Made by a program: the position numbers and the translations under genes. The notes beneath the pieces were generated by a model. That model was not told the DNA's origin. It made no database searches and saw only the letters and a program-made list of their open reading frames with translations. Positions 1 to 64,000 of a DNA stretch of 64,000 nucleotides are shown one piece after another. How positions within the stretch are numbered: position 1 is the first letter of the stretch; each line of letters opens with the position of its first letter. The stretch comes from an uncultured Thiothrix sp. (lineage in GTDB: Bacteria; Pseudomonadota; Gammaproteobacteria; Thiotrichales; Thiotrichaceae). The DNA is taken from contig NZ_CALMZC010000039.1 in assembly GCF_937873765.1 (NCBI RefSeq), positions 62,001-126,000 on the forward strand, in the 5' to 3' direction.

Positions 1-31
1 TCGTTAAAGTCAGGAAGTTTCATCCTAAATA

Positions 32-74
32 AACTCGCCAACTGACGCTATATAGCGAATGAGCTAAGCGAGTT
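32..74. repeat. nested inverted repeat at window edge
   Basis: Arms AACTCGC (32-38) and GCGAGTT (68-74) enclose a 12-base perfect palindrome, CGCTATATAGCG (46-57). A short T run lies at about 80-85, so this could be the terminator of a plus-strand gene to the left of the window, but the spacing to the T run is poor. I see no gene in 1-279 on either strand. Confidence 0.35.
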
Positions 75-279
75 CCGCGCTTTTTACAAACGGAGCTAAG
101 TTCATTAAATTGGCTTTTCTTAGGATTCCGGATTGCCTAGGATCAATAGCCAGACAGCACTGTGGAATGAAGGACATGAGAATCTTAAGGTTTAGTGAGC
201 TAATGTAATCTAGTGTAATGCTCGGCTTACAATTTGTAAGTTCAATTTACAATCCGCCAATATAAAGATTAAAAATAAA

Positions 280-1143
280 TCAATTCGCCCGTTCTAAATA
301 CCGCCCCCGATACAACAAGCGCTTTTTTTCCGGCTCTTCCGCATCTACAAAGGCTGTTCGGCAATGCAAAACATTATTACAAATTAAGCCTTCACCGGCC
401 TGCAGGGTATAACGCAGCTTATAAACTGACTCTTGTTCCCACAAGTTTAGTAGAAACTGCGTTGCCGCTTGAGTGCTTGGATCATCCCGCCAGAGCACAT
501 TTTTTTGCCGTGCCGAATAGCGCATATGTAAACTACCCTCTGCATTAAAGCTAAACACAGGGCCCGTTTGCGCAGGGCGAATAACTTTTCCCTCTAAAAT
601 ATTCGCCGGAATCGTGAAGGCTTCAGGATGCTGTAAGGCATGAATATACTCAGGGTTGGCGTCACGCAATAAAAGATAAGCCAGTTCATGATCCATCAGT
701 TGAGTTTCACCGCCTTGTAACGCTGGGCGCGCACAATGTAAGAGCATGCCGTGGATTTGCTCATCAGGTGCATTGTAATAGCCATCGGTATGCCAGCTCA
801 GCTTCTTATCGGTATACGGAATGTAATCGTGTTGGCCTTGATGCTGAGTTACTTGAATAGCCGTTAAACTATCGACATCTGCACAAAGATTATGCGCTAA
901 GGTCTTTAAGCTTATGCTTTGTGCAAGCTGATGAACTTGTTGTTTGGGTGCTTTGGGTGGTTTGATAAAGCGATACAAAGCAAAGTTATAGCGCGCTAAA
1001 TAGAAGCTAAGCTGTTGTAGTTCTGCTGGCCTAGGAGTAGCGGCATCTTGGATTTCAACTAACAGGTCATTTGGATTTACCGGATAAAGCGCGAGCTTTT
1101 GCTCTCGCCAAATTTGATAAAAATCTTCATCCCATAAGTTCAT
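280..1143 (-). CDS. TauD/TfdA-family Fe(II)/2-oxoglutarate dioxygenase
   Basis: A cytoplasmic oxygenase of the taurine/alpha-ketoglutarate dioxygenase superfamily. The HxD iron-binding pair (WHTDGYY, H118/D120), a GGET turn about 27 residues later, the distal His of NNVLHCRTAF (about residue 260) and a following RGR for 2-oxoglutarate are all present, so the metal site looks intact. I start at ATG 1143, which has GGAG five bases upstream; the in-frame GTG at 1149 overlaps that ribosome-binding site and is unlikely. The length of 287 aa is normal for the family. The substrate cannot be read from sequence: members act on sulfonates, carnitine precursors, amino acids and others. It is divergent from the dsr operon, sharing a 291-base intergenic region. 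TauD itself releases sulfite from taurine, so a link to sulfite metabolism is attractive but is inference only. Confidence 0.85.
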   Translation of the reverse strand: MNLWDEDFYQIWREQKLALYPVNPNDLLVEIQDAATPRPAELQQLSFYLARYNFALYRFIKPPKAPKQQVHQLAQSISLKTLAHNLCADVDSLTAIQVTQHQGQHDYIPYTDKKLSWHTDGYYNAPDEQIHGMLLHCARPALQGGETQLMDHELAYLLLRDANPEYIHALQHPEAFTIPANILEGKVIRPAQTGPVFSFNAEGSLHMRYSARQKNVLWRDDPSTQAATQFLLNLWEQESVYKLRYTLQAGEGLICNNVLHCRTAFVDAEEPEKKRLLYRGRYLERAN

Positions 1144-1237
1144 AAACACTCCAGTAAGTTTGAAGGTTTAAATATTCTAAAATAATGATATTCTATCTTT
1201 AGCGTTGACTGAGAGAAAACTTGTCGAACTTTTTAGG

Positions 1238-1257
1238 TCTATCTCCTTAGAGATAGA
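1238..1257. promoter_or_regulatory. inverted repeat upstream of the dsr promoter
   Basis: An 8-bp perfect stem with core arms CTATCTC (1239-1245) and GAGATAG (1250-1256) and a 4-base centre. It lies about 35 bases upstream of the predicted dsr -35 box and about 95 bases upstream of the dioxygenase start. Its position suits an activator or repressor site for either gene. The regulator is unknown. Confidence 0.35.
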
Positions 1258-1291
1258 GTCGTTTTATAGCACTCCCCATGGGTGAGATTCT

Positions 1292-1321
1292 TTGACAAGG
1301 GTCATAAGCATACACTTATAA
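1292..1321 (+). promoter_or_regulatory. candidate sigma-70 promoter of the dsr operon
   Basis: A consensus -35 box TTGACA (1292-1297) is followed after 18 bases by TTATAA (1316-1321). Transcription from here would give a leader of about 105 bases before dsrA. That leader can fold: GTGTGG (1335-1340) pairs with CCACGC (1349-1354) with one wobble, and GCTACT (1372-1377) pairs with AGTAGC (1393-1398). The dsrA ribosome-binding site GAGGAGG (1423-1429) lies outside both stems. Confidence 0.45.
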
Positions 1322-1434
1322 ACATGGTGTAACCGTGTGGCTAAGTGTCCACGCAACCGATTCTACGCTGGGCTACTCAGCTAAATTAGAGCAGTAGCTA
1401 AGCTAGTCATAAGTGCAACGATGAGGAGGCAGCT

Positions 1435-2733
1435 ATGGCAACAAAACATTATCCGACCCCGATGCTGGATGTCTTGGAAGAAGGGCCTTGGCCTAGCTTC
1501 ATTAGCGGTATTAAGAATTTACGTGACAATCACCCAAACGAACGTATTCGTAACATGAATAATGGCGTGTTAGGCCAATTAGAGCATTCTTACGAAACAC
1601 GGATGGGTTATTGGAAAGGGGGTACGATTTCGGTATTCGGTTATGGAGGGGGGATTATTCCACGCTTTTCAGAAGTGGGGCATATGTTCCCTGAGTCTAA
1701 AGAATTCCATACCCTGCGTGTACAACCGCCAGCCGGTAATTACTACACCACCGATATGCTGCGCCAGCTTGCAGATAGTTGGGAAAAATACGGCTCTGGC
1801 CTGCAAACTTTTCATGGTCAAACCGGCAATATCATGTTCATTGGCTCGGATAGCAAAAACTATCAAGGCTTCTTCGATGAAATTAATGATTATGGTTGGG
1901 ACTTAGGTGGTGCGGGACCTTGTGTGCGTACTGGGATGTCTTGTGTGGGCGCTGCACGTTGCGAAATGTCTAACTGCAATGAGCAAGCAATTCATCGGCA
2001 TTTACTAAATAACTTCACCGATGATGTGCATCGTCCTGCTTTGCCGTATAAGTTTAAGTTCAAAGTATCGGGTTGCCCCAATGATTGTATGAATGCGATT
2101 GAGCGTGCCGACTTCGCCATTATTGGTACTTGGCGTGACGACATGAAAATCGACCAAGCTGCTGTGAAAGAAACGATCATGAAAAAAGCCGCTGAAATCG
2201 GCAAAGAAGGGGATCGTGCGGCAGGTCGGCAGTATATGTTCGATAATGTCATCAGTCGCTGTCCTACTGGCGCGATTAAGTTGAATGATGATGACACCAT
2301 GACCGTCGACAATAGTAATTGTGTGCGCTGCATGCACTGCTTAAATGTTATGCCAAAAGCCCTGCATACTGGTGATGATAAAGGTGTGAGCATCCTGATG
2401 GGAGGCAAGCGTACTTTAAAAATCGGTGATTTGATGGGTACGGTGATTATTCCTTTCATGAAAATGGACACCGAAGAAGATTACGAACGCATTAAAGAAT
2501 TAGCTTCTACCGTAATTGATTACTGGGCAGAAAATGGTTTAGAGCATGAGCGCTGTGGGGAAATGATTGAGCGTATCGGCTTGGTGAATTTCTTAGAAGG
2601 CATTGGCATTGATCCCGATCCAAATATGATCAAACAACCACGTAATGTGTCTTATGTGCGTATGGATGGTTGGGATGAAGCTGCAGAAGAGTGGTTCAAC
2701 CGTAAACGTGAAGAAAAAATGGCGGCTGCTTAA
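1435..2733 (+). CDS. dsrA: dissimilatory sulfite reductase alpha subunit, oxidative type
   Basis: Alpha subunit of cytoplasmic siroheme sulfite reductase. In sulfur oxidisers it runs in reverse, producing sulfite from DsrC-bound sulfane sulfur. The siroheme-[4Fe-4S] ligands appear as C170-x5-C176 and C214-x3-C218. An inserted ferredoxin domain supplies C276 and the C296/C299/C302 set (NCVRCMHC). The length of 432 aa matches the family. The start ATG has a near-perfect ribosome-binding site, GAGGAGG, five bases upstream. It is the first gene of a dsrABEFHCMKLJOP operon. The presence of dsrEFH and dsrL, markers of the oxidative pathway, assigns the direction; that is established knowledge of the family rather than something read from DsrA itself. 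Confidence 0.98.
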   Translation: MATKHYPTPMLDVLEEGPWPSFISGIKNLRDNHPNERIRNMNNGVLGQLEHSYETRMGYWKGGTISVFGYGGGIIPRFSEVGHMFPESKEFHTLRVQPPAGNYYTTDMLRQLADSWEKYGSGLQTFHGQTGNIMFIGSDSKNYQGFFDEINDYGWDLGGAGPCVRTGMSCVGAARCEMSNCNEQAIHRHLLNNFTDDVHRPALPYKFKFKVSGCPNDCMNAIERADFAIIGTWRDDMKIDQAAVKETIMKKAAEIGKEGDRAAGRQYMFDNVISRCPTGAIKLNDDDTMTVDNSNCVRCMHCLNVMPKALHTGDDKGVSILMGGKRTLKIGDLMGTVIIPFMKMDTEEDYERIKELASTVIDYWAENGLEHERCGEMIERIGLVNFLEGIGIDPDPNMIKQPRNVSYVRMDGWDEAAEEWFNRKREEKMAAA

Positions 2734-2734
2734 T

Positions 2735-2785
2735 CCCACCCTCAATCCCTCCCCTGATAAGGGGAGGTTGGGAGGGGTTTCAGTA
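2735..2785. repeat. REP-like hairpin between dsrA and dsrB
   Basis: CCTCCCCT (2748-2755), GATA, AGGGGAGG (2760-2767) is a perfect 8-bp stem with a 4-base loop. Pyrimidine-rich (2735-2750) and purine-rich (2768-2778) flanks can extend it imperfectly. The stem has no T run, so a terminator is unlikely. GC-rich palindromes of this form are typical of dispersed REP-type repeats; here it could also stabilise or process the dsrA 3' end. No second copy is obvious in this window. Confidence 0.5.
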
Positions 2786-2818
2786 CTAATGTTAAAGATT
2801 TTTTGGAGAGTTTAGTTC

Positions 2819-3892
2819 ATGGCAGCCGAAATGCGCGAACCCATTGAGTCTGGGTGTCCAGACGGTTTTCAATATATGCATCCTGTGATGCGTCGCAACT
2901 ACGGTCAATGGTTATATCACGAAGATCCACGCCCCGGTGTATTAGTCCATGTCGCCCGTAGCGGTGAGAAAGTCTGGACCGTACGTGCCGGTACGCAACG
3001 TATTCTGGATGTGTTTACGCTACGCAAATTGATGGATATTGGTGATCAATACGGTGAGGGCTATGTACGCTTCACGATTCGTTCCAATATTGAATACATG
3101 GTAGCAGACGGTGCAAAAGTCGAACCACTGGTGAAAGCTTTGGAAGATGCGGGTTTTCCGGTCGGCGGCACCCGAAATTCTGTAGCAACTTTGTCGCATA
3201 CCCAAGGCTGGTTACACTGTGACATTCCGGGGACGGATGCTTCAGGTGTCGTGAAGGCGATGATGGACGAGTTGCTGGATGAGTTCAAAGGTTGGAATAT
3301 GCCGAATCGCGTCCATATGACTACTTCCTGCTGTCAGATTAACTGTGGTGGTCAAGGTGACATCGCGATTAATGTCCAGCATGTCAAACCACCGAAGATT
3401 AACCATAATCTGGTCGGCAATATCTGCGAGCGCCCATCGGTAGTAGCGCGTTGTCCGGTCGCGGCGATTCGCCCTGCGATGGTCGACGGTAAGCCATCGC
3501 TTGAAGTTGATGAGAAGAAATGTATTTGTTGTGGTGCTTGTTATCCACCTTGCCCACCCATGCAAATTAATGATCACCAATACACACAACTCGCGATCTG
3601 GATTGGCGGTAAGCACTCAAATGCACGTGGTAAGCCAACTTTCCAACGCTTGGTGGCGGCAGGTATTCCGAATAATCCACCGCGCTGGCCGGAAGCAACC
3701 GCAATCGTCAAGAAGATTCTACAGTGCTATAAAGAAGGTGCACGCGATTGGGAGCGGATCAATGAATGGGTCGAGCGGATTGGTTGGCCGCGTTTCTTTG
3801 AAGTGACTGGTTTGCCCTTCACTAAGTACCACATTGATAATTGGCGCGGGGCACGTACTAACTTGAATTCTTCAACCCATATCCGCTTCTAA
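2819..3892 (+). CDS. dsrB: dissimilatory sulfite reductase beta subunit, oxidative type
   Basis: Beta subunit that forms the alpha2-beta2 siroheme enzyme with DsrA. The cluster-binding region reads TSCCQINCGG (C171, C172, C176), followed by ICERP (C203) and VARCPVAAI (C212). The ferredoxin domain CICCGACYPPC supplies further cysteines. The length of 357 aa is normal. The ribosome-binding site is GGAGAG at 2805-2810. It is separated from dsrA by an 85-base gap holding a REP-like hairpin, so the ratio of the two subunits may be tuned after transcription. The C-terminal region (RGARTNLNSSTHIRF) resembles other DsrB tails that lie near DsrC. Confidence 0.98.
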   Translation: MAAEMREPIESGCPDGFQYMHPVMRRNYGQWLYHEDPRPGVLVHVARSGEKVWTVRAGTQRILDVFTLRKLMDIGDQYGEGYVRFTIRSNIEYMVADGAKVEPLVKALEDAGFPVGGTRNSVATLSHTQGWLHCDIPGTDASGVVKAMMDELLDEFKGWNMPNRVHMTTSCCQINCGGQGDIAINVQHVKPPKINHNLVGNICERPSVVARCPVAAIRPAMVDGKPSLEVDEKKCICCGACYPPCPPMQINDHQYTQLAIWIGGKHSNARGKPTFQRLVAAGIPNNPPRWPEATAIVKKILQCYKEGARDWERINEWVERIGWPRFFEVTGLPFTKYHIDNWRGARTNLNSSTHIRF

Positions 3893-3912
3893 AGTCGATA
3901 ACGAGGAATGAC

Positions 3913-4305
3913 ATGAAATACACCATTATGGTCAATGAAGGGCCTTATCAGCATCAGTCCTCTGATAGCGCGCTGCAATTTGTGCGTGCTGCTTTAGAAA
4001 AAGGGCACGAGATTTTTCGGGTGTTTTTTTATCACGATGGCGTAAACAATGGCACACGCCTCGCTGTTCCACCTAAAGACGATCGGATGCTGCAAAAGGA
4101 ATGGTCTGAGCTAGCGGAAAAACATGGCTTAGACCTAGTGATTTGTATTGCAGCTGCTCAGCGTCGTGGCTTGATGGATGCGTCTGAAGCCAAACGCCAA
4201 GGTTTAAATGCCGATAATATTGCTTCCGGTTTCCGTATTTCTGGCTTAGGTCAATTGATCGATGGCGGAATTGAGTCGGATCGTACCATCGTGTTTGGGG
4301 ATTAA
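3913..4305 (+). CDS. dsrE: sulfurtransferase subunit DsrE
   Basis: The catalytic subunit of the DsrE2F2H2 hexamer, which passes persulfide sulfur to DsrC. It has the DsrE/TusD fold. The active cysteine is Cys78 (LVICIAAAQRRG), the same number as the functional Cys of Allochromatium vinosum DsrE. The length of 130 aa is standard. The gene begins 20 bases after dsrB and ends 3 bases before dsrF. Paired with dsrH and dsrC, it marks the pathway as sulfur-oxidising rather than sulfate-reducing. Confidence 0.97.
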   Translation: MKYTIMVNEGPYQHQSSDSALQFVRAALEKGHEIFRVFFYHDGVNNGTRLAVPPKDDRMLQKEWSELAEKHGLDLVICIAAAQRRGLMDASEAKRQGLNADNIASGFRISGLGQLIDGGIESDRTIVFGD

Positions 4306-4308
4306 AGC

Positions 4309-4710
4309 ATGGCGAAGAAATTCCTGTATTTGAACCGCAAAGCGCCTTATGGCACGGTATATGCGTTGGAGTCTTTGGAGGTTGTCTTGATTGCTGCTGC
4401 CTTTGAACAAGAGGTCAGTCTCGCTTTTTTAGATGATGGTGTCTATCAAATTGCGAAAGGCCAAACCCCAAAAGCAGTTGGTATGAAAAACTTCTCTCCG
4501 ACCTACAATGCTTTAGGTGATTATGGTATCACCAAACTGTATGTGGAACGCGAGTCCTTGGTTGAGCGTGGTCTAACGGAAGATGATTTAATGCCCATTG
4601 TCTACGAAGATGAGGACGATGATTATACTGAAAAGCCTTCAGTTCAGGTGATTTCGCGTACGGAAATGGCGAAAATTATGGCTGAACAAGATGTCACTTT
4701 TAGCTTCTAA
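4309..4710 (+). CDS. dsrF: sulfurtransferase subunit DsrF
   Basis: Second subunit of DsrEFH, a TusC/DsrE-like fold that helps build the hexamer. The 133-residue protein contains no cysteine, so it cannot itself carry sulfane sulfur and its role here must be structural. An acidic patch (YEDEDDDYTE, about residues 99-108) precedes the C-terminal helix. It is translated directly after dsrE with a 3-base gap. Confidence 0.96.
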   Translation: MAKKFLYLNRKAPYGTVYALESLEVVLIAAAFEQEVSLAFLDDGVYQIAKGQTPKAVGMKNFSPTYNALGDYGITKLYVERESLVERGLTEDDLMPIVYEDEDDDYTEKPSVQVISRTEMAKIMAEQDVTFSF

Positions 4711-4720
4711 GAGGTGAGTT

Positions 4721-5035
4721 ATGGCAATGTTACATATTGTGAATAAATCGCCTTTTGAGCGAAATGCGCTAAAGAGTTGCTTAGCGCATGCACTATCTGG
4801 CGATGCGGTGTTATTGATTGAGGATGCGGTGATTGGTGTGGTGAGTGGGTCGACGTTGGTCACCGAGCTGCAGCAAGCCATGAATGGCAATGCCGTGAAA
4901 CTTTATGCCTTGAGTCCCGACCTAGCGGCACGTGGTGTAAAGGCAGAGCGAGTGTTGGAAGGCATTCAGCTTGTAGACTATGCAGGTTTTGTGGATTTGA
5001 CCGTGGCAAACGAAAAAACTCAAAGCTGGCTATAA
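4721..5035 (+). CDS. dsrH: sulfurtransferase subunit DsrH
   Basis: Third subunit of DsrEFH, a TusB-like fold of 104 aa. Cys20 (ALKSCLAHAL) corresponds to the conserved Cys20 of A. vinosum DsrH. The ribosome-binding site is AGAGGTGAG just before the ATG. It lies between dsrF and dsrC, the acceptor of the sulfur relay. Confidence 0.96.
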   Translation: MAMLHIVNKSPFERNALKSCLAHALSGDAVLLIEDAVIGVVSGSTLVTELQQAMNGNAVKLYALSPDLAARGVKAERVLEGIQLVDYAGFVDLTVANEKTQSWL

Positions 5036-5065
5036 ATTTTAACTTTATTAAACAGGAGGCCATGC

Positions 5066-5404
5066 ATGGCTCTGGAAATTAGCGGAAAAACTATCGCAAC
5101 TGATGAAGAAGGTTACTTAGAAAACCTGAATGATTGGACGCCAGAAGTCGCGACCGCGATGGCTTTGGCAGAAGAGACGCCAGTAGCACTGAATGATGAG
5201 CATTGGGAAATCATCAATTTCCTGCGTGAGTATTATGAAGAGTATCAAATTGCCCCTGCAGTGCGCGTTTTAACTAAAGCAGTAGGTAAGCGTTTAGGTG
5301 CGGATAAAGGCAATTCCAAATACCTCTATAGCTTGTTCCCTTATGGTCCGGGTAAGCAAGCGTGCAAATATGCCGGCCTGCCTAAGCCAACTGGCTGCGT
5401 CTAA
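5066..5404 (+). CDS. dsrC: sulfur carrier protein DsrC
   Basis: A TusE/DsrC-family protein whose mobile C-terminal arm carries sulfur between DsrEFH, DsrAB and the DsrMKJOP membrane complex. It ends KQACKYAGLPKPTGCV, so both arm cysteines, C100 and C111, are present and spaced ten residues apart. This identifies true DsrC rather than a TusE that has only the last Cys. The length of 112 aa matches A. vinosum. The ribosome-binding site is AGGAGG (about 5055-5060). Two stable hairpins follow the stop codon and may protect or release this usually abundant message. Confidence 0.98.
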   Translation: MALEISGKTIATDEEGYLENLNDWTPEVATAMALAEETPVALNDEHWEIINFLREYYEEYQIAPAVRVLTKAVGKRLGADKGNSKYLYSLFPYGPGKQACKYAGLPKPTGCV

Positions 5405-5427
5405 TCCGTATTTTTTGAATTTAAGGT

Positions 5428-5473
5428 GCTCTAGGCAACTAGAGCCATCTGCTCGACCCTAGCTGGCTAGGGT
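5428..5473 (+). promoter_or_regulatory. twin hairpins between dsrC and dsrM
   Basis: Two perfect 7-bp stems lie in tandem. GCTCTAG/CTAGAGC (5428-5434, 5439-5445) has a GCAA tetraloop. ACCCTAG/CTAGGGT (5456-5462, 5467-5473) has a CTGG loop. Neither is followed by a T run, so they do not look like full terminators. They fit mRNA processing or 3'-end stabilisation that separates the soluble-protein half of the operon (dsrABEFHC) from the membrane-complex half (dsrMKLJOP). Confidence 0.55.
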
Positions 5474-5504
5474 TGCGCTGGGATTTTGCCTGTAGGAGTC
5501 AGTT

Positions 5505-6266
5505 GTGACCTTTGTGAGTATTCTCTACGGCCTGCTATTTTGGGCGGCGACACTGATATTAGTGGTCGGAGTGGGCCGCCGGATTTACTTCTACATGCAA
5601 ATTCCCGTGCCGCTAAAAATTCCCACCACCCCAGCCCCGATTACCCAAGGCGGTGTAGTGTGGCGCATGTTCCGTGAAGTAGTGTTTTTCCAAAGTTTAT
5701 TCCGCGCCAGTAAATATACTTGGCTATTTGCCTTCTTATTTCACATGGCTTTATGGCTCGTGCTGCTGCGCCATACGCGCTATTTTATGGAGATAGGGGC
5801 TTTTTTAAGTTTTATACAGCCTTTCGGTAAATACGCAAGTTTTGCGATGGTGTTAGGGTTAACGGGGCTATTAGCACGGCGGATTTTAGTGGATCGGGTA
5901 CGTTATATCTCTGCACCGTCAGATTTTTTGATGCTGGCTTTGCTAATGGGAATCGGTTTAAGTGGGATGCTCATGACCTTTGTTGCACATACCGATATCG
6001 TGATGGTGAAAGGCTTTTTTCGTGGCTTAATAACTTTTGATTTTTCCCCACTTCCTGCTTCACCAATTTTGCTGTTGCATTTGTTATTAGTAGCAGTTTT
6101 GATGCTAGTGTTTCCGATTAGTAAACTAATGCATGCCCCCGGCGTCTTCCTAAGTCCCACCCGTAATCAAGTCGATAATCCACGTGAAAAACGTCATATT
6201 TCTAAATGGGCGTTAGAGCTGGAGCAACAGCAAAAGACTTATTTGGATGAGGTGAAGCATGGCTGA
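5505..6266 (+). CDS. dsrM: DsrM, membrane diheme b-type quinone subunit
   Basis: A NarI-like integral membrane protein that exchanges electrons between the quinone pool and DsrK. It is 253 aa with about five to six hydrophobic segments and membrane histidines (such as FHMALWLVLLRH) available as heme b ligands. The start is GTG, with TAGGAG six bases upstream. Its end overlaps dsrK by 8 bases, which suggests coupled translation of the two partner subunits. Confidence 0.95.
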   Translation: MTFVSILYGLLFWAATLILVVGVGRRIYFYMQIPVPLKIPTTPAPITQGGVVWRMFREVVFFQSLFRASKYTWLFAFLFHMALWLVLLRHTRYFMEIGAFLSFIQPFGKYASFAMVLGLTGLLARRILVDRVRYISAPSDFLMLALLMGIGLSGMLMTFVAHTDIVMVKGFFRGLITFDFSPLPASPILLLHLLLVAVLMLVFPISKLMHAPGVFLSPTRNQVDNPREKRHISKWALELEQQQKTYLDEVKHG

Positions 6267-7833
6267 TTACGAAGTCCCTAAGCTGAAGGGCGAAGGTTAT
6301 GTCGAGATCCCGACCATCAAGCCGGATGCAATGGCAGGTAAAGGTCCTTTTATTGCTAAGCCCGATTTCCAAAAAGCGCTGCATTTTCCGAGCGATTTTC
6401 AAGCCGCTGAGAATGGCAAATTTGAATTAGTGCCGGATTGGAAAGAACGTGCTTTAACTAAACTGGATGACTTGCGCCATCGCTACCGTTCATTGCAATT
6501 GTATTTGGATATCTGCGTTAAATGTGGTGCCTGTACGGATAAATGCCATTACTACATTGGTACACACGATCCAAAAAATATGCCAGTTGCGCGGCAAGAT
6601 TTGTTGCGCAAAGTGTATCGCCGCTATTTCACCTTTGCGGGCAAGCATTTTCCGAAATTAGTCGGTGCAGTGGATTTGACTGAGGAAGTGGTGGACGATT
6701 GGTATAACTATTATCACCAATGTTCCCAATGTCGGCGCTGCTCGGTATATTGCCCATACGGGATTGATACTGCAGAAGTGTCCATGGCTGCCCGCGAAAT
6801 TCTCGATCACATAGGGCGTGGTTCTAAATACAATAATGAAATCATTAGCAAAGTTTTTAAAGTTGGTAATAACTTAGGTTTGCCACAGCCTGCACTTGCA
6901 GACACCTTAGAGGGTTTGGAAGAGGACGTCGAAGCCGATACGGGCATTAAGGTACGCTTTCCCTTGGATGAAGAGGGCGCTGAAGTTTTATTAGTGACAC
7001 CATCGGCTGACTTCTTCGCCGAGCCCCATGTGGATGGCTTAATGGGTTATGCGAAAGTATTCCACGAAGCAGGTATTTCTTGGACTTTGAGTTCGTATGC
7101 CTCGGAAGGTGCCAATTTTGGCATGTTCATTGGCTCTTACGAAAATATGCGCCGCATTGCCTTACGCATTCGTGAAGCAGCGATCAAGCTCAAGGTAAAG
7201 CGTATTGTATTTGGTGAATGCGGGCATGCGTGGCGGGTGGCGTATAGCTTTTTGAATACCCTCGCAGGGCCTTTCGATTTCCTTGATCCGAAATATCCTG
7301 TGCCGCAGCATATTCTGGAAGTGACATGGGGCTTGATTCAGGATGGTAAATTGGTCATCGATAAGTCCCAAAATGATGACAAAGTGTTGACCTTCCATGA
7401 TTCCTGCAATGTAGCGCGTGGTTCACGGATGGGTGATAAACCGGGTGGGCAGTTTGAATATCCACGTAATGTGATTAAAGCGGTGTGCAATCACTTTGTC
7501 GATATGCCCGCTGACACTATTCACGATGCCACCTATTGCTGTGGTGGTGGTGGTGGTTTGCTCACTGACGATTTAATGGAGTTACGTATTAAGGGCGCTC
7601 AACCGCGTATGGAAGCGCTTAAGTATGTGACTGAGCAGCAGGGCGTGACGCATATGGCGGCGATCTGCGCGATTTGTAAGTCGCAGTTCACTAAAGTGAT
7701 TCCGTATTACGGCTTTAAAATGGAACAGATTGTCAGCGTGCACCAATTGGTGAGCAAGGCGCTGGTCTTACAGCGTCAAGTTTCAGTGCAAGCGTGTCCT
7801 GATGAGGATGATGACGATAACGACGACGCCTAA
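6259..7833 (+). CDS. dsrK: DsrK, HdrD-like iron-sulfur catalytic subunit
   Basis: Cytoplasmic catalytic subunit of DsrMKJOP, related to heterodisulfide reductase HdrD and thought to act on the DsrC trisulfide or disulfide. Two [4Fe-4S] ferredoxin motifs (CVKCGACTDKC and CSQCRRCSVYC) are followed by cysteine-rich HdrD/CCG elements: HDSCN, YCCGGGGG and CAICKSQF. The length of 524 aa is typical. The tail is strongly acidic (DEDDDDNDDA). The gene overlaps dsrM by 8 bases. Confidence 0.97.
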   Translation: MADYEVPKLKGEGYVEIPTIKPDAMAGKGPFIAKPDFQKALHFPSDFQAAENGKFELVPDWKERALTKLDDLRHRYRSLQLYLDICVKCGACTDKCHYYIGTHDPKNMPVARQDLLRKVYRRYFTFAGKHFPKLVGAVDLTEEVVDDWYNYYHQCSQCRRCSVYCPYGIDTAEVSMAAREILDHIGRGSKYNNEIISKVFKVGNNLGLPQPALADTLEGLEEDVEADTGIKVRFPLDEEGAEVLLVTPSADFFAEPHVDGLMGYAKVFHEAGISWTLSSYASEGANFGMFIGSYENMRRIALRIREAAIKLKVKRIVFGECGHAWRVAYSFLNTLAGPFDFLDPKYPVPQHILEVTWGLIQDGKLVIDKSQNDDKVLTFHDSCNVARGSRMGDKPGGQFEYPRNVIKAVCNHFVDMPADTIHDATYCCGGGGGLLTDDLMELRIKGAQPRMEALKYVTEQQGVTHMAAICAICKSQFTKVIPYYGFKMEQIVSVHQLVSKALVLQRQVSVQACPDEDDDDNDDA

Positions 7834-7904
7834 GTCGATTCTTACAACCGATTTCCGTATTGATCCTGAGTTTGGCAGGCCAAGCTCACGCAGAGGAGAA
7901 TGAC

Positions 7905-9860
7905 ATGTCAACAGTAGCGCACGACCCTAAACTAAACGGTTTAACCTTTCGGCGATATAAAGATGGTGATCATGAATGGGACAGTATGCACGACAAGATT
8001 TTTGTCGCAGATACTTCTCACAAATGCCCGACCTATGTGCATAAAACCCCGCCCTGCCAAGGTTCTTGCCCTTCTGGTGAAGATATTCGCGGTTGGTTGC
8101 AAATCGTGCGCGGCATTGAGAAACCACCCGCTGGCATGAGCATGCAAGAATATGCTTTCCGGCGCTCGACCACTGCCAATCCTTTTCCCGCGATGATGGG
8201 GCGAGTCTGTCCTGCACCTTGCCAAACTGGCTGCAATCGCAATGATGTAGATGATTTCGTTGGGATTAATGCAGTCGAACAATACATCGGCGACTATGCT
8301 ATTGAGCAAAATTTTAAGTTTGATCCAGCCCCTGCTTTATCGGGTAAAAAAGTCGCGATTATTGGTGGTGGTCCAGCTGGTTTATCTGCTGCTTATCAAT
8401 TGCGCCGCTTAGGTCATGCCTCAACGATTTTTGAAAAACTGCCAGAACTCGGCGGGATGTTCCGTTATGGTATTCCGGGCTATCGTGTGCCACGCGATAA
8501 ATTGGGTGCCGAAATTCAACGTATTCTGGATTTGGGCGATATTGAAGTGCGTTGCAATACTACGATTGGTCAAGACATCAGCGTTGAGCAATTAGAGCAA
8601 GACTATGATGCGGTGCTTTGGGCAATGGGTTGCTGGACAGGGCGTGACTTATTCGTGGAGAAGTTCGCTGAAACGCCGAATTGCGTTACTGCTGTCGATT
8701 TCCTGCAAGCCTTTAACTTAGGCACAATGAAATATACCGCACCACGCATTGTCTGCGTGGGTGGGGGCGACACCTCGATTGACGTGGTGTCGGTGTCGCG
8801 CCGCATTGGTACTTTAACTGACTACAATGAAAAGCCAGAAGAGGCAGCAACGGGTAAATTAGTACATAGTGAGGTGCGTGAAAAAGCTCCAGCTACGGTT
8901 ACTTTGACGACTTTATTTGCTCTGGATCAAATGACTGCTGCCGAACATGAAGTCCAAGATGCGCTGAAAGAAGGCGTGACGATTCTGACGCAAGTTATGC
9001 CGAAAGAAATCGTCTTTGGTGAGGATGGACGGGCGATTGGCTTAAAAGTCATTGAGTGCGTGATGAAAGGTAATTTGCCGCAAGCTAAAGAGGGTGGCAC
9101 AGAAACCCTGATCGAGGCGGATTTAATTGTCTCCGCGATTGGTCAGTACGGGCGTTTTGATGGCGTGGAGTCGTGGAATAATGGTAAAAACTTAATCAAT
9201 CATAATGCGCTCTATCAAGTGCCGGGTAAAGCAGGCCACTTCGCAGCAGGAGATATTGTGCGTCCGCATTTGTTGACGACCGCGATTGGTCAAGGTGCGA
9301 TTGCTGCTGAAACTATCCATCAATATTTGAACGCCCAAGAAATCCAAAAGCGTCCGAAAGTGGATAAGCATCATTTTGATTTGATGCGCAAATTACAGGA
9401 AGCAGGTTTAGAGCCAAGTAGTTTTGATGCAACTAAAGCAGAGGATTTGCGGGGTACTTCGGATATGAGGTACGCAGTGCATAATTATGAAGACCGCTCT
9501 AAGAGCACGATTGTAAGGTCGTCTGAGTTATTCTTAGGGCATTTCAAAGCAGAAGCACGGCATACCCGCACGGAAGATGTGCCTACCTCTGAGCAGGTGC
9601 TGGGGCATTTTGCTGAGCGTATGAATGCTTTAGCCGAAGCCGATGTGATTGCTGAAGCTAAGCGTTGCATGAGTTGCGGGATGTGTTTTGAATGCGATAA
9701 CTGCGTGATTTTCTGCCCGCAAGATGCGGTGTATCGTGTACCAAAAAAGCAAGCCACTTTAGGGCGTTATGTGGCAACCGATTATGCACGTTGTATCGGT
9801 TGTCATATTTGTGCGGATGTTTGCCCCACGGGCTATATTGAAATGGGTATGGGTGAATAA
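7905..9860 (+). CDS. dsrL: DsrL, GltD-like FAD/NAD(P)-binding iron-sulfur oxidoreductase
   Basis: A cytoplasmic flavoprotein of the glutamate-synthase small-subunit family that interacts with DsrAB and is essential for stored-sulfur oxidation in A. vinosum. It has an N-terminal cysteine-rich region (PPCQGSCPSGED; CPAPCQTGCN), an FAD site IIGGGPAG, an NAD(P) site VGGGDTS, and two C-terminal ferredoxin motifs (CMSCGMCFECDNC and CIGCHICADVC). I start at ATG 7905, which has GAGGAG upstream; an in-frame TTG at 7860 adds 15 residues without a ribosome-binding site. This gives 651 aa. dsrL lies between dsrK and dsrJ, as in other sulfur oxidisers. Confidence 0.96.
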   Translation: MSTVAHDPKLNGLTFRRYKDGDHEWDSMHDKIFVADTSHKCPTYVHKTPPCQGSCPSGEDIRGWLQIVRGIEKPPAGMSMQEYAFRRSTTANPFPAMMGRVCPAPCQTGCNRNDVDDFVGINAVEQYIGDYAIEQNFKFDPAPALSGKKVAIIGGGPAGLSAAYQLRRLGHASTIFEKLPELGGMFRYGIPGYRVPRDKLGAEIQRILDLGDIEVRCNTTIGQDISVEQLEQDYDAVLWAMGCWTGRDLFVEKFAETPNCVTAVDFLQAFNLGTMKYTAPRIVCVGGGDTSIDVVSVSRRIGTLTDYNEKPEEAATGKLVHSEVREKAPATVTLTTLFALDQMTAAEHEVQDALKEGVTILTQVMPKEIVFGEDGRAIGLKVIECVMKGNLPQAKEGGTETLIEADLIVSAIGQYGRFDGVESWNNGKNLINHNALYQVPGKAGHFAAGDIVRPHLLTTAIGQGAIAAETIHQYLNAQEIQKRPKVDKHHFDLMRKLQEAGLEPSSFDATKAEDLRGTSDMRYAVHNYEDRSKSTIVRSSELFLGHFKAEARHTRTEDVPTSEQVLGHFAERMNALAEADVIAEAKRCMSCGMCFECDNCVIFCPQDAVYRVPKKQATLGRYVATDYARCIGCHICADVCPTGYIEMGMGE

Positions 9861-9863
9861 ACC

Positions 9864-10376
9864 ATGCCCTTGCTCAGCCATATTAAATCACTGCTAGGGC
9901 TGGTGCTGCTGGCGACGCTGCTGGTGGGCTGTGATGCAGGTGTGCCAGAGCCGAATCTTGCCCCTGCGAAAGCAAAAGCAGCACAATGCGTGGAGCCGAC
10001 AGCGGATATGCGCAAGAATCACATGGTGTATTTAGATGTGCATCGCGACAAGACGGTGATTGAAGGCATTCGTACCAACAAGCACAGTCTGAATGAATGC
10101 ATTAATTGCCATGTTGTGCCGACGCGGGAAGATGGTTCGGCAGTGCATTACACGGATGAAAAGAAAGATCATTTTTGTGCGAGCTGTCATACCTATGTGG
10201 GTGTGAAATTAGATTGTTTTCAATGCCATGCGGATCGTCCACAGATTGTCGAAAACATTAATTATCAGCACAAGCTTAGCTCAAATACTTATCATCTTTC
10301 AGCCCAAAGCGTACAGCCCGATATGAACGATTTATTATGGCTGAGTCAGAGTCAAACACAAGGAGCTACGCAATGA
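9864..10376 (+). CDS. dsrJ: DsrJ, periplasmic triheme cytochrome c
   Basis: Periplasmic heme subunit of DsrMKJOP. Three CxxCH motifs are present: CINCH, CASCH and CFQCH. The N-terminal hydrophobic segment (residues 9-22) ends LLVGC, which matches a lipobox with Cys23; the homologue is described as having an uncleaved anchor, so lipidation is only a possibility. A second cysteine, C42 (AAQC), is placed where the unusual His/Cys-ligated heme of DsrJ takes its Cys ligand. The stop overlaps the dsrO start (ATGA). Confidence 0.95.
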   Translation: MPLLSHIKSLLGLVLLATLLVGCDAGVPEPNLAPAKAKAAQCVEPTADMRKNHMVYLDVHRDKTVIEGIRTNKHSLNECINCHVVPTREDGSAVHYTDEKKDHFCASCHTYVGVKLDCFQCHADRPQIVENINYQHKLSSNTYHLSAQSVQPDMNDLLWLSQSQTQGATQ

Positions 10377-11113
10377 GTCAGATCAATGCGTATCGACGCA
10401 AATTTATGGCAACCTTGGGTGGGGTTGCTGTGGGTGGTTTGGCCTCTAGCGTGATCCTGCGTACAGTACAAGCCGGAGATGTACCTGCAAAACCGGCTGA
10501 TCAACCCGTATCCAACCAAGTCCGCTGGGGTATGTTGATTGATGTGAACCGCTTAACAGACGGTGGTGCGTCCATGGTAGAAGCTTGTAAGCGCGAACAT
10601 GGTTGGGGTAATGACCCGAAAGCTCGCCCTGAGCAACAAGCGCAATGGATGCGCACGGTTAAAGTAACTGACAAGCTTACGAAGTACAGTTTCACTTTAC
10701 CGGTGATGTGCCAGCATTGCGAAGAGCCCCCCTGTGTGGATGTCTGCCCAACGGGAGCTTCCATGAAGCGTGCCGATGGTATTGTGCAGGTAAATAAGCA
10801 TATTTGCATTGGTTGTCGCTATTGCATGATGGCTTGCCCTTACAAAGCACGTAGTTTTGTGCATGAAAGTCTCACGGATCAACGCCCCCATTCACCTCGG
10901 GGGATAGGTACTGTTGAGTCCTGCAATCTGTGCGTGCATCGTGTGGATCAAGGCCAATTACCCGCTTGTGTAGAAGCCGCACCGAATGCAGTGATTTTTG
11001 GTGATTTGAATGACCCGAATAGCCGAATTAGCCAAGCGATGAAAGCACTGGGCGGTTCGCAAATTCGTGCCGATTTAAGTTTAAATACCGGTGTGCGCTA
11101 TTTAGGGTTATGA
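10373..11113 (+). CDS. dsrO: DsrO, Tat-exported ferredoxin-type iron-sulfur subunit
   Basis: A periplasmic electron-transfer subunit with multiple [4Fe-4S] clusters. The N terminus has a twin-arginine signal (YRRKFMATLGG) and a hydrophobic stretch ending near AGD. Cysteine motifs follow: CQHCEEPPCVDVCPTG, CIGCRYCMMACP and CNLCVHR. I use ATG 10373, with AAGGAG upstream, and reject a longer in-frame start at 10337 inside dsrJ because it would bury the Tat signal. The protein has 246 aa. Translation is coupled to dsrJ through an ATGA overlap. Confidence 0.96.
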   Translation: MSQINAYRRKFMATLGGVAVGGLASSVILRTVQAGDVPAKPADQPVSNQVRWGMLIDVNRLTDGGASMVEACKREHGWGNDPKARPEQQAQWMRTVKVTDKLTKYSFTLPVMCQHCEEPPCVDVCPTGASMKRADGIVQVNKHICIGCRYCMMACPYKARSFVHESLTDQRPHSPRGIGTVESCNLCVHRVDQGQLPACVEAAPNAVIFGDLNDPNSRISQAMKALGGSQIRADLSLNTGVRYLGL

Positions 11114-11123
11114 GGAGTTAGCA

Positions 11124-12326
11124 ATGAGCAGCAAAACGATGGTTTATAGCGAACTCCACGCTAGCAAAGTTTATTATTTTATACTTGGTATTTGTTTAGC
11201 CCTCGTGGTCTTAGGTGCATTTAGCTTTTTCCATTTAGAGCATGAAGGCCACTATGTCACGGGCATGAATAACCAAGTGGTCTGGGGCTTGCCCCACGTG
11301 TTTGCGATTTTTTTGATTGTGGCCGCTTCAGGAGCCTTGAATATTGCTTCGATTGGAACCGTGTTTCGTAAAGGTCTATATCAACCGATGGGTGGGTTAT
11401 CAGCTTTATTAGCGATTGCCTTATTACTCGGTGGCTTAGCGATTCTTGTTTTAGATTTAGGTCATGCAGATCGCTTAATCATTGCAATGACCTACTACAA
11501 TTTTAAGTCGATTTTTGCATGGAATATCATTCTTTATAATGGCTTTTTAGCTTTATGTATTTTGTATATTTGGACAATGCAAGATCGAAAAATGAAAGTA
11601 CTCTATCCCTATGCGGGTTTTTTTGCGTTTAGCTGGCGCTTAATTCTAACTTTAGGCACAGGTTCTATCTTTGGGTTTTTAGTCTCACGGGCTTATTATA
11701 ATAGTGCAATGATTGCTCCATTGTTTATCGCACTATCCTTCGCTTTAGGCTTAGCGGTATTCATCATTTTGCTGTTTTTTGTCTATCGCTTAGATAAGCG
11801 TGAGTTAGGTGATTTAGTCTTAAATCGTTTGCGTTATCTATTAGCTATTTTTGTCGCAGCGGCTATGTTTTTAGAGTTAGCTCGCCATTTAACCGCGCTT
11901 TACATAGCTCAGCGGCATGGTGTAGAGCAGTTTATCCTCTTAGAGGGTGGTATTTATACCCTGCTATTTTGGATCGGGCAGGTGTTAGTCGGTGGCTTAA
12001 TTCCCTTATCCTTAATTTTCTGTCGTGCTTTGAAGAATAATCATTGGTCACTACTCTTAGCTTCGGCTTTAGTGATTGTCGGGGGCTTTGCCCAACTCTA
12101 TGTGATTATTGTGGGCGGGCAAGTTTATCCTTTGGAGTTATTCCCGAATGCTGAAGTGCAAAGTAGTTTCTTTGATGGTGAAATCCATGCTTATGCGCCT
12201 AGCGTTTGGGAGTGGATGTTAGGCTTAGGGGGGATTGGTTTAGCCTTGACTATCTACTTCTTCGGTATGGTTGCCTTACGCTTCTTGCCGAGGTCGTTGG
12301 CGGATACGGAAGTAGAGGCGAGTTAA
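11124..12326 (+). CDS. dsrP: DsrP, NrfD-like membrane quinone-interacting subunit
   Basis: An integral membrane protein of the NrfD/PsrC family, about ten transmembrane helices in 400 aa. It pairs with DsrO and connects the periplasmic subunits to quinone. It starts ten bases after dsrO with a GAGGAG ribosome-binding site and is the last gene of the operon. The dsrN, dsrR and dsrS genes that follow dsrP in A. vinosum are not here; a strong terminator comes instead. Confidence 0.95.
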   Translation: MSSKTMVYSELHASKVYYFILGICLALVVLGAFSFFHLEHEGHYVTGMNNQVVWGLPHVFAIFLIVAASGALNIASIGTVFRKGLYQPMGGLSALLAIALLLGGLAILVLDLGHADRLIIAMTYYNFKSIFAWNIILYNGFLALCILYIWTMQDRKMKVLYPYAGFFAFSWRLILTLGTGSIFGFLVSRAYYNSAMIAPLFIALSFALGLAVFIILLFFVYRLDKRELGDLVLNRLRYLLAIFVAAAMFLELARHLTALYIAQRHGVEQFILLEGGIYTLLFWIGQVLVGGLIPLSLIFCRALKNNHWSLLLASALVIVGGFAQLYVIIVGGQVYPLELFPNAEVQSSFFDGEIHAYAPSVWEWMLGLGGIGLALTIYFFGMVALRFLPRSLADTEVEAS

Positions 12327-12354
12327 GCCGTATTTGGCTTTAGATTCAGAAAAG

Positions 12355-12375
12355 ACCAGCTTCGGCTGGTTTTTT
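12355..12375 (+). terminator. rho-independent terminator of the dsr operon
   Basis: ACCAGC (12355-12360), UUCG tetraloop, GCTGGT (12365-12370) and an uninterrupted T run. It lies 29 bases after the dsrP stop. Confidence 0.93.
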
Positions 12376-12518
12376 GTTTCTGTAGACATTAGATATTGTA
12401 AGCTTATGGAGCATTACACAGTCTGTTATAAATTTGTGTGCAGCTAAGGTTTACATGCGCACACTGCAGGGAGTCGGCGAAGTCGAAAGCCTCACCACGT
12501 TCGTGGTTGGAATAATTG

Positions 12519-13268
12519 TTAGATAGTTAACTCTATAGTTATTGGCATATGATCGCTGAGTTTTAACCATAAGTCTCTATCTCCAATATTTAGTTTGCTA
12601 TTTAATAGGTCTTCAGAAACAAAAGCATAATCAATGTGATAAGGTTTATTTTCTTTTCTATAAAGATAAAATGTTGCCATACTTTCAGAGCCTTGATCTT
12701 CTTTATGGATATGATGATATAGGCTGTTTATTTTTATCTCTTTTAATTCAGATACTACATCGGAGTGATTCCACCATCTATCTTTTTTATCCCATCTTGA
12801 GTTGCTATTGAAGTCACCGATTATTATTTGCTTCTTTTGAGACAGATCATTTTTATGAATTTGTAAATATTTCCATAACTGCCCGATATAACTAAATACT
12901 TCTGATTCTGAACCTTTCGTCCAAACTGATAGTACATTTATATAATTATTAATAGTGAAAGGTAAAAATAGCTTTAAAGAATCAGTAGTCCACGTTGTAG
13001 CTATACTTTTATTTTTAATACCTTCAATTTGAAATGTACCTTTATGGTTAAGTTGGTAGACAGCATTTCCTTTTTTTGGGAAGATGCCTATTCCTTTATT
13101 TTTTGAATCACCAATCCATAAATAATTACCTGCCCATTCAAAATAGGTGTTTGAAGAGCTAGCAGGGTCTTCACATTCTTGAATGATAAAAATATCTGCA
13201 TTGATTTTTTTCAGAAATATTAGCTTGTTTCTTAGGCCGCCATTGCAGTTCCACGTAACAATTTTCAT
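12519..13268 (-). CDS. endonuclease/exonuclease/phosphatase-fold protein
   Basis: A 249-aa protein of the EEP (DNase I/ExoIII-like) superfamily. It shows the order of active-site motifs: [10 protein letters not shown] at the N terminus, FIIQECE with the metal-binding Glu (about E31), IIGDFNSN, and the C-terminal SDHMPI Asp-His pair. There is no signal peptide. The gene is much more AT-rich than its neighbours and uses many AAA/ATT codons, which suggests acquisition by transfer. Its substrate (DNA, RNA or a phosphoester) cannot be told from sequence. It stands alone, with a 156-base gap upstream. Confidence 0.8.
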
Positions 13269-13424
13269 ACTTAGTTAACGGTTTAGTAAGAAAAAAGTAT
13301 CTATATCAGAGTAAGTGGTTTTTAATCAATGGAAAATTCAATGGTTTCACAGAGTTTCATATAACATCTGACCTAAAGTACTCAAGCTTTAGTGAGCGAC
13401 ACTCATGCAGGAGTTTTCTGAGTT

Positions 13425-14153
13425 TTACTTCTTATGCCAAGTCCCCAACAAATCATTCAATTGTTCTAGCAGATAGTTCTTCCGCCATTTATCGTTTTTA
13501 ACTTCTTTAAGTAGTTGGTCTTGCTGGCGTAAGCAAGCTTTTTGCCATTCACGATTAGATTTAGCTAGGTCTTTCAATAGGGTAAGCATAAAGCTGTCTA
13601 AATCTAAATCCAGATAAACCGGGTTCGCGTATTCACTTAATAAGCGATTAAAGACCACCGCTTGGTTTTCAGGGGGTAGGACGCTGAAACACTCCCATAA
13701 CACCACACAGGTAATCCGCATCAGTCGATAAATATGCCCTTCCGAATCATCCATATGGTCGCCCAAGGTGGGCATCACACCGATCATAGCCATGCACAGA
13801 TCAATGGTTTTACTCGGCGGTGTCGTGGCTTGGCGGGCGGATTCCAATAAAGATTCCAGCATAGCCGAAAGCTTTTGCGCGCTTTCTAGGTTAATAAATC
13901 CGCTTTGATTTTGATGACGTGCAATCATGCGTTGTAAGGTTTCGCGATATTTTGCTTCTTCAGGGTCGCTCGTATTTAAATACTCACCGAAATGAATGAG
14001 CAAGCTTTCACGTAGTTCAATATCACGCAGTGCGGTTTCTAATAGAAAATGCTCAAGTTGTTCACGTGAAAGACGTGGCACGATCTGTTCGAGCTGGTTG
14101 CGGCGACTATATTTAGGAGTAGTTTTATTGTCGTTATTAGTTTCAATGGGCAT
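13425..14153 (-). CDS. hypothetical protein, helical
   Basis: I do not recognise this 242-aa protein. It is predicted to be soluble and mostly helical, rich in Leu, Glu and Arg, with no signal peptide or membrane segment. An N-terminal stretch reads LSREQLEHFLLETALRD, and the middle holds a Cys/Met-rich helix (DLCMAMIGVMPTLGD). It follows the Nudix gene by 11 bases on the same strand, so the two are probably co-transcribed. The codon use resembles the surrounding chromosome. Confidence 0.65.
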   Translation of the reverse strand: MPIETNNDNKTTPKYSRRNQLEQIVPRLSREQLEHFLLETALRDIELRESLLIHFGEYLNTSDPEEAKYRETLQRMIARHQNQSGFINLESAQKLSAMLESLLESARQATTPPSKTIDLCMAMIGVMPTLGDHMDDSEGHIYRLMRITCVVLWECFSVLPPENQAVVFNRLLSEYANPVYLDLDLDSFMLTLLKDLAKSNREWQKACLRQQDQLLKEVKNDKWRKNYLLEQLNDLLGTWHKK

Positions 14154-14164
14154 GAATAAGTCGT

Positions 14165-14653
14165 TTATAAATGTTTAGAAAAGAGCGCTTCTACTACTAA
14201 GGGGCCAAGACGCAAGTGACCAAAATCAAAAGCTTTTAATTCTTCAGCGCTTAATTCAACCGCTTCTAACAGCTCTTGCTTATTCAGGTTTAGTTCGCCA
14301 GTGGCTTCCACCAAATAGGCCATAATGATTTGGTTGCGCTGTGGAAAAGTATAATGCCCGATAAAAGTAGCGCTTTGTCCAGTTAAACCTAACTCTTCTT
14401 GAGTCTCACGCAAGACAGCGGGTTCAGGTGATTCAAACGCTTCTAAAAAGCCAGCGATTAGGGAAAACATCCCTTCAGGCCATTTGTAATTGCGCGCTAA
14501 GATAAACTTGCCATTACAACGTACTAAAGCGGCTACTACTGGAACTGGATTATTCCAGTGTACATAGCCACAAGTTGGATGACAGGCTAAGCGTTCAAAT
14601 TCATCAATCTGCTTTTTACGTAAGGCTGAGCCACATTGTGGACAGAACTTCAT
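14165..14653 (-). CDS. Nudix hydrolase with N-terminal zinc ribbon
   Basis: A zinc ribbon of NudC type (MKFCPQCGSAL and the later CHPTCGYVHWNNP) precedes a catalytic Nudix box that fits GX5EX7REUXEEXGU (GFLEAFE, then RETQEELGL). At 162 aa it lacks the N-terminal domain of full NADH pyrophosphatase, so it is a short Nudix protein with an unassigned nucleotide substrate. The ribosome-binding site is AGGTGA on the minus strand. A 13-bp inverted repeat lies about 20 bases upstream of the start. Confidence 0.88.
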   Translation of the reverse strand: MKFCPQCGSALRKKQIDEFERLACHPTCGYVHWNNPVPVVAALVRCNGKFILARNYKWPEGMFSLIAGFLEAFESPEPAVLRETQEELGLTGQSATFIGHYTFPQRNQIIMAYLVEATGELNLNKQELLEAVELSAEELKAFDFGHLRLGPLVVEALFSKHL

Positions 14654-14674
14654 GTTTCACCTGTTATTGGGTAC

Positions 14675-14710
14675 TGAACATATTCACTGAGTATATCGTG
14701 AATATGTTCA
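14675..14710. promoter_or_regulatory. 13-bp perfect inverted repeat upstream of the Nudix gene
   Basis: TGAACATATTCAC (14675-14687) and its exact complement (14698-14710) are separated by ten bases. It lies between fabI and the Nudix gene, both on the minus strand. No T run follows on either strand, so it is more likely an operator or RNA structure than a terminator. Confidence 0.5.
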
Positions 14711-14730
14711 TATCAGATGAATGTGGAGAT

Positions 14731-15522
14731 TTATTCGCTGGGCATTCCTGACATACCAAGGATGTTCCAGCCGCCATCCACATAGGTGATTTCACCGGTG
14801 ATACCGGAGGCTAAATCAGAGCAGAGGAAAGCTGCTGCATTGCCGACTTCTTCGATAGTCACATTCCGCCGCAGCGGCGCATGTTGCTCAAAATGATCCA
14901 ACATTTTGCGGAAGCCCGTAATGCCAGAAGCAGCTAAGGTACGAATCGGACCTGCAGAAATAGCATTAACACGAATGCCAGAAGGGCCTAAATCGGCAGC
15001 CATAAAGCGCACACCGGCTTCTAAGCTTGCTTTCGCCATACCCATCACGTTGTAATTGGGGATAGCGGCAATCGCGCCTAGATAACTTAAAGTCAGCATA
15101 GAACTATGGCGACCTTGCATCAGCGGGCGTGCATATTTAGCCAGTGCTAAAAAGCTATACGCGCTGATGTCGTGCGCGATCTGTGCGCCTTCGCGAGTGG
15201 TATTATCGACGATGCTGCCTTCAAGTTGCTCTTTCGGTGCGAACGCAATCGCATGCACTAAAATATCGAAACCATCCCAATGTTCGGCTAATTGTTTGAA
15301 CGTGTTCTCAATTTCGCTGTCAGAACCTACGTCACAAGGGATAACGATGGAGGAGCCAAACTCTGCCGCGAATTTCTCGACCCGAGGTTTTAATTTATCG
15401 TTTTGATAAGTTAAGGCCAATTCAGCCCCTTCGCGATGCATAGCCTGAGCAATCCCATAAGCAATCGAACGATTGCTGGCGATGCCAGTGATCAGGGCGC
15501 GTTTACCGGTGAGAAAACCCAT
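14731..15522 (-). CDS. fabI: enoyl-ACP reductase (NADH)
   Basis: Catalyses the last step of the fatty-acid elongation cycle in the cytoplasm. It is a short-chain dehydrogenase-fold protein of 263 aa. The nucleotide-binding N terminus reads [20 protein letters not shown]. The catalytic residues are Y147, Y157 and K164, spaced as in E. coli FabI (Y146, Y156, K163). The gene has a clear AAGGAG ribosome-binding site and lies upstream of the Nudix gene on the same strand. It diverges from a peptide ABC transporter, with 118 bases between. Confidence 0.97.
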
Positions 15523-15568
15523 AATGACTCCTTAAAAGACTCGAACACACTTTTAATCCAAGAATCAG

Positions 15569-15582
15569 TTGCATAGATGCAA
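15569..15582. promoter_or_regulatory. operator-like dyad in the fabI/ABC-transporter divergent region
   Basis: TTGCAT-AG-ATGCAA is a perfect 6-2-6 dyad about 47 bases upstream of the fabI start. It could be a repressor site for fabI. It does not match the E. coli FabR site as I know it. Confidence 0.3.
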
Positions 15583-15605
15583 GCTAACTTGGGTTGGTGT
15601 TATGC

Positions 15606-15633
15606 TTGATTAAATTAATCGCGTAAGTATACA
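15606..15633 (+). promoter_or_regulatory. candidate promoter of the peptide ABC transporter operon
   Basis: TTGATT (15606-15611), a 16-base spacer and TATACA (15628-15633). The spacer overlaps a dyad, GATTAA-A-TTAATC (15608-15620), that could bind a repressor. If the promoter is used, the transcript starts within a few bases of ATG 15641, giving a very short or absent leader; the start has no clear ribosome-binding site. Confidence 0.3.
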
Positions 15634-15640
15634 GAAGAAC

Positions 15641-17512
15641 ATGCAAAAAAGATTCATCACCCGCGACTGGCTTCTCTATTCCATCCTCATAATTCTGATC
15701 GCTTTATTGTTATTAGTGATGTACCAAGTAGATCGTCAATGGACGAAATTGGCGCAGATGGAATCCGCACTCACTCAGCAAGCCCAAGATATGCGTAGCT
15801 TGCGCACGGCAGTGAGTTCTGGGCAGGTGAATCTTTCATCCGCAGTGAACTCCGCCACCCCTACTAAGCAGCTTGCAATCCCAGGCGTCGGCGCTGCCTT
15901 TCAACGTGCTTATGCGGCCAGTAAAAAGCCTGATTATGCCCAAGGTGATTGGGGGGTCAGCGCCCTCGAAACGAGTCTAAAGACCTTAACCCCTTTAGTT
16001 TCAACCGATGCTTATGCGTCTCAAGTTCAGTATTACGTGCAGGAAAGCTTAGTTAATCGCAATCCCGATACGATGGAGTGGGAGGGCTTAATCGCGAAGT
16101 CTTGGCAAATTAGCCCCGATGGCTTAACCATCACTTTCCAAATGCGTGATGATGTAACCTTCTCGGATGGCGTCAAGCTTACGGCTAAAGATGTGGTCTT
16201 CACCTATAACTTCGTTATGAATGAAGCAATTGCAGCACCAGCAGAGCGTTCAGTGTATGGGCAAATTACTTCTGTGGAAGCTAAAGGCGATTATGAGGTC
16301 GTCTTTAAATTTAAAGAGCCTTATTTCCAGTCCTTCGGTTTAGCGGGTGGCTTAGCCATTATGCCGGCTCATTTTTATGAGCCCTATATGAATAAACCAC
16401 AAGAATTTAATCAGTCCAAAGGCTTATTGCTAGGGAGTGGCCCTTATCGTTTAGCTGACCCAAAAACTTGGACACCCGATCAAGGTAGTGTCGAGCTGGT
16501 TCGGAATGAACGCTATTGGGGGGATGTACAGCCTGCGTTCAATCGGATGTTGTGGAAAGTGATTCAAAATGAAAGCGCACGCTTGACCACTTACCGAAAT
16601 GGCGAAATTGATAGCTATGAAGCCAAGCCTTCTGAATACGCTAAGCTGAAAACTGATCAGCAAATCATCGATAAAAGCCAAAACTTTGAATACATGCCGC
16701 CTGTCGTGGGCTACGGCTATATTGCTTGGAATCAGCAAAAAGACGGGAAACCGACCCGCTTTGCAGATAAACGTGTGCGTCAAGCGATGACTTACCTTAC
16801 GGATATGCAACGCATTGTAAAAGATATTTATTTAGATCATGCTGAGCAGGCGATTAGCCCGTTTAATCCACGTTCTAAACAGCATGATCCTAGCTTGCAG
16901 CTTTGGGTATTTAATCTCGAAAAAGCGCAAAGTTTACTGAAAGAGGCGGGCTTTGCTGACAAAAATGGTGATGGCATTTTAGAGGATCAGGCAGGCCAGC
17001 CGTTTGAGTTTAAGATGGTTTATTTCCAAGGGAATAAAAGTAGAGAACGCACGGTACTGTTTCTGAAAGATATTTATGCACGGGCAGGGATTAAATTAGA
17101 ACCGTCTCCGCAAGAGTTTCCAGTGATGCAGGAAGCTTTAAAGAAACGTGATTTCGATGCAATCACCATGGGCTGGTCGAGTGGAATTGAAACTGATATT
17201 TATCAAATGTTCCATAGCTCGCAAATAAAAGACGATGGTGATAATTTCATTTCTTATCACAATCCTGAGCTAGATAAGTTAATTGATGAAGCGCGCCGCA
17301 CAGTAGATGAGCCAAAACGGATGATTCTGTGGCAACAGGCTGAAAGAATTATGTATGAGGATCAGCCTTACACCTTTTTAATTCGTGAGCAGTCCTTATT
17401 GTTTGTGGATAAGCGCATTCAAAATTTACAAATGTCCAAACTGGGCTTGAACTACGGTTCTTTGCCTATGGAAAACTATGTGCCAGCCCCTTTGCAAAAG
17501 TATCAAAAATAA
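15641..17512 (+). CDS. membrane-anchored peptide ABC transporter substrate-binding protein
   Basis: A family 5 extracellular solute-binding protein (OppA/DppA/YejA type), 623 aa. The N terminus is a transmembrane segment (residues about 12-27, LLYSILIILIALLLLVMY) with no cleavage site or lipobox, followed by a coiled-coil-like stretch (about 30-50). The binding domain is therefore probably tethered to the inner membrane. SBP_bac_5 features include the region around ISPDGLTITFQMRDDVTFSDG. It is followed by two permeases and a double ATPase. The size and the fused ATPase recall YejABEF. The ligand, probably an oligopeptide or similar, is not known. Confidence 0.9.
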   Translation: MQKRFITRDWLLYSILIILIALLLLVMYQVDRQWTKLAQMESALTQQAQDMRSLRTAVSSGQVNLSSAVNSATPTKQLAIPGVGAAFQRAYAASKKPDYAQGDWGVSALETSLKTLTPLVSTDAYASQVQYYVQESLVNRNPDTMEWEGLIAKSWQISPDGLTITFQMRDDVTFSDGVKLTAKDVVFTYNFVMNEAIAAPAERSVYGQITSVEAKGDYEVVFKFKEPYFQSFGLAGGLAIMPAHFYEPYMNKPQEFNQSKGLLLGSGPYRLADPKTWTPDQGSVELVRNERYWGDVQPAFNRMLWKVIQNESARLTTYRNGEIDSYEAKPSEYAKLKTDQQIIDKSQNFEYMPPVVGYGYIAWNQQKDGKPTRFADKRVRQAMTYLTDMQRIVKDIYLDHAEQAISPFNPRSKQHDPSLQLWVFNLEKAQSLLKEAGFADKNGDGILEDQAGQPFEFKMVYFQGNKSRERTVLFLKDIYARAGIKLEPSPQEFPVMQEALKKRDFDAITMGWSSGIETDIYQMFHSSQIKDDGDNFISYHNPELDKLIDEARRTVDEPKRMILWQQAERIMYEDQPYTFLIREQSLLFVDKRIQNLQMSKLGLNYGSLPMENYVPAPLQKYQK

Positions 17513-17525
17513 GCGGAGCTGCTAA

Positions 17526-18902
17526 ATGCTGACGTATTTGCTGCGCCGCTTGCTGTTGATGATTCCAACTTTGCTAGGAATTACGATAGTCGTATTCTCG
17601 GTGATGGCGCTTTCCCCCGGTGGAGTGGGTGCGCAGAATATGACCGATAGCAATATGAAGCCAGAAGAGCGTAAGGCGCTGATGGATTATTACAATAAAC
17701 GCTATGGGCTTGATCAGCCTGCACCGATGCAATATTTGCGCTGGCTGAATAATGTTTCCCCGATAGGGTTTGAGCAGGATGAGAACGGCAAATACACTAG
17801 TTTCTCTTTGACTAAAGGGATGGATCTGGGGGAAAGCTTTTATTTTGGCCGCCCTGTGAGCGAAATTTTGGGCGAGCGCATCCCGATTACTTTGCTGCTG
17901 AATATCATCACTATCCCCATTATTTATATTGTCGCCATCGCGATTGGGGTGAAGTCGGCTACTGAGCGCGGGAGTGGCTTTGATGTGAGTTCTAGTATGG
18001 TGATGTTAGCGCTGTGGTCGATTCCTACTATGTTGTTGGGTGTGCTATTGCTAGGTTTTTTTGCCAGTGTGCAGCATTGGCAGTGGTTCCCAACGGCAGG
18101 GATTGGCAGTCGTGCGGCGCAAGATATGCCTTTTATGCCGCATTGGGGTTCGTTGTGGGACGTAGGTAAAGTTTTCTTAGGCATGCTAATAGGAACCTCA
18201 CTATTAGTTTGGTTGAGTCGTTGGCAAGAGCGTAAATTGCGTGCTTTCTTAGCGGGTGTTTTTGGCCTTGTCGCTGGTGTGTGGATGGCACAAGCGCATG
18301 CAGATTTCTCACTATTTGCTTGGGTAGTATTACCAGTTTTAGGGGGGGCGATGCTGGTTGGCATGGGGTGGATGGATTACACACCTTTTCGAGTCATAGG
18401 TTTGGGTTTTTTGGGTGCAACCCTCGGAATTTTATTTGCTTTGCAATTCACCGATGATGGTTTTGTGCGCGGTTTTTTATTGGATCGTATCTGGCATTTA
18501 GTCTTACCCGTTTTATGCTTATCACTAGGCGCTTCAGCGGCTTTAGCGAAAATTATTCGTGCTTCGCTGTTAGAAAACCTTAGTGCCGATTATGCACGCA
18601 CGGCACGCGCTAAAGGTTTAGACGAGCAAACCGTGCTGTGGAAGCATGTGTTTCGTAATAGCTTATTACCGCTGATTACCATCATTGCGGGCTTATTACC
18701 GAGTTTATTAGCGGGTTCTTTAATTGTTGAGAATATATTTAGTATCAATGGTATGGGGCAACTAGCAATTGAAGCAGTAAAAAGTCGGGATCGTGAGTTG
18801 GTGCTATCGATTACTTGGATTAGCGGTTTCCTAACCTTGGTTGGTTATTTAATCGCTGATTTTCTTTATACTTTAGTTGATCCACGTGTGACTTATGACT
18901 AA
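17526..18902 (+). CDS. peptide ABC transporter permease, enlarged (OppB/YejB type)
   Basis: An inner-membrane permease of the binding-protein-dependent family. The N terminus (MLTYLLRRLLLMIPTLLGITIVVF) and the C-terminal EAA-type region (ARTARAKGLDEQTVLWKHVFRNSLLP) are typical. The protein is 458 aa, while YejB/OppB proteins are about 310-365. The excess is a hydrophobic insertion at about residues 215-310 that adds three or four predicted membrane segments. It starts 13 bases after the binding-protein gene and overlaps the next permease by 8 bases. Confidence 0.92.
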   Translation: MLTYLLRRLLLMIPTLLGITIVVFSVMALSPGGVGAQNMTDSNMKPEERKALMDYYNKRYGLDQPAPMQYLRWLNNVSPIGFEQDENGKYTSFSLTKGMDLGESFYFGRPVSEILGERIPITLLLNIITIPIIYIVAIAIGVKSATERGSGFDVSSSMVMLALWSIPTMLLGVLLLGFFASVQHWQWFPTAGIGSRAAQDMPFMPHWGSLWDVGKVFLGMLIGTSLLVWLSRWQERKLRAFLAGVFGLVAGVWMAQAHADFSLFAWVVLPVLGGAMLVGMGWMDYTPFRVIGLGFLGATLGILFALQFTDDGFVRGFLLDRIWHLVLPVLCLSLGASAALAKIIRASLLENLSADYARTARAKGLDEQTVLWKHVFRNSLLPLITIIAGLLPSLLAGSLIVENIFSINGMGQLAIEAVKSRDRELVLSITWISGFLTLVGYLIADFLYTLVDPRVTYD

Positions 18903-20091
18903 GCAAATCATTAGCCAAGAAACACTGTCACGTCGTTTATTACGCAAAACCTTTGCCGGTCACGGTGTAAAATTCGCCTTATTTTGGATAGGCACTTTAA
19001 TTCTGTGTGCAGTCTTTGCTCCATTCTTAGCAAATAGTATGCCTTTGGTCATGAGCAAAGCAGGGCAATTGTCTTTCCCGGTTTTGACTTATTTGAGTAC
19101 GGAGGACTTAGCGGTATTAGCGGCTTTTTTCACGATTTTGGTGTTGTGGGTATTGCCATTGAAATTAAAGTTTAGAGTGAATTTAGCGCTGTTGGCCGCA
19201 GTGATTGCTGCCGTCGTGGTTTTGGCTAATGTCTATTTAAAACCACCACAGTTGGTGATTTATGATGATTTCCGTACCGCCCATTATACCGAAGTCGATT
19301 GGCGAGTGATGCCACTGATTCCTTATGCACCGCAAGATTATTTACGCGATTATGGCGATACTGGTTTAGAACCGCCTTTAGCGGGTAAAGCGGCTGAAGA
19401 GCAGCGTTTACATTTGATGGGTACTGAAGAGAATGGGGCGGATGTTTTAAGTCGGATGATTCATGCCTCACGCATCGCTTTAAGTATTGGGATTGTAGCG
19501 ACCAGTATTTCTATGATTCTCGGGATTATCATTGGAGGCTTCATGGGCTATTTCTCGGGCGTAGTCGATATGATTGGTATGCGTCTTGTGGAGATTTTTG
19601 AAGCGATTCCAACTTTATTTTTACTGCTCACGTTTGTCGCTTTCTTTGGGCGTAGCCTGTATATGATGATGATCATTATTGGGGTAACGAGTTGGTCGGG
19701 GTATGCGCGCTACATTCGTGCTGAGTTCTTGAAGTTACGCCGCCAAGATTATGTACAAGCGGCAGTGGCAGCGGGTTTACCCCTACACTCGATTTTGTTT
19801 CGACATATGTTACCGAATGGAGTGGCGCCTTTATTGGTGGCGGCAAGTTTCGGGGTGGCTTCAGCGATTTTAGCGGAAGCGACTTTAAGTTTCTTAGGCC
19901 TAGGTTTAGTTGAGGAGCCGTCGTGGGGACAAATGTTGGATCAATCAGTGACATCTGCCAGTTTCAATTGGTGGATGGCCGTGTTTCCTGGTGGCGCGAT
20001 TTTCTTAACTGTATTCGCTTATACCTTGATTGGCGAAGCCTTCCGCGATGCAATTGACCCGAATCTCTCGCGTGCAGCGGGGGTACAATAA
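18895..20091 (+). CDS. peptide ABC transporter permease, enlarged (OppC/YejE type)
   Basis: Second permease of the importer, 398 aa. The C-terminal half carries the permease core and EAA loop (RRQDYVQAAVAAGLPLHSILFRH) and ends with GEAFRDAIDPNL, typical of DppC/OppC. Between the first membrane segment and the core lies an extra part (about residues 60-110) with two added hydrophobic segments. Like its partner it is larger than usual, so both halves of the pore share an unusual topology. It overlaps the upstream gene by 8 bases and ends 3 bases before the ATPase. Confidence 0.92.
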   Translation: MTKQIISQETLSRRLLRKTFAGHGVKFALFWIGTLILCAVFAPFLANSMPLVMSKAGQLSFPVLTYLSTEDLAVLAAFFTILVLWVLPLKLKFRVNLALLAAVIAAVVVLANVYLKPPQLVIYDDFRTAHYTEVDWRVMPLIPYAPQDYLRDYGDTGLEPPLAGKAAEEQRLHLMGTEENGADVLSRMIHASRIALSIGIVATSISMILGIIIGGFMGYFSGVVDMIGMRLVEIFEAIPTLFLLLTFVAFFGRSLYMMMIIIGVTSWSGYARYIRAEFLKLRRQDYVQAAVAAGLPLHSILFRHMLPNGVAPLLVAASFGVASAILAEATLSFLGLGLVEEPSWGQMLDQSVTSASFNWWMAVFPGGAIFLTVFAYTLIGEAFRDAIDPNLSRAAGVQ

Positions 20092-20094
20092 ATA

Positions 20095-21762
20095 ATGCCA
20101 GCGCCCTTATTAGTGGTCAATAAGCTCTGCACTTATCTACAAAATGGCGCTGAAACCGTTAAAGCGGTGGATGGCATCAGTTTCACTATCAATAAAGGCG
20201 AAACCTTCTGCCTAGTCGGTGAATCGGGTAGTGGTAAATCGATTACGGCTTTATCGGTGATTCGCTTACTGCCTTATGGGATTGCCTCGCATCCGAACGG
20301 GCAGCTTCTGTTTAATAATCAAGATTTGCTAAAGGTAGATGAGGATGAATTGCGGACGATTCGTGGATCACAAATTGCCATGATCTTCCAAGAGCCAATG
20401 ACTTCGCTCAATCCAGTATTCACGGTCGGTGATCAAATTATGGAGGCCTTGCAGCTCCATCATCCTGAGATGACAGCAGAAGAGGCAGAAGAACGTGCGA
20501 TTCAAGCTTTAGATCAAGTACAGATGCCCAATAGCCGCGAACGCCTGAATAGCTTTCCGCATCAGCTATCAGGTGGACAACGTCAGCGCGTGATGATTGC
20601 GATGGCTTTGGCTTGTGAGCCGGAGTTATTGATTGCAGATGAACCAACGACTGCGCTAGATGTGACCGTGCAGGCGGAAATTTTACGCTTGATGCGCCAT
20701 CTACAAGAAACTACGGGGATGAGTATGTTGTTCATTACTCATGATTTTGGGGTGGTCGCACAAATGGCGCATCAAGTCGGGGTGATGCAGCACGGTAAGT
20801 TAGTCGAAGTGGGTTTGGTCGAACAAGTGCTGAATCGTCCGCAACATCCCTATACCCATCAGTTACTCGAAGCAGTTCCCGAAAATTTGGCACGCCATAA
20901 AAATCCCACCTTAACCAAACCACTGTCTGAAGCGCAGTTAATCGCTGAACCCTTGTTACAATTGCGACATGTTAATGTTTGGTTCCCGATTAAAAAGGGC
21001 TTATTTAGGCAAGTGGTTGATTATAATAAAGCCGTTGATGATGTGAGCCTTGATATAGTCAAAGGCCAGATTGTAGCTTTAGTCGGGGAGTCGGGCTGTG
21101 GGAAAACGACTTTAGGTCGTGCGGTCTTACAATTAGAAAAGCCTAGCTCGGGTAGCATCAAAATGCAGGGCAACGAATTCGTGGGTCTGTCCGCTAGTGC
21201 AATGCGTGCTTGGCGCTCGAAAATGCAAATAGTCTTCCAAGATCCGCAATCGTCTTTGAATCCGCGCCTTTTAATTGAAATGACCTTGACCGAACCGATG
21301 AAGGTGCATGGAATCGGCTCAAATCAAGAGGAGCGTTTAGAGTTAGCGGCCAAAACTTTAGAGCGCATGCAATTAAAGCGTGAACATTTATGGCGTTATC
21401 CCCATGAATTTTCGGGTGGACAGCGCCAGCGGATTGGCTTAGCGCGTGCTTTAGTTCTGAATCCGGCGTTTATTGTTTGTGATGAAATTACGAGTGCTTT
21501 GGATGTTTCGGTGCAGGCCGAAATTTTGCAGTTACTCTTAGAGTTGCGAGCGGAGCGCGATTTAACTTTACTCTTTATTACACACAATATTGGCGTGGTT
21601 GAGTATCTCAGTGATCAAACCGTGGTAATGTATAAAGGACGGATCGTTGAATTGGGGCCAACTACAGCCGTGTGTGGTTCACCGCAGCAGGATTATACTA
21701 AAAAGCTGTTGGCGGCGGTGCCACGATTGAGTTTGGGTCAAAAGGCATGGGGCGCTTTATAA
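20095..21762 (+). CDS. fused double ATPase of peptide ABC transporter (OppD-OppF/YejF type)
   Basis: A single 555-aa protein with two complete ABC domains. The first has Walker A GESGSGKS, signature LSGGQ and Walker [13 protein letters not shown]. The second has [13 protein letters not shown] and [12 protein letters not shown]. Each is followed by the oligopeptide-transporter C-terminal motif ([32 protein letters not shown]). The fusion is known in YejF and related importers. It is the last transporter gene; its TAA overlaps the ATG of a short Fic-like ORF. Confidence 0.95.
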
Positions 21763-21932
21763 TGAATTGCTATTTACTCCAAAACGGCTATCCTGCGATT
21801 AATTTGCCTGCCAAACGCCAATGGGAGTTCAATACCTTGATGCTAGCGTTTTATCCATCAGGCGACGAAACTGCGATGAATGTGTTTATGCGTTCCTGTA
21901 TGGATGAGCGAGTATTGCGGATCATGCTATAG
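21762..21932 (+). pseudogene. short Fic-domain C-terminus-like ORF, probable remnant
   Basis: A 56-codon reading frame whose ATG overlaps the ATPase stop (TAATG). Its sequence (LLQNGYPAINLP, then EFNTLMLAFYPSGD and FMRSC) resembles from memory the C-terminal part of some Fic/Fido proteins, the region after the catalytic HPFxxGNG loop. That loop is absent and nothing upstream encodes it, so the product cannot be an AMP-transferase. Either a larger gene was lost by deletion, or this is a small translated protein. The similarity needs a profile search. Confidence 0.4.
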
Positions 21933-21966
21933 TAGGGTCAAATTATTTTCGCTAATCTCAAGTTGA

Positions 21967-22725
21967 ATGGCCATGCAAAATCTTGTGTTAAGAAAACAAC
22001 TAGCTACTTACAGGCGAGTTGGGGTTGCTATTTCTGTGTTTAGTCTAGCAACACTTAGTTCTTTTGCTTGGAGTGAAACCCCTTATGGTGGCATGGGGAG
22101 TATGCCGTGGTCTTCCGGCTTGTCACCTTGGAGTATGGGGGCGAACCCGTGGTCTTCCGGCTTGTCACCTTGGAGTATGGGCAGCAATCCTTGGTCGACT
22201 GGCTTTATGCCTTGGGGTGGAAATAGTTGGAGTTCGTCAATGATGCCGTGGAGTTCTGGCAACGGCGGGGGGAACTCATGGGGAAATAACGCATGGATGC
22301 CGTGGTCTAGTGGTTCTAACTCCTTTGGGCGACGCAATAATAATGATTGGGTAACGAGTATGTTTTTAATGAACTCACTCAATAACCAACAACCTTGGAA
22401 TACAGGCATACTTCCAAATTATAATTATCAAGCCCCGAGTTGGCAGCAGGTACCTCTGCAAACACCGCCTAGTGCTTTCTACCAATCGCCGCCAGTTATG
22501 CTGCCCAATAATTTCATGCCCAACCCTGATACAGGTCAAGCCGTCCAGCCTGCAGAATCCATTAGGTTTCCTGCGAGTAGCTCGAGCTTTAGCCCTTTCT
22601 TAGACTCTAATCCGCCAACTACTAATCAATCACCAGTGGCTAACTCTGTTCAATCTCAACCGAGTACGCCTCAACCTAATCCTACTGGCAAAACCTTAGT
22701 ATTTCCGGACGGTAGTCGCTTTTAG
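21967..22725 (+). CDS. secreted Trp/Ser/Gly/Pro-rich repeat protein
   Basis: A 252-aa exported protein. The N terminus is basic (LRKQLATYRR) and is followed by a hydrophobic stretch with likely cleavage after AWS (about residue 36). The mature part has tandem 14-residue units of the form NPWSSGLSPWSMGS (about residues 46-75), then looser PWxxG, NSW and PWSSG units to about 115. A Pro/Gln/Asn-rich, low-complexity tail follows. It has no cysteine and no enzyme motif. The composition recalls the Gly/Asn/aromatic repeat proteins that coat sulfur globules, but this is not established. It stands between the ABC transporter and ftsX, where many gammaproteobacteria carry rpoH. Confidence 0.75.
   Translation: MAMQNLVLRKQLATYRRVGVAISVFSLATLSSFAWSETPYGGMGSMPWSSGLSPWSMGANPWSSGLSPWSMGSNPWSTGFMPWGGNSWSSSMMPWSSGNGGGNSWGNNAWMPWSSGSNSFGRRNNNDWVTSMFLMNSLNNQQPWNTGILPNYNYQAPSWQQVPLQTPPSAFYQSPPVMLPNNFMPNPDTGQAVQPAESIRFPASSSSFSPFLDSNPPTTNQSPVANSVQSQPSTPQPNPTGKTLVFPDGSRF
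22105..22181 (+). repeat. 42-bp tandem repeat inside the secreted repeat protein gene
   Basis: A 35-base stretch at 22105-22139 recurs identically at 22147-22181, a period of 42 bases (14 codons). Exact identity at the DNA level points to recent duplication and possible copy-number change. Confidence 0.9.
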
Positions 22726-23711
22726 TCGTTAATTACTTCGCTTTCCCACAGATAGCGATTGACGGCTAACCATGCCCCGACTAAACCTAAACTAGCACTG
22801 ATGATTAAGACTTCCAAAGTAGTAGTCAGATCAATGCCGCCTAAATTGAAATCACTGCCATAAAGCAGAGATAGTTTATTGACAGGCTCGACCAGAAATA
22901 ATAGGGCGATATTCACGACTAATAAGCTTAAGAAGCCGCCAAACAAGCCTAACCACAAACCACCATATAAAAAGGGGCGACGAATATAACGATTAGTCGC
23001 GCCGATTAAACGGGTGACACGAATTTCATCTTTGCGATTTTCAATATCCAGTCGAATCGTATTGCCAACCACTAAGAGGACAGTGGTGGCTAGGAGTGCT
23101 GCCACCACCGCAACAATACGCTCAGCGATTTGCAGGATGGCGCGTAGGCGTTGAATCCATTCAATATCGATTTGCACATCTTCAACTTCTTTGTAGGTTT
23201 TTAAGCGCTTGGTGAAGTCTTCCAAATCAGCATCAGTGACCCCTAAATCATTCATTTTAGGGGTAATCACCACAATATTGGGTAAGGGATTTTCACCTAA
23301 GGTTTTTAAAGTATCCGCAAGACCCGCAATTTTCTTAAAATCTTGCAAGGCCTGATCGCGGGTAACCACCGTAGTACTCAACACTTCAGGCTGACTTTTG
23401 ACCAGTTCTGCCAAATCATTTGCTTGTTGCTCAGTCACTTTCGGCTTTAAAAACAAAGAAATAGTTGGTACAGATTGATTGTTATGCGTCAAACTTTGTA
23501 GATTTTTAACTAAAACATGCATGCTCGTCGGTAAAGATAAGGCCAAAGCAATCGCAATCAAGGTAATCCAAGCAGAAATCGGGTTAAACCATAAGCGCTT
23601 GAGGCTGAAATCAATCGCTTGTTTTTGCTGACTCAACCAAACCCTAAATTTGCGCCCTAAGTCATGGGAAGCTACAATGCGCGGTTTAGCCGGTGGTCTT
23701 TTGTCGGTCAT
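22722..23711 (-). CDS. ftsX: cell division protein FtsX
   Basis: The membrane half of the FtsEX complex, which governs periplasmic amidase activation during septation. It has 329 aa, a long cytoplasmic N terminus, one membrane segment, a periplasmic domain (about residues 75-205) and three C-terminal helices, the permease-like FtsX arrangement. The start abuts the ftsE stop with no gap, so translation is coupled. Its stop overlaps the stop of the convergent repeat-protein gene. Confidence 0.96.
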   Translation of the reverse strand: MTDKRPPAKPRIVASHDLGRKFRVWLSQQKQAIDFSLKRLWFNPISAWITLIAIALALSLPTSMHVLVKNLQSLTHNNQSVPTISLFLKPKVTEQQANDLAELVKSQPEVLSTTVVTRDQALQDFKKIAGLADTLKTLGENPLPNIVVITPKMNDLGVTDADLEDFTKRLKTYKEVEDVQIDIEWIQRLRAILQIAERIVAVVAALLATTVLLVVGNTIRLDIENRKDEIRVTRLIGATNRYIRRPFLYGGLWLGLFGGFLSLLVVNIALLFLVEPVNKLSLLYGSDFNLGGIDLTTTLEVLIISASLGLVGAWLAVNRYLWESEVIND

Positions 23712-24374
23712 TTAAAGCTCCACGCGCTGCAGCACAATAATGCGCTTTTGCATACGTTCGACCAAACCATGATCATGGCTGGCAATTAACACGGTCACAC
23801 CAATGTCATTAAATTGAGCAAAGGTATGCATAATGTCTTGTGCTAATTCAGGGTCTAAATTTCCCGTTGGCTCATCTGCCAATATCATGGTTGGGCGATT
23901 GACCACTGCACGTGCAATACCTACGCGCTGTCGCTCACCGGCTGAAAGCATCAGTGGATAGCTTTTAGTCTTTTTCCCTAAACCTACTTTATCTAAGGCG
24001 GCATTAACGCGGCGCGTAATATCCGTAGCGGGCATGCCAGAAATTAATAAAGGCAAGGCAACATTATCAAATACATTGCGGTCATAGAGCAGGTGTGGAT
24101 CTTGGAAAATAAAGCCAATACGTCGTCGATAATTAGGAATTTGACGAGCTTGTAAATGAGATAAAGGCGTGCCATCAATCAATACATCGCCTTTGCTTGG
24201 AGTTTCCAGCAAAGCGATTAATTTGAGGAGGGTACTTTTGCCGGCGCCTGAATTGCCAGTGATAAAAATCATCTCTCCGGCACGAATCGTCAAATTGACA
24301 TTGTAGAGAGCAAGCTGGCCAGTCGGATAACGCTTCTGTACCTGACGAAATTCAATGATCGTTTTGTTTGTCAT
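23712..24374 (-). CDS. ftsE: cell division ATP-binding protein FtsE
   Basis: ABC ATPase partner of FtsX, 220 aa. It shows Walker A GNSGAGKST, signature LSAGERQR and Walker B MILADEPTGNLD. The first 23 bases overlap the end of ftsY, giving tight ftsY-ftsE-ftsX coupling. This gene order is standard in gammaproteobacteria. Confidence 0.97.
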   Translation of the reverse strand: MTNKTIIEFRQVQKRYPTGQLALYNVNLTIRAGEMIFITGNSGAGKSTLLKLIALLETPSKGDVLIDGTPLSHLQARQIPNYRRRIGFIFQDPHLLYDRNVFDNVALPLLISGMPATDITRRVNAALDKVGLGKKTKSYPLMLSAGERQRVGIARAVVNRPTMILADEPTGNLDPELAQDIMHTFAQFNDIGVTVLIASHDHGLVERMQKRIIVLQRVEL

Positions 24375-25371
24375 CGCCGCCCGCTAATAACGCGCTAGTA
24401 AATTCGTAAGCGTCGAACTCTTGTAAATCATCAATGGTTTCGCCCACTCCAATGAAGCGCACGGGAATTTTTAACTGCTCAGCAATCGCAAATAAAATCC
24501 CGCCTTTAGCCGTACCGTCCAGTTTAGTAACGGTAATACCAGTGACACCTAAAGCTTCATTGAATTGGCGTGCTTGAATTAAAGCGTTTTGCCCAATACT
24601 CGCATCAACAATCAACATAATTTCATGCGGTGCTGATTCATCCAGCTTTTGCATGACGCGCTTCACTTTTTTCAACTCTTCCATTAAGTTGGTTTGCGTA
24701 TGTAAGCGTCCAGCGGTGTCAGCCAGTAGAACATCAATGCCGCGTGCTTTGGCGGACTGCATCGCATCATAAATCACTGAAGCCGAATCCGAACCACTGC
24801 CTTGGGCAATCACTGGAATGCCATTGCGCTCACCCCAAATCGTAAGTTGCTCGACCGCCGCAGCACGGAAGGTATCACCTGCGGCGAGCATCACCGATTT
24901 ACCTTGTTGCTGGAATTTTTTGGCGAGTTTACCAATGGTAGTGGTTTTGCCAGCGCCATTAATCCCGACCATCAACAGTACAAAGGGTTGGTGGCTGCTC
25001 TCAAGCGTTAAAGGTTGAGCGGCAGGCCGGAGGATGCGATGCATTTTGTTATACAAAGCCTGCATCAAGGCATCCATATCGTCTAATTCTTGGCGACTCA
25101 CCCGTTGGTTGAGATCACTCATAATTTCCTGAGTGGCTTCCATTCCCACATCGGCCATTAAGAGACGGGTTTCTAGTTCTTCGAGAACTTCATCATCGAC
25201 TTTTTTCTTACCTTTAACGATGACATCCATACCTGCGGTAATGGTATTGCCGGTTTTGAATAAGCCTTGGCGGAGGCGCTCAAATAAGCCAAGTTTCTTA
25301 GGTTGAGCGAGTACGGCATCGGGGGAGATGTCTTCTGCTTCCTGCTTTTTTTTCTTTCCAAATCCAAACAT
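24352..25371 (-). CDS. ftsY: signal recognition particle receptor FtsY
   Basis: SRP receptor GTPase that delivers membrane-protein ribosomes to the translocon. The NG domain shows G1 [15 protein letters not shown] and [11 protein letters not shown] start at ATG 25371 (MFGFGKKKK), with AGGTGA upstream on the minus strand. A longer frame to 25449 would overlap the divergent rsmD start and has no ribosome-binding site. The 339-aa protein has only a short acidic A domain. Confidence 0.96.
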
Positions 25372-25418
25372 CGTACAATCACCTACACCAAAATTTTTAT
25401 CTGTGAGCACTCTGCTAA

Positions 25419-26030
25419 ATGCCCCGCATACTATCATCAGCCAGCCCAAATCGTAATAGTTCTCAGGTAAACAGAGCCAAAGCCAATCAATTACGTATTA
25501 TAGGCGGACAATGGCGTAGTCGTCGCCTTCCTATAGCTGATGTGGCGGGTTTAAGACCTACTCCTGATCGGGTGCGCGAAACTTTGTTCAATTGGCTGCA
25601 GTCTGTGATAGGTGGAGCACGTTGCTTAGATTTATTTGCAGGTAGTGGCGCTTTAGGGTTTGAAGCTTTATCACGTGAGGCCGCTAAGGTTGTGTTTGTC
25701 GAAAAAGATACGCGGGCTTTCAAACAATTACAGGCTAATGTGGTGACTTTAGAGGCGAGTGGCGCACAATTAATACATGCGGATGCATTCAGTTATCTAG
25801 AGCGTGAAATGGCGAGTTTCGATGTGGTTTTTCTTGATCCACCTTTTCGGTTAGCGCTACCTGAAAAGGCTCTAGATAAATTGTTAGAGCGGCAATTAAT
25901 CGCTCAGGAAAGTTTGATTTATTTGGAGCACGAACTTGAGTATCAGCTTGAGTTTGCGCGTTGGGGCTTAGCGGTTCATCGGCAGACTAAAGCGGGGCAA
26001 GTGATGAGTTTTTTATTGAAAAAAGTATAA
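25419..26030 (+). CDS. rsmD: 16S rRNA (guanine966-N2)-methyltransferase RsmD
   Basis: An SAM-dependent methyltransferase acting on the small subunit. It has the RsmD N-terminal signature (RIIGGQWRSRRLP), SAM motif DLFAGSGALGFEALSR and catalytic DPPF. The 203-aa frame has about 25 residues before the conserved core, so a later start is possible. It is divergent from ftsY, the usual partner. Confidence 0.95.
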   Translation: MPRILSSASPNRNSSQVNRAKANQLRIIGGQWRSRRLPIADVAGLRPTPDRVRETLFNWLQSVIGGARCLDLFAGSGALGFEALSREAAKVVFVEKDTRAFKQLQANVVTLEASGAQLIHADAFSYLEREMASFDVVFLDPPFRLALPEKALDKLLERQLIAQESLIYLEHELEYQLEFARWGLAVHRQTKAGQVMSFLLKKV

Positions 26031-26092
26031 TTTAAGCCACTAATTAAAAGTTAAGTGTTTTTAGGGTCAATGGTAGGTAGAGGAGAGATTTC

Positions 26093-27259
26093 ATGGGCTT
26101 ATGGTCTGAGTTAGTAGCTTGGCAGTTGGTGTGTATTGCCTTGGGGTTAACACATATCACTATTATCGCGGTAACAGTTTTTTTACACCGCTCGCAAACC
26201 CATCGTGCAGTCGAGTTAGGTATTATCCCTTTCCATTTTTTCCGTTTCTGGCTGTGGCTTACGACTGCGATGATCACCCGTGAGTGGGTCGCAATTCATC
26301 GTAAACATCATGCTAAGTGTGAAACACTAGATGACCCACATAGCCCACAACATAAGGGTTTACAGACTGTGCTGTGGCTAGGTGCTTTTTTGTATCGTCG
26401 TGAGTCTTTAAATCAGGATACCTTGAATTTGTATGGCCGTGGTACTCCAGACGATTGGCTAGAGCGCAATATCTATGCGCGGTTACCTTGGTTGGGGGTA
26501 CTGTTGATGCTGCTGATTGATTTAGCTCTGTTTGGCTTGGCAGGTTTAGCGATTTGGTTGGTACAGATGTTATGGATTCCGTTCTGGGCGGCTGGGGTGA
26601 TTAATGGTCTGGCACATTTTTGGGGTTATCGCAATTGGCAGACTGACGATGCTTCTACCAATATCTCCCCTTTAGGGATCATCATTGGTGGCGAGGAATT
26701 ACATAATAATCATCATGCTTTTGCGGCCTCAGCGCGCTTATCGAGCAAATGGTATGAATTCGATATAGGTTGGATGTATATCCGCTTATTAAAAATACTG
26801 GGTATGGCCAAAGTGCGCAATGTAGCGCCACGCCTCACAGTGAATCTGGCCAAGCAGGTAGTGGACTTAGATACTGTATCCGCCGTGTTGGGGAATCGGA
26901 TGCACGTTTTATCAAATTTTACACGTCAAGTGACGAAGCCCGTGATCAAAGCTGAGTTATGCCAAGAAAAACCAGCTTACCGTCAGCAACAACGCCTAAT
27001 GCAACGTCTACTGAGTCAGTCTAAACCGCTGGATCAAGTTACAAGTGCCAATTTGCAACAGTTGTTAGCAGGTAATCAAACTCTAGAGACGGTTTATCAG
27101 TTCCAACAGCGCCTATTGCAATTATGGGAGCGTACCACCCAATCTCAGGAGACGCGTTTGGAAGCTGTGCAAGAATGGATCGCACAGGCAGAGAAAACGC
27201 GAGTAGTAGCTTTAGCGCAGTTTGCGCAGCGTCTACGTGGTTATTCGATGGCAGCATAA
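26093..27259 (+). CDS. membrane fatty-acid desaturase (acyl-CoA/acyl-lipid delta-9 type)
   Basis: A di-iron integral membrane desaturase. The three histidine boxes are HRSQTH (about residue 33), HRKHH (about 62-66) and HNNHH (about 203-207), and hydrophobic segments lie around them. After the catalytic domain there is a C-terminal extension of roughly 130 residues (about 260-388), soluble, helical and Gln-rich, with no recognised motif. It lies downstream of rsmD but has its own leader. Its likely role is membrane unsaturation. Confidence 0.93.
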   Translation: MGLWSELVAWQLVCIALGLTHITIIAVTVFLHRSQTHRAVELGIIPFHFFRFWLWLTTAMITREWVAIHRKHHAKCETLDDPHSPQHKGLQTVLWLGAFLYRRESLNQDTLNLYGRGTPDDWLERNIYARLPWLGVLLMLLIDLALFGLAGLAIWLVQMLWIPFWAAGVINGLAHFWGYRNWQTDDASTNISPLGIIIGGEELHNNHHAFAASARLSSKWYEFDIGWMYIRLLKILGMAKVRNVAPRLTVNLAKQVVDLDTVSAVLGNRMHVLSNFTRQVTKPVIKAELCQEKPAYRQQQRLMQRLLSQSKPLDQVTSANLQQLLAGNQTLETVYQFQQRLLQLWERTTQSQETRLEAVQEWIAQAEKTRVVALAQFAQRLRGYSMAA

Positions 27260-27280
27260 ACGTTTGGAATAGCACTGAAT

Positions 27281-27306
27281 AAAAAACCGGATTCTAGAAT
27301 CCGGTT
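27281..27306 (-). terminator. rho-independent terminator of the Spy-like gene
   Basis: A 22-base perfect palindrome (27285-27306, arms AACCGGATTC and GAATCCGGTT) is followed on the minus strand by a T run, seen as AAAAAA at 27281-27286 on the plus strand. It is oriented for the minus-strand gene ending at 27350. Confidence 0.85.
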
Positions 27307-27349
27307 GATAAGAGGTAAATGCAAGATAATTGCAAAAGTCTAAGTAAAT

Positions 27350-27808
27350 TTATTCAGCCGGTTTATTATTGCCGCAATCACCACCATGTCCGCCTCGATG
27401 ATGACCACCATGACGACCTTTGCCTTCAGTGCCACCGTCCATACCAAATCCCCTGTGTTCGTCACGGAAAGATTTCATTTTAGTTGCTTGCTCAGGTGTC
27501 AAAATACCGTTGATACGTGTTTCAGCTTCAGTACGTAAGACTTCACGTTTAGCATGCTGCTCAGTCATAATCGTTTTTAACTGGGCTACTTGGTCATCGG
27601 TTAGATTCAAGCGTTCTTTCATACGGTTCACGCGTTTTTCAATATGCTCAGCTATTTTGGCATCACGCTGTGCTTGAGTATCGGCAGCAGTCGTCGTTGG
27701 AGCTGTAGTGGTAGCAGGCGCAGGGACTGGATCTTCAGCAAATACACTGTTAGCAGCGCCTAAACCTAAAGCACTAATTAAAGCTAAAGTTAAAATTGAC
27801 TTTTTCAT
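27350..27808 (-). CDS. Spy/CpxP-like periplasmic protein with His/Gly-rich tail
   Basis: A 152-aa exported protein. The signal peptide (MKKSILTLALISALG to VFA, cleavage about residue 24) is followed by an Ala/Thr/Pro linker. Two LTxxQ motifs (LTDDQ and LTPEQ) in a helical core mark the Spy/CpxP family of periplasmic chaperones and stress sensors. The tail is rich in Gly and His with one Cys (KGRHGGHHRGGHGGDC), which suggests metal binding. The start is ATG 27808 with GGAG nine bases upstream; a TTG five codons earlier is rejected. It lies directly beyond a two-component system on the same strand. Confidence 0.82.
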   Translation of the reverse strand: MKKSILTLALISALGLGAANSVFAEDPVPAPATTTAPTTTAADTQAQRDAKIAEHIEKRVNRMKERLNLTDDQVAQLKTIMTEQHAKREVLRTEAETRINGILTPEQATKMKSFRDEHRGFGMDGGTEGKGRHGGHHRGGHGGDCGNNKPAE

Positions 27809-27989
27809 TCTAGGTATCTCCAAAAATTATTGATAAGTTCCTGTAGGTTTTAACTGACTTAAGCGGTCTTCCCTAACCTAAGTTTGTTCTAGTGTGGAGC
27901 TTGTCTTGCTTCCATGTGAGGCAGAATACTCAGGAATTACGGACTAAGTTTGAGCTAATCATGGAGAGATTTAGGAGAATGAAGGGCTA

Positions 27990-28679
27990 TTAAGGCTCGA
28001 ATTTATAGCCCACTGAATACACCGAGTGGATCAATTCGCGCTCTGAGTTGAGTTCGTTAATCTTTTTGCGCAGCTTTTTAATATGACTATCAATCGTGCG
28101 ATCACTGACAATGCGGTTATCAGGATAGACTCGTTCCATCAATTGCTGGCGACTGAAAATTCGCCCTGGATAGGATTGGAGGGTTTCTAATAATTCAAAT
28201 TCAACTAAGGTCAAAATGACTTGTTGGTCGCCATATTGTACACATAAACGTTCGCGATCCAGTTGAATACTGGTCTGTCCGAGGATGGTTCCATTTTGTT
28301 GATGATGGGTTGGCAACGTAGTGCGCCGCAAAACAGCTTTAATCCGAGCAAGTACCTCACGTGGGCTAAAAGGCTTACAAATATAATCATCAGCTCCTAG
28401 CTCTAAGCCTAATAAGCGATCAATTTCCTCAGCCCGGGCAGTGAGCATGATAACGGGAGGCTGGGGAGCGCGTTGGCGCAGTTCTTTACAAATTTCTAAG
28501 CCATCTTTACCGGGCAACATCAAATCCAATAGCACCAACTCTACCTGATTATGCTGTAACCAAATGCTCGCCGCATTGCCATCAGCAATCCAATGAGTTT
28601 TATAGCCAGAACTTTGTAAATATTTTTTTAAGAGGTCGGCAATTTTAGGTTCATCTTCTACGATTAACACCGGAAACAT
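27990..28679 (-). CDS. OmpR-family response regulator (BaeR/CpxR-like)
   Basis: A DNA-binding response regulator of 229 aa. The receiver domain has the acidic pair ED (residues 8-9), phospho-acceptor D52 (LLDLMLPGKDG) and a conserved Lys (CKPFSPRE). The C-terminal winged helix ends with DSHIKKLRKKINEL and SVYSVGYKFEP. It lies 4 bases after the histidine kinase. A Spy-like gene downstream suggests envelope or metal-stress control, which is inference from context. Confidence 0.93.
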   Translation of the reverse strand: MFPVLIVEDEPKIADLLKKYLQSSGYKTHWIADGNAASIWLQHNQVELVLLDLMLPGKDGLEICKELRQRAPQPPVIMLTARAEEIDRLLGLELGADDYICKPFSPREVLARIKAVLRRTTLPTHHQQNGTILGQTSIQLDRERLCVQYGDQQVILTLVEFELLETLQSYPGRIFSRQQLMERVYPDNRIVSDRTIDSHIKKLRKKINELNSERELIHSVYSVGYKFEP

Positions 28680-28683
28680 GGCT

Positions 28684-30114
28684 TTAGCCTCGGTTAGATT
28701 TCTTCGTTAAGGTCTTCAGCGGTAGTTTAACAGTGATCTGCAAGCCACCTAAGGGCGAATGCTCGGCTTGAATACTACCACTATGTGCTTCCACAATATT
28801 ATGGCAGATGCTCAAGCCAATACCTGCTCCCCCAGTTAAGCGATTGCGCGAATTTTCTACACGAAATAATCGCTCAAATAGGTGAGGGATAGCTTCATCA
28901 GGCACACTTGGCGCGGTATCTTGAAAGCTGATTTCTGCCATTTGCCCATGCGTTTTGTATTTGACCTGTAATCGACCAGGGGCATCAGTATAGCGTAGGG
29001 TATTTTTCAGTAAGTTATGAAAGAGTTGTTGCAGGCGTTGCTCATCGGCTTGTATTAATGCTTGTTGATCCTTGGGCAGTTGCTGTTCTAGAGTTAAGCC
29101 CGCTTCTTGGAAACTAGACTCGAATTGATTGAGGCTATCTTTCAGCACTTTGAGCAAGTCAATTTCGGTTTTGTGATAAATTAAAGCACCACTATCTGAC
29201 ATGGAAAGGGTATATAAATCCTCGACTAAGCGCTGGAGATGCAAAGCTTCTTGATGTAAGGAGTGAATAGTGGCGTCGTCCACTTGATTAATTCCATCTT
29301 GGATGGCTTCAATTTCACCTCGCAAAATCGATAAAGGAGTGCGTAATTCGTGAGCAATATCTTGAATCCATTGCCGCCGCGCTTGTTCATTTTGCTGTAA
29401 GCGCTGCGCAAGCTGATTAAAGTCCGAGCTAAGTTGACCTAATTCATCGCCTCCAACTTTTGCAATCCGTGTAGCATAATTGCCGTCGGCTAATTCACTG
29501 GTGCTATGCCGTAAACGCTGAATCGGTCGGACTAATTGACGTGCGAATAAAAAGGCCACCAACATACTGCCCAGTAAAGTCATGAGGGCAATAATAAATA
29601 AGGTTCGGTTTTGTTTTTCTAAAAATTTTGCGTCTTCGCTACTTTCGCTAAAACCAGTGCGTTGGTACAGCCCTAAATAGCCGACTATGTGCTGGCTCCA
29701 CTCTAACTTATACTCTAGGTCGGGCGGGTCTTTTAGTTGAATACCTTGCACTAATTGGTGGTCAGCATCTAATAACACTGTCCGCCGCCGCACATCGAAT
29801 TGAGTGAGACGATTAAGCGAAGGGGCAGGTGGAAGATCATTGACCTCAGTTTCGGTTTGCTCACGCAGTGAGCGCTGCAATAAAAACCACTGACGACGAT
29901 CTTTTTTAAGATTTTCCCAACTACCATGTCTGGCGTAATAAGCCACTAGAGTGGTTTTTAGTTGTTGCAGATGTTCATTTTCTTGCTGGCGCACAAATTC
30001 CAAATAGGTGTATCTAAATTGGAAATGGACGAAGCTTAAAGAAGCAGTCACTGCTATGGAGCAGGCTAATAGGATCGCAATAAACAGTTTAGTTCGAATA
30101 CTAAGGCTAGGCAT
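28684..30114 (-). CDS. sensor histidine kinase (BaeS-like)
   Basis: A membrane kinase with two transmembrane segments (about residues 9-26 and 172-192) flanking a periplasmic sensor domain of about 145 residues. HAMP, HisKA with the H box IAHELRTPLS (H255) and an HATPase domain with GGAGIGLSIC follow. I take ATG 30114; a TTG at 30177 overlaps the upstream gene and would place a non-hydrophobic extension before the first helix. It forms an operon with the response regulator and probably with the SH3 protein upstream. Confidence 0.92.
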   Translation of the reverse strand: MPSLSIRTKLFIAILLACSIAVTASLSFVHFQFRYTYLEFVRQQENEHLQQLKTTLVAYYARHGSWENLKKDRRQWFLLQRSLREQTETEVNDLPPAPSLNRLTQFDVRRRTVLLDADHQLVQGIQLKDPPDLEYKLEWSQHIVGYLGLYQRTGFSESSEDAKFLEKQNRTLFIIALMTLLGSMLVAFLFARQLVRPIQRLRHSTSELADGNYATRIAKVGGDELGQLSSDFNQLAQRLQQNEQARRQWIQDIAHELRTPLSILRGEIEAIQDGINQVDDATIHSLHQEALHLQRLVEDLYTLSMSDSGALIYHKTEIDLLKVLKDSLNQFESSFQEAGLTLEQQLPKDQQALIQADEQRLQQLFHNLLKNTLRYTDAPGRLQVKYKTHGQMAEISFQDTAPSVPDEAIPHLFERLFRVENSRNRLTGGAGIGLSICHNIVEAHSGSIQAEHSPLGGLQITVKLPLKTLTKKSNRG

Positions 30115-30149
30115 GCTTCCAAGGTACTGACTGTGTCTAGTAGAGTCAA

Positions 30150-30929
30150 TCACTGCCCATAAGCAATTTCGAGCCAAATGTGTCCGTTTTTGCCAGATTG
30201 CTTCACGCTCAGAACTTGAATGCTCGAACCTTCAGCTAAGTATCCAATACTTTCTGCTAAATTGGCACTGCCAGTACTCATGCGTTGGCCGGGTGGAGCA
30301 GAACGTACTTTAGCGCCCCAAGTTAATTTATAGCTTTTATTTGGCTCAGGCAGGGTAGTCACATCTAAATCCAAGCCTAGTAAACTCCATTTACCATTTT
30401 GAAACTGCCCAGCATAAAGCCAAGCTGACTTGTATCTAGGTATTATGGGTTGATTAGTAGTGTTGTCGTCCACTAAACCTTGGACGGTTAAAGCAACAGG
30501 TGCGGTGGTTTTAGGTAAAGTCGTTGGCTGATTAGCTGCTAAACTTGCCAAAGGTAAAATATCACGAGGAATAATAGCCGCTTGGTCTAAGTAATCTTGA
30601 CTCTCTAGTAAAGTAGATGGCAAACGGTTAGTAACTTCCGTGTTGAGGTTTTGTTTGGGCGGCGTTAGCGTACTTGATGCAGATGCTTTTAAGTGGGTGT
30701 CAGGTTTTTCAGTATGGCTCTGTGGGACTTGAATAGGTTGGGCGGGATGAAGATTAGCCTGACTAACTATTATTGACTCCGGTGCGGCTAAGGGTTCTTT
30801 GGTTAATAAAGATGGACTCACAAACACCGAAGAGCGGGTTAATAACCAACCCAAAATTAAACTACTGACTAATAGAGTAAATAAAAGCGTTACTAGCAGC
30901 CAATTGGCATATTTTGAGTCTTCGTGCAT
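30150..30929 (-). CDS. membrane-anchored protein with C-terminal SH3-like domain
   Basis: About 259 aa. A single membrane segment (about residues 9-31) is followed by a long Pro/Ser/Thr-rich, low-complexity periplasmic linker and a C-terminal region that resembles a bacterial SH3 domain (AKVRSAPPG, then LAEGSSIQVLSVKQSGKNGHIWLEIAY). I start at ATG 30929; an upstream in-frame TTG is less likely. It ends 35 bases before the kinase start on the same strand, so it may be a co-expressed envelope sensor or peptidoglycan binder. Function unknown. Confidence 0.7.
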   Translation of the reverse strand: MHEDSKYANWLLVTLLFTLLVSSLILGWLLTRSSVFVSPSLLTKEPLAAPESIIVSQANLHPAQPIQVPQSHTEKPDTHLKASASSTLTPPKQNLNTEVTNRLPSTLLESQDYLDQAAIIPRDILPLASLAANQPTTLPKTTAPVALTVQGLVDDNTTNQPIIPRYKSAWLYAGQFQNGKWSLLGLDLDVTTLPEPNKSYKLTWGAKVRSAPPGQRMSTGSANLAESIGYLAEGSSIQVLSVKQSGKNGHIWLEIAYGQ

Positions 30930-31059
30930 CGCTTCCAAGCCATCCTTGTCATAATTTGATCGAAAATTAATCAAATTAAAAATAGCACATCTTTCCTTGA
31001 AATGCTTATAGATTAATCTGGTTCAAGCTACTTAAGTTAATGAGGGCAAGACTTACTAG

Positions 31060-32427
31060 TCACTCAAAGCCTTGGGTATATACTTCTGGTGTATAATTTT
31101 CAAAGCGCGTGTATTTGCCTAAGAAAGTAAGACGGCAGGTGCCGATGGGACCATTACGTTGTTTAGCAATAATAATTTCTGCCGAGCCTTTTTCTGCCGA
31201 GTCAGGGTGATAAACCTCATCCCGATACACGAACATAATCACATCCGCGTCCTGCTCAATCGCACCGGACTCGCGTAAATCAGACATTACAGGACGCTTA
31301 TTCGGGCGTTGCTCCAAACTCCGGTTGAGCTGGGAAAGAACAACAATTGGTGTACTCAATTCTTTTGCCAAGGCTTTCAGGGAGCGGGATATTTCCGACA
31401 CTTCATTGGTACGGTTTTCGCTTTTACCATTCCCTTGCATTAACTGTAGATAGTCAAGGACGATAAGCCCTAATTGACCATGCTCACGTACTAGACGGCG
31501 AGAACGCGCACGTACTTCATTCGGGGAGAGTGCAGGGCTGTCATCAATAAACATAGGCACATCCGCGAAAATCTTTACGGCAGTCGCAATGCGTGGCCAA
31601 TCTTCATCCGTGAGTTGGCCGGTACGTAATCGATGCTGATCTACCCGTCCCATCGAGGATAATAAACGCAACGTCAATTGCTCAGCAGGCATCTCCATAC
31701 TAAATACAGCGACCGGTAGCTTTTTATGCGCGGCGGCGTATTCAGCAATATTCATGGAGAAAGTGGTTTTACCCATGGAAGGACGACCTGCAACAATCAC
31801 TAGATCGCCTTTTTGTAGGCCAGAGGTCATCTCATCTAAATCGGTATAGCCGGTCGAGACCCCTGTAATAGTGGAGTTGAGTTTGCTGAGTTCTTCAATG
31901 TGCTCTAAAGTGGTTTTCATTAGAGATTTTAGCGCTCGGAAGGATTTGGTATTTCGTGCACCTTGCTCAGCAATTTCAAAGACTTTACGTTCGGCCTGAT
32001 CGAGTAGTTCGCGGCTATCGCGGCCTTCGGTGTTATAGCCTGAATCAGTAATTTCAGTACCCACACTAATCAGTTGGCGCAGGATCGATTTCTCACGCAC
32101 TATATCCGCATAAGCATTGATATTGGCTGCACTCGGCGTGTCCTTAGCCATCGTGGCTAAATAAGCCAAACCACCCGCATCTTCTAGTGAGCGATTTTCC
32201 TTAAGCCAGTCACTTAAAGTAATCACATCCAAAGGCTTTTGTTGGCTAGCTAAATAAGCAATCGCACGGAAGATCAAACGGTGATCTTGCCGGTAAAAAT
32301 CAGTCTCGGATAATTTGTCGCCAATGATCATCCAAGCTTCATTATCCAACATTAAACCGCCCAGTACGGACTGCTCTGCTTCAATCGAATGCGGAGGAAT
32401 TTTAAGTGATTCGTATGTGTCTGCCAT
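31060..32427 (-). CDS. dnaB: replicative DNA helicase DnaB
   Basis: Hexameric replication fork helicase, 455 aa. The N-terminal domain (HSIEAEQSVLGGLMLDN) is followed by a RecA-type motor with Walker A AGRPSMGKTT and LIVLDYLQLMQG as Walker B. No intein is present. It lies downstream of the rpsF-rpsR-rplI operon, as in many gammaproteobacteria. The loader dciA is also in this window (57970-58419), which fits a DciA-dependent rather than DnaC-dependent loading system. Confidence 0.97.
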   Translation of the reverse strand: MADTYESLKIPPHSIEAEQSVLGGLMLDNEAWMIIGDKLSETDFYRQDHRLIFRAIAYLASQQKPLDVITLSDWLKENRSLEDAGGLAYLATMAKDTPSAANINAYADIVREKSILRQLISVGTEITDSGYNTEGRDSRELLDQAERKVFEIAEQGARNTKSFRALKSLMKTTLEHIEELSKLNSTITGVSTGYTDLDEMTSGLQKGDLVIVAGRPSMGKTTFSMNIAEYAAAHKKLPVAVFSMEMPAEQLTLRLLSSMGRVDQHRLRTGQLTDEDWPRIATAVKIFADVPMFIDDSPALSPNEVRARSRRLVREHGQLGLIVLDYLQLMQGNGKSENRTNEVSEISRSLKALAKELSTPIVVLSQLNRSLEQRPNKRPVMSDLRESGAIEQDADVIMFVYRDEVYHPDSAEKGSAEIIIAKQRNGPIGTCRLTFLGKYTRFENYTPEVYTQGFE

Positions 32428-32474
32428 AGCCAGCAGTTTACAGGAAGTGGGGAGAAAAGAGCGGAGGCTCGCCT

Positions 32475-32511
32475 AGAAAATTCATCAGGCAGCTATAAAA
32501 CTACCTGATGA
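32475..32511 (-). terminator. probable terminator after rplI
   Basis: TCATCAGG(C)AG (32482-32492) pairs with CTACCTGATGA (32501-32511) with one mismatch and an 8-base loop. On the minus strand it is followed by ATTTTC. It lies 18 bases after the rplI stop. The short T run makes it weak, so some transcription may continue into dnaB. Confidence 0.55.
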
Positions 32512-32528
32512 TGAAGCTAAGATGCTGA

Positions 32529-32984
32529 TTACTTGGCAGCTTCGTCTTCAATAATAACTTTTACGGTCGCATCTACATCAGTATATAAGTGCAGACCTAC
32601 TTCATATTCACCTAGTAAGCGCAAGGGGCCTGCAGGCATACGAATTTCACGACGCTCTACAGGAACACCGGCTGCATTAATCGCTTCAGCAATTTCAATA
32701 CTAGACACAGAGCCGAATAATTTACCTTCGCCACCCGTTTTAGCTTTAATGGTTAAAACTAAATCTTGTAATTGATCACGACGGGCTTCAGCCGCAGCAT
32801 GTGCATCTTGCGCAGCTTTTTCTAATTCAGCACGACGCTGTTCAAATTCAGCGATATTGGCTTTAGTGGCCATTTTGGCGCGGCCGGTCGGAATCAGATA
32901 ATTACGGCCATAGCCTGGACGTACATTAACTACAGTTCCGAGTGCACCGAGATTTTCAACTTTCTTTAGAAGTATGACTTCCAT
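32529..32984 (-). CDS. rplI: 50S ribosomal protein L9
   Basis: Large-subunit protein L9, 151 aa. The N-terminal domain (MEVILLKKVENLG and RPGYGRNYLIPTG) is followed by a long helix and the C-terminal domain, the full L9 layout. ATG 32984 is used because it has AAGGTGA upstream; a GTG three codons earlier lies inside that site. Confidence 0.97.
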   Translation of the reverse strand: MEVILLKKVENLGALGTVVNVRPGYGRNYLIPTGRAKMATKANIAEFEQRRAELEKAAQDAHAAAEARRDQLQDLVLTIKAKTGGEGKLFGSVSSIEIAEAINAAGVPVERREIRMPAGPLRLLGEYEVGLHLYTDVDATVKVIIEDEAAK

Positions 32985-33042
32985 CGTTCTCACCTTAAAA
33001 TGTAACTCAGGCTGAGCCTGAATAATCCATAAATACTTAAGT

Positions 33043-33936
33043 TTACTGTTTAGTTCTGCGTACTAAGTAACCACGAAAATCCGCAAAGGTATCGACCATA
33101 CCAAACACGGCTACTAACAAACCAGTTTGTACCGGCAATAGAGCCAAGGGAAGATAAAGCGCTAATAGCCAAGTACGGTGAACATTTAACTGTGCGCGTA
33201 CACTGTGAACCAACGCGATACCTTGGAACAAAAATAATCCAAGTCCCACAAAAATTAAGTCGATTAATAAGGCTGAGCGGCTAACAAGGACAAGCATAAT
33301 GATTCCACTGAGGGCGAGGGCTACGAACTTATTCAGTCGTAAACCATACATTTCTTCCTTGAAGCCACCCGGATTATATAAACTAGCTTGCCAGTGGCGT
33401 GCCAGCATGAGCGATAAGGTAAAGGCTAAACTCATCGACGCTGCAAACAGCCCAGTCATGTGCTTAGCGATTTGATTGAGTAAATCGTCCAATTTAATAT
33501 CAACCAAACGGGCTTGTAGTTGCTCAAAATCGACCAAAGCTTGTAAAGCATTCTTCCAGAAGCTAACTGGGTCAGTCACACTCAAGTGGAAAAGTACTAC
33601 TAGGCTTGCTGCTAGACCAAAAATAATTTGCAACAGATTTGGCCAAGAGGCAGTGCTAGCTAAATAAATTGCCAAGGCTACAACCAAGAGTGATTGCAGC
33701 AAACTTGAAAATAAGCTGCCGAAGACATTGCCTTGTAATAAGAGAGCCACTAGCCCTAAACCGATACTAACGGCCAACGCAAGCATTACACCGCGTCGCC
33801 AACCCATGCGTAAGGTGACTAAACCTATAGCCGCATTGCTCAGTAAACCTAAAAATGGCAGAAACATTGCAAGTAAAGCAAACACTAAGGCAAAACCAAT
33901 CGCTTGAAGTGGCCCTGACATAATGAATGCAGCCAT
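33043..33936 (-). CDS. DUF2232-type multi-pass membrane protein
   Basis: A 297-aa inner-membrane protein with about eight hydrophobic segments. It lies between rpsR and rplI, the position where many gammaproteobacteria encode a DUF2232 (YybS-like) protein. The ribosome-binding site is AGGAGA, six bases before ATG 33936. Function is not established. The assignment rests on topology and gene order. Confidence 0.85.
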   Translation of the reverse strand: MAAFIMSGPLQAIGFALVFALLAMFLPFLGLLSNAAIGLVTLRMGWRRGVMLALAVSIGLGLVALLLQGNVFGSLFSSLLQSLLVVALAIYLASTASWPNLLQIIFGLAASLVVLFHLSVTDPVSFWKNALQALVDFEQLQARLVDIKLDDLLNQIAKHMTGLFAASMSLAFTLSLMLARHWQASLYNPGGFKEEMYGLRLNKFVALALSGIIMLVLVSRSALLIDLIFVGLGLFLFQGIALVHSVRAQLNVHRTWLLALYLPLALLPVQTGLLVAVFGMVDTFADFRGYLVRRTKQ

Positions 33937-33990
33937 GCATATCTCCTGCTCTCAACGAGTGACCGCAACGAACACGGTCAGACGCTAAAA

Positions 33991-34218
33991 TTACTTGTGC
34001 TGATCGGTATAAGGCATCAGCGCAAGGAAACGGGCGCGTTTAATCGCGGCTGCTAATTGACGCTGATAAGGCGCTTTCGTCCCAGTAATGCGGCTAGGTA
34101 CGATTTTGCCTGTCTCAGTAATAAAGCCCTTTAAGGTATCGAGGTCTTTGTAATCGACTTCAGCAATGCCTTCGGCAGTGAAACGGCAATATTTTTTACG
34201 GCGGAAAAAACGTGACAT
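33991..34218 (-). CDS. rpsR: 30S ribosomal protein S18
   Basis: Small-subunit protein of 75 aa that pairs with S6 on the platform. It shows the conserved RKKYCRF start and the [22 protein letters not shown] core. It is 18 bases downstream of rpsF. Confidence 0.98.
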
Positions 34219-34236
34219 ATTAAATTATCCCTAGAA

Positions 34237-34635
34237 TTATTCGTCGTCAGACTCGTCAAGGTCAGCATCCTCTAATTCCACTTCTTCACGACGTGGTGGA
34301 CGCTTGGTTTTACCTTCGTTTTCTTTGCTCAATGGCGACGCTTCAGTGATAGGGGCATCACGACGGATCGTCAAAGTACGGATAATGGCATCATTGAAGC
34401 GGAAAATGCTTTCCAGTTCATCGACAGTTTTGCCATCACACTCGATATTCATCATTACATAGTGTGCTTTGTGGATTTTATTGATCGGATAAGCCAATTG
34501 GCGACGGCCCCAATCTTCTAAACGATGAATAGTACCTTGGTTTTCATTGATCAGCGTGCGATAACGCTCGATCATTGCTGGAACTTGCTCGCTCTGATCC
34601 GGATGGACGAGAAAGACAATTTCATAGTGACGCAT
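34237..34635 (-). CDS. rpsF: 30S ribosomal protein S6
   Basis: Small-subunit protein of 132 aa. The start ([18 protein letters not shown]) is at ATG 34635, with AAGGAG five bases upstream. The tail is long and acidic ([15 protein letters not shown]), as seen in proteobacterial S6. It is the first gene of rpsF-rpsR-DUF2232-rplI. Its leader contains overlapping pairings that may serve S6:S18 feedback control. Confidence 0.97.
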
Positions 34636-34695
34636 GAAGTCTCCTTTTGGATTAAAGCCTCCTGCTAGCAAATGAATGCACAGTGAAGCAAGGAT

Positions 34696-34723
34696 GCAGA
34701 ATTAATACCCTATTCTGCTAGGG
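34696..34723 (-). promoter_or_regulatory. overlapping hairpin or pseudoknot element in the rpsF leader
   Basis: Read on the minus strand, CCCTA (34723-34719) and TAGGG (34712-34708) enclose the loop GCAGAA (34718-34713). That loop is exactly complementary to TTCTGC (34701-34696). The two stems either exclude one another or form a compact pseudoknot about 60 bases before the rpsF start. S6:S18-responsive leaders are known in bacteria, but I cannot match this element to that motif. Confidence 0.4.
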
Positions 34724-34740
34724 TTACATAAAGGCGCGTA

Positions 34741-34769
34741 ATTATGCGGTAAAGCATAATGACTGTCAA
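34741..34769 (-). promoter_or_regulatory. sigma-70 promoter of the rpsF operon
   Basis: On the minus strand, TTGACA (34769-34764), a 17-base spacer and CATAAT (34746-34741). It implies a leader of about 100 bases before rpsF. Confidence 0.75.
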
Positions 34770-34890
34770 TTAAGAGTCAGACTGACACTTTCTCCTTTTG
34801 TAGGATTTATTGGGAAAAATCAATTTTCCTGACCTAAACTCACATAAACCAAGAATTCAAATGCCAATTAGCTATTGCGTGGAGTTTTAA

Positions 34891-36141
34891 GTGGACTATC
34901 AACTTTCCGCCGAAGCGGAGCGAGTTGTCGGCAAACCTGCCCTAACATTTTTACTGGTCGAGAGTCAATCACCGGTACGTTTAGACCTTGAACTCATGCT
35001 ACGCAAGCGTTTCCCTACTGCTTCTTTAGAACGGTTATTTCCTGAAATTGATGTTAATGCACTCCAGCACTTGGTGTGGCAAGACTATGATTTAGTGATT
35101 GTTGCGACAGAAACGGCGGAGCCAGATTTAACTTGGTTACGTAGGGTTCAACGCACACGAGCAGGTTTGCCGCTGGTTATCGTCCTGACTGACGACCGAG
35201 ATCAGGAACGTAACGCAGTCTGGGCAGGTGCAGATGTAGCTTTGCCTTTGAATGCCTCACCTAGTCAATTGTCTGCACGTTTAGATAATTTGCTGGAGGT
35301 AGGGCGTGCCCTCCAACGCTATCCGATCAATTTACCGCAATGGCAGTTTCTAGAGTTGATTCACAATAGTGAAAACTCGGTTATTTTTTTAGCGGAAAAT
35401 CGTCAGCATCAACAAGCAGTGATTAAGCGCTTTAAATTTGATGTAAGTGGTGTCGATAATTATGCTTTTGGTAGCTTTCTGCAAGATGCTAAGTTGCTGA
35501 CTGCTTTGCAATATCCGGGGTTAGTGCACCTTCTGGATGTAGGGGTTTCCTGCAATGCGGTGGTAATTATTATGGAGTATGTACATGGGCAAACACTACG
35601 GGCATTACTCACCCAGCATACTTATCTAACATTAGCCAATTTAATCAATTGGTTTAAGCAAATCACTGAGTCTCTTGGGGTAATCCATTCTTTAGGGATG
35701 CTGCATCGCGATTTAAAGGCTTCTAATGTTGTCATGCGTGATGATAGTACGCCAGTGCTCTTAGATTATGGGATTGAAAGTAGTGTGATGCTCAGTAGCG
35801 GTTTTTTGCAAGAAGATCAAATCTACTGCACTCCCTTTTATGTTAGCCCGGAGCGGGTGGCTGGCGATCCTGCTAGCATTCAATCTGATTTATATGCTTT
35901 AGGTATTCTATTCTATGAAATGTTAATGGGTGAAAAGCCGTACACAGGCTCCAACCTTGGTGAAGTTTTGCAGAAGCAACTATTTGATCCTTTACCCCAG
36001 TTGCCTCAGCACTTAGCAATCTACCAACCCCTTTTAGATCGTTTACTCGCTAAATTGCCTGAGCAGCGCCCAGCCTCAGCAGCAGAGGTGTTAACTTGGT
36101 TAAGTAAGCATGAGCTGTTAGGAATAAACTTAATCAATTAA
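34891..36141 (+). CDS. Ser/Thr protein kinase with N-terminal degenerate receiver domain
   Basis: A soluble two-domain protein of 416 aa. Residues about 17-135 follow a CheY-like receiver pattern (LTFLLVESQ, DYDLVIVATE, LPLVIVLTDDRD, WAGADVALPLN), but the position of the phospho-acceptor Asp after strand 3 is Ala/Thr and the usual N-terminal acidic pair is reduced. Residues about 150-410 are a Hanks-type kinase: lysine K179 (AVIKRF), HRDLKASN (D274), DYG in place of DFG (292-294) and SPERVAGD. The glycine-rich loop is poorly conserved. The start is GTG with GGAG six bases upstream. No phosphatase or FHA gene is adjacent. Confidence 0.85.
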   Translation: MDYQLSAEAERVVGKPALTFLLVESQSPVRLDLELMLRKRFPTASLERLFPEIDVNALQHLVWQDYDLVIVATETAEPDLTWLRRVQRTRAGLPLVIVLTDDRDQERNAVWAGADVALPLNASPSQLSARLDNLLEVGRALQRYPINLPQWQFLELIHNSENSVIFLAENRQHQQAVIKRFKFDVSGVDNYAFGSFLQDAKLLTALQYPGLVHLLDVGVSCNAVVIIMEYVHGQTLRALLTQHTYLTLANLINWFKQITESLGVIHSLGMLHRDLKASNVVMRDDSTPVLLDYGIESSVMLSSGFLQEDQIYCTPFYVSPERVAGDPASIQSDLYALGILFYEMLMGEKPYTGSNLGEVLQKQLFDPLPQLPQHLAIYQPLLDRLLAKLPEQRPASAAEVLTWLSKHELLGINLIN

Positions 36142-36237
36142 CCTCAAATCTTTATTTTATCATTGCTGAGTTTTTGTTATAGTGTACAGTAAGGTTTTTT
36201 AGTATTGCTGTTAGCTAATTTATAACAAAAAATCAAT

Positions 36238-36744
36238 ATGATACGCTTCCTCATACTTTTCCTATTGGCCCAGGCTGTTTTATTCGGATTGGAGATGCTC
36301 CAAGCTGTACAACAGCAAGTCATTCTCCCTTGGACGGCGTTAATCGCTGATATTAGCGGTTGGTTTATGTCCTTTTTCGATACTAACGTGATTGCTTCTG
36401 GCAAAGTGATCAGCCATAGCTTGAACGGTTTTGCTGTCTCCATCGAGCCGGGTTGTAATGGAGTCGAAGCGATGATTGTGCTGCTGGCGGCGATTGCTGC
36501 CTTTCCTGCGCCTTGGTTGTATAAACTTAAGGGTTTAGCTTGGGGATTTGTCGCGATTCAAGGTATGAATCTATTGCGCATTATTAGCCTATTTTACCTA
36601 GGGCAATGGAGCCGCGAGCTGTTTGATTGGGCGCATTTATATATTTGGCAAGCGTTAATCATGTTGGATGCGCTGGTGGTGTTCCTCATTTGGATTCGTT
36701 ATTTGCCCTTAGACGATAAACCGCTAACGGAGCAGCCAGCATGA
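36238..36744 (+). CDS. xrtH: exosortase H
   Basis: A multi-pass membrane transpeptidase of the exosortase/archaeosortase family, 168 aa, which processes proteins bearing a C-terminal PEP-CTERM-like sorting tail. The conserved catalytic residues are visible: Cys73 in EPGCNGVEA, Arg114 in NLLRI and His133 in WAHLYIW. The small size and the partner gene downstream fit the XrtH subtype, known to serve IPTL-CTERM proteins. No such substrate is in this window. Its stop overlaps the next start (ATGA). Confidence 0.85.
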   Translation: MIRFLILFLLAQAVLFGLEMLQAVQQQVILPWTALIADISGWFMSFFDTNVIASGKVISHSLNGFAVSIEPGCNGVEAMIVLLAAIAAFPAPWLYKLKGLAWGFVAIQGMNLLRIISLFYLGQWSRELFDWAHLYIWQALIMLDALVVFLIWIRYLPLDDKPLTEQPA

Positions 36745-37352
36745 GACAACGACCTATTCAAAGCTTTATTATCGGTGTGCTTTTACTCCTACCGATTACT
36801 TTTGCGCTTTGGTATTGGGCAGCGGTAGTGCATTTGGCTCCTCTAACTTGGTTGACCGAGCAACTATTAGAATTCAATTTTCCCCAGTCAGTACTTTGGC
36901 TGAAATTGGATGAGAGTACTTTAATTTTAGCTTCAAACTTTGGAGTAGATGCGAGTGGGGCGATTGTTTCACCGCCAGTTTCAGATGATTTGATGGGTTT
37001 CCATTTGAACCCGCTCATTTATACCTATAGTTTACCTTTATTGTTTGCCTTGATTCTGGCCACGCCCTCTAGTAATAAATGGCAGCAACTGTTGTGGGCT
37101 AGCTTCATTTGGTTGCCGGTAGCTGCTTTCAGCATGTTTTTCAGTGTGTTGAAGGTATTAAGCTTTGATGTGGGTGCCGCTTTCCAACAGCAACAGACCT
37201 TGAGTAATTGGGGTTTAGACGTAATTGCCCTAGCTTATCAGACTGGCACTTTAATCTTGCCGATGATCGCGCCTTTAGTCATTTGGATGGCTCTAAATCG
37301 CGGTTTTTTACTGACTTTAGCGCCCCAATTACAAAGAGTTTTGGCGCATTAG
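36741..37352 (+). CDS. exosortase H-associated membrane protein
   Basis: A 203-aa membrane protein with an N-terminal helix (about residues 9-30), a periplasmic segment of about 70 residues and three C-terminal helices. It overlaps xrtH by 4 bases. A partner membrane protein directly after xrtH is the usual arrangement for this exosortase subtype, which is the main basis for the name. No catalytic motif is seen. Confidence 0.75.
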   Translation: MRQRPIQSFIIGVLLLLPITFALWYWAAVVHLAPLTWLTEQLLEFNFPQSVLWLKLDESTLILASNFGVDASGAIVSPPVSDDLMGFHLNPLIYTYSLPLLFALILATPSSNKWQQLLWASFIWLPVAAFSMFFSVLKVLSFDVGAAFQQQQTLSNWGLDVIALAYQTGTLILPMIAPLVIWMALNRGFLLTLAPQLQRVLAH

Positions 37353-37376
37353 GTGCATTAATTGAATAGAGCTAGC

Positions 37377-38357
37377 TTACTCAGGCGTGCGTTTACGCTT
37401 CCAATTCTGTAGATCAACCACCTTATCGCTATCAGCAGTATCTTTCGCATCATTAACGGATGCTTTATGACCACTACCTAACAGGACTGAAGGATTTCCT
37501 TCTAAAAACTCGCGCATTAAACGCAACTTGAGGCTATTTGGAAAGCGAATTGCGGTCTCGTGATTCTCTAAGGCTTCCGATTCTTCCTCAGTGAGCGAGT
37601 TCACGAGTGCCTTCCAGCGTTGATCAAGCAATTCTTTTAGCGGTTGACTGTCGCCTTCTAATTGAGTCTGGATTTCTTCAGGTAAGGATTCAAGATAAGC
37701 ATCTAAATTCTCAAACGCCTCCTCATGCTGGGCTTCATCTAAAGTATCCAGTAAATCCTGCAGCCATTGCTTTTCTGCTTCTAATGCAAAAGCATCATGC
37801 TCATGTGTAGGACGACCATTTTTGATCATCTCATTAGTCTGACCATATTTTTGCCAGAGCATATTTAAGCGCGGAGCGTAAGTTGCCAGTTCGCGCAGAG
37901 GATTTTTAGGCTCATCTTTAGTACTGGAGTCAGGCAAAGAGAAAATCGTGGGCGCTAAATCTTGACCCAATTGACTCGCTTGATAGAGTGCACTGACATA
38001 TTGGAAGGCATCGAAAGAGAAGGTGATGATATTCTCTTCATATTCTTCTGGATCTTCTTCCAACTCAATATTCAGAAAAGGCTCGTAGTGCTCATACACG
38101 ACATCCCAAAGAATTTTGCCGTCGCGATGTTTAACGAATACGGCCGATTCGATTTGAAAGCGTGGATTATCCGGTGAGGCGGTCACCATCCAGTAATCGC
38201 CAGTCGTTTGGGCGCTAGCGATCAATAAACCGATGTCCATAAAATCCATCGGTACTATGAAAATTTGTGCTGGACTACTGTAGTTATCTTGAACACTGAG
38301 GTAGGCGCTTGGTAAGCCACCTTCCAGCACTAAAGTTATCGAAAGGCTTTGATCCAT
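37377..38357 (-). CDS. hypothetical acidic protein
   Basis: I do not recognise this 326-aa protein. It is soluble and acidic, with dense Glu/Asp stretches (IELEEDPEEYEE; EEESEALENHE) and no signal peptide or membrane segment. The N-terminal third looks beta-rich and the rest helical; the last residues are basic (LQNWKRKRTPE). It stands alone on the minus strand, convergent with the exosortase pair. Confidence 0.65.
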   Translation of the reverse strand: MDQSLSITLVLEGGLPSAYLSVQDNYSSPAQIFIVPMDFMDIGLLIASAQTTGDYWMVTASPDNPRFQIESAVFVKHRDGKILWDVVYEHYEPFLNIELEEDPEEYEENIITFSFDAFQYVSALYQASQLGQDLAPTIFSLPDSSTKDEPKNPLRELATYAPRLNMLWQKYGQTNEMIKNGRPTHEHDAFALEAEKQWLQDLLDTLDEAQHEEAFENLDAYLESLPEEIQTQLEGDSQPLKELLDQRWKALVNSLTEEESEALENHETAIRFPNSLKLRLMREFLEGNPSVLLGSGHKASVNDAKDTADSDKVVDLQNWKRKRTPE

Positions 38358-38537
38358 TGGTTAAGTATACCAGATTTGATTGGGTCGCTAGCTGGATTTT
38401 ATGACGGTAACTGTGGGGTGAACTTAGTTCTGTTTCTTTCATAACAGCTAACTGAGAAAATAGTCTATCCTTGGGACGGCGTGAGTCCAATTCTTCCCCT
38501 AGGCTTTGGTTCTTTAGTTATTTAATAAGGATTTTTG

Positions 38538-39470
38538 ATGGTTAAGTGGATAATCAGTCGTGTCACTGATCTCTTAATTGCTTTAATACTCATGACCTTG
38601 ATTTTAGTGGTGTTATTAACTCAACCGCTTTTTATTTGGTCAAGACCCACAGCTCCTCAGATAGAGATTGAGCGTAGTGCCTTAGAACAGGAATTACGTG
38701 CATTCTTGGCTATTCCTTCTGCGTATGATGCTGAAAAGCGGTTTGAGGGTACATCGCAAGAATTGATCAAGCGCTTATCAGCAGCGGGAGCTGTTGAGCA
38801 AAATGATCGGACTGATGGGCAAAAGGTTTTGCGGCTACGAGTGGGCAATCCTGATGCGAAAAAACTTTACGTGGTGCTGCATTATGTGGTCACAGAAAAA
38901 CCAATTTTAGAAATGGCCGAAACGACTTTAAGTTTGATTGAGTTAGCTAAAGCAGTCAGCAAAGATGAGGATACGACGGCCTTACAGCTGAATTTAATGA
39001 TTTTCTTGCATCGCCCTGAACAATTAGAAAAAAGCTTATACCAAGTTAGTCTGTCGCATGCGGATCAGCTAGTCCAAGGCAAAGTATCCACCGATGCGCC
39101 GATTTTTATCTTTATGCCGGGGTTGCGCTTACCTGAAGCTGCTTATCTCTCTGAGCAATGGCGCTATTTTAGTTTATTAATGCCAGGTGGAGAGAATGAT
39201 TTAGCCCTCTATGGACGCTTAAATGATGTGTTCTTATTACGCAAACTTAAGGCTGGTTTATATCAAGCAGGTTTAAGTGGTTTGGACTCAATTAGTATTC
39301 CGGTGAACTTTCCTAATACGCGACCAGCTCCTTTAAAAGCTTATTGGGATAACCGTTTAGCCGTAATGTTAGTGCGCCCGAATATCTTATTACACGATAA
39401 AAATTATGCAGGACATGTGCGCTTTATTTCAGCTTTGCATACGCTTGTGAAAAAAGGCTATGAAAGATAA
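38538..39470 (+). CDS. membrane-anchored hypothetical protein, possibly a degenerate M28-like fold
   Basis: A 310-aa protein with one N-terminal membrane helix (about residues 11-33, LLIALILMTLILVVLL) and a large exported domain. The pattern of a short helix pair, then KLYVVLHYVV and a long alpha/beta domain weakly recalls M28 aminopeptidases, but the zinc-binding His/Asp/Glu set is not visible, so any such enzyme would be inactive. ATG 38538 is chosen over the TTG immediately before it; AAGG lies upstream. It ends 48 bases before RNase P RNA. Confidence 0.65.
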   Translation: MVKWIISRVTDLLIALILMTLILVVLLTQPLFIWSRPTAPQIEIERSALEQELRAFLAIPSAYDAEKRFEGTSQELIKRLSAAGAVEQNDRTDGQKVLRLRVGNPDAKKLYVVLHYVVTEKPILEMAETTLSLIELAKAVSKDEDTTALQLNLMIFLHRPEQLEKSLYQVSLSHADQLVQGKVSTDAPIFIFMPGLRLPEAAYLSEQWRYFSLLMPGGENDLALYGRLNDVFLLRKLKAGLYQAGLSGLDSISIPVNFPNTRPAPLKAYWDNRLAVMLVRPNILLHDKNYAGHVRFISALHTLVKKGYER

Positions 39471-39483
39471 ACGTCTTGGTTTA

Positions 39484-39512
39484 AAGACAAAACTTTGTTT
39501 TTTTGCTATAAA
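39484..39512 (+). promoter_or_regulatory. candidate promoter of rnpB
   Basis: AAGACA (39484-39489), a 17-base spacer and TATAAA (39507-39512) place transcription start near 39519, exactly where the RNA's 5' stem begins. Confidence 0.55.
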
Positions 39513-39518
39513 CCGCAA

Positions 39519-39877
39519 CTAGCCGATCGGGCAATCGCTGCCAAATTGGATGTAAATCTGATTTGGGGGAGGAAAGTCCGGGCTCCATAGGGCAAGATGC
39601 CAGGTAACGCCTGGGCGGCGTAAGTCGACGGAAAGTGCCACAGAAAATATACCGCCTATTCTATTATTTAGCTTAGGTAAGGGTGAAAAGGTGCGGTAAG
39701 AGCGCACCGCGTCATTGGTAACAGTGTACGGCAGGGCAAACCCCATCTGGAGCAAGACCAAATAGGAATGCATTGGCGCGGCCCGCGTTGCATTCGGGTA
39801 GGTTGCTTGAGATCTATGGTGACGTAGATCCTAGATGAATGATTGTCCACGACAGAACCCGGCTTACAGATCGGCTA
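39519..39877 (+). ncRNA. rnpB: RNase P RNA (bacterial type A)
   Basis: Catalytic RNA that removes 5' leaders from tRNA precursors. The terminal helix P1 is formed by AGCCGATC (39521-39528) with GATCGGCT at 39869-39876. The universal core is present: GAGGAAAGTCCGGGCTCC near 39570, ACAGTG around 39721, a CAAACCCC stretch at about 39739 and GACAGAACCCGGCTTA just before the 3' P1 strand. The length of about 360 bases is normal. It is followed by TATTTTCTTTT. Confidence 0.97.
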
Positions 39878-40027
39878 TTTTCTTTTGAGACTATAACTCC
39901 CCTCAATTAGTTTCTGCTTTTGCGGTTAGGTTTATATAACCGCTCTTAACTCTTCTTAATCCCTACAGAATCTTTTGTATATTTTCTGCAAACTGCTTGC
40001 TTTTTAAGCTTCTGTAAAGGCCTTTCA

Positions 40028-40056
40028 TTGACAGGGTGGAGTAGACTTCCTATCAT
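40028..40056 (+). promoter_or_regulatory. sigma-70 promoter of the dcw cluster
   Basis: TTGACA (40028-40033), a 17-base spacer and TATCAT (40051-40056), close to consensus. Predicted start is about 40063, just before the MraZ boxes. The remaining bases between rnpB and here show no gene. Confidence 0.8.
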
Positions 40057-40066
40057 TTGGACAGTG

Positions 40067-40096
40067 GTGGAAAAAAGTGGAATAAAGTGGATTAAA
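40067..40096 (+). promoter_or_regulatory. MraZ operator: three GTGG boxes at 10-bp spacing
   Basis: Three consecutive 10-base units, GTGGAAAAAA, GTGGAATAAA and GTGGATTAAA, begin at 40067, 40077 and 40087; a fourth GTGG overlaps at 40064. MraZ is known to bind repeats of TGGG-like boxes at one-turn spacing upstream of its own gene. Lying just downstream of the predicted start site, they fit autorepression. Confidence 0.8.
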
Positions 40097-40148
40097 CTTT
40101 CTTCTATAAAAAAGCTATCAAATATACCTAAAGCTCCTGAGTGACAGC

Positions 40149-40604
40149 ATGTTTCGTGGCATCTCAAACATTTCAATAGATACCAAGGGACGGCTGTCGA
40201 TGCCTTCGAAATACCGTGACGCTATCTTAACAAGTGCAGCAGGTCAGATTGTCATCACAGTAGATCATGCTGATAAATGTTTATTAATTTACCCCATGGA
40301 TCAATGGCTTAAAGTAGAGAAAGCCTTAATGGGGCTTCCCAATATAAACCGACGGGTGCGTAATATGCAGCGTTTAATTTTGGGACATGCGGCTGAAATA
40401 GAATTGGACGTACAAGGGAGGGTGTTATTGCCTGCTCCTTTACGCGAATATGCTGGTCTAGACAAGCGTGTGGTGCTCGTTGGGCAAGTGAGTAAATTTG
40501 AATTGTGGGATGCAGATCAATGGCAACAAGCTCGCGATGTTTGGTTGCGAGCGGCGCGTGAAGATGATGACGCGGATGACTTATTAAGTCAGGTTTTCAT
40601 GTGA
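40149..40604 (+). CDS. mraZ: transcriptional regulator MraZ
   Basis: An oligomeric DNA-binding regulator, 151 aa. Two SpoVT-AbrB-like repeats each contain a DxxGR motif (DTKGRLSMP and DVQGRVLLP). It is the first gene of the dcw cluster. Its stop overlaps the rsmH start (TGATG). Confidence 0.97.
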   Translation: MFRGISNISIDTKGRLSMPSKYRDAILTSAAGQIVITVDHADKCLLIYPMDQWLKVEKALMGLPNINRRVRNMQRLILGHAAEIELDVQGRVLLPAPLREYAGLDKRVVLVGQVSKFELWDADQWQQARDVWLRAAREDDDADDLLSQVFM

Positions 40605-41536
40605 TGTCTATTAGTTTTACTCATACCACAGTGCTTTTAACGGAAGCAGTCGCTGCTTTGGCGATTAGGCCAAACGGTTTATATATTGATGGTACCTATG
40701 GGCGTGGTGGGCATTCGGCAAAAATCTTGGAGCAATTGAACACTGATGGCTGTTTGCTGGCGATTGATAAGGATCCGGCGGCTATTCAGCATGCGCGTGA
40801 GGTTCATCAAGCCGACACGCGCTTTCAGATTTGGCAAGGCTCCTTTAGGAATTTCCCCCAAGCTTTAGCTGAGTTAGAACTAAGGACACAAGTTGATGGT
40901 GTGCTGTTAGATTTAGGCGTGTCGTCCCCACAATTAGACGAAGCTGAGCGCGGTTTTAGCTTTATGCGTGATGGTGCGCTAGATATGCGTATGAATCCCG
41001 ATGTGGGCTTAAGTGCACAAACATGGTTGCTACAGGCAGATGAAAAGGAAATTGCGCAAGTGCTATGGCTGTATGGTGAAGAGCGCTTTTCTCGGCAAAT
41101 AGCACGCGCTATCGTAAAAGCTCGCGACACTCAAGCCTTAGATAGCACTTTAAAGTTGGCGGAGCTAATAGCTAAAGTTATTCCTAAGCGTGAGCTGGGT
41201 AAACATCCAGCCACTCGTAGTTTCCAAGCGATTCGCATTAAAGTGAATCAAGAATTGGAAGATTTAGAGATGGGTTTGGCTGCTAGCCTGAAGCATTTAA
41301 AATCGAATGGGCGTTTGGCAGTGATTAGCTTCCATTCCTTGGAAGATCGTATGGTTAAGCACTTTATGCGTGAGTACTCAAGCCCAGCGCGCGTGCCTAA
41401 AGGTTTGCCTATTCAAGCATCTGAACTAACACCACCGCTGCGGTTAGTGGGAAAGGGTTTGCGGCCTAGTGAGGCTGAAGTTGAAATGAATGTGCGTGCA
41501 CGAAGCGCGACTTTAAGGGTTGCTGAGAAGGTCTAA
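40604..41536 (+). CDS. rsmH: 16S rRNA (cytosine1402-N4)-methyltransferase RsmH
   Basis: An SAM-dependent methyltransferase of 310 aa. It shows the N-terminal TVLLTEAV and GTYGRGGHS SAM motif, LDLGVSSPQLD and the C-terminal ISFHSLEDR. ATG 40604 overlaps the mraZ stop; a GTG one codon earlier is possible but less likely. It is the standard second gene of the cluster. Confidence 0.97.
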   Translation: MSISFTHTTVLLTEAVAALAIRPNGLYIDGTYGRGGHSAKILEQLNTDGCLLAIDKDPAAIQHAREVHQADTRFQIWQGSFRNFPQALAELELRTQVDGVLLDLGVSSPQLDEAERGFSFMRDGALDMRMNPDVGLSAQTWLLQADEKEIAQVLWLYGEERFSRQIARAIVKARDTQALDSTLKLAELIAKVIPKRELGKHPATRSFQAIRIKVNQELEDLEMGLAASLKHLKSNGRLAVISFHSLEDRMVKHFMREYSSPARVPKGLPIQASELTPPLRLVGKGLRPSEAEVEMNVRARSATLRVAEKV

Positions 41537-41542
41537 GGAACT

Positions 41543-41821
41543 ATGAACCTACACCGCTGGCAAAGCTTAGCGACAGTGATGCTCTATCTATTAGTGATTA
41601 TGTTGGCGTTGATGGTGGTGGCCAATCGTCATCATGCGCGCCAACTGTTTGTGGAGTTACAGCAGCTGCAAAAAGACCGTGACCAATTAAGTGCGACTTG
41701 GAGTCGTTTGGTTTTAGAGCAAAGTACGCAATTAAACCAAGTGCATGTAGAGAAGCATGCACGTGAAGTTTTAGGGATGAAAAAGCCCACAGCAGAAACC
41801 ACTCAGGTGCTTCACGAATGA
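41543..41821 (+). CDS. ftsL: cell division protein FtsL
   Basis: A bitopic divisome protein of 92 aa. One membrane helix (about residues 10-27) is followed by a coiled coil (HARQLFVELQQLQKDRDQL) and a short C-terminal tail. It partners FtsB and FtsQ. The end overlaps ftsI by 4 bases (ATGA). Confidence 0.93.
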   Translation: MNLHRWQSLATVMLYLLVIMLALMVVANRHHARQLFVELQQLQKDRDQLSATWSRLVLEQSTQLNQVHVEKHAREVLGMKKPTAETTQVLHE

Positions 41822-43656
41822 GCAAACGCAAGGCTGTGGTTTCACCTGTGTTTGAAGGGCGCAGACGCTTCTTAATGTTAGCCCTGCTAACCGTCATTGG
41901 GGTCTTGATGCTGCGCGCGGTTTGGCTAGAAATTTTTGATCAATCGATGTTGCAAGAGCGCGCTGAGCAACGTCAAACCAAAGTCGTCACTGTACCAGCT
42001 TATCGTGGCATGATTTTAGACCGTAATGGCGATCCGATGGCGGTGAGTACCCCTGTCGAAACTCTCAGTTGTAACCCCAAACTCCTATTAGATACACGTA
42101 CCAGTTGGCGTGATGAGTACAATGCAGCCTTGCGTACTGCCGAAAAAACTCAAGGTGATGATGCTCGTTTGGCTGCAGAGCGTGCCTTGGTAGCAATGCC
42201 CTTTGTAAAGCTTGAAGATGCCTTACGTAAAATTGAGGAAGTGCTCGAATATCCACCGGGGCAACTACTACAGAATCTTGAAGAGGCGCGGGACAAAAAT
42301 TTTTATTATCTAGGCAGACAACTTCCACCTGAAGTAGCACAAGAAATTCTTGCCCTCAATATTAAAAAAGTAGAAAGCACTAGTGGCTACCGACGCTTTT
42401 ATCCCTTAGCAGAAACGAGTGGTCATGTCATTGGCATGACGGATAGTGATGGCAAGGGGATTGAAGGCATTGAGAAAGTCTCTGATGGGATTTTGGCTGG
42501 TCAAGATGGACGCATGCGCGTCGTTAAAGATGGCAAAAATCGCATTATCGAAGGTATTGAAAGTATTAAAGATACGGTACCCGGTCAAACAGTTAAATTG
42601 AGTATTGACCGGCGTATTCAGTACATCGCCTATAAGCAGTTGAAAGAACAGGTGGTTCGTTTAGAGGCTAAGGCGGGTTCTATTTTGGTCATGGATGCAA
42701 AAACGGGCGAAATCCTCGCAATGGCAAATTTGCCTTCTTTTAATCCAAATAATCGTAAACAACTCGACGCACAAAATTATCGGAATCGAGCTGTCACCGA
42801 TAAATCTGAGCCAGGGTCAACTTTAAAGCCTTTAACGGTTGCAGCGGCTTTAGAGTCTCGGGTGATTGCGCCAGACGTTGAGATTGACACCTCACCCGGG
42901 CATATCAATTTCGGCAAATATACGGTGCGTGATCCGAGTAATTATGGCCCAATTTCCTTAGCTACTTTATTAGCTGAATCCAGCAATGTAGGTGCAAGTC
43001 GTGTCGCGCTGTTAATGAATCCACGTGATCATTGGATGTTTCTAAGCCGTGTCGGTTTAGGGCGTGTTCCTGCTGCAGGTTTTCCAAGTGAAAGCTCTGG
43101 GCAGCTTTCGAGTTATACCGAATGGGGCAAAGTCGATCATGCGTCTCACGGTTATGGCTATGGCTTAGCCACCAGTTTATTGCAGTTGACACATGCCTAT
43201 ACAGCCTTAGCGAATAATGGGCAGTTGCTGCCAGCCACTATTTATAAGGTCGACAAATTGCCACTGGCACAAACGGTTATGTCACCAACTACAGCTCAAG
43301 CAGTAATCCACATGATGGAGTCTGTTGTACAAGCGGATGGTACGGGCAAGCGCGCCATGATCGATGGTTATCGCGTTGCAGGGAAGACCGGGACTGCCTA
43401 TAAGTTTATCAATAATGCTTACAGTAATACGCGCTATATGACTAGTTTCATTGGGATTGCGCCAGCTACGCGTCCACGTTTAGTGGTCGCAGTACAAATT
43501 GATGAGCCGAAAACAGATGATAGCGGTGGTCGAGCAGCTGCACCAGTTTTTTCAAAGGTTATGTCTGAAGCACTACGTTTATTAGACATTCCCCCCGATG
43601 ACCTGCCTGCTTTGAAACAAGCCGATACAATAACAAAGAAAGAGGGCAATACATGA
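41818..43656 (+). CDS. ftsI: septal peptidoglycan transpeptidase FtsI (PBP3)
   Basis: A class B penicillin-binding protein of 612 aa. A membrane anchor (about residues 17-36) precedes a pedestal domain and a transpeptidase domain with the active-site motifs STLK (PGSTLKPL), SSN (AESSNVG) and KTGT (AGKTGTAYK). It cross-links septal peptidoglycan with FtsW. Both ends overlap neighbouring genes by 4 bases. Confidence 0.97.
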   Translation: MSKRKAVVSPVFEGRRRFLMLALLTVIGVLMLRAVWLEIFDQSMLQERAEQRQTKVVTVPAYRGMILDRNGDPMAVSTPVETLSCNPKLLLDTRTSWRDEYNAALRTAEKTQGDDARLAAERALVAMPFVKLEDALRKIEEVLEYPPGQLLQNLEEARDKNFYYLGRQLPPEVAQEILALNIKKVESTSGYRRFYPLAETSGHVIGMTDSDGKGIEGIEKVSDGILAGQDGRMRVVKDGKNRIIEGIESIKDTVPGQTVKLSIDRRIQYIAYKQLKEQVVRLEAKAGSILVMDAKTGEILAMANLPSFNPNNRKQLDAQNYRNRAVTDKSEPGSTLKPLTVAAALESRVIAPDVEIDTSPGHINFGKYTVRDPSNYGPISLATLLAESSNVGASRVALLMNPRDHWMFLSRVGLGRVPAAGFPSESSGQLSSYTEWGKVDHASHGYGYGLATSLLQLTHAYTALANNGQLLPATIYKVDKLPLAQTVMSPTTAQAVIHMMESVVQADGTGKRAMIDGYRVAGKTGTAYKFINNAYSNTRYMTSFIGIAPATRPRLVVAVQIDEPKTDDSGGRAAAPVFSKVMSEALRLLDIPPDDLPALKQADTITKKEGNT

Positions 43657-45140
43657 AGCAGCTAGCCGCTTTACTGGATGGCTTTTGCACAGCAATTCCA
43701 GAGTTAAGTATTACTGGTTTGGCTTTGGATAATCGTCAGATTCAAACTGGCATGGCCTTTGTTGCTTTGCAAGGCAGTCGCCAACACGGTTTAGCTTATG
43801 CGCAAGCAGCGGTCAATGCAGGTGCAGTGGTTATTTTATATGAGCCAAGTATTGATTTAACGATCCCTATTTTGCCAGTACCGGCAGTGGCTGTGCCTCA
43901 GTTGCCCAAAGTGCTGGGTCTGATTGCGCAGCGTTTCTATCAAGTTACCGCTGATGACTTATATGTGATTGGCATCACTGGTACTGATGGTAAAACCTCT
44001 ACTACCCATTTTATTGCTGAGGCTTTAGCTTATTTGGATGAACAAGCTGCGGTTTTAGGTACTTTAGGCGTGGGTAAACCAGGTGCTTTAGCCAAAGGTA
44101 CGCATACCACTCCAGATGCGATTAAAGTTCAGAAACAATTTCATGATTTGAAACTTCAAGGCTTTAAAACTGTAGCGATGGAAGTGTCTTCGCATGCGCT
44201 CGATCAAGGTCGTGTGAATGGCGTTCAGTTTGATGTCGCAGTACTAACGAATCTGACCCGTGATCATTTAGATTATCACGGTACTGTTGAGGCTTATGCA
44301 GAAGCTAAGCGCAAACTCTTTCATTGGCCTGCTTTGCAACATGCAGTCCTGAATTTGGATGATGCTTTTGGGCAGCGTTTGGTGGCAGAGTTGGCTGATA
44401 CTGCTGTGCTGGTTTGGGGCTATGGTGTGGGTGATGCGTCTAACTATCCTCAGCAGGCTGTGATTGCGACTAGTGCGACATTTGATGCTCAAGGCATTCA
44501 GGCGACTGTATCTACCCCTGTAGGTAAGGGTGAATTAAAAGCTCCAGTTTTGGGACGCTTTAATCTACACAATTTACTCGCTGCTTTAAGTACTCTCTTA
44601 ACTAAAGGCCTGCCTTTAGAGTCTGCCTTAGCAGCTTTACAGCATGTGGAAACTGTACCAGGCCGTATGCAGCGTGTGCAGGTTCAGGGTAAAGCGGAAG
44701 GCGTGCTAGTGGTGGTGGATTTCGCCCACACCCCCACTGCTTTGCAGCAGGCTTTGCGGGCAGCGAAAGCGCATACGGCTGGACGCTTAATCTGTGTATT
44801 TGGCTGCGGTGGTGATCGTGATGCAGGGAAGCGGCCGGTGATGGCACAAATTGCCGAGCAAGAAGCTGATCTAGTGATTGTCACTGATGACAATCCACGC
44901 ACCGAAAATCCCAGCACTATTTTTGCAAATATTCGTGCTGGCTTTGCTCAGCCAGAAGCTATTCATTTTGAGCACAATCGTGCAACTGCAATTCGCTTGG
45001 CTATTCAGCAAGCTAAGTCTGGGGATACAGTAGTAATTGCAGGCAAAGGCCATGAAACAGTACAGATTTTAGCAGATCGCTCTATTCCTTTTGATGATCG
45101 CACTCAGGCGACTTTAGCTTTACAGGAGTGCGCAGCATGA
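43653..45140 (+). CDS. murE: UDP-MurNAc-tripeptide synthetase MurE
   Basis: Adds the third peptide residue to UDP-MurNAc-dipeptide. The ATP site is GTDGKTSTTH, and the specificity motif DNPRTENP indicates meso-diaminopimelate rather than lysine. The length is 495 aa. It overlaps ftsI (ATGA) and murF. Confidence 0.97.
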   Translation: MKQLAALLDGFCTAIPELSITGLALDNRQIQTGMAFVALQGSRQHGLAYAQAAVNAGAVVILYEPSIDLTIPILPVPAVAVPQLPKVLGLIAQRFYQVTADDLYVIGITGTDGKTSTTHFIAEALAYLDEQAAVLGTLGVGKPGALAKGTHTTPDAIKVQKQFHDLKLQGFKTVAMEVSSHALDQGRVNGVQFDVAVLTNLTRDHLDYHGTVEAYAEAKRKLFHWPALQHAVLNLDDAFGQRLVAELADTAVLVWGYGVGDASNYPQQAVIATSATFDAQGIQATVSTPVGKGELKAPVLGRFNLHNLLAALSTLLTKGLPLESALAALQHVETVPGRMQRVQVQGKAEGVLVVVDFAHTPTALQQALRAAKAHTAGRLICVFGCGGDRDAGKRPVMAQIAEQEADLVIVTDDNPRTENPSTIFANIRAGFAQPEAIHFEHNRATAIRLAIQQAKSGDTVVIAGKGHETVQILADRSIPFDDRTQATLALQECAA

Positions 45141-46498
45141 CTTGGTTAACGCTGGCACAAATTGCTGAATTTCTCCAAGCTGATTTACATGCAGTGAGCT
45201 TCGAAACTGCACAGCAATTGCCGATAGAGCGCGTTGAACGTGATTCGCGAGCAGTTCAAACGGGTGATTTGTTTTTAGCGCTCAAAGGTGAGCGTTTCGA
45301 TGCGCATGATTTCGTTCCACAAGTGGCTGGCAAAGCAAGTGCAGCTTTAGTGGCACATCCTCTTGATGCGGCCATTCCGCAACTTGTTGTGCCTGATGTA
45401 CGTTTGGCTTTAGGGCAATTGGCTAAAGCTTGGCGTGAACAGTTTAAGTATCCTGTAATTGGTTTAACCGGCAGTAATGGTAAAACTACTTTAAAAGAAA
45501 TGCTCACTGCTATTCTGAGTCAGCAAGGCCAGACTTTAGCCACGATTGGCAATCTCAATAATGATATTGGTGTTCCTTTAACTTTATTGCGCTTGCGTAC
45601 TGCGGATCAGTTCGCGGTGATTGAAATGGGTGCTAACCATTTCGGCGAAATTGACTATCTCACCCATTTAGCTTTGCCAAATGTGGCAATTCTGAATAAT
45701 GCAGGCGCTGCGCACTTAGAAGGCTTTGGGGATATTGCTGGGGTTGCACGTGCTAAAGGTGAAATTTTTGCAGGCTTAGCGGCTGGTGGTATTGCAGTTA
45801 TTAATGCGGATGATACTTATGCTGGCTATTGGCGCGAACTAAATCAGGGACGACCCTTGCTAAGTTTTGGATTTAGTCAAGACGCTGATTTGCGTGGCGA
45901 ACTAAGCGCAGATAATCAATTTATTATTCATAAGGGTGCTGACTCAGTATCCGTACGCTTAAAGCTACTAGGTAAGCATAATCAGCTCAATGCTTTAGCT
46001 GCTGCTGCAGGAGCCACTGCTTTAGGGTTTTCCTTAGCGACTATTAAGCAAGGTTTGGAGTCTTTACAGCCGGTGAAAGGCCGCTTAAACCCTAAGCAAG
46101 GTCGGCATGGGGTTTGGGTGATTGATGATACTTACAATGCGAATCCGAGTTCAACAGCGGCAGCAATAGCCGTACTCGCGGAGCAACAGGGAAGAAAAAT
46201 TTTAGTTTTAGGGGATATGGGCGAATTGGGCAATACAGGTGAACAGCTGCATTTCGAGTTGGGGCAACTCGCAAAATTAGCAGGGATTGATGAACTTTAT
46301 AGTTTAGGACGTTTAAGTGCTGCTGCCAGCCAAGCTTTTGGTACAGGTGCGCAGGCTTTTCAGGATTTAGCAGATTTATTGGCCGCTTTAACGCCTAAGT
46401 TAACGCCTAGCACTCAAGTTTTAGTGAAAGGTTCGCGTTCAGCACGTATGGAGCGCGTGGTTGAAGCCTTAGTCGAGCAAGGAGCTACTGCATGCTAG
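45137..46498 (+). CDS. murF: UDP-MurNAc-tripeptide:D-Ala-D-Ala ligase MurF
   Basis: Adds D-Ala-D-Ala to complete the pentapeptide. It has the ATP motif [12 protein letters not shown] and the central-domain motif [15 protein letters not shown] 45137 overlaps the murE stop (ATGA); earlier in-frame codons lie inside murE. The length is 453 aa. Confidence 0.97.
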
Positions 46499-47574
46499 TG
46501 TGGCTTTTTGAACAACTGAGTCAGTTTTATAGTGGCTTCAATGTTTTCCAATATCTGACCTTTCGTGCCATCTTAGGGGTTTTGACCGCTTTAGTGATCA
46601 GTCTCTGGTCAGGGCCAGCGATGATTCGTGCACTCACCCGGCTGAAAATTGGTCAATATATTCGTGAAGATGGACCACAACATCAAATGAAAGCGGGAAC
46701 GCCTACGATGGGTGGGGTCATGATTATTCTCGCTATTAGTGTCTCTACTTTGCTTTGGGCAGATTTAACTAATCGTTTTACTTGGGTAGCCCTTGCGGTC
46801 ACTTTAGGTTTTGGCTTAATTGGTGGCTTAGATGATTATATTAAGCTCAAAAAACGTCGGAATTTAGGTTTAACAGCTCGACAGAAAACCGTAGGTTTAA
46901 CCTTAGTAGGTTTTGCTGCTGCTTTCTTTTTGTTCTTCACTGCACAACATCCAACTGACACTACTTTATATCTTCCTATTCTAAAAGATGTGCATTGGGA
47001 AATGGGTTGGTTGTTTATTCCTTGGGTGTATTTAGTCTTGATTGGCACTAGTAATGCAGTAAATCTCACTGATGGCTTGGATGGCTTAGCCATTATGCCC
47101 ACTATTCTTGTAGCCGGTGGCTTGGGGATTTTCGCTTATGCCAGTGGTCATGCTGCCATTTCTAGTTATTTAGGCGTACCTAAAGTACCGGGTGCGGGCG
47201 AAATGCTTGTATTTTGCTGTGCGATTGTGGGTGCGGGCTTAGGATTCCTCTGGTTCAATTCTTATCCCGCACAAGTCTTCATGGGGGATGTAGGTGCTTT
47301 AGCTTTAGGCGCTGCCTTAGCCATTGTGGCGATTATTGTACGTCAAGAAATTGTACTAGCTATCATGGGCGGCGTGTTTGTGCTGGAGACTTTATCGGTC
47401 ATTTTGCAGGTGGGTTATTTCAAAGCCACCGGTGGTAAGCGCATTTTCCGTATGGCTCCACTCCATCATCATTATGAAAAGAAAGGTTGGCCTGAGCCTA
47501 AGGTGATTGTGCGTTTTTGGATCATTACGGTGGTGCTGGTCATGATTGGCTTAGCAACTTTGAAGGTGCGCTGA
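46492..47574 (+). CDS. mraY: phospho-MurNAc-pentapeptide translocase MraY
   Basis: A ten-helix membrane enzyme, 360 aa, that makes lipid I. It shows [26 protein letters not shown] and the [11 protein letters not shown] motif. It overlaps murF by 7 bases and murD by 1 base. Confidence 0.98.
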
Positions 47575-48923
47575 TGCAAGCAGCTACTCACTCCACTTGG
47601 AAAACCTTAGTCGTTGGTCTTGGGATCACGGGGCTTTCGGTAGCACGCTATTTAAAAGTACAAGGGATTCCTTTTGCAGTCATTGATAGTCGTGAAGATC
47701 CACCGGGCAGAGAAGACTTAGTAAAAGGCTTTCCAGAGACACCTTACTGGTTTGGTGATTTTGCCAAAGTATCCGCTTGGTTTGAACAAGCGCAGAGTTT
47801 AGTCGTTAGCCCGGGTATTGCCATCGCAACCCCCGAAATTCATGCAGCACAATTACGCGGTGCTGAAATTATCGGTGATATCGAGTTATTTGTGCGTGTC
47901 GCGCAAGCCCCTATTGTCGCCATCACTGGCTCGAATGGAAAAAGCAGTGTCACCACACTTGTGGATTTAATGGCGAAGCACGCGGGTATGCAATCTTTAG
48001 CTGGTGGAAATCTAGGCTATGCAGCTTTGGATTTACTCGATTTGCCGGTGCCTGATATTTATGTGATGGAGTTATCAAGCTTTCAACTTGAAACTACTCA
48101 GTCACTCAAAGCAGCCTCAGCCGTTGTCCTGAATGTGAGTGAAGATCATATGGATCGCTATGCAAGCTATACAGATTATGCAGCTGCCAAGCAAGTGATC
48201 TATCAAAATTGCAGTTTGGCAGTCCTTAATCGTGATGATGCGCTAGTCATGCAAATGGCGCCTGATTCGGGTGCGTGCGTGAGTTTCGGTCTGGACGTAC
48301 CAACTGCGGGACAATATGGGATTCGTGAGCATGAAGGGAAAACTTGGTTAGTCAAGGGTGACGCCTTATTGCTAGCCACTTCCGAGATGAAATTACCGGG
48401 TAGTCATAATCATGCGAATGCTTTGGCAGCTCTTGCTTTAGGCGAAGCAGTTGGGATTCCCTTACAGGGAATGCTAGCCGCTTTGCGTGAGTTTGCTGGT
48501 TTGCCGCATCGCACGCAATGGGTGCGGGAGCGACGTGGGGTGTGCTGGTATGACGATTCGAAAGGTACGAATGTTGGTGCTACTTTAGCCGCTTTACAAG
48601 GTTTGCCCGGTAAAACAGTACTGATTGCGGGTGGTATTGGTAAGGATGCTGATTTCGCCCCCCTAGCGCCTGCTATTCAAACCAAAGCGCGTGCTGTGGT
48701 ACTTATCGGACGGGATGCTCCGCTCATTGCACAAGTGATTGATGCGAGTGTACCGGTACAGTATGCCAGCAGTATGGAGGAGGCCGTGCAGTTGGCCGCT
48801 GATGCTGCGCAATCGGGGGATAATGTGCTCTTATCTCCAGCCTGTGCCAGTCTTGATATGTTCAAAAACTATGGGCATCGTGGTGATGTATTCAGCGTCG
48901 CTGTTCGAGGTTTACCAGCATGA
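47574..48923 (+). CDS. murD: UDP-MurNAc-L-Ala:D-Glu ligase MurD
   Basis: Adds D-glutamate, 449 aa. It has an N-terminal Rossmann motif (GLGITGLSVA), ATP motif GSNGKSSVTTL and C-terminal DDSKGTNVGAT. The ATG overlaps the mraY stop (TGATG); a longer frame into mraY is rejected. Confidence 0.97.
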   Translation: MQAATHSTWKTLVVGLGITGLSVARYLKVQGIPFAVIDSREDPPGREDLVKGFPETPYWFGDFAKVSAWFEQAQSLVVSPGIAIATPEIHAAQLRGAEIIGDIELFVRVAQAPIVAITGSNGKSSVTTLVDLMAKHAGMQSLAGGNLGYAALDLLDLPVPDIYVMELSSFQLETTQSLKAASAVVLNVSEDHMDRYASYTDYAAAKQVIYQNCSLAVLNRDDALVMQMAPDSGACVSFGLDVPTAGQYGIREHEGKTWLVKGDALLLATSEMKLPGSHNHANALAALALGEAVGIPLQGMLAALREFAGLPHRTQWVRERRGVCWYDDSKGTNVGATLAALQGLPGKTVLIAGGIGKDADFAPLAPAIQTKARAVVLIGRDAPLIAQVIDASVPVQYASSMEEAVQLAADAAQSGDNVLLSPACASLDMFKNYGHRGDVFSVAVRGLPA

Positions 48924-50152
48924 AAACCATCTCACCCCTGAATTTGCTAGAGCGCATTGAAGCCATTGATTGGTCACGTTATATCGACCGAGATTTGGCT
49001 TTAGCGATAGTAGCCCTATTGGCGATTGGAGTAGTGATGCTGGGTTCGGCTTCCTTCTGGGTAGCCGAGAAAGGTTACGGCGATATGTATTATCTGCTTA
49101 AGCGCCAGTTGCTGTTTCTAGGTCTCGCTTTAGTGTTGGCTTTTGTTTTATATCAAGTACGCATTGGCTTTTGGGAAGGCTTAGGGGTCAAGTTGTTACC
49201 CATTGCCGTCTTCCTGTTAGTCCTAGTCCTTATTCCGGGAATCGGTGTATCGGTAAAAGGTAGTCGTCGTTGGTTAGCACTAGGACCTGTGTCTTTGCAA
49301 GTTTCTGAGTTGGTCAAGATTATTATGATTATGTACTTGTCGAGCTATATGGTTCGACATGGTAAAAAACTTTCCACGTCAATTTCTTATCAGCCTTTAG
49401 TGTTGCCTTTGATTGTTTTAGCGGTGATCGGAGCTTTGCTCCTACTTGAGCCTGATTTTGGTTCAGCGGTAATTGTCATTATGGTAGGCCTTGCTTTGCT
49501 GTTTCTAGGTGGTGTGCCGTTGAAACGCTTAGGCCTATTTTTAGGCGGCGCTATGGTTTTGATGTTGCCCATCGTGGCTTTAGAAGGCTATCGGCTTAGA
49601 CGTATTGAAGCATTCCTGAATCCTTGGGCTGATATACAAAATTCTGGTTATCAAATTATTAACTCTTTGATTGCCATTGGTGATGGTGGTTGGTTTGGGA
49701 ATGGCTTGGGAGCCGGTGTACAAAAGCTTTATTACTTACCTGAAGCCCATAATGACTTTATCTTCGCAGTCTTGGCAGAAGAGTTTGGTTTTGTTGGCAT
49801 GATACTGCTCTTGGCTTTATTTGGTTGGTTGGTATATCGGGCTTTTGTCATTGGTTTCAATGCAGATAAGCAAGGCTTGCAGTTTGGTGCTTATGTGGCT
49901 TATGGGATAGGGTTTTGGATGGGCTTTCAAGTGATTCTGCATATTGGTGTCAATTTAGCTGTCTTGCCCCCTAAAGGCCTGACTCTGCCTTTCCTCAGTT
50001 ATGGGGGGAGTAGTTTGTTAATCACTCTATTGGCTATGTCGCTGCTAATGCGGATTCATCGCGATACACAAGTCAGTGCTTTAGGATTAGCTGTAAAAAC
50101 GACAGCGCGCAAAACACCAGTCCACCGTACAGTAGGGGGGGCACGTGCTTAA
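48920..50152 (+). CDS. ftsW: septal peptidoglycan glycosyltransferase FtsW
   Basis: A SEDS-family polymerase of 410 aa with about ten helices. It shows GSRRWL, LEPDFGSA, AHNDFIFAVLAEEFG and LPFLSYGGSS. It overlaps murD by 4 bases and murG by 8 bases. It works with FtsI. Confidence 0.97.
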   Translation: MKTISPLNLLERIEAIDWSRYIDRDLALAIVALLAIGVVMLGSASFWVAEKGYGDMYYLLKRQLLFLGLALVLAFVLYQVRIGFWEGLGVKLLPIAVFLLVLVLIPGIGVSVKGSRRWLALGPVSLQVSELVKIIMIMYLSSYMVRHGKKLSTSISYQPLVLPLIVLAVIGALLLLEPDFGSAVIVIMVGLALLFLGGVPLKRLGLFLGGAMVLMLPIVALEGYRLRRIEAFLNPWADIQNSGYQIINSLIAIGDGGWFGNGLGAGVQKLYYLPEAHNDFIFAVLAEEFGFVGMILLLALFGWLVYRAFVIGFNADKQGLQFGAYVAYGIGFWMGFQVILHIGVNLAVLPPKGLTLPFLSYGGSSLLITLLAMSLLMRIHRDTQVSALGLAVKTTARKTPVHRTVGGARA

Positions 50153-51260
50153 GCCAAAACCTATTTTAATTACGGCAGGCGGAACGGGCGGGCATGTTTA
50201 CCCTGGTTTAGCGGTAGCGCGTGAATTACAAGCACACGGCATTCCTATTGTCTGGATGGGCACTAAAGCGGGTTTAGAGGCGAAAATTATTCCAGCAGCG
50301 GGCATAGAAATGGCGTGGCTAGAAGTCTCTGGCTTACGAGGTAAAGGTTGGCAGGCTTTAGCTTTAGCCCCTTTCCGTTTAGCAAAGGCTTTGTGGCAAT
50401 CAGTGCGAATTATGCGTACTCACAAGCCTGCGGCAGTGCTTGGGATGGGGGGCTTTGTCGCCGGGCCGGGTGGTCTAGTGGCCGCACTCATGGGTAAGCC
50501 TGTCGTTATTCATGAGCAGAACGCAGTGGCGGGTTTAACCAATAAACTGCTTTCCAAAGTGAGTCAGCGTGTTTTGGAGGGATTTCCGGGTGCTTTCCCT
50601 AAGAGTGAAAAAGTCCAAGCGACAGGTAATCCGGTGCGGGCTGACATTGCAGGTTTGCCGCAACCCTTAGACCGTTTAGCAGATCGTGATGATCAACCCA
50701 TTCATTTATTAGTAGTCGGGGGAAGTTTAGGTGCAGCTGCGCTGAATCAAACTGTGCCACAGGCTTTGGCTTTATTAGCGCCAGACTTACGCCCTGAAGT
50801 GCGCCATCAAGCGGGTGCTAAGAACCTAGCAACGGCACAACAGGCCTATCAAACAGTTGGCGTGCAAGCAAGCGTAACCCCTTTTATTGAAGATATGGCG
50901 GAAGCTTATGCTTGGGCGGATTTGATTATTTGCCGAGCGGGTGCTTTGACGGTAGCTGAGGTTTCGGCAGCGGGTTTAGCAGCTTTATTTATTCCTTATC
51001 CGCATGCAGTAGATGATCACCAGACTGCGAATGCCCGCTATTTAGTTGATCAAGAGGCAGCGTTGTTAATTCACCAGTCTGAATTAAATCCGGAGCGTTT
51101 GACAATTGTACTCACTGAGTTATGCAAGGATCGGGCGCGTCTAGCAAAAATGAGTATAGCTGCTCGCCAATTAGCAATGCCGCATGCTACGGCACAAGTA
51201 GCAGCTATTTGTGCAGCCTTTGCAGGCTACGATTTTCAAGAGATTAGGAAGCAAGCATGA
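50145..51260 (+). CDS. murG: UDP-GlcNAc:lipid I transferase MurG
   Basis: A peripheral membrane GT-B glycosyltransferase, 371 aa, that makes lipid II. It shows [34 protein letters not shown] and the UDP-GlcNAc region [12 protein letters not shown]. The start is GTG inside the end of ftsW. It ends with an ATGA overlap with murC. Confidence 0.97.
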
Positions 51261-52690
51261 AAACAGGGAGTGACAACCTCGCACGCAAACGCATTAATCG
51301 CCTGCACTTCATCGGTATTGGGGGGGCAGGAATGGGTGGTATTGCGGAAGTAGTTGCAACATTGGGCTATACAGTAAGTGGTTCGGATTTGGCTGAAAGT
51401 GCGATGACGCGTCGGCTACAATCCATGGGCATAACCGTTTTCAAAGGCCATGCTGCGGAAAATATTGAAGGCGCTGATGTGATTGTTGTCTCGACTGCTA
51501 TCGACGCGCAGAACCCTGAAATCATGGCTGCCCGTGAAAAACGTCTTCCCATTGTGCGCCGCGCGGAAATGTTGGCTGAGCTTATGCGCTTCCGCCAAGG
51601 TATTGCGGTAGCAGGTACGCACGGTAAAACCACGACCACTAGTTTAACCACCAGCTTATTAGTAGAAGGTGGTTTGGATCCGACTTATGTGATTGGTGGC
51701 AAGCTGAATAGTTCAGCGAGTAATTCTAAGTTGGGTACGGGTGAATACTTGGTGGCTGAAGCAGATGAGAGCGATGCTTCCTTCTTACACTTACAGCCGA
51801 TGATCGCGGTGGTGACCAATATCGACGAAGATCATATGTCTACTTATGGCGGTGATTTCTCTAAGCTAAAACAGACGTTTATAGAATTTCTGCATCATTT
51901 ACCGTTCTATGGTTTAGCCGTGTTGTGTATCGATGATGAGCATGTACGCGCCATTTTACCAGAAGTAAACCGCACGGTAATTACCTATGGTATTGAAGAA
52001 GAGGCGGATGTACGTGCCTCTAATGTGCATTTTGAAGGTACACAAAGTTTTTTCACCGTGCAATGTAAGCGTAATAACCGTCGCTTAGAGGTAACTCTGA
52101 ATCTCCCCGGCCAGCATAATGTCTTGAATGCTTTGGCGGCAATTGCGATTGCGATGGAATTGGATGTGTCTGACGAAGCGATTCTGAATGGCTTACGGAA
52201 ATTCAGTGGGGTTGGTCGTCGTTTCCAAATGTATGGTGATATTAATTTTGGCAAAGGTATTGCTACTTTAGTCGATGATTATGGGCATCATCCGCGTGAA
52301 ATGTTGGCAACTTTAAAAGCTTTACGCGGTGTGTGGCCAACACGGCGTTTAGTTCTAGTTTTCCAACCGCATCGCTACACGCGTACTCGTGACTTATTTG
52401 AAGATTTTACTCAAGTCCTCTCTGAAACCGATGTGCTGGTCTTGATGGATGTCTATGCAGCTAGTGAGCAACCGATTCCGGGGGCAGATGGGCGAGCTTT
52501 AGCGCGGGCGATTCGGATTCGGGGTAAGGTTGATCCCATTTTTGTCACTGATGTGGAGGATGTACCCGGGGTACTCAAGCATATTTTACAAGATGGTGAT
52601 GTGATTTTGACCCAAGGTGCTGGTAGCGTGGGTGGCTTAGCAGCAAGTTTGCCAGAGAAACTCAATATTTATCAAAAAGGGCAAGAGTAA
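51257..52690 (+). CDS. murC: UDP-MurNAc:L-alanine ligase MurC
   Basis: The first Mur ligase of the pathway, 477 aa. It shows N-terminal [16 protein letters not shown] motif [11 protein letters not shown] and [10 protein letters not shown]. It is followed directly by ddlB; murB, which often follows murC, is not in this cluster. Both ends overlap neighbouring start or stop codons. Confidence 0.97.
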
Positions 52691-53607
52691 TGAGTGAAAA
52701 ATCCCCACGCTTTGGCAAAGTAGCGGTATTGTATGGGGGCTGGGCTGCTGAGCGTCCCGTTTCTTTGAAAAGTGGAGCAGCAGTGCTAGCGGCTTTGCAG
52801 GAAAGCGGTGTTGATGCGCATGGTATTGATGTTGACCGTGATATTTTGAGTGTCCTGCAAACAGGTAACTATGATCGTGTATTTAATATTTTACATGGGC
52901 GTGGTGGCGAAGATGGTGTCATTCAAGGTGCTTTAGAATTACTAGGTCTACCTTATACCGGCTGTGGTGTAAAGGCCTCTGCGATTAGCATGGATAAACT
53001 GATGACCAAGCGCTTATGGTTAGGTGCTGGTTTACCAACCCCAAACTATCGTGTGCTAACAGCGGATACCGATTTTGAGGCAGTGGTTGCAGAGTTAGGT
53101 TTACCTTTGATTGTAAAGCCAGCGAGTGAAGGTTCCAGTATTGGGATTAGTAAAGTTACTGAAGCCGCTGCTTTGAAGCCTGCCTATGAAGCCGCAGTGC
53201 AAAGTGATCCAGTCGTGATTGTGGAGCAATGGATTACAGGTTCTGAGTACACTGCAGGTATTTTAGCAGGTGAGCCTCTGCCGCTGATTCGGGTAGAAGT
53301 ACCCGGTGTATTTTATGATTATGAAGCGAAATATATTTCCAACGACACCCGCTATTTTTGTCCTTGTGGCTTGACTGAAGCGGAGGAGTCCCATGTACGT
53401 CAATTAGCACTGCAGGCCTTTGCGGTTGTTGGTGGGCGTGGTTGGGGTCGAGTGGATATGATGCGTGATCAGCAGGGGCATACGTGGTTGATTGAAGTCA
53501 ATACCAATCCAGGGATGACAGATCATAGCTTAGTACCCATGGCTGCGCGTGCGGTGGGTATGGATTTTAATGCTTTAGTCCTAAGGATTTTGGAGACTAC
53601 ACTCTAA
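52690..53607 (+). CDS. ddlB: D-alanine:D-alanine ligase
   Basis: An ATP-grasp ligase of 305 aa. It shows [20 protein letters not shown], and the metal-binding end [13 protein letters not shown]. The stop of each neighbour overlaps its start by one base (TAATG). Confidence 0.97.
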
Positions 53608-54449
53608 TGGCGAAGCAGCCTAGTTCTCAACCCCAACGGCGTGCACGATCACGTTCTACAAACAATGTGAGCCTAGTGACCGAGTTGTCACCCAGTATGG
53701 CGCGTTGGTTGAGCCTATTGGCTTTTTTAATGGTAATGGGCGGTGCAGTCTTATGGCTACGGGCTTGGATTAGCGACCCTACGCATCTAGCGATTGAAAA
53801 AGTGGAGTGGCAAGGTGATTTCCAATATCTCAAACAAGCTGAGTTAGAAGCGCTCGCACAGCCCTTTGTTAGTACGAATTTATATTTGCTGGATACCGAT
53901 AGCTTAGAGAAGGCTTTAGAGCAAAATTCTTGGGTGAGAGGTGCTAGTCTGCGTAAAGTTTGGCCAAATCAGCTGGTTGTTGATGTAGAAACGCAGTTTC
54001 CAGTTGCTTTCTGGGGTGATGATAAGCTATTGAATAAGTTCGGCGACATTTTCGCTGGAGCATTGCCAGAAAAGCAGGGCGTTTTCCCCATTCTTTACAG
54101 TTCTCAGGGTAATAGTGGGCGGGTCATGGGTGAACGTTATGTGCAGCTTACCAAAATGCTGGCTGGTTTAAATTTAGAAATTATCGAGCTGTCAGAAGAT
54201 GAACGTGGTTCATGGCGGATGAAGGTGCGTCATGGGCCAGAAATCATTATTGGCCGTAAAGAGCAGGAAAAACGCGTGCAACGTTTTAGAGTGGGCTATT
54301 TGCAAGGCTTGAAGGATCGTCTCGGTGAGATTGATCAGATTGACCTACGCTATACCAATGGATTCGCTGTGGAATGGAAGCCTAGTGTTGGTAACGGCGC
54401 AGCTGTGAGTTCCTTCGATGGATACACAGTACAAGGTCTAGGGAGCTAA
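53607..54449 (+). CDS. ftsQ: cell division protein FtsQ
   Basis: A bitopic divisome protein of 280 aa. The N terminus is basic and cytoplasmic (QPQRRARSRS), followed by one helix (about residues 32-51), a POTRA domain (IEKVEWQGDFQYL) and the beta domain with FWGDDKLLNKFGDIF. It links FtsB/FtsL to the early divisome. Confidence 0.95.
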   Translation: MAKQPSSQPQRRARSRSTNNVSLVTELSPSMARWLSLLAFLMVMGGAVLWLRAWISDPTHLAIEKVEWQGDFQYLKQAELEALAQPFVSTNLYLLDTDSLEKALEQNSWVRGASLRKVWPNQLVVDVETQFPVAFWGDDKLLNKFGDIFAGALPEKQGVFPILYSSQGNSGRVMGERYVQLTKMLAGLNLEIIELSEDERGSWRMKVRHGPEIIIGRKEQEKRVQRFRVGYLQGLKDRLGEIDQIDLRYTNGFAVEWKPSVGNGAAVSSFDGYTVQGLGS

Positions 54450-54451
54450 AG

Positions 54452-55696
54452 ATGTCAAAAAAATCAGATCGGAACACCATCGTCGCCTTAGATATTGGTA
54501 CTTCCAAGGTAGTCGCGATGGTGGGCGAGGTGAACGAAAATGGGCGCCTCGAGGTCGTCGGTATTGGCACCTCTCCCTCTCGTGGTATGCGTCGTGGAGT
54601 AGTTGTCAATATCGAATCGACCATTCAGTCGATCCAAAAAGCCGTTGAAGAAGCTGAACTAATGTCTGGAGTCAGAATTAGTTCAGTCTATGTAGGTATT
54701 GCTGGAAGTCATGTGCGTAGTCTTAACTCGCATGGAATTGTCGCGATCAGAGATAAGGAAGTAACAGCGCAGGATCTTGAGCGTGTTATGGATGCAGCGC
54801 GCGCCGTCGCTATTCCAGCAGACCAACGTATTTTGCATGTTCTGCCCCAAGAATATGTGATTGACTCGCAAGAGGGTATCCGTGAGCCGATTGGTATGTC
54901 GGGAGTACGGCTTGAGGCGCGTGTGCATTTAGTCACAGCAGCGCATGGCGCGGCACAAAATATTATTAAATGTGTTGAGCGCTGCGGCCTAAGCGTAGAA
55001 GATATTATTCTTGAGCAAGTAGCGTCTAGTTATGCCGTGCTTGAGGAAGATGAAAAAGAGTTGGGTGTCTGCTTAGTCGATATCGGTGGGGGTACTAGCG
55101 ATATTGCAGTATTCCTCAATGGAGCGATTCATCATACAGCAGTGATCCCGATTGCCGGTGACCAAGTGACCAATGATATTGCGCTTGGCGTGCGTACTCC
55201 TACACGTCATGCGGAGGATATTAAAATTAGGCATGGTGTCGCCTTACAAAAATTAATTGAGCAGGAAGAGACTATTGATGTACCTGCAGTGGGTGAGCGA
55301 GAGGCCTTAAGCTTATCTACTTTTGTCTTATCATCCATTATTGAGCCGCGTTATGCTGAACTATTTGCTTTAATTCTAGACGAGCTGCAACGCAGTGGCT
55401 ACGAAGAGCGGATTGGTGCAGGTATTGTCTTAACCGGTGGTACTTCAAAAATGCAAGGTGCTATCGAATTGGCAGAGGAAATCTTCCATATGCCGGTTCG
55501 ACTAGGAATGCCGCGTGATGTTGGTGGCTTACGCGGGGAAGTCGAAAATCCTATCCATTCCACTGGGGTAGGATTGTTGCTGTATGGCATCGCACAGCAG
55601 GCTTATGGAGAGCGAAAGGGAGTGCACCACGCACCGGTAAGTTCGTCTGAGAGCTTATGGGAGCGGATTAAAGGTTGGTTTAACGGAAACTTGTAA
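54452..55696 (+). CDS. ftsA: cell division protein FtsA
   Basis: An actin-like ATPase of 414 aa that tethers FtsZ to the membrane. It shows phosphate motif [20 protein letters not shown], and [10 protein letters not shown]. The C-terminal amphipathic helix ([14 protein letters not shown]) is intact. It is 2 bases after ftsQ. Confidence 0.98.
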
Positions 55697-55712
55697 CAGC
55701 TGGAGAATGGGC

Positions 55713-56879
55713 ATGTTTGAAATTATGGATAATCAAAAAGCCGGTGCCGTTATTAAGGTGATCGGTGTCGGTGGCGGCGGTGGCAATGCAGTCATTAATA
55801 TGCTGACTTCAGGTATCGAAGGGGTGGAGTATATCTGCGCGAATACTGATGCACAGGCTTTAAAAGGTTGCCAAGTTAGTACAGTTTTACAATTAGGCAC
55901 AAGCTTGACTAAAGGTTTAGGCGCTGGTGCTAATCCCGATGTAGGTCGTGAAGCAGCAATGGAAGATCGTGAGCGAATTAAAGAATTAATTCGTGGAACG
56001 GATATGCTGTTTATTACTGCAGGTATGGGTGGTGGCACGGGCACGGGCGCTGCACCAGTAGTGGCTGAAATTGCACGTGATTTAGGTATTTTGACGGTTG
56101 CAGTGGTGACGCGTCCTTTCCATTTGGAAGGGACTAAACGCATGAAATTAGCAGATGCGGGAATTGCCGAGTTAGCACGTCATGTCGATTCTTTAATCAC
56201 TATTCCTAACCAAAAGTTGTTAACCGCTTTAGGTAAAAATGCGACTTTATTGGATGCCTTCAAATCAGCAAATAGTGTGCTGTTGAATGCGGTGCAAGGT
56301 ATTGCTGAGCTTATTACCCGTCCTGGTTTGATCAATGTTGACTTTGCTGACGTGCGTACGGTTATGTCTGGTATGGGCATGGCAGTCATGGGCATGGGCA
56401 AAGCTCAAGGGGATAGTCGTGCTGAAAAAGCAGCTCAAGCAGCGGTCTCTAATCCTTTACTAGAAGACATTTGCCTGGATGGCGCGCGCGGTATTCTAGT
56501 TAATATCACTGCTGGCTTAGATATGGGGATTCATGAGTTTGAGGAAGTGGGCGAAGTGATTCGTCAATTTGCTTCAGACGAGGCCACAGTAGTCGTTGGT
56601 ACAGTTATCGACCCTGATATGCGGGATGAAATCCGTGTAACCTTGGTCGCGACGGGTTTAGAGGATGCAGCTACGCATAGCGTTAGTAAGCCAGCGGCTG
56701 CCCAAGCTGTTAAGCGCGAGCGCCCTGCTGCAGTGCCTGTGCAACCAGAAAAACCACGAGTGGTGGTAAATATTGATAATGCCCGTCAGAATGCTCAAAA
56801 TCCAGCCGCTGGAAACGGATTTAATCGTGGCAATAGTACTTTAGATATTCCTGCGTTTTTGCGAACCCAAGCTGATTAA
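55713..56879 (+). CDS. ftsZ: cell division GTPase FtsZ
   Basis: A tubulin-like GTPase of 388 aa. It shows [10 protein letters not shown], the tubulin signature [10 protein letters not shown] and the T7 loop [11 protein letters not shown] variable linker of about 55 residues leads to the C-terminal peptide [12 protein letters not shown], which binds FtsA and ZipA. I use ATG 55713 (MFEIM), seven bases after GGAG; the ATG at 55707 is only one base from that site. It is the last gene of the dcw transcript. Confidence 0.98.
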
Positions 56880-56910
56880 ACGCAGCTAACTAGTCATTAA
56901 ACATGCCCTA

Positions 56911-56941
56911 GCAGCCAACTTGTCGAGGTTGGTTGCATTTT
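56911..56941 (+). terminator. weak terminator or attenuator after ftsZ
   Basis: GCAGCCAAC (56911-56919) pairs with GTTGGTTGC (56928-56936) with one G-T wobble, followed by ATTTTAG. It could end the dcw transcript, though the T run is short. Confidence 0.5.
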
Positions 56942-57010
56942 AGTATGGGCTCGAGCGTTTTATTCAGCGTGAGCTTGGCAAAATCTATTTAAAATTATCT
57001 CGATTAATTG

Positions 57011-57019
57011 TGATATGAT
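57011..57019 (+). promoter_or_regulatory. candidate extended -10 promoter of lpxC
   Basis: TGATATGAT combines an extended TGn with TATGAT about 55 bases upstream of the lpxC start. No good -35 box is seen at 17 bases, which is tolerated by extended -10 promoters. Confidence 0.45.
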
Positions 57020-57073
57020 TTGTGCCGTTTGTTAAGCGGTACAAGTAGTTATGGAAGAAGTAGGGGCTGACAA

Positions 57074-57988
57074 GTGCTGAAACAAAGAACTCTAAGAACG
57101 GCAGTGTCTTCGATGGGTATTGGCTTGCATTCTGGAAAGAAAGTAGCGATGACCCTACGGCCTGCTCCTGTGAATACGGGTATTGTTTTTTATCGAACTG
57201 ACCTTCCTAATAAGCCAAAGTTGTGTCTACACCCCGAGCGGGTTGGCGAAACGATGCTCTGTACAGCTTTATTAGAAGGTGTAGTTAAAGTTGCGACGGT
57301 TGAGCATTTATTATCGGCGTTAGCAGGCTTAGGCATTGATAATCTTTATGTCGATATTGACGCGCCTGAAATTCCGATTATGGATGGTAGTGCTGCCCCT
57401 TTTTTATATTTGATTCTTTCTGCTGGTATTGCTGAGCAGAATGCAACCAAGCGCTTTATTCGCATTAAAAAGCCTGTCGAGTTTCGCAAAGGAGATGCGT
57501 GGGCGCGCTTAAGTCCTTATGATGGGTTTAAAGCCTCGTTCGATATTCAATTCAATCATCCAGCAGTTAGTGCAACTTGCCAAAGTATGGAGCTAGATTT
57601 TTCTAAGCAGGCTTATGCGAGTGAAATTGCGCGTGCGCGCACTTTTGGCTTTATGCGTGACATTGAACTTTTGCGTTCCAAGAACTTAGGTTTAGGTGGT
57701 AGTTTAGAGAATGCCATCGTGTTGGATGAGTTTCGTGTATTGAACCCTGATGGCTTACGCTATAGTGATGAGTTTATCCGCCATAAAATTCTGGATGCGA
57801 TTGGTGACTTATATACTTTAGGTCATGGGATTATTGGTGCTTTCCATGGTCATAAAGCTGGACATGCCATTAACAATCTGTTGGTACGTGAGCTGCTGGC
57901 TCAAAAAGAAGCTTGGGAAATGGTTTCGCTCGAAGAAAAACAGCGCGAGCGTGCTATTTTTGCTGATGGCTACGCACTAGCAGTTTGA
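57074..57988 (+). CDS. lpxC: UDP-3-O-acyl-GlcNAc deacetylase LpxC
   Basis: Zinc deacetylase catalysing the committed step of lipid A synthesis, 304 aa. It shows the N-terminal [10 protein letters not shown], the zinc motif [20 protein letters not shown] and [12 protein letters not shown]. The start is GTG with AGGGG seven bases upstream. Its last 19 bases overlap the convergent dciA gene. Confidence 0.97.
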
Positions 57989-58419
57989 AGATTAGTAGAG
58001 CTATAAGTGCTGGTACGATGAGCTAAAGCCAGTCGTACTAAAGCTTGACGTAAGCTTTCATCTTGAATCTGTTGAGCAATACTTGCAAGTGTTTCAATGG
58101 TTTGCTCGCTCATCGGTACTCTACTTGATTTTCGCCCAAAGCTTGCCAGTGGCATAGCAATCACTTTAATATCCACACCGTTAAGTTTTAAACTCAATTC
58201 TTTATTGAGATGGTGGCAGAGTGTCTTCTGTGTAAACCGTGCCTGAGTTGCGAAATGTGGGTCGTCCGTCAGTACTAATAAACGTCGATTGCGAATGATC
58301 GGCCAGATACGGTTTTCGAGGCGCATTTGAGTGTGTTGGCTAATCAAATAGCTCAGTTTATCTAGCTGATCCAGCCTTTCGGACAGACCATCATTAATAA
58401 AGTAGTTGATTTTTCTCAT
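57970..58419 (-). CDS. dciA: DciA-type DnaB helicase loader (DUF721)
   Basis: A 149-aa DUF721 protein. DciA is the ancestral bacterial helicase loader that replaces DnaC in most species. The N-terminal domain has the DUF721 pattern ([30 protein letters not shown]), followed by a flexible C-terminal tail. The identification also rests on position: it sits between lpxC and the M23 peptidase/secA pair, as in Pseudomonas. It is convergent with lpxC, with an overlap of 19 bases, and divergent from the M23 gene. Confidence 0.8.
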
Positions 58420-58510
58420 AGTATCTTTTTACATCAACCTGCACTACATCCAACTATTATAAAGAGAGTGTTTAGTTTGCCTGTGGAGGGCATTAGCGGA
58501 TGTTTGTCGC

Positions 58511-59470
58511 ATGAAAGTTATTTGTATTAGTCGTGATGGTGCACGACGCGCTTCGTTTAGTCTCAACCCCATTACTCATCTGGTACTCCCAGCCAGTTTA
58601 GTGGCTCTGCTGATTATCGGTTTGTCAGTCAATCAGATGTTAGGTCTTTACCGTTTAGATAATACACCGCAACAGAATTCACTAACAGCCGAGGAGGCGG
58701 AGAAAATTCTCACAACCCTCGGTGAGCAGATGAACACTGTCAATGAAATTAAGAAGACTTACTCAAGCTATACCGTTGATGTCGATACACTTTCTGTACG
58801 TCTAGGGACTTTGGAGGCTGAGATTGCAAGGCTCAACGCTTTAGCAAAACGTGTAGTCAATCGTGCAAAATTAGATCCGAAGGAGTTTTCTTTAGATCAG
58901 GCTCCACCGCGTGGCGGCTTGGAGGAAGATTACACACCTGCCGTGGCACCTAGGGTAACTACTAAGGAGTTATTAGGTTCTTTTGAAAACATGGAGTCTA
59001 AGCTGGAGCAACAACGTGCTATGCTCGAAAGTCTCTATCAAGTTCTTGAAGAAAAAGCGCTAGCCGAAGTAGTTTTACCTTCCTCGCGTCCTGTCAAGTT
59101 TGGCTATATTTCTTCTCAATTCGGTGCAAGGCGTGATCCTTTTAATGGGGGTATGCGTATGCATAAAGGTATGGACTATGCGGGGCCACGTGGCACTGAT
59201 GTCCATGCAGTAGCCGGTGGGATAGTGTCGTTCGTAGGGACTAAAGGGGGCTACGGCACCCTTGTCGAAATTGATCACGGTAATGGCTTAGTCAGTCGCT
59301 ATGCGCATTTAGATCAAGCCTTAGTTGAGCAGGGCAGAGTGATTCAAAAAGCAGATCGAGTGGCACTCTTAGGCAATACAGGCCGCTCAACTGGAGCACA
59401 TTTACATTTAGAAATCTTGCGTAACGGTGAAGCTATTGATCCACAGACTTATTTAGGTTTGGGCGAGTAG
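58511..59470 (+). CDS. M23-family metallopeptidase
   Basis: An exported peptidoglycan endopeptidase of 319 aa. The N-terminal membrane segment (about residues 25-46) is followed by a coiled-coil region (about 60-120 and 155-180) and a LytM/M23 domain with zinc ligands HKGMD and HLHLE. Both zinc motifs are intact, so it is probably active. It lies upstream of secA, as in Pseudomonas. The ribosome-binding site is weak. Confidence 0.93.
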   Translation: MKVICISRDGARRASFSLNPITHLVLPASLVALLIIGLSVNQMLGLYRLDNTPQQNSLTAEEAEKILTTLGEQMNTVNEIKKTYSSYTVDVDTLSVRLGTLEAEIARLNALAKRVVNRAKLDPKEFSLDQAPPRGGLEEDYTPAVAPRVTTKELLGSFENMESKLEQQRAMLESLYQVLEEKALAEVVLPSSRPVKFGYISSQFGARRDPFNGGMRMHKGMDYAGPRGTDVHAVAGGIVSFVGTKGGYGTLVEIDHGNGLVSRYAHLDQALVEQGRVIQKADRVALLGNTGRSTGAHLHLEILRNGEAIDPQTYLGLGE

Positions 59471-59514
59471 GAATAATTCACCGTATAGCCAGTTATTCAA
59501 GCTATACTATGAGC

Positions 59515-59553
59515 CCGGCGCAATTCCTCTCTTAGGATTGCGCCGGATTTTTT
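59515..59553 (+). terminator. rho-independent terminator after the M23 peptidase
   Basis: CCGGCGCAA (from 59515) pairs with TTGCGCCGG (ending 59546), extended inside by TCC/GGA with one bulge, followed by ATTTTTTTG. This separates the M23 gene from the secA transcript. Confidence 0.9.
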
Positions 59554-59605
59554 TGTCAATTGAGCTTGTTTTGTTTGGGCTAGACCCCATATTGGGGTGA
59601 CAACC

Positions 59606-59686
59606 ATGGCTGTGTCAGCGCAAGGGAGTAAACTCTCTGCCTTGTATTGGCTCAGGAAATTGCCGGTAGAGCCACTGGCAGGATGA
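59606..59686 (+). CDS. 26-codon leader ORF upstream of secA
   Basis: ATG 59606 opens a frame of 26 codons ending at TGA 59684-59686, 21 bases before secA. GGGGTGA lies just upstream at good spacing. The product is basic and ends YWLRKLPVEPLAG. The region can also fold: CCCC/GGGG around 59585-59597, GGGAGT/ACTCTC within the ORF, and TGCCGGT/ACTGGCA near its end. In E. coli, secA is controlled by the SecM arrest peptide, which has a signal sequence; this ORF has none, so it is not SecM, but it could be a translated regulator. Confidence 0.4.
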   Translation: MAVSAQGSKLSALYWLRKLPVEPLAG

Positions 59687-59707
59687 GTTAGGAGAAAATA
59701 AGAGATT

Positions 59708-62407
59708 ATGCTGGGTTCTGTTGCGAAAAAGATTTTTGGTAGTCGTAATGATCGCTTGGTCAAAAGTTATGCAAAGATCGTTAAAAATATTAATGCATTA
59801 GAAACTGATTACTCCAAGTTGTCGGATGCTGACTTGCAGCATCGCACGGTTAAATTCCGTGAGCGGCTGTTAGCTGGGGCAACACTGGATGATCTCTTAC
59901 CTGATGCCTTTGCTACCGTGCGTGAAGCGAGTAAACGTATTCTTGGCATGCGCCATTATGATGTACAAATGATTGGCGGTATGGTGTTGCATCATGGAAA
60001 AATTGCTGAGATGCGCACCGGTGAGGGTAAAACCTTAGTCGCTACTCTTGCAGCTTACCTGAATGCTCTACCGGGTAAGGGCGTGCATGTCATTACCGTC
60101 AATGATTATCTAGCACAGCGTGACGCGACCTCCTTATCTAGACTCTATGGCTTCTTAGGCTTAAGTACCGGTGTAATCATTAATGGCTTAAGCCAAGACC
60201 AGCGTCGTGAAGCTTATGCAGCTGATATTACTTACGGTACCAATAACGAATTTGGCTTTGATTATCTACGCGATAATATGGCTTTTTCGATGGACGAGCG
60301 TGTACAGCGCAAACTCTCCTATGCTGTCGTCGATGAAGTTGACTCTATCCTGATTGACGAAGCGCGTACTCCGCTAATTATCTCTGGCCCAAGCCAAGAT
60401 GCCTCTGATTTATATCGTGCAGTCAATGCTATCGTGCCTGAATTGTCTCGCCAAGAAGCAGAAGAGAGTGAAGGTGATTACTGGGTGGATGAAAAAGCTA
60501 AGCAAGTTTTCCTCTCAGAAAGTGGTCAAGAGCGGGTTGAGCAAATTCTCAGTGAGCGTGGCGTATTACCTGATGGGCAGGGTTTATATGATTCTGCTAG
60601 TATTGCGATTTTGCACCACTTAAATGCAGGCTTACGTGCACATACTTTGTTCCAAAAGAACGTCGACTATATTGTGCGCGATGGTAAAATTATTATCGTT
60701 GACGAATTCACAGGGCGTACTATGCCCGGTCGGCGTTGGTCAGAGGGCTTGCATCAAGCGATTGAGGCTAAAGAAAACGTTGAAATCCAAGCAGAAAATC
60801 AGACCTTAGCGTCGATCACCTTCCAGAATTATTTCCGTTTGTATAAAAAGCTTTCAGGTATGACCGGTACGGCTGATACTGAAGCTTTTGAGTTACAGCA
60901 GATTTATGGCTTAGAGGTCGTAGTCATCCCCACGCATCGCCCGATGATTAGGAAAGATGCGAATGACCTGATTTATCTAACGGCTGAAGAAAAATATGAC
61001 GCAATTATTGAAGACATTAAAGCTTGCGTCGAAAAAGGTCAGCCCGTGTTGGTGGGTACCGCCTCGATTGAGTCTTCCGAGTTAGTTTCGAATAAACTGA
61101 AAGTCCTACGCATTCCACATGAAGTTTTGAATGCTAAACAACATGAGCGTGAAGCCCATATTATTGCTAATGCGGGTCGCCCCGGTGCAGTCACCATTGC
61201 GACTAACATGGCGGGGCGTGGTACTGATATTGTGCTCGGTGGGAGCTACGAAGAGGAAATTGCGCAGTTGCCGCCTGCGAATGCGGATGAAACGGCTAAG
61301 CAAAAAATTAAAGCTATGTGGCAAAAGCGTCATGACACTGTATTAGCCGCAGGTGGCTTGCATATCATCGGCACGGAGCGCCATGAATCCCGGCGGATTG
61401 ATAATCAGCTACGGGGTCGCTCTGGTCGTCAAGGTGACCCCGGTTCCTCACGTTTTTATTTATCGCTAGAAGATAATCTCATGCGAATTTTTGCGTCTGA
61501 GCGTGTGAAAGGCATGATGCAAAAATTAGGTATGGAAAAAGGTCAGGCGATTGAGGCGGGATTAGTATCAAAATCGATTGAGAATGCCCAACGTAAAGTT
61601 GAAGCGCATAACTATGATATTCGTAAACATTTGCTTGAATACGATGATGTCGCGAATGACCAACGTAAGGTTATCTATGAGCAGCGTACTGAGCTGTTAA
61701 TAGCAGATAATACCCAAGATATGATCGCGTCCATTCGTCACGATGTGGTTGAGGATTTAGTGAGCCGCTTCATTCCACCCGGCAGTGTGGATGAGCAATG
61801 GGATATTGCTGGGTTAGAGAAGCAACTCCAAACCGATTTGAATTTATCAGTGCCTGTCCAGCAATGGTTGGATGAGGATAAAAAGCTGTATGAAGAGCAA
61901 ATTCGTGAGCGTATCCAAGCGCTGGTTAAGAATGAGCTAGCCGAAAAAGAATCTGTGATTGGTGCTGAAAATATGCGTCGCTTAGAGCGTGAAGCAATGC
62001 TGCATATCTTAGATTCGCACTGGAAAGAGCATCTTGCAGCGATGGATTATCTGCGCCAAGGTATAGGTTTGCGTGGCTATGCGCAAAAGAATCCGAAGCA
62101 GGAATATAAGCGTGAAGCCTTTGAGATGTTTGAGGAGCTACTCACGCGCCTCAAGCATGACGTAATTACTTTCTTGGTGCGGATTCAAATTGGTGAGCCA
62201 CCGCCTGCGCATGAAACGGTACAACAAGATGTACAGTATACTCATGCAAATCCTGATGCTTTTGCAGACGATGATGAAGTTGTGGATGCATTCACACCAG
62301 CACAAGAGAAAACAGCCGTTAATTCTGAGCCGAAAGTTGGGCGTAATGATCCTTGCCCCTGTGGTTCAGGCAAAAAATATAAGCAATGTCATGGGAAGTT
62401 AAGTTAA
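59708..62407 (+). CDS. secA: protein translocase ATPase SecA
   Basis: Motor of Sec-dependent export, 899 aa. It shows nucleotide motif [28 protein letters not shown], and GTDIVLGG with the [11 protein letters not shown] helicase motif. The C-terminal zinc-binding end ([14 protein letters not shown]) that binds SecB and lipids is intact. The GGAG nearest the start (59691-59694) is 13 bases away, so initiation may be weak or coupled to the upstream short ORF. Its stop overlaps the argJ start (TAATG). Confidence 0.98.
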
Positions 62408-63615
62408 TGGCTGTCAATTTAAGCTTTAATGAGGATTTATTGCCCATTGCGGGTGTGCGCTTAGCGACTTTGAATGCAGGCATTCGTTATAAAGGGCGTG
62501 ATGATCTGTTAGTGATGGAGCTGGCCGAAGGCAGTTCTTGTGCTGCGGTCTTCACGCGTAATGCTTTCTGTGCAGCTCCAGTGACGGTTGCTCGTGCACA
62601 TTTAGCAAGTGCTAGCCCACGGTATCTGCTAGTGAATGCAGGCAATGCGAATGCAGGCACAGGTGAACTCGGTCTTGCTGCAGCTAAAGCTTGTTGTAAT
62701 GCTTTGGCAGAAGTAGGGCAGTGTAAGCCAGAGCAAATTTTGCCATTTTCTACGGGTGTGATTGGCCAACAGTTGCCCGTCGATAAAGTTGTCGCTGCTT
62801 TACCTGCGGCGATGGCTAATCTTAAAGAGGATAATTGGTTAGCTGCAGCAAAAGCCATTATGACCACCGACACTATCGGTAAGGCCATGAGCAAGCAAAT
62901 TGAACTGGGCGGCAAGTCAGTGACCATCACAGGCATCGCTAAAGGTGCGGGGATGATTCACCCGAATATGGCTACTATGTTGTCTTATGTAGCCACCGAT
63001 GCTCAGGTTGAACCGAGTTTATTACAAGCCATTTTAAGTGAAGTGGTTGAAGAAACCTATAACTGCATCACGATTGATGGTGATACTTCAACCAATGATT
63101 CTCTGGTGTTAGCAGCTACTGGAAAATCAGGTTCAGTGGTGGATGCGAGTAATCGTGCTAGCTTCCAGCAAGCGGTGCAGGATGTTTGTATGTATCTTGC
63201 GCAAGCGATTGTGCGTGATGGTGAAGGTGCTACCAAATTCATTAGTGTGGTGGTGGAGGGTGCTAACGATCGTGCAGAAGCGCGTGTGATTGGGAATACG
63301 GTCGCTTTATCACCTTTAGTGAAAACCGCGATGTTTGCCAGTGACCCTAACTGGGGACGGATTTTAGCAGCAGTTGGGCGTAGTCCAATTGATAAGCTAG
63401 ATGTGAATGCAGTCACGATTTGGTTGGGAGATACTTTACTGATTGAGAAGGGGCAGCCAGCTCCCTCTTATCGTGAAGAATTAGGCCAAGTGGAAATGAA
63501 GCGTGATGAAATCAATGTTCGCATTCAGATGGGAAGAGGGGCGGCGAGTGCAACCACTTGGACTTGTGACTTCTCTTATGATTACGTCAAAATTAATGCT
63601 GAATACCGTAGCTGA
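62407..63615 (+). CDS. argJ: bifunctional ornithine acetyltransferase/N-acetylglutamate synthase ArgJ
   Basis: An arginine biosynthesis enzyme of 402 aa that cleaves itself into two subunits. The cleavage motif is KGAGMIHPNMATML, with nucleophile Thr190. ATG 62407 overlaps the secA stop; an earlier frame into secA is rejected. Whether it is bifunctional or only transfers acetyl from acetylornithine cannot be told. The stop overlaps the mutT start (TGATG). Confidence 0.96.
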   Translation: MAVNLSFNEDLLPIAGVRLATLNAGIRYKGRDDLLVMELAEGSSCAAVFTRNAFCAAPVTVARAHLASASPRYLLVNAGNANAGTGELGLAAAKACCNALAEVGQCKPEQILPFSTGVIGQQLPVDKVVAALPAAMANLKEDNWLAAAKAIMTTDTIGKAMSKQIELGGKSVTITGIAKGAGMIHPNMATMLSYVATDAQVEPSLLQAILSEVVEETYNCITIDGDTSTNDSLVLAATGKSGSVVDASNRASFQQAVQDVCMYLAQAIVRDGEGATKFISVVVEGANDRAEARVIGNTVALSPLVKTAMFASDPNWGRILAAVGRSPIDKLDVNAVTIWLGDTLLIEKGQPAPSYREELGQVEMKRDEINVRIQMGRGAASATTWTCDFSYDYVKINAEYRS

Positions 63616-64000
63616 TGTCTGAAGTTTCATCTGTTTGGATTCATGTGGTGGCGGCGGTTATTTATAACAGTCGCCAGCAAATTTTGTTGGCACAGCGACC
63701 TTCGCATAAGCACCAAGGTGGTAAATGGGAGTTTCCCGGTGGCAAAGTAGAGCCTACAGAAACTGCGACTATTGCTCTAAAGCGAGAACTCTTTGAAGAG
63801 CTGGGCATAGAAGCTGATCTGCCAAGCATGCAGCCTTTAATTGAAATTAGGCACATCTATCCGGATAAAAATATCCATTTAGATGTGTGGGCTGTCTCTC
63901 AATTTCAACATGAGCCAGTTGGTAAAGAAGGGCAAGACATTGCTTGGTTTGAGTTAGCAGAACTTGCAAGCTTAGATTTCCCTGCCGCTAATCAGCCTAT
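63615..64000 (+). CDS. mutT: MutT-type Nudix hydrolase, truncated by window end
   Basis: The first 128 residues are in the window. The Nudix box (GGKVEPTETATIALKRELFEELGI) fits MutT, and WVHVVAAVIYN-type N-terminal residues precede LLAQRPSHKHQGGKWEFPGG, close to 8-oxo-dGTPase MutT. In related bacteria the gene after argJ can be a longer fusion with a ThiE-like domain; the missing 3' end prevents a decision. It overlaps argJ by 1 base. Confidence 0.88.
   Translation, partial: MSEVSSVWIHVVAAVIYNSRQQILLAQRPSHKHQGGKWEFPGGKVEPTETATIALKRELFEELGIEADLPSMQPLIEIRHIYPDKNIHLDVWAVSQFQHEPVGKEGQDIAWFELAELASLDFPAANQP

Follow-up and report, generated by a model that had tools for sequence, protein, structure and literature searches.

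The window, meaning the whole stretch of 64,000 nucleotides analyzed here, encodes a predicted exported Pro-Trp (PW) repeat protein, whose gene, repeats, lack of cysteine, conservation pattern and genomic distribution are documented in the following. The leading reading of this protein is a coat or accessory role at the sulfur globule, at a probability of roughly 0.45. The features referred to throughout are:

20095..21762 (+): upstream neighbor, Opp-type ATPase of 555 aa with two ABC modules (recognized by the ABC motifs in its sequence)
21967..22725 (+): CDS of the predicted exported Pro-Trp repeat protein, 252 aa (ORF list; ATG start, stop codon included; purifying selection against the G005 ortholog)
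21967..22074 (+): signal-peptide-like N-terminus, residues 1–36 (sequence; AlphaFold2 helix 2–28; orthologs start alike; the cleavage site is a by-eye guess)
22105..22230 (+): Pro-Trp heptads, PW at residues 47, 54, 61, 68, 75, and 82 (spacings; shuffles; PW-heptad DNA pattern at 22105–22215)
22105..22188 (+): two direct copies of 42 bp, 37/42 identical (TRF and repeat search)
22318..22392 (+): conserved core, residues about 118–142 (GRRNNNDWVTSMFLMNSLNNQQP), with a predicted helix at 127–139 (alignments A1 and A2; AlphaFold2)
22681..22722 (+): conserved C-terminal tail, last 14 residues, ...VFPDGSRF (alignments; pN/pS 0.20; pLDDT about 74 over the last 12 residues)
22722..23711 (−): convergent neighbor ftsX, whose end overlaps that of the gene by 4 bp (relatives; named from the sequence and from ftsE/ftsY-like neighbors)

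The Repeat Gene and Its Product

The open reading frame singled out in an earlier note on this DNA is a real gene. Its pN/pS is 0.44 over 208 codons against the nearest ortholog (G005), a pair in which synonymous sites are near saturation, with values of 0.34 in residues 105–145 and 0.20 in the last 14 residues. Since ftsX, serving as a yardstick, has a pN/pS of 0.11, the gene is, judging by its substitutions, constrained and fast-changing. The same note was right that the protein lacks cysteine, which is absent from all family sequences (10 of 10, from nine genomes), and in recognizing no known family, as the window protein has zero Pfam or NCBIfam matches at E-values up to 1. Searching the same collections with six relatives returned only two sub-threshold Pfam matches of no bearing.

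By eye, the N-terminus consists of a basic n-region followed by a hydrophobic stretch reaching to about residue 33. The heptads are followed by a Gly/Asn/Trp stretch, the short core, a Pro/Ser/Gln-rich tail and the VFPDGSRF end, and the overall composition includes 17.5% Ser, 12.3% Pro, 9.9% Asn, 8.7% Gly, and 6.0% Trp. The mature protein is predicted to have a mass of 23.4 kDa and a GRAVY of −0.69, a value which is crude here because the Kyte-Doolittle scale scores Trp and Pro as hydrophilic. AlphaFold2 (six sequences) returned a mean pLDDT of 47.7 and a pTM of 0.16, with helices only at residues 2–28 (the signal) and 127–139 (a short helix); the rest of the protein is thus predicted to be disordered. 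No promoter- or terminator-like sites were found around the ends of the gene on its own strand, and a scan of the window for ORFs of at least 80 aa revealed no second one with the composition of the repeat protein. An antisense ORF of 108 aa at 22083–22409 (−) was rejected as a gene and is regarded as a shadow or by-product of the repeat.

The tandem repeats noticed earlier are borne out, whereas the basic unit of 14 residues proposed for them is not: with a PW at every seventh residue of the host array, the 14-residue unit was dropped for a heptad and corresponds to two heptads. In fact, the Pro-Trp/Phe spacings read 7, 7, 7, 7, 7, 12, and 18 and are irregular thereafter, with PW occurring six times running at a spacing of 7. 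Within residues 39–118, a lag of 7 gives 23 self-matches and a lag of 14 gives 26. Only 3 of 50,000 residue shuffles attained this higher count anywhere among lags 5 to 20, and a separate run of 20,000 shuffles had its 95% point at 19 and peaked at 28 (observed 26); the periodicity of this region exceeds chance. At the DNA level, TRF detected a single array within the ORF (22105–22196, period 42, 2.2 copies). The copies at 22105–22146 and 22147–22188 agree in 37 of 42 bases with an exact run of 35, and a third 42-bp copy at 22177–22218 is 69% alike. The phase of the repeat differs between species, being 7 in the host, 14 in G005 and 11 in G007, and irregular in G001, G004, and G008. In G005, the gene is split inside the repeat between two contigs whose ends overlap by 22 exact bases, and no repeat number can therefore be read for this genome.

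Relatives and Genomic Neighborhood

A single-sequence search of 57 relatives matched only the host and G005. The gene is nevertheless no orphan, as synteny and profile searches gave relatives beyond G005. Family members were located by position, using ftsX of the same genomes, reading the DNA downstream of it and then taking the Opp-type gene as the starting point. Among 63 genomes of the host family, profile A2 identified six of the nine genomes of the host's genus, g1 (the host G000, G001, G004, G005, G007, and G008) at E-values of 6e-41 or better and gave no credible match in the remaining genomes. Across 369 genomes of the class, it matched only G000 and G007. Two weak profile matches were discarded, one being a Gln/Ser/Thr-rich tail preceding a hisS-like gene (G035, L039) and the other an out-of-frame stretch within a 529-aa ORF (G076, L063). 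No relatives were found in the plasmids and the PDB.

The alignable relatives of genus g1 lie on the 3′ side of the Opp-type ABC transporter gene and/or against ftsX. The repeat gene directly follows the Opp-type gene in G000, G004, G005, G011, G022, G028, and G077, and is separated from it by one gene in G001 and G007; in the host and G005 it overlaps ftsX convergently. Position and composition also identify diverged members in G011 of genus g4 (BLASTP 5e-9 against the window protein) and in G022, G028, and G077 of genus g2, to which G078 is added by profile only.

The proteins of genus g2, termed the SPF type, were detected with profile A3 in 4 of 17 genomes, the count being limited to G022, G028, G077, and G078. 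Profile matches in G083, G073, G016, and G079 were rejected, being confined to the first ~50 positions, outside the protein, and weak matches in G000, G007, G032, and G065 (E 0.007 to 0.94) were not counted either. Like the host protein, the SPF type has a signal-like N-terminus and Pro-aromatic dipeptides, lies 3′ of the Opp-type gene (G022, G028, and G077) and is devoid of cysteine in G022 and G028. In contrast to the host protein, it carries Phe or Tyr in place of most Trp, has neither the core helix nor the VFPDGS tail, and is 15.6–15.7 kDa in size with a GRAVY of about +0.1. The BLASTP value of 3e-6 between the SPF type and the window protein is a single comparison of low-complexity sequence.

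Several further genes were noted in these neighborhoods. In G001 (L037:820–1341) and G008 (L014 beyond 3554), the PW gene adjoins a gene for a small exported protein in which VPAGAL...GWGGKEI-type domains are repeated. In G009 (L011), G016 (L007), and G033 (L010) of genus g2, ftsX and the Opp-type gene are separated not by the repeat gene but by a conserved ORF of ~80 aa with two Cys pairs (CPxC and CQDC). Within the window, an Opp-type substrate-binding protein is encoded at 15641–17512, the N-terminus of which resembles, by eye, a membrane anchor with a coiled-coil-like segment after it.

PW-Heptad Proteins Elsewhere in the Class

A DNA pattern of four PW heptads was matched in 10 of 369 class genomes. 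Reading of the ORFs revealed exported-looking PW proteins in four of these (G000, G159, G212, and G418); the other six (G142, G145, G171, G216, G293, and G327) were set aside, by eye, as a 7-bp microsatellite or as other-frame readings of repeats rich in Gly or Gln. G159 (family f98) has PWSGNSM units, while G212, which carries two PW-heptad genes, and G418 belong to one family, f151, and share PWSGYGG units. The PW gene of G418 (L101:14073–14531) shares a 20-kb stretch with a sulfide:quinone reductase gene some 9 kb away, whose 457-aa product matches PDB 3t31 and its relatives at E 2e-187. As 3t31 is the enzyme of Acidithiobacillus ferrooxidans, we infer that family f151 lies near Acidithiobacillus.

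The gene order on L101 is sulfide:quinone reductase, sigma-54 regulator, RND adaptor, pump, Pro-rich exported protein, PW protein, TPR protein, and dynamin-like GTPase. The stretch L101:3636–19307 is a candidate sulfur-handling locus, and its PW gene and the genes following it have counterparts on L100 of G212, where two PW-heptad genes stand in tandem with a Tyr/Pro-rich exported gene near the contig end (L100:12031–13804).

The search for PW repeats in other bacteria suggested in the earlier note has thus produced exported-looking proteins, one of them near a sulfide:quinone reductase gene, but not common ancestry: because the repeats are of low complexity, pairwise BLASTP values of about 1e-6 between the distant PW proteins and the window protein are no proof of descent. 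Convergence of low-complexity sequence may explain this likeness just as well as a shared ancestor.

Co-Occurrence With Sulfur Genes

The earlier note credits the host with the pathway that consumes stored sulfur, and a dsr gene cluster lies upstream in the same window. dsrA lies at 1435–2730 of the window (over-cut-off match at contig positions 63465–64712, i.e., window 1465–2712), and the remaining ORFs of the cluster, identified by eye, extend to about 12323; the cluster therefore ends about 9.6 kb ahead of the repeat gene. The host genome (4.0 Mb) has dsrA and soxB over the cut-off but not soxC, sulfur storage being a candidate trait.

Among the near-complete genomes of genus g1 (at least 96% complete), the repeat gene and dsrA agree in six of six: G000, G004, G005, and G007 carry the two together, and G002 and G006 have neither. 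In G004 and G007, the two genes reside on separate contigs. The three less complete genomes do not decide the matter, with neither gene in G003 (67% complete), the repeat gene and only a weak dsr fragment in G001 (81%), and the repeat gene without a dsrA match in G008 (74%). G002 has kept soxB while lacking both dsrA and the repeat gene; soxC was rejected as the cause, as no genome of the genus has it over the cut-off. The region appears rearranged in G002, since ftsX and the Opp-type gene are found on different contigs (L016 and L044) with other neighbors. The FtsX tree joins G002 to G003 and G008 (97/94) and places G006 elsewhere; its support for genus g1 itself is weak (54/40). The Opp-type tree likewise separates G002 (with G001) from G006 (with G007). 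If the FtsX tree is right, the co-absence therefore arose at least twice.

Across the 57 genomes, dsrA is over the cut-off in 30, including G011, G022, and G028 with their diverged members, and a recognizable member of the family occurs in only seven of the 30 (G000, G004, G005, G007, G011, G022, and G028). As most dsrA-positive genomes of the family lack such a member, the protein is not a universal globule protein. The proposal of a sulfur-globule or envelope protein is partly supported, by the signal-like N-terminus, the lack of cysteine, the regular prolines and aromatic repeat, the dsr cluster, the agreement between gene and dsrA in near-complete genomes of genus g1 and the sulfide:quinone reductase gene near a similar PW-heptad gene in G418.

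Alternative Readings and Proposed Role

Next to the globule role, the protein could, after export, be a structural element of the cell surface or of the filament, in the sheath, the septum or a holdfast matrix, and have no particular connection with sulfur; its link to dsrA would then reflect shared ancestry and the lifestyle of filamentous genera. Envelopes commonly contain exported aromatic proteins of low complexity. The convergent overlap with ftsX would suit such a protein, as would the carrier genera, which, to judge by PMC10532065, appear to be Thiothrix, Thiolinea, and Thiofilum, whose filaments form rosettes. However, the gene is missing from G002 and G006 of the same genus, and the PW-heptad proteins of G212 and G418 occur in a different family, one of them near a sulfide:quinone reductase gene; the surface reading is somewhat unlikely.

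Improbable, too, is a lineage-specific exported disordered protein of other function, such as metal, polyphosphate or cell-wall binding, whose association with dsrA in six genomes would be due to chance. Four joint presences and two joint absences have an exact probability of 1 in 15, the independent co-absences number only two, and most dsrA-positive relatives lack the gene; against chance speak the position kept in three genera and the purifying selection on core and tail. A propeptide, cut after export into short Pro-Trp peptides which the Opp-type transporter would re-import as signal or recycling substrate, would account for the Opp-type ATPase being the most constant neighbor but is very improbable, given that neither Lys/Arg nor another evident processing site separates the repeats of the window protein, that repeat sequence and phase vary from species to species, and that G002, G006, and G009 keep the transporter without a repeat protein alongside.

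For the favored globule role, we envisage that a filamentous bacterium that stores sulfur makes, and presumably exports, an intrinsically disordered “sticker and spacer” protein, in which Pro-Trp stickers at fixed spacing would alternate with Ser/Gly/Met/Asn spacers. Many copies would assemble as a flexible film covering a hydrophobic periplasmic surface, most likely that of the stored sulfur globule, with the short helix of the core and the VFPDGS tail acting as fixed contact points while repeat number and phase drift. A bolder and rather unlikely extension is that exported Pro-aromatic heptad proteins constitute an undescribed kind of sulfur-associated coat protein, whose origin or spread would involve at least two lineages of sulfur oxidizers (Thiotrichaceae and the family with the adjoining sulfide:quinone reductase); here, Pro-Trp/Phe stickers at fixed spacing would bind elemental sulfur, and changes in repeat number by recombination would tune globule size. 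The wettable, reusable storage of elemental sulfur is poorly known outside purple sulfur bacteria, and the fixed genomic position and known repeat period of this gene make the globule question testable. Should the protein bind sulfur, it would provide a simple template for designed sulfur-coating peptides.

Comparison With Known Globule Proteins

Sulfur inclusions are reported for Thiolinea (PMC10532065). The portions of the literature searched (including PMC9455678, PMC10532065, and PMC11355018) name no globule protein for Thiothrix, Thiolinea or Thiofilum, and titles and abstract openings mention no PW-repeat globule protein. A published primer for the Beggiatoa globule gene, used as an exact pattern, gave no match in the genome contigs.

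In Beggiatoa leptomitoformis, the globule protein ALG67575.1 is described in PMC7356093 as a 15-kDa exported protein with regularly spaced prolines and no conserved domain. Its gene is expressed 10-fold higher with thiosulfate, and a transposon in this gene accompanies the loss of stored sulfur in strain D-401 (PMC7356093). By description, the host protein resembles it in predicted export, in its regularly spaced prolines and in having no conserved domain, and differs in its larger predicted mature mass (23.4 kDa).

The sulfur globule envelope proteins SgpA, SgpB, SgpC, and SgpD of Allochromatium vinosum are, according to PMC10386293, likewise exported and repetitive with regularly spaced prolines, a trait found in the host protein as PW every 7 residues. 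The same paper reports for SgpD an AlphaFold model of mostly low-confidence loops and two helices, so that SgpD and the host protein have an unstructured prediction in common. It also places sgpD next to an exporter and a regulator (PMC10386293), a setting similar to that of the PW gene in G418. SgpA–C are described there as small and “extremely hydrophobic” (PMC10386293), and the very hydrophobic character and small size (about 10–15 kDa) of the Sgp class are not found in the host protein, which is larger and more hydrophilic. Compared by description only, the proline pattern differs as well, being P-x2-P in the Sgp proteins and P-x6-P with Trp after each Pro in the host protein. The latter is therefore set apart from SgpA–D as described and not filed as an Sgp, and the SPF-type proteins of genus g2 are closer to the described Sgp class than the host protein is.
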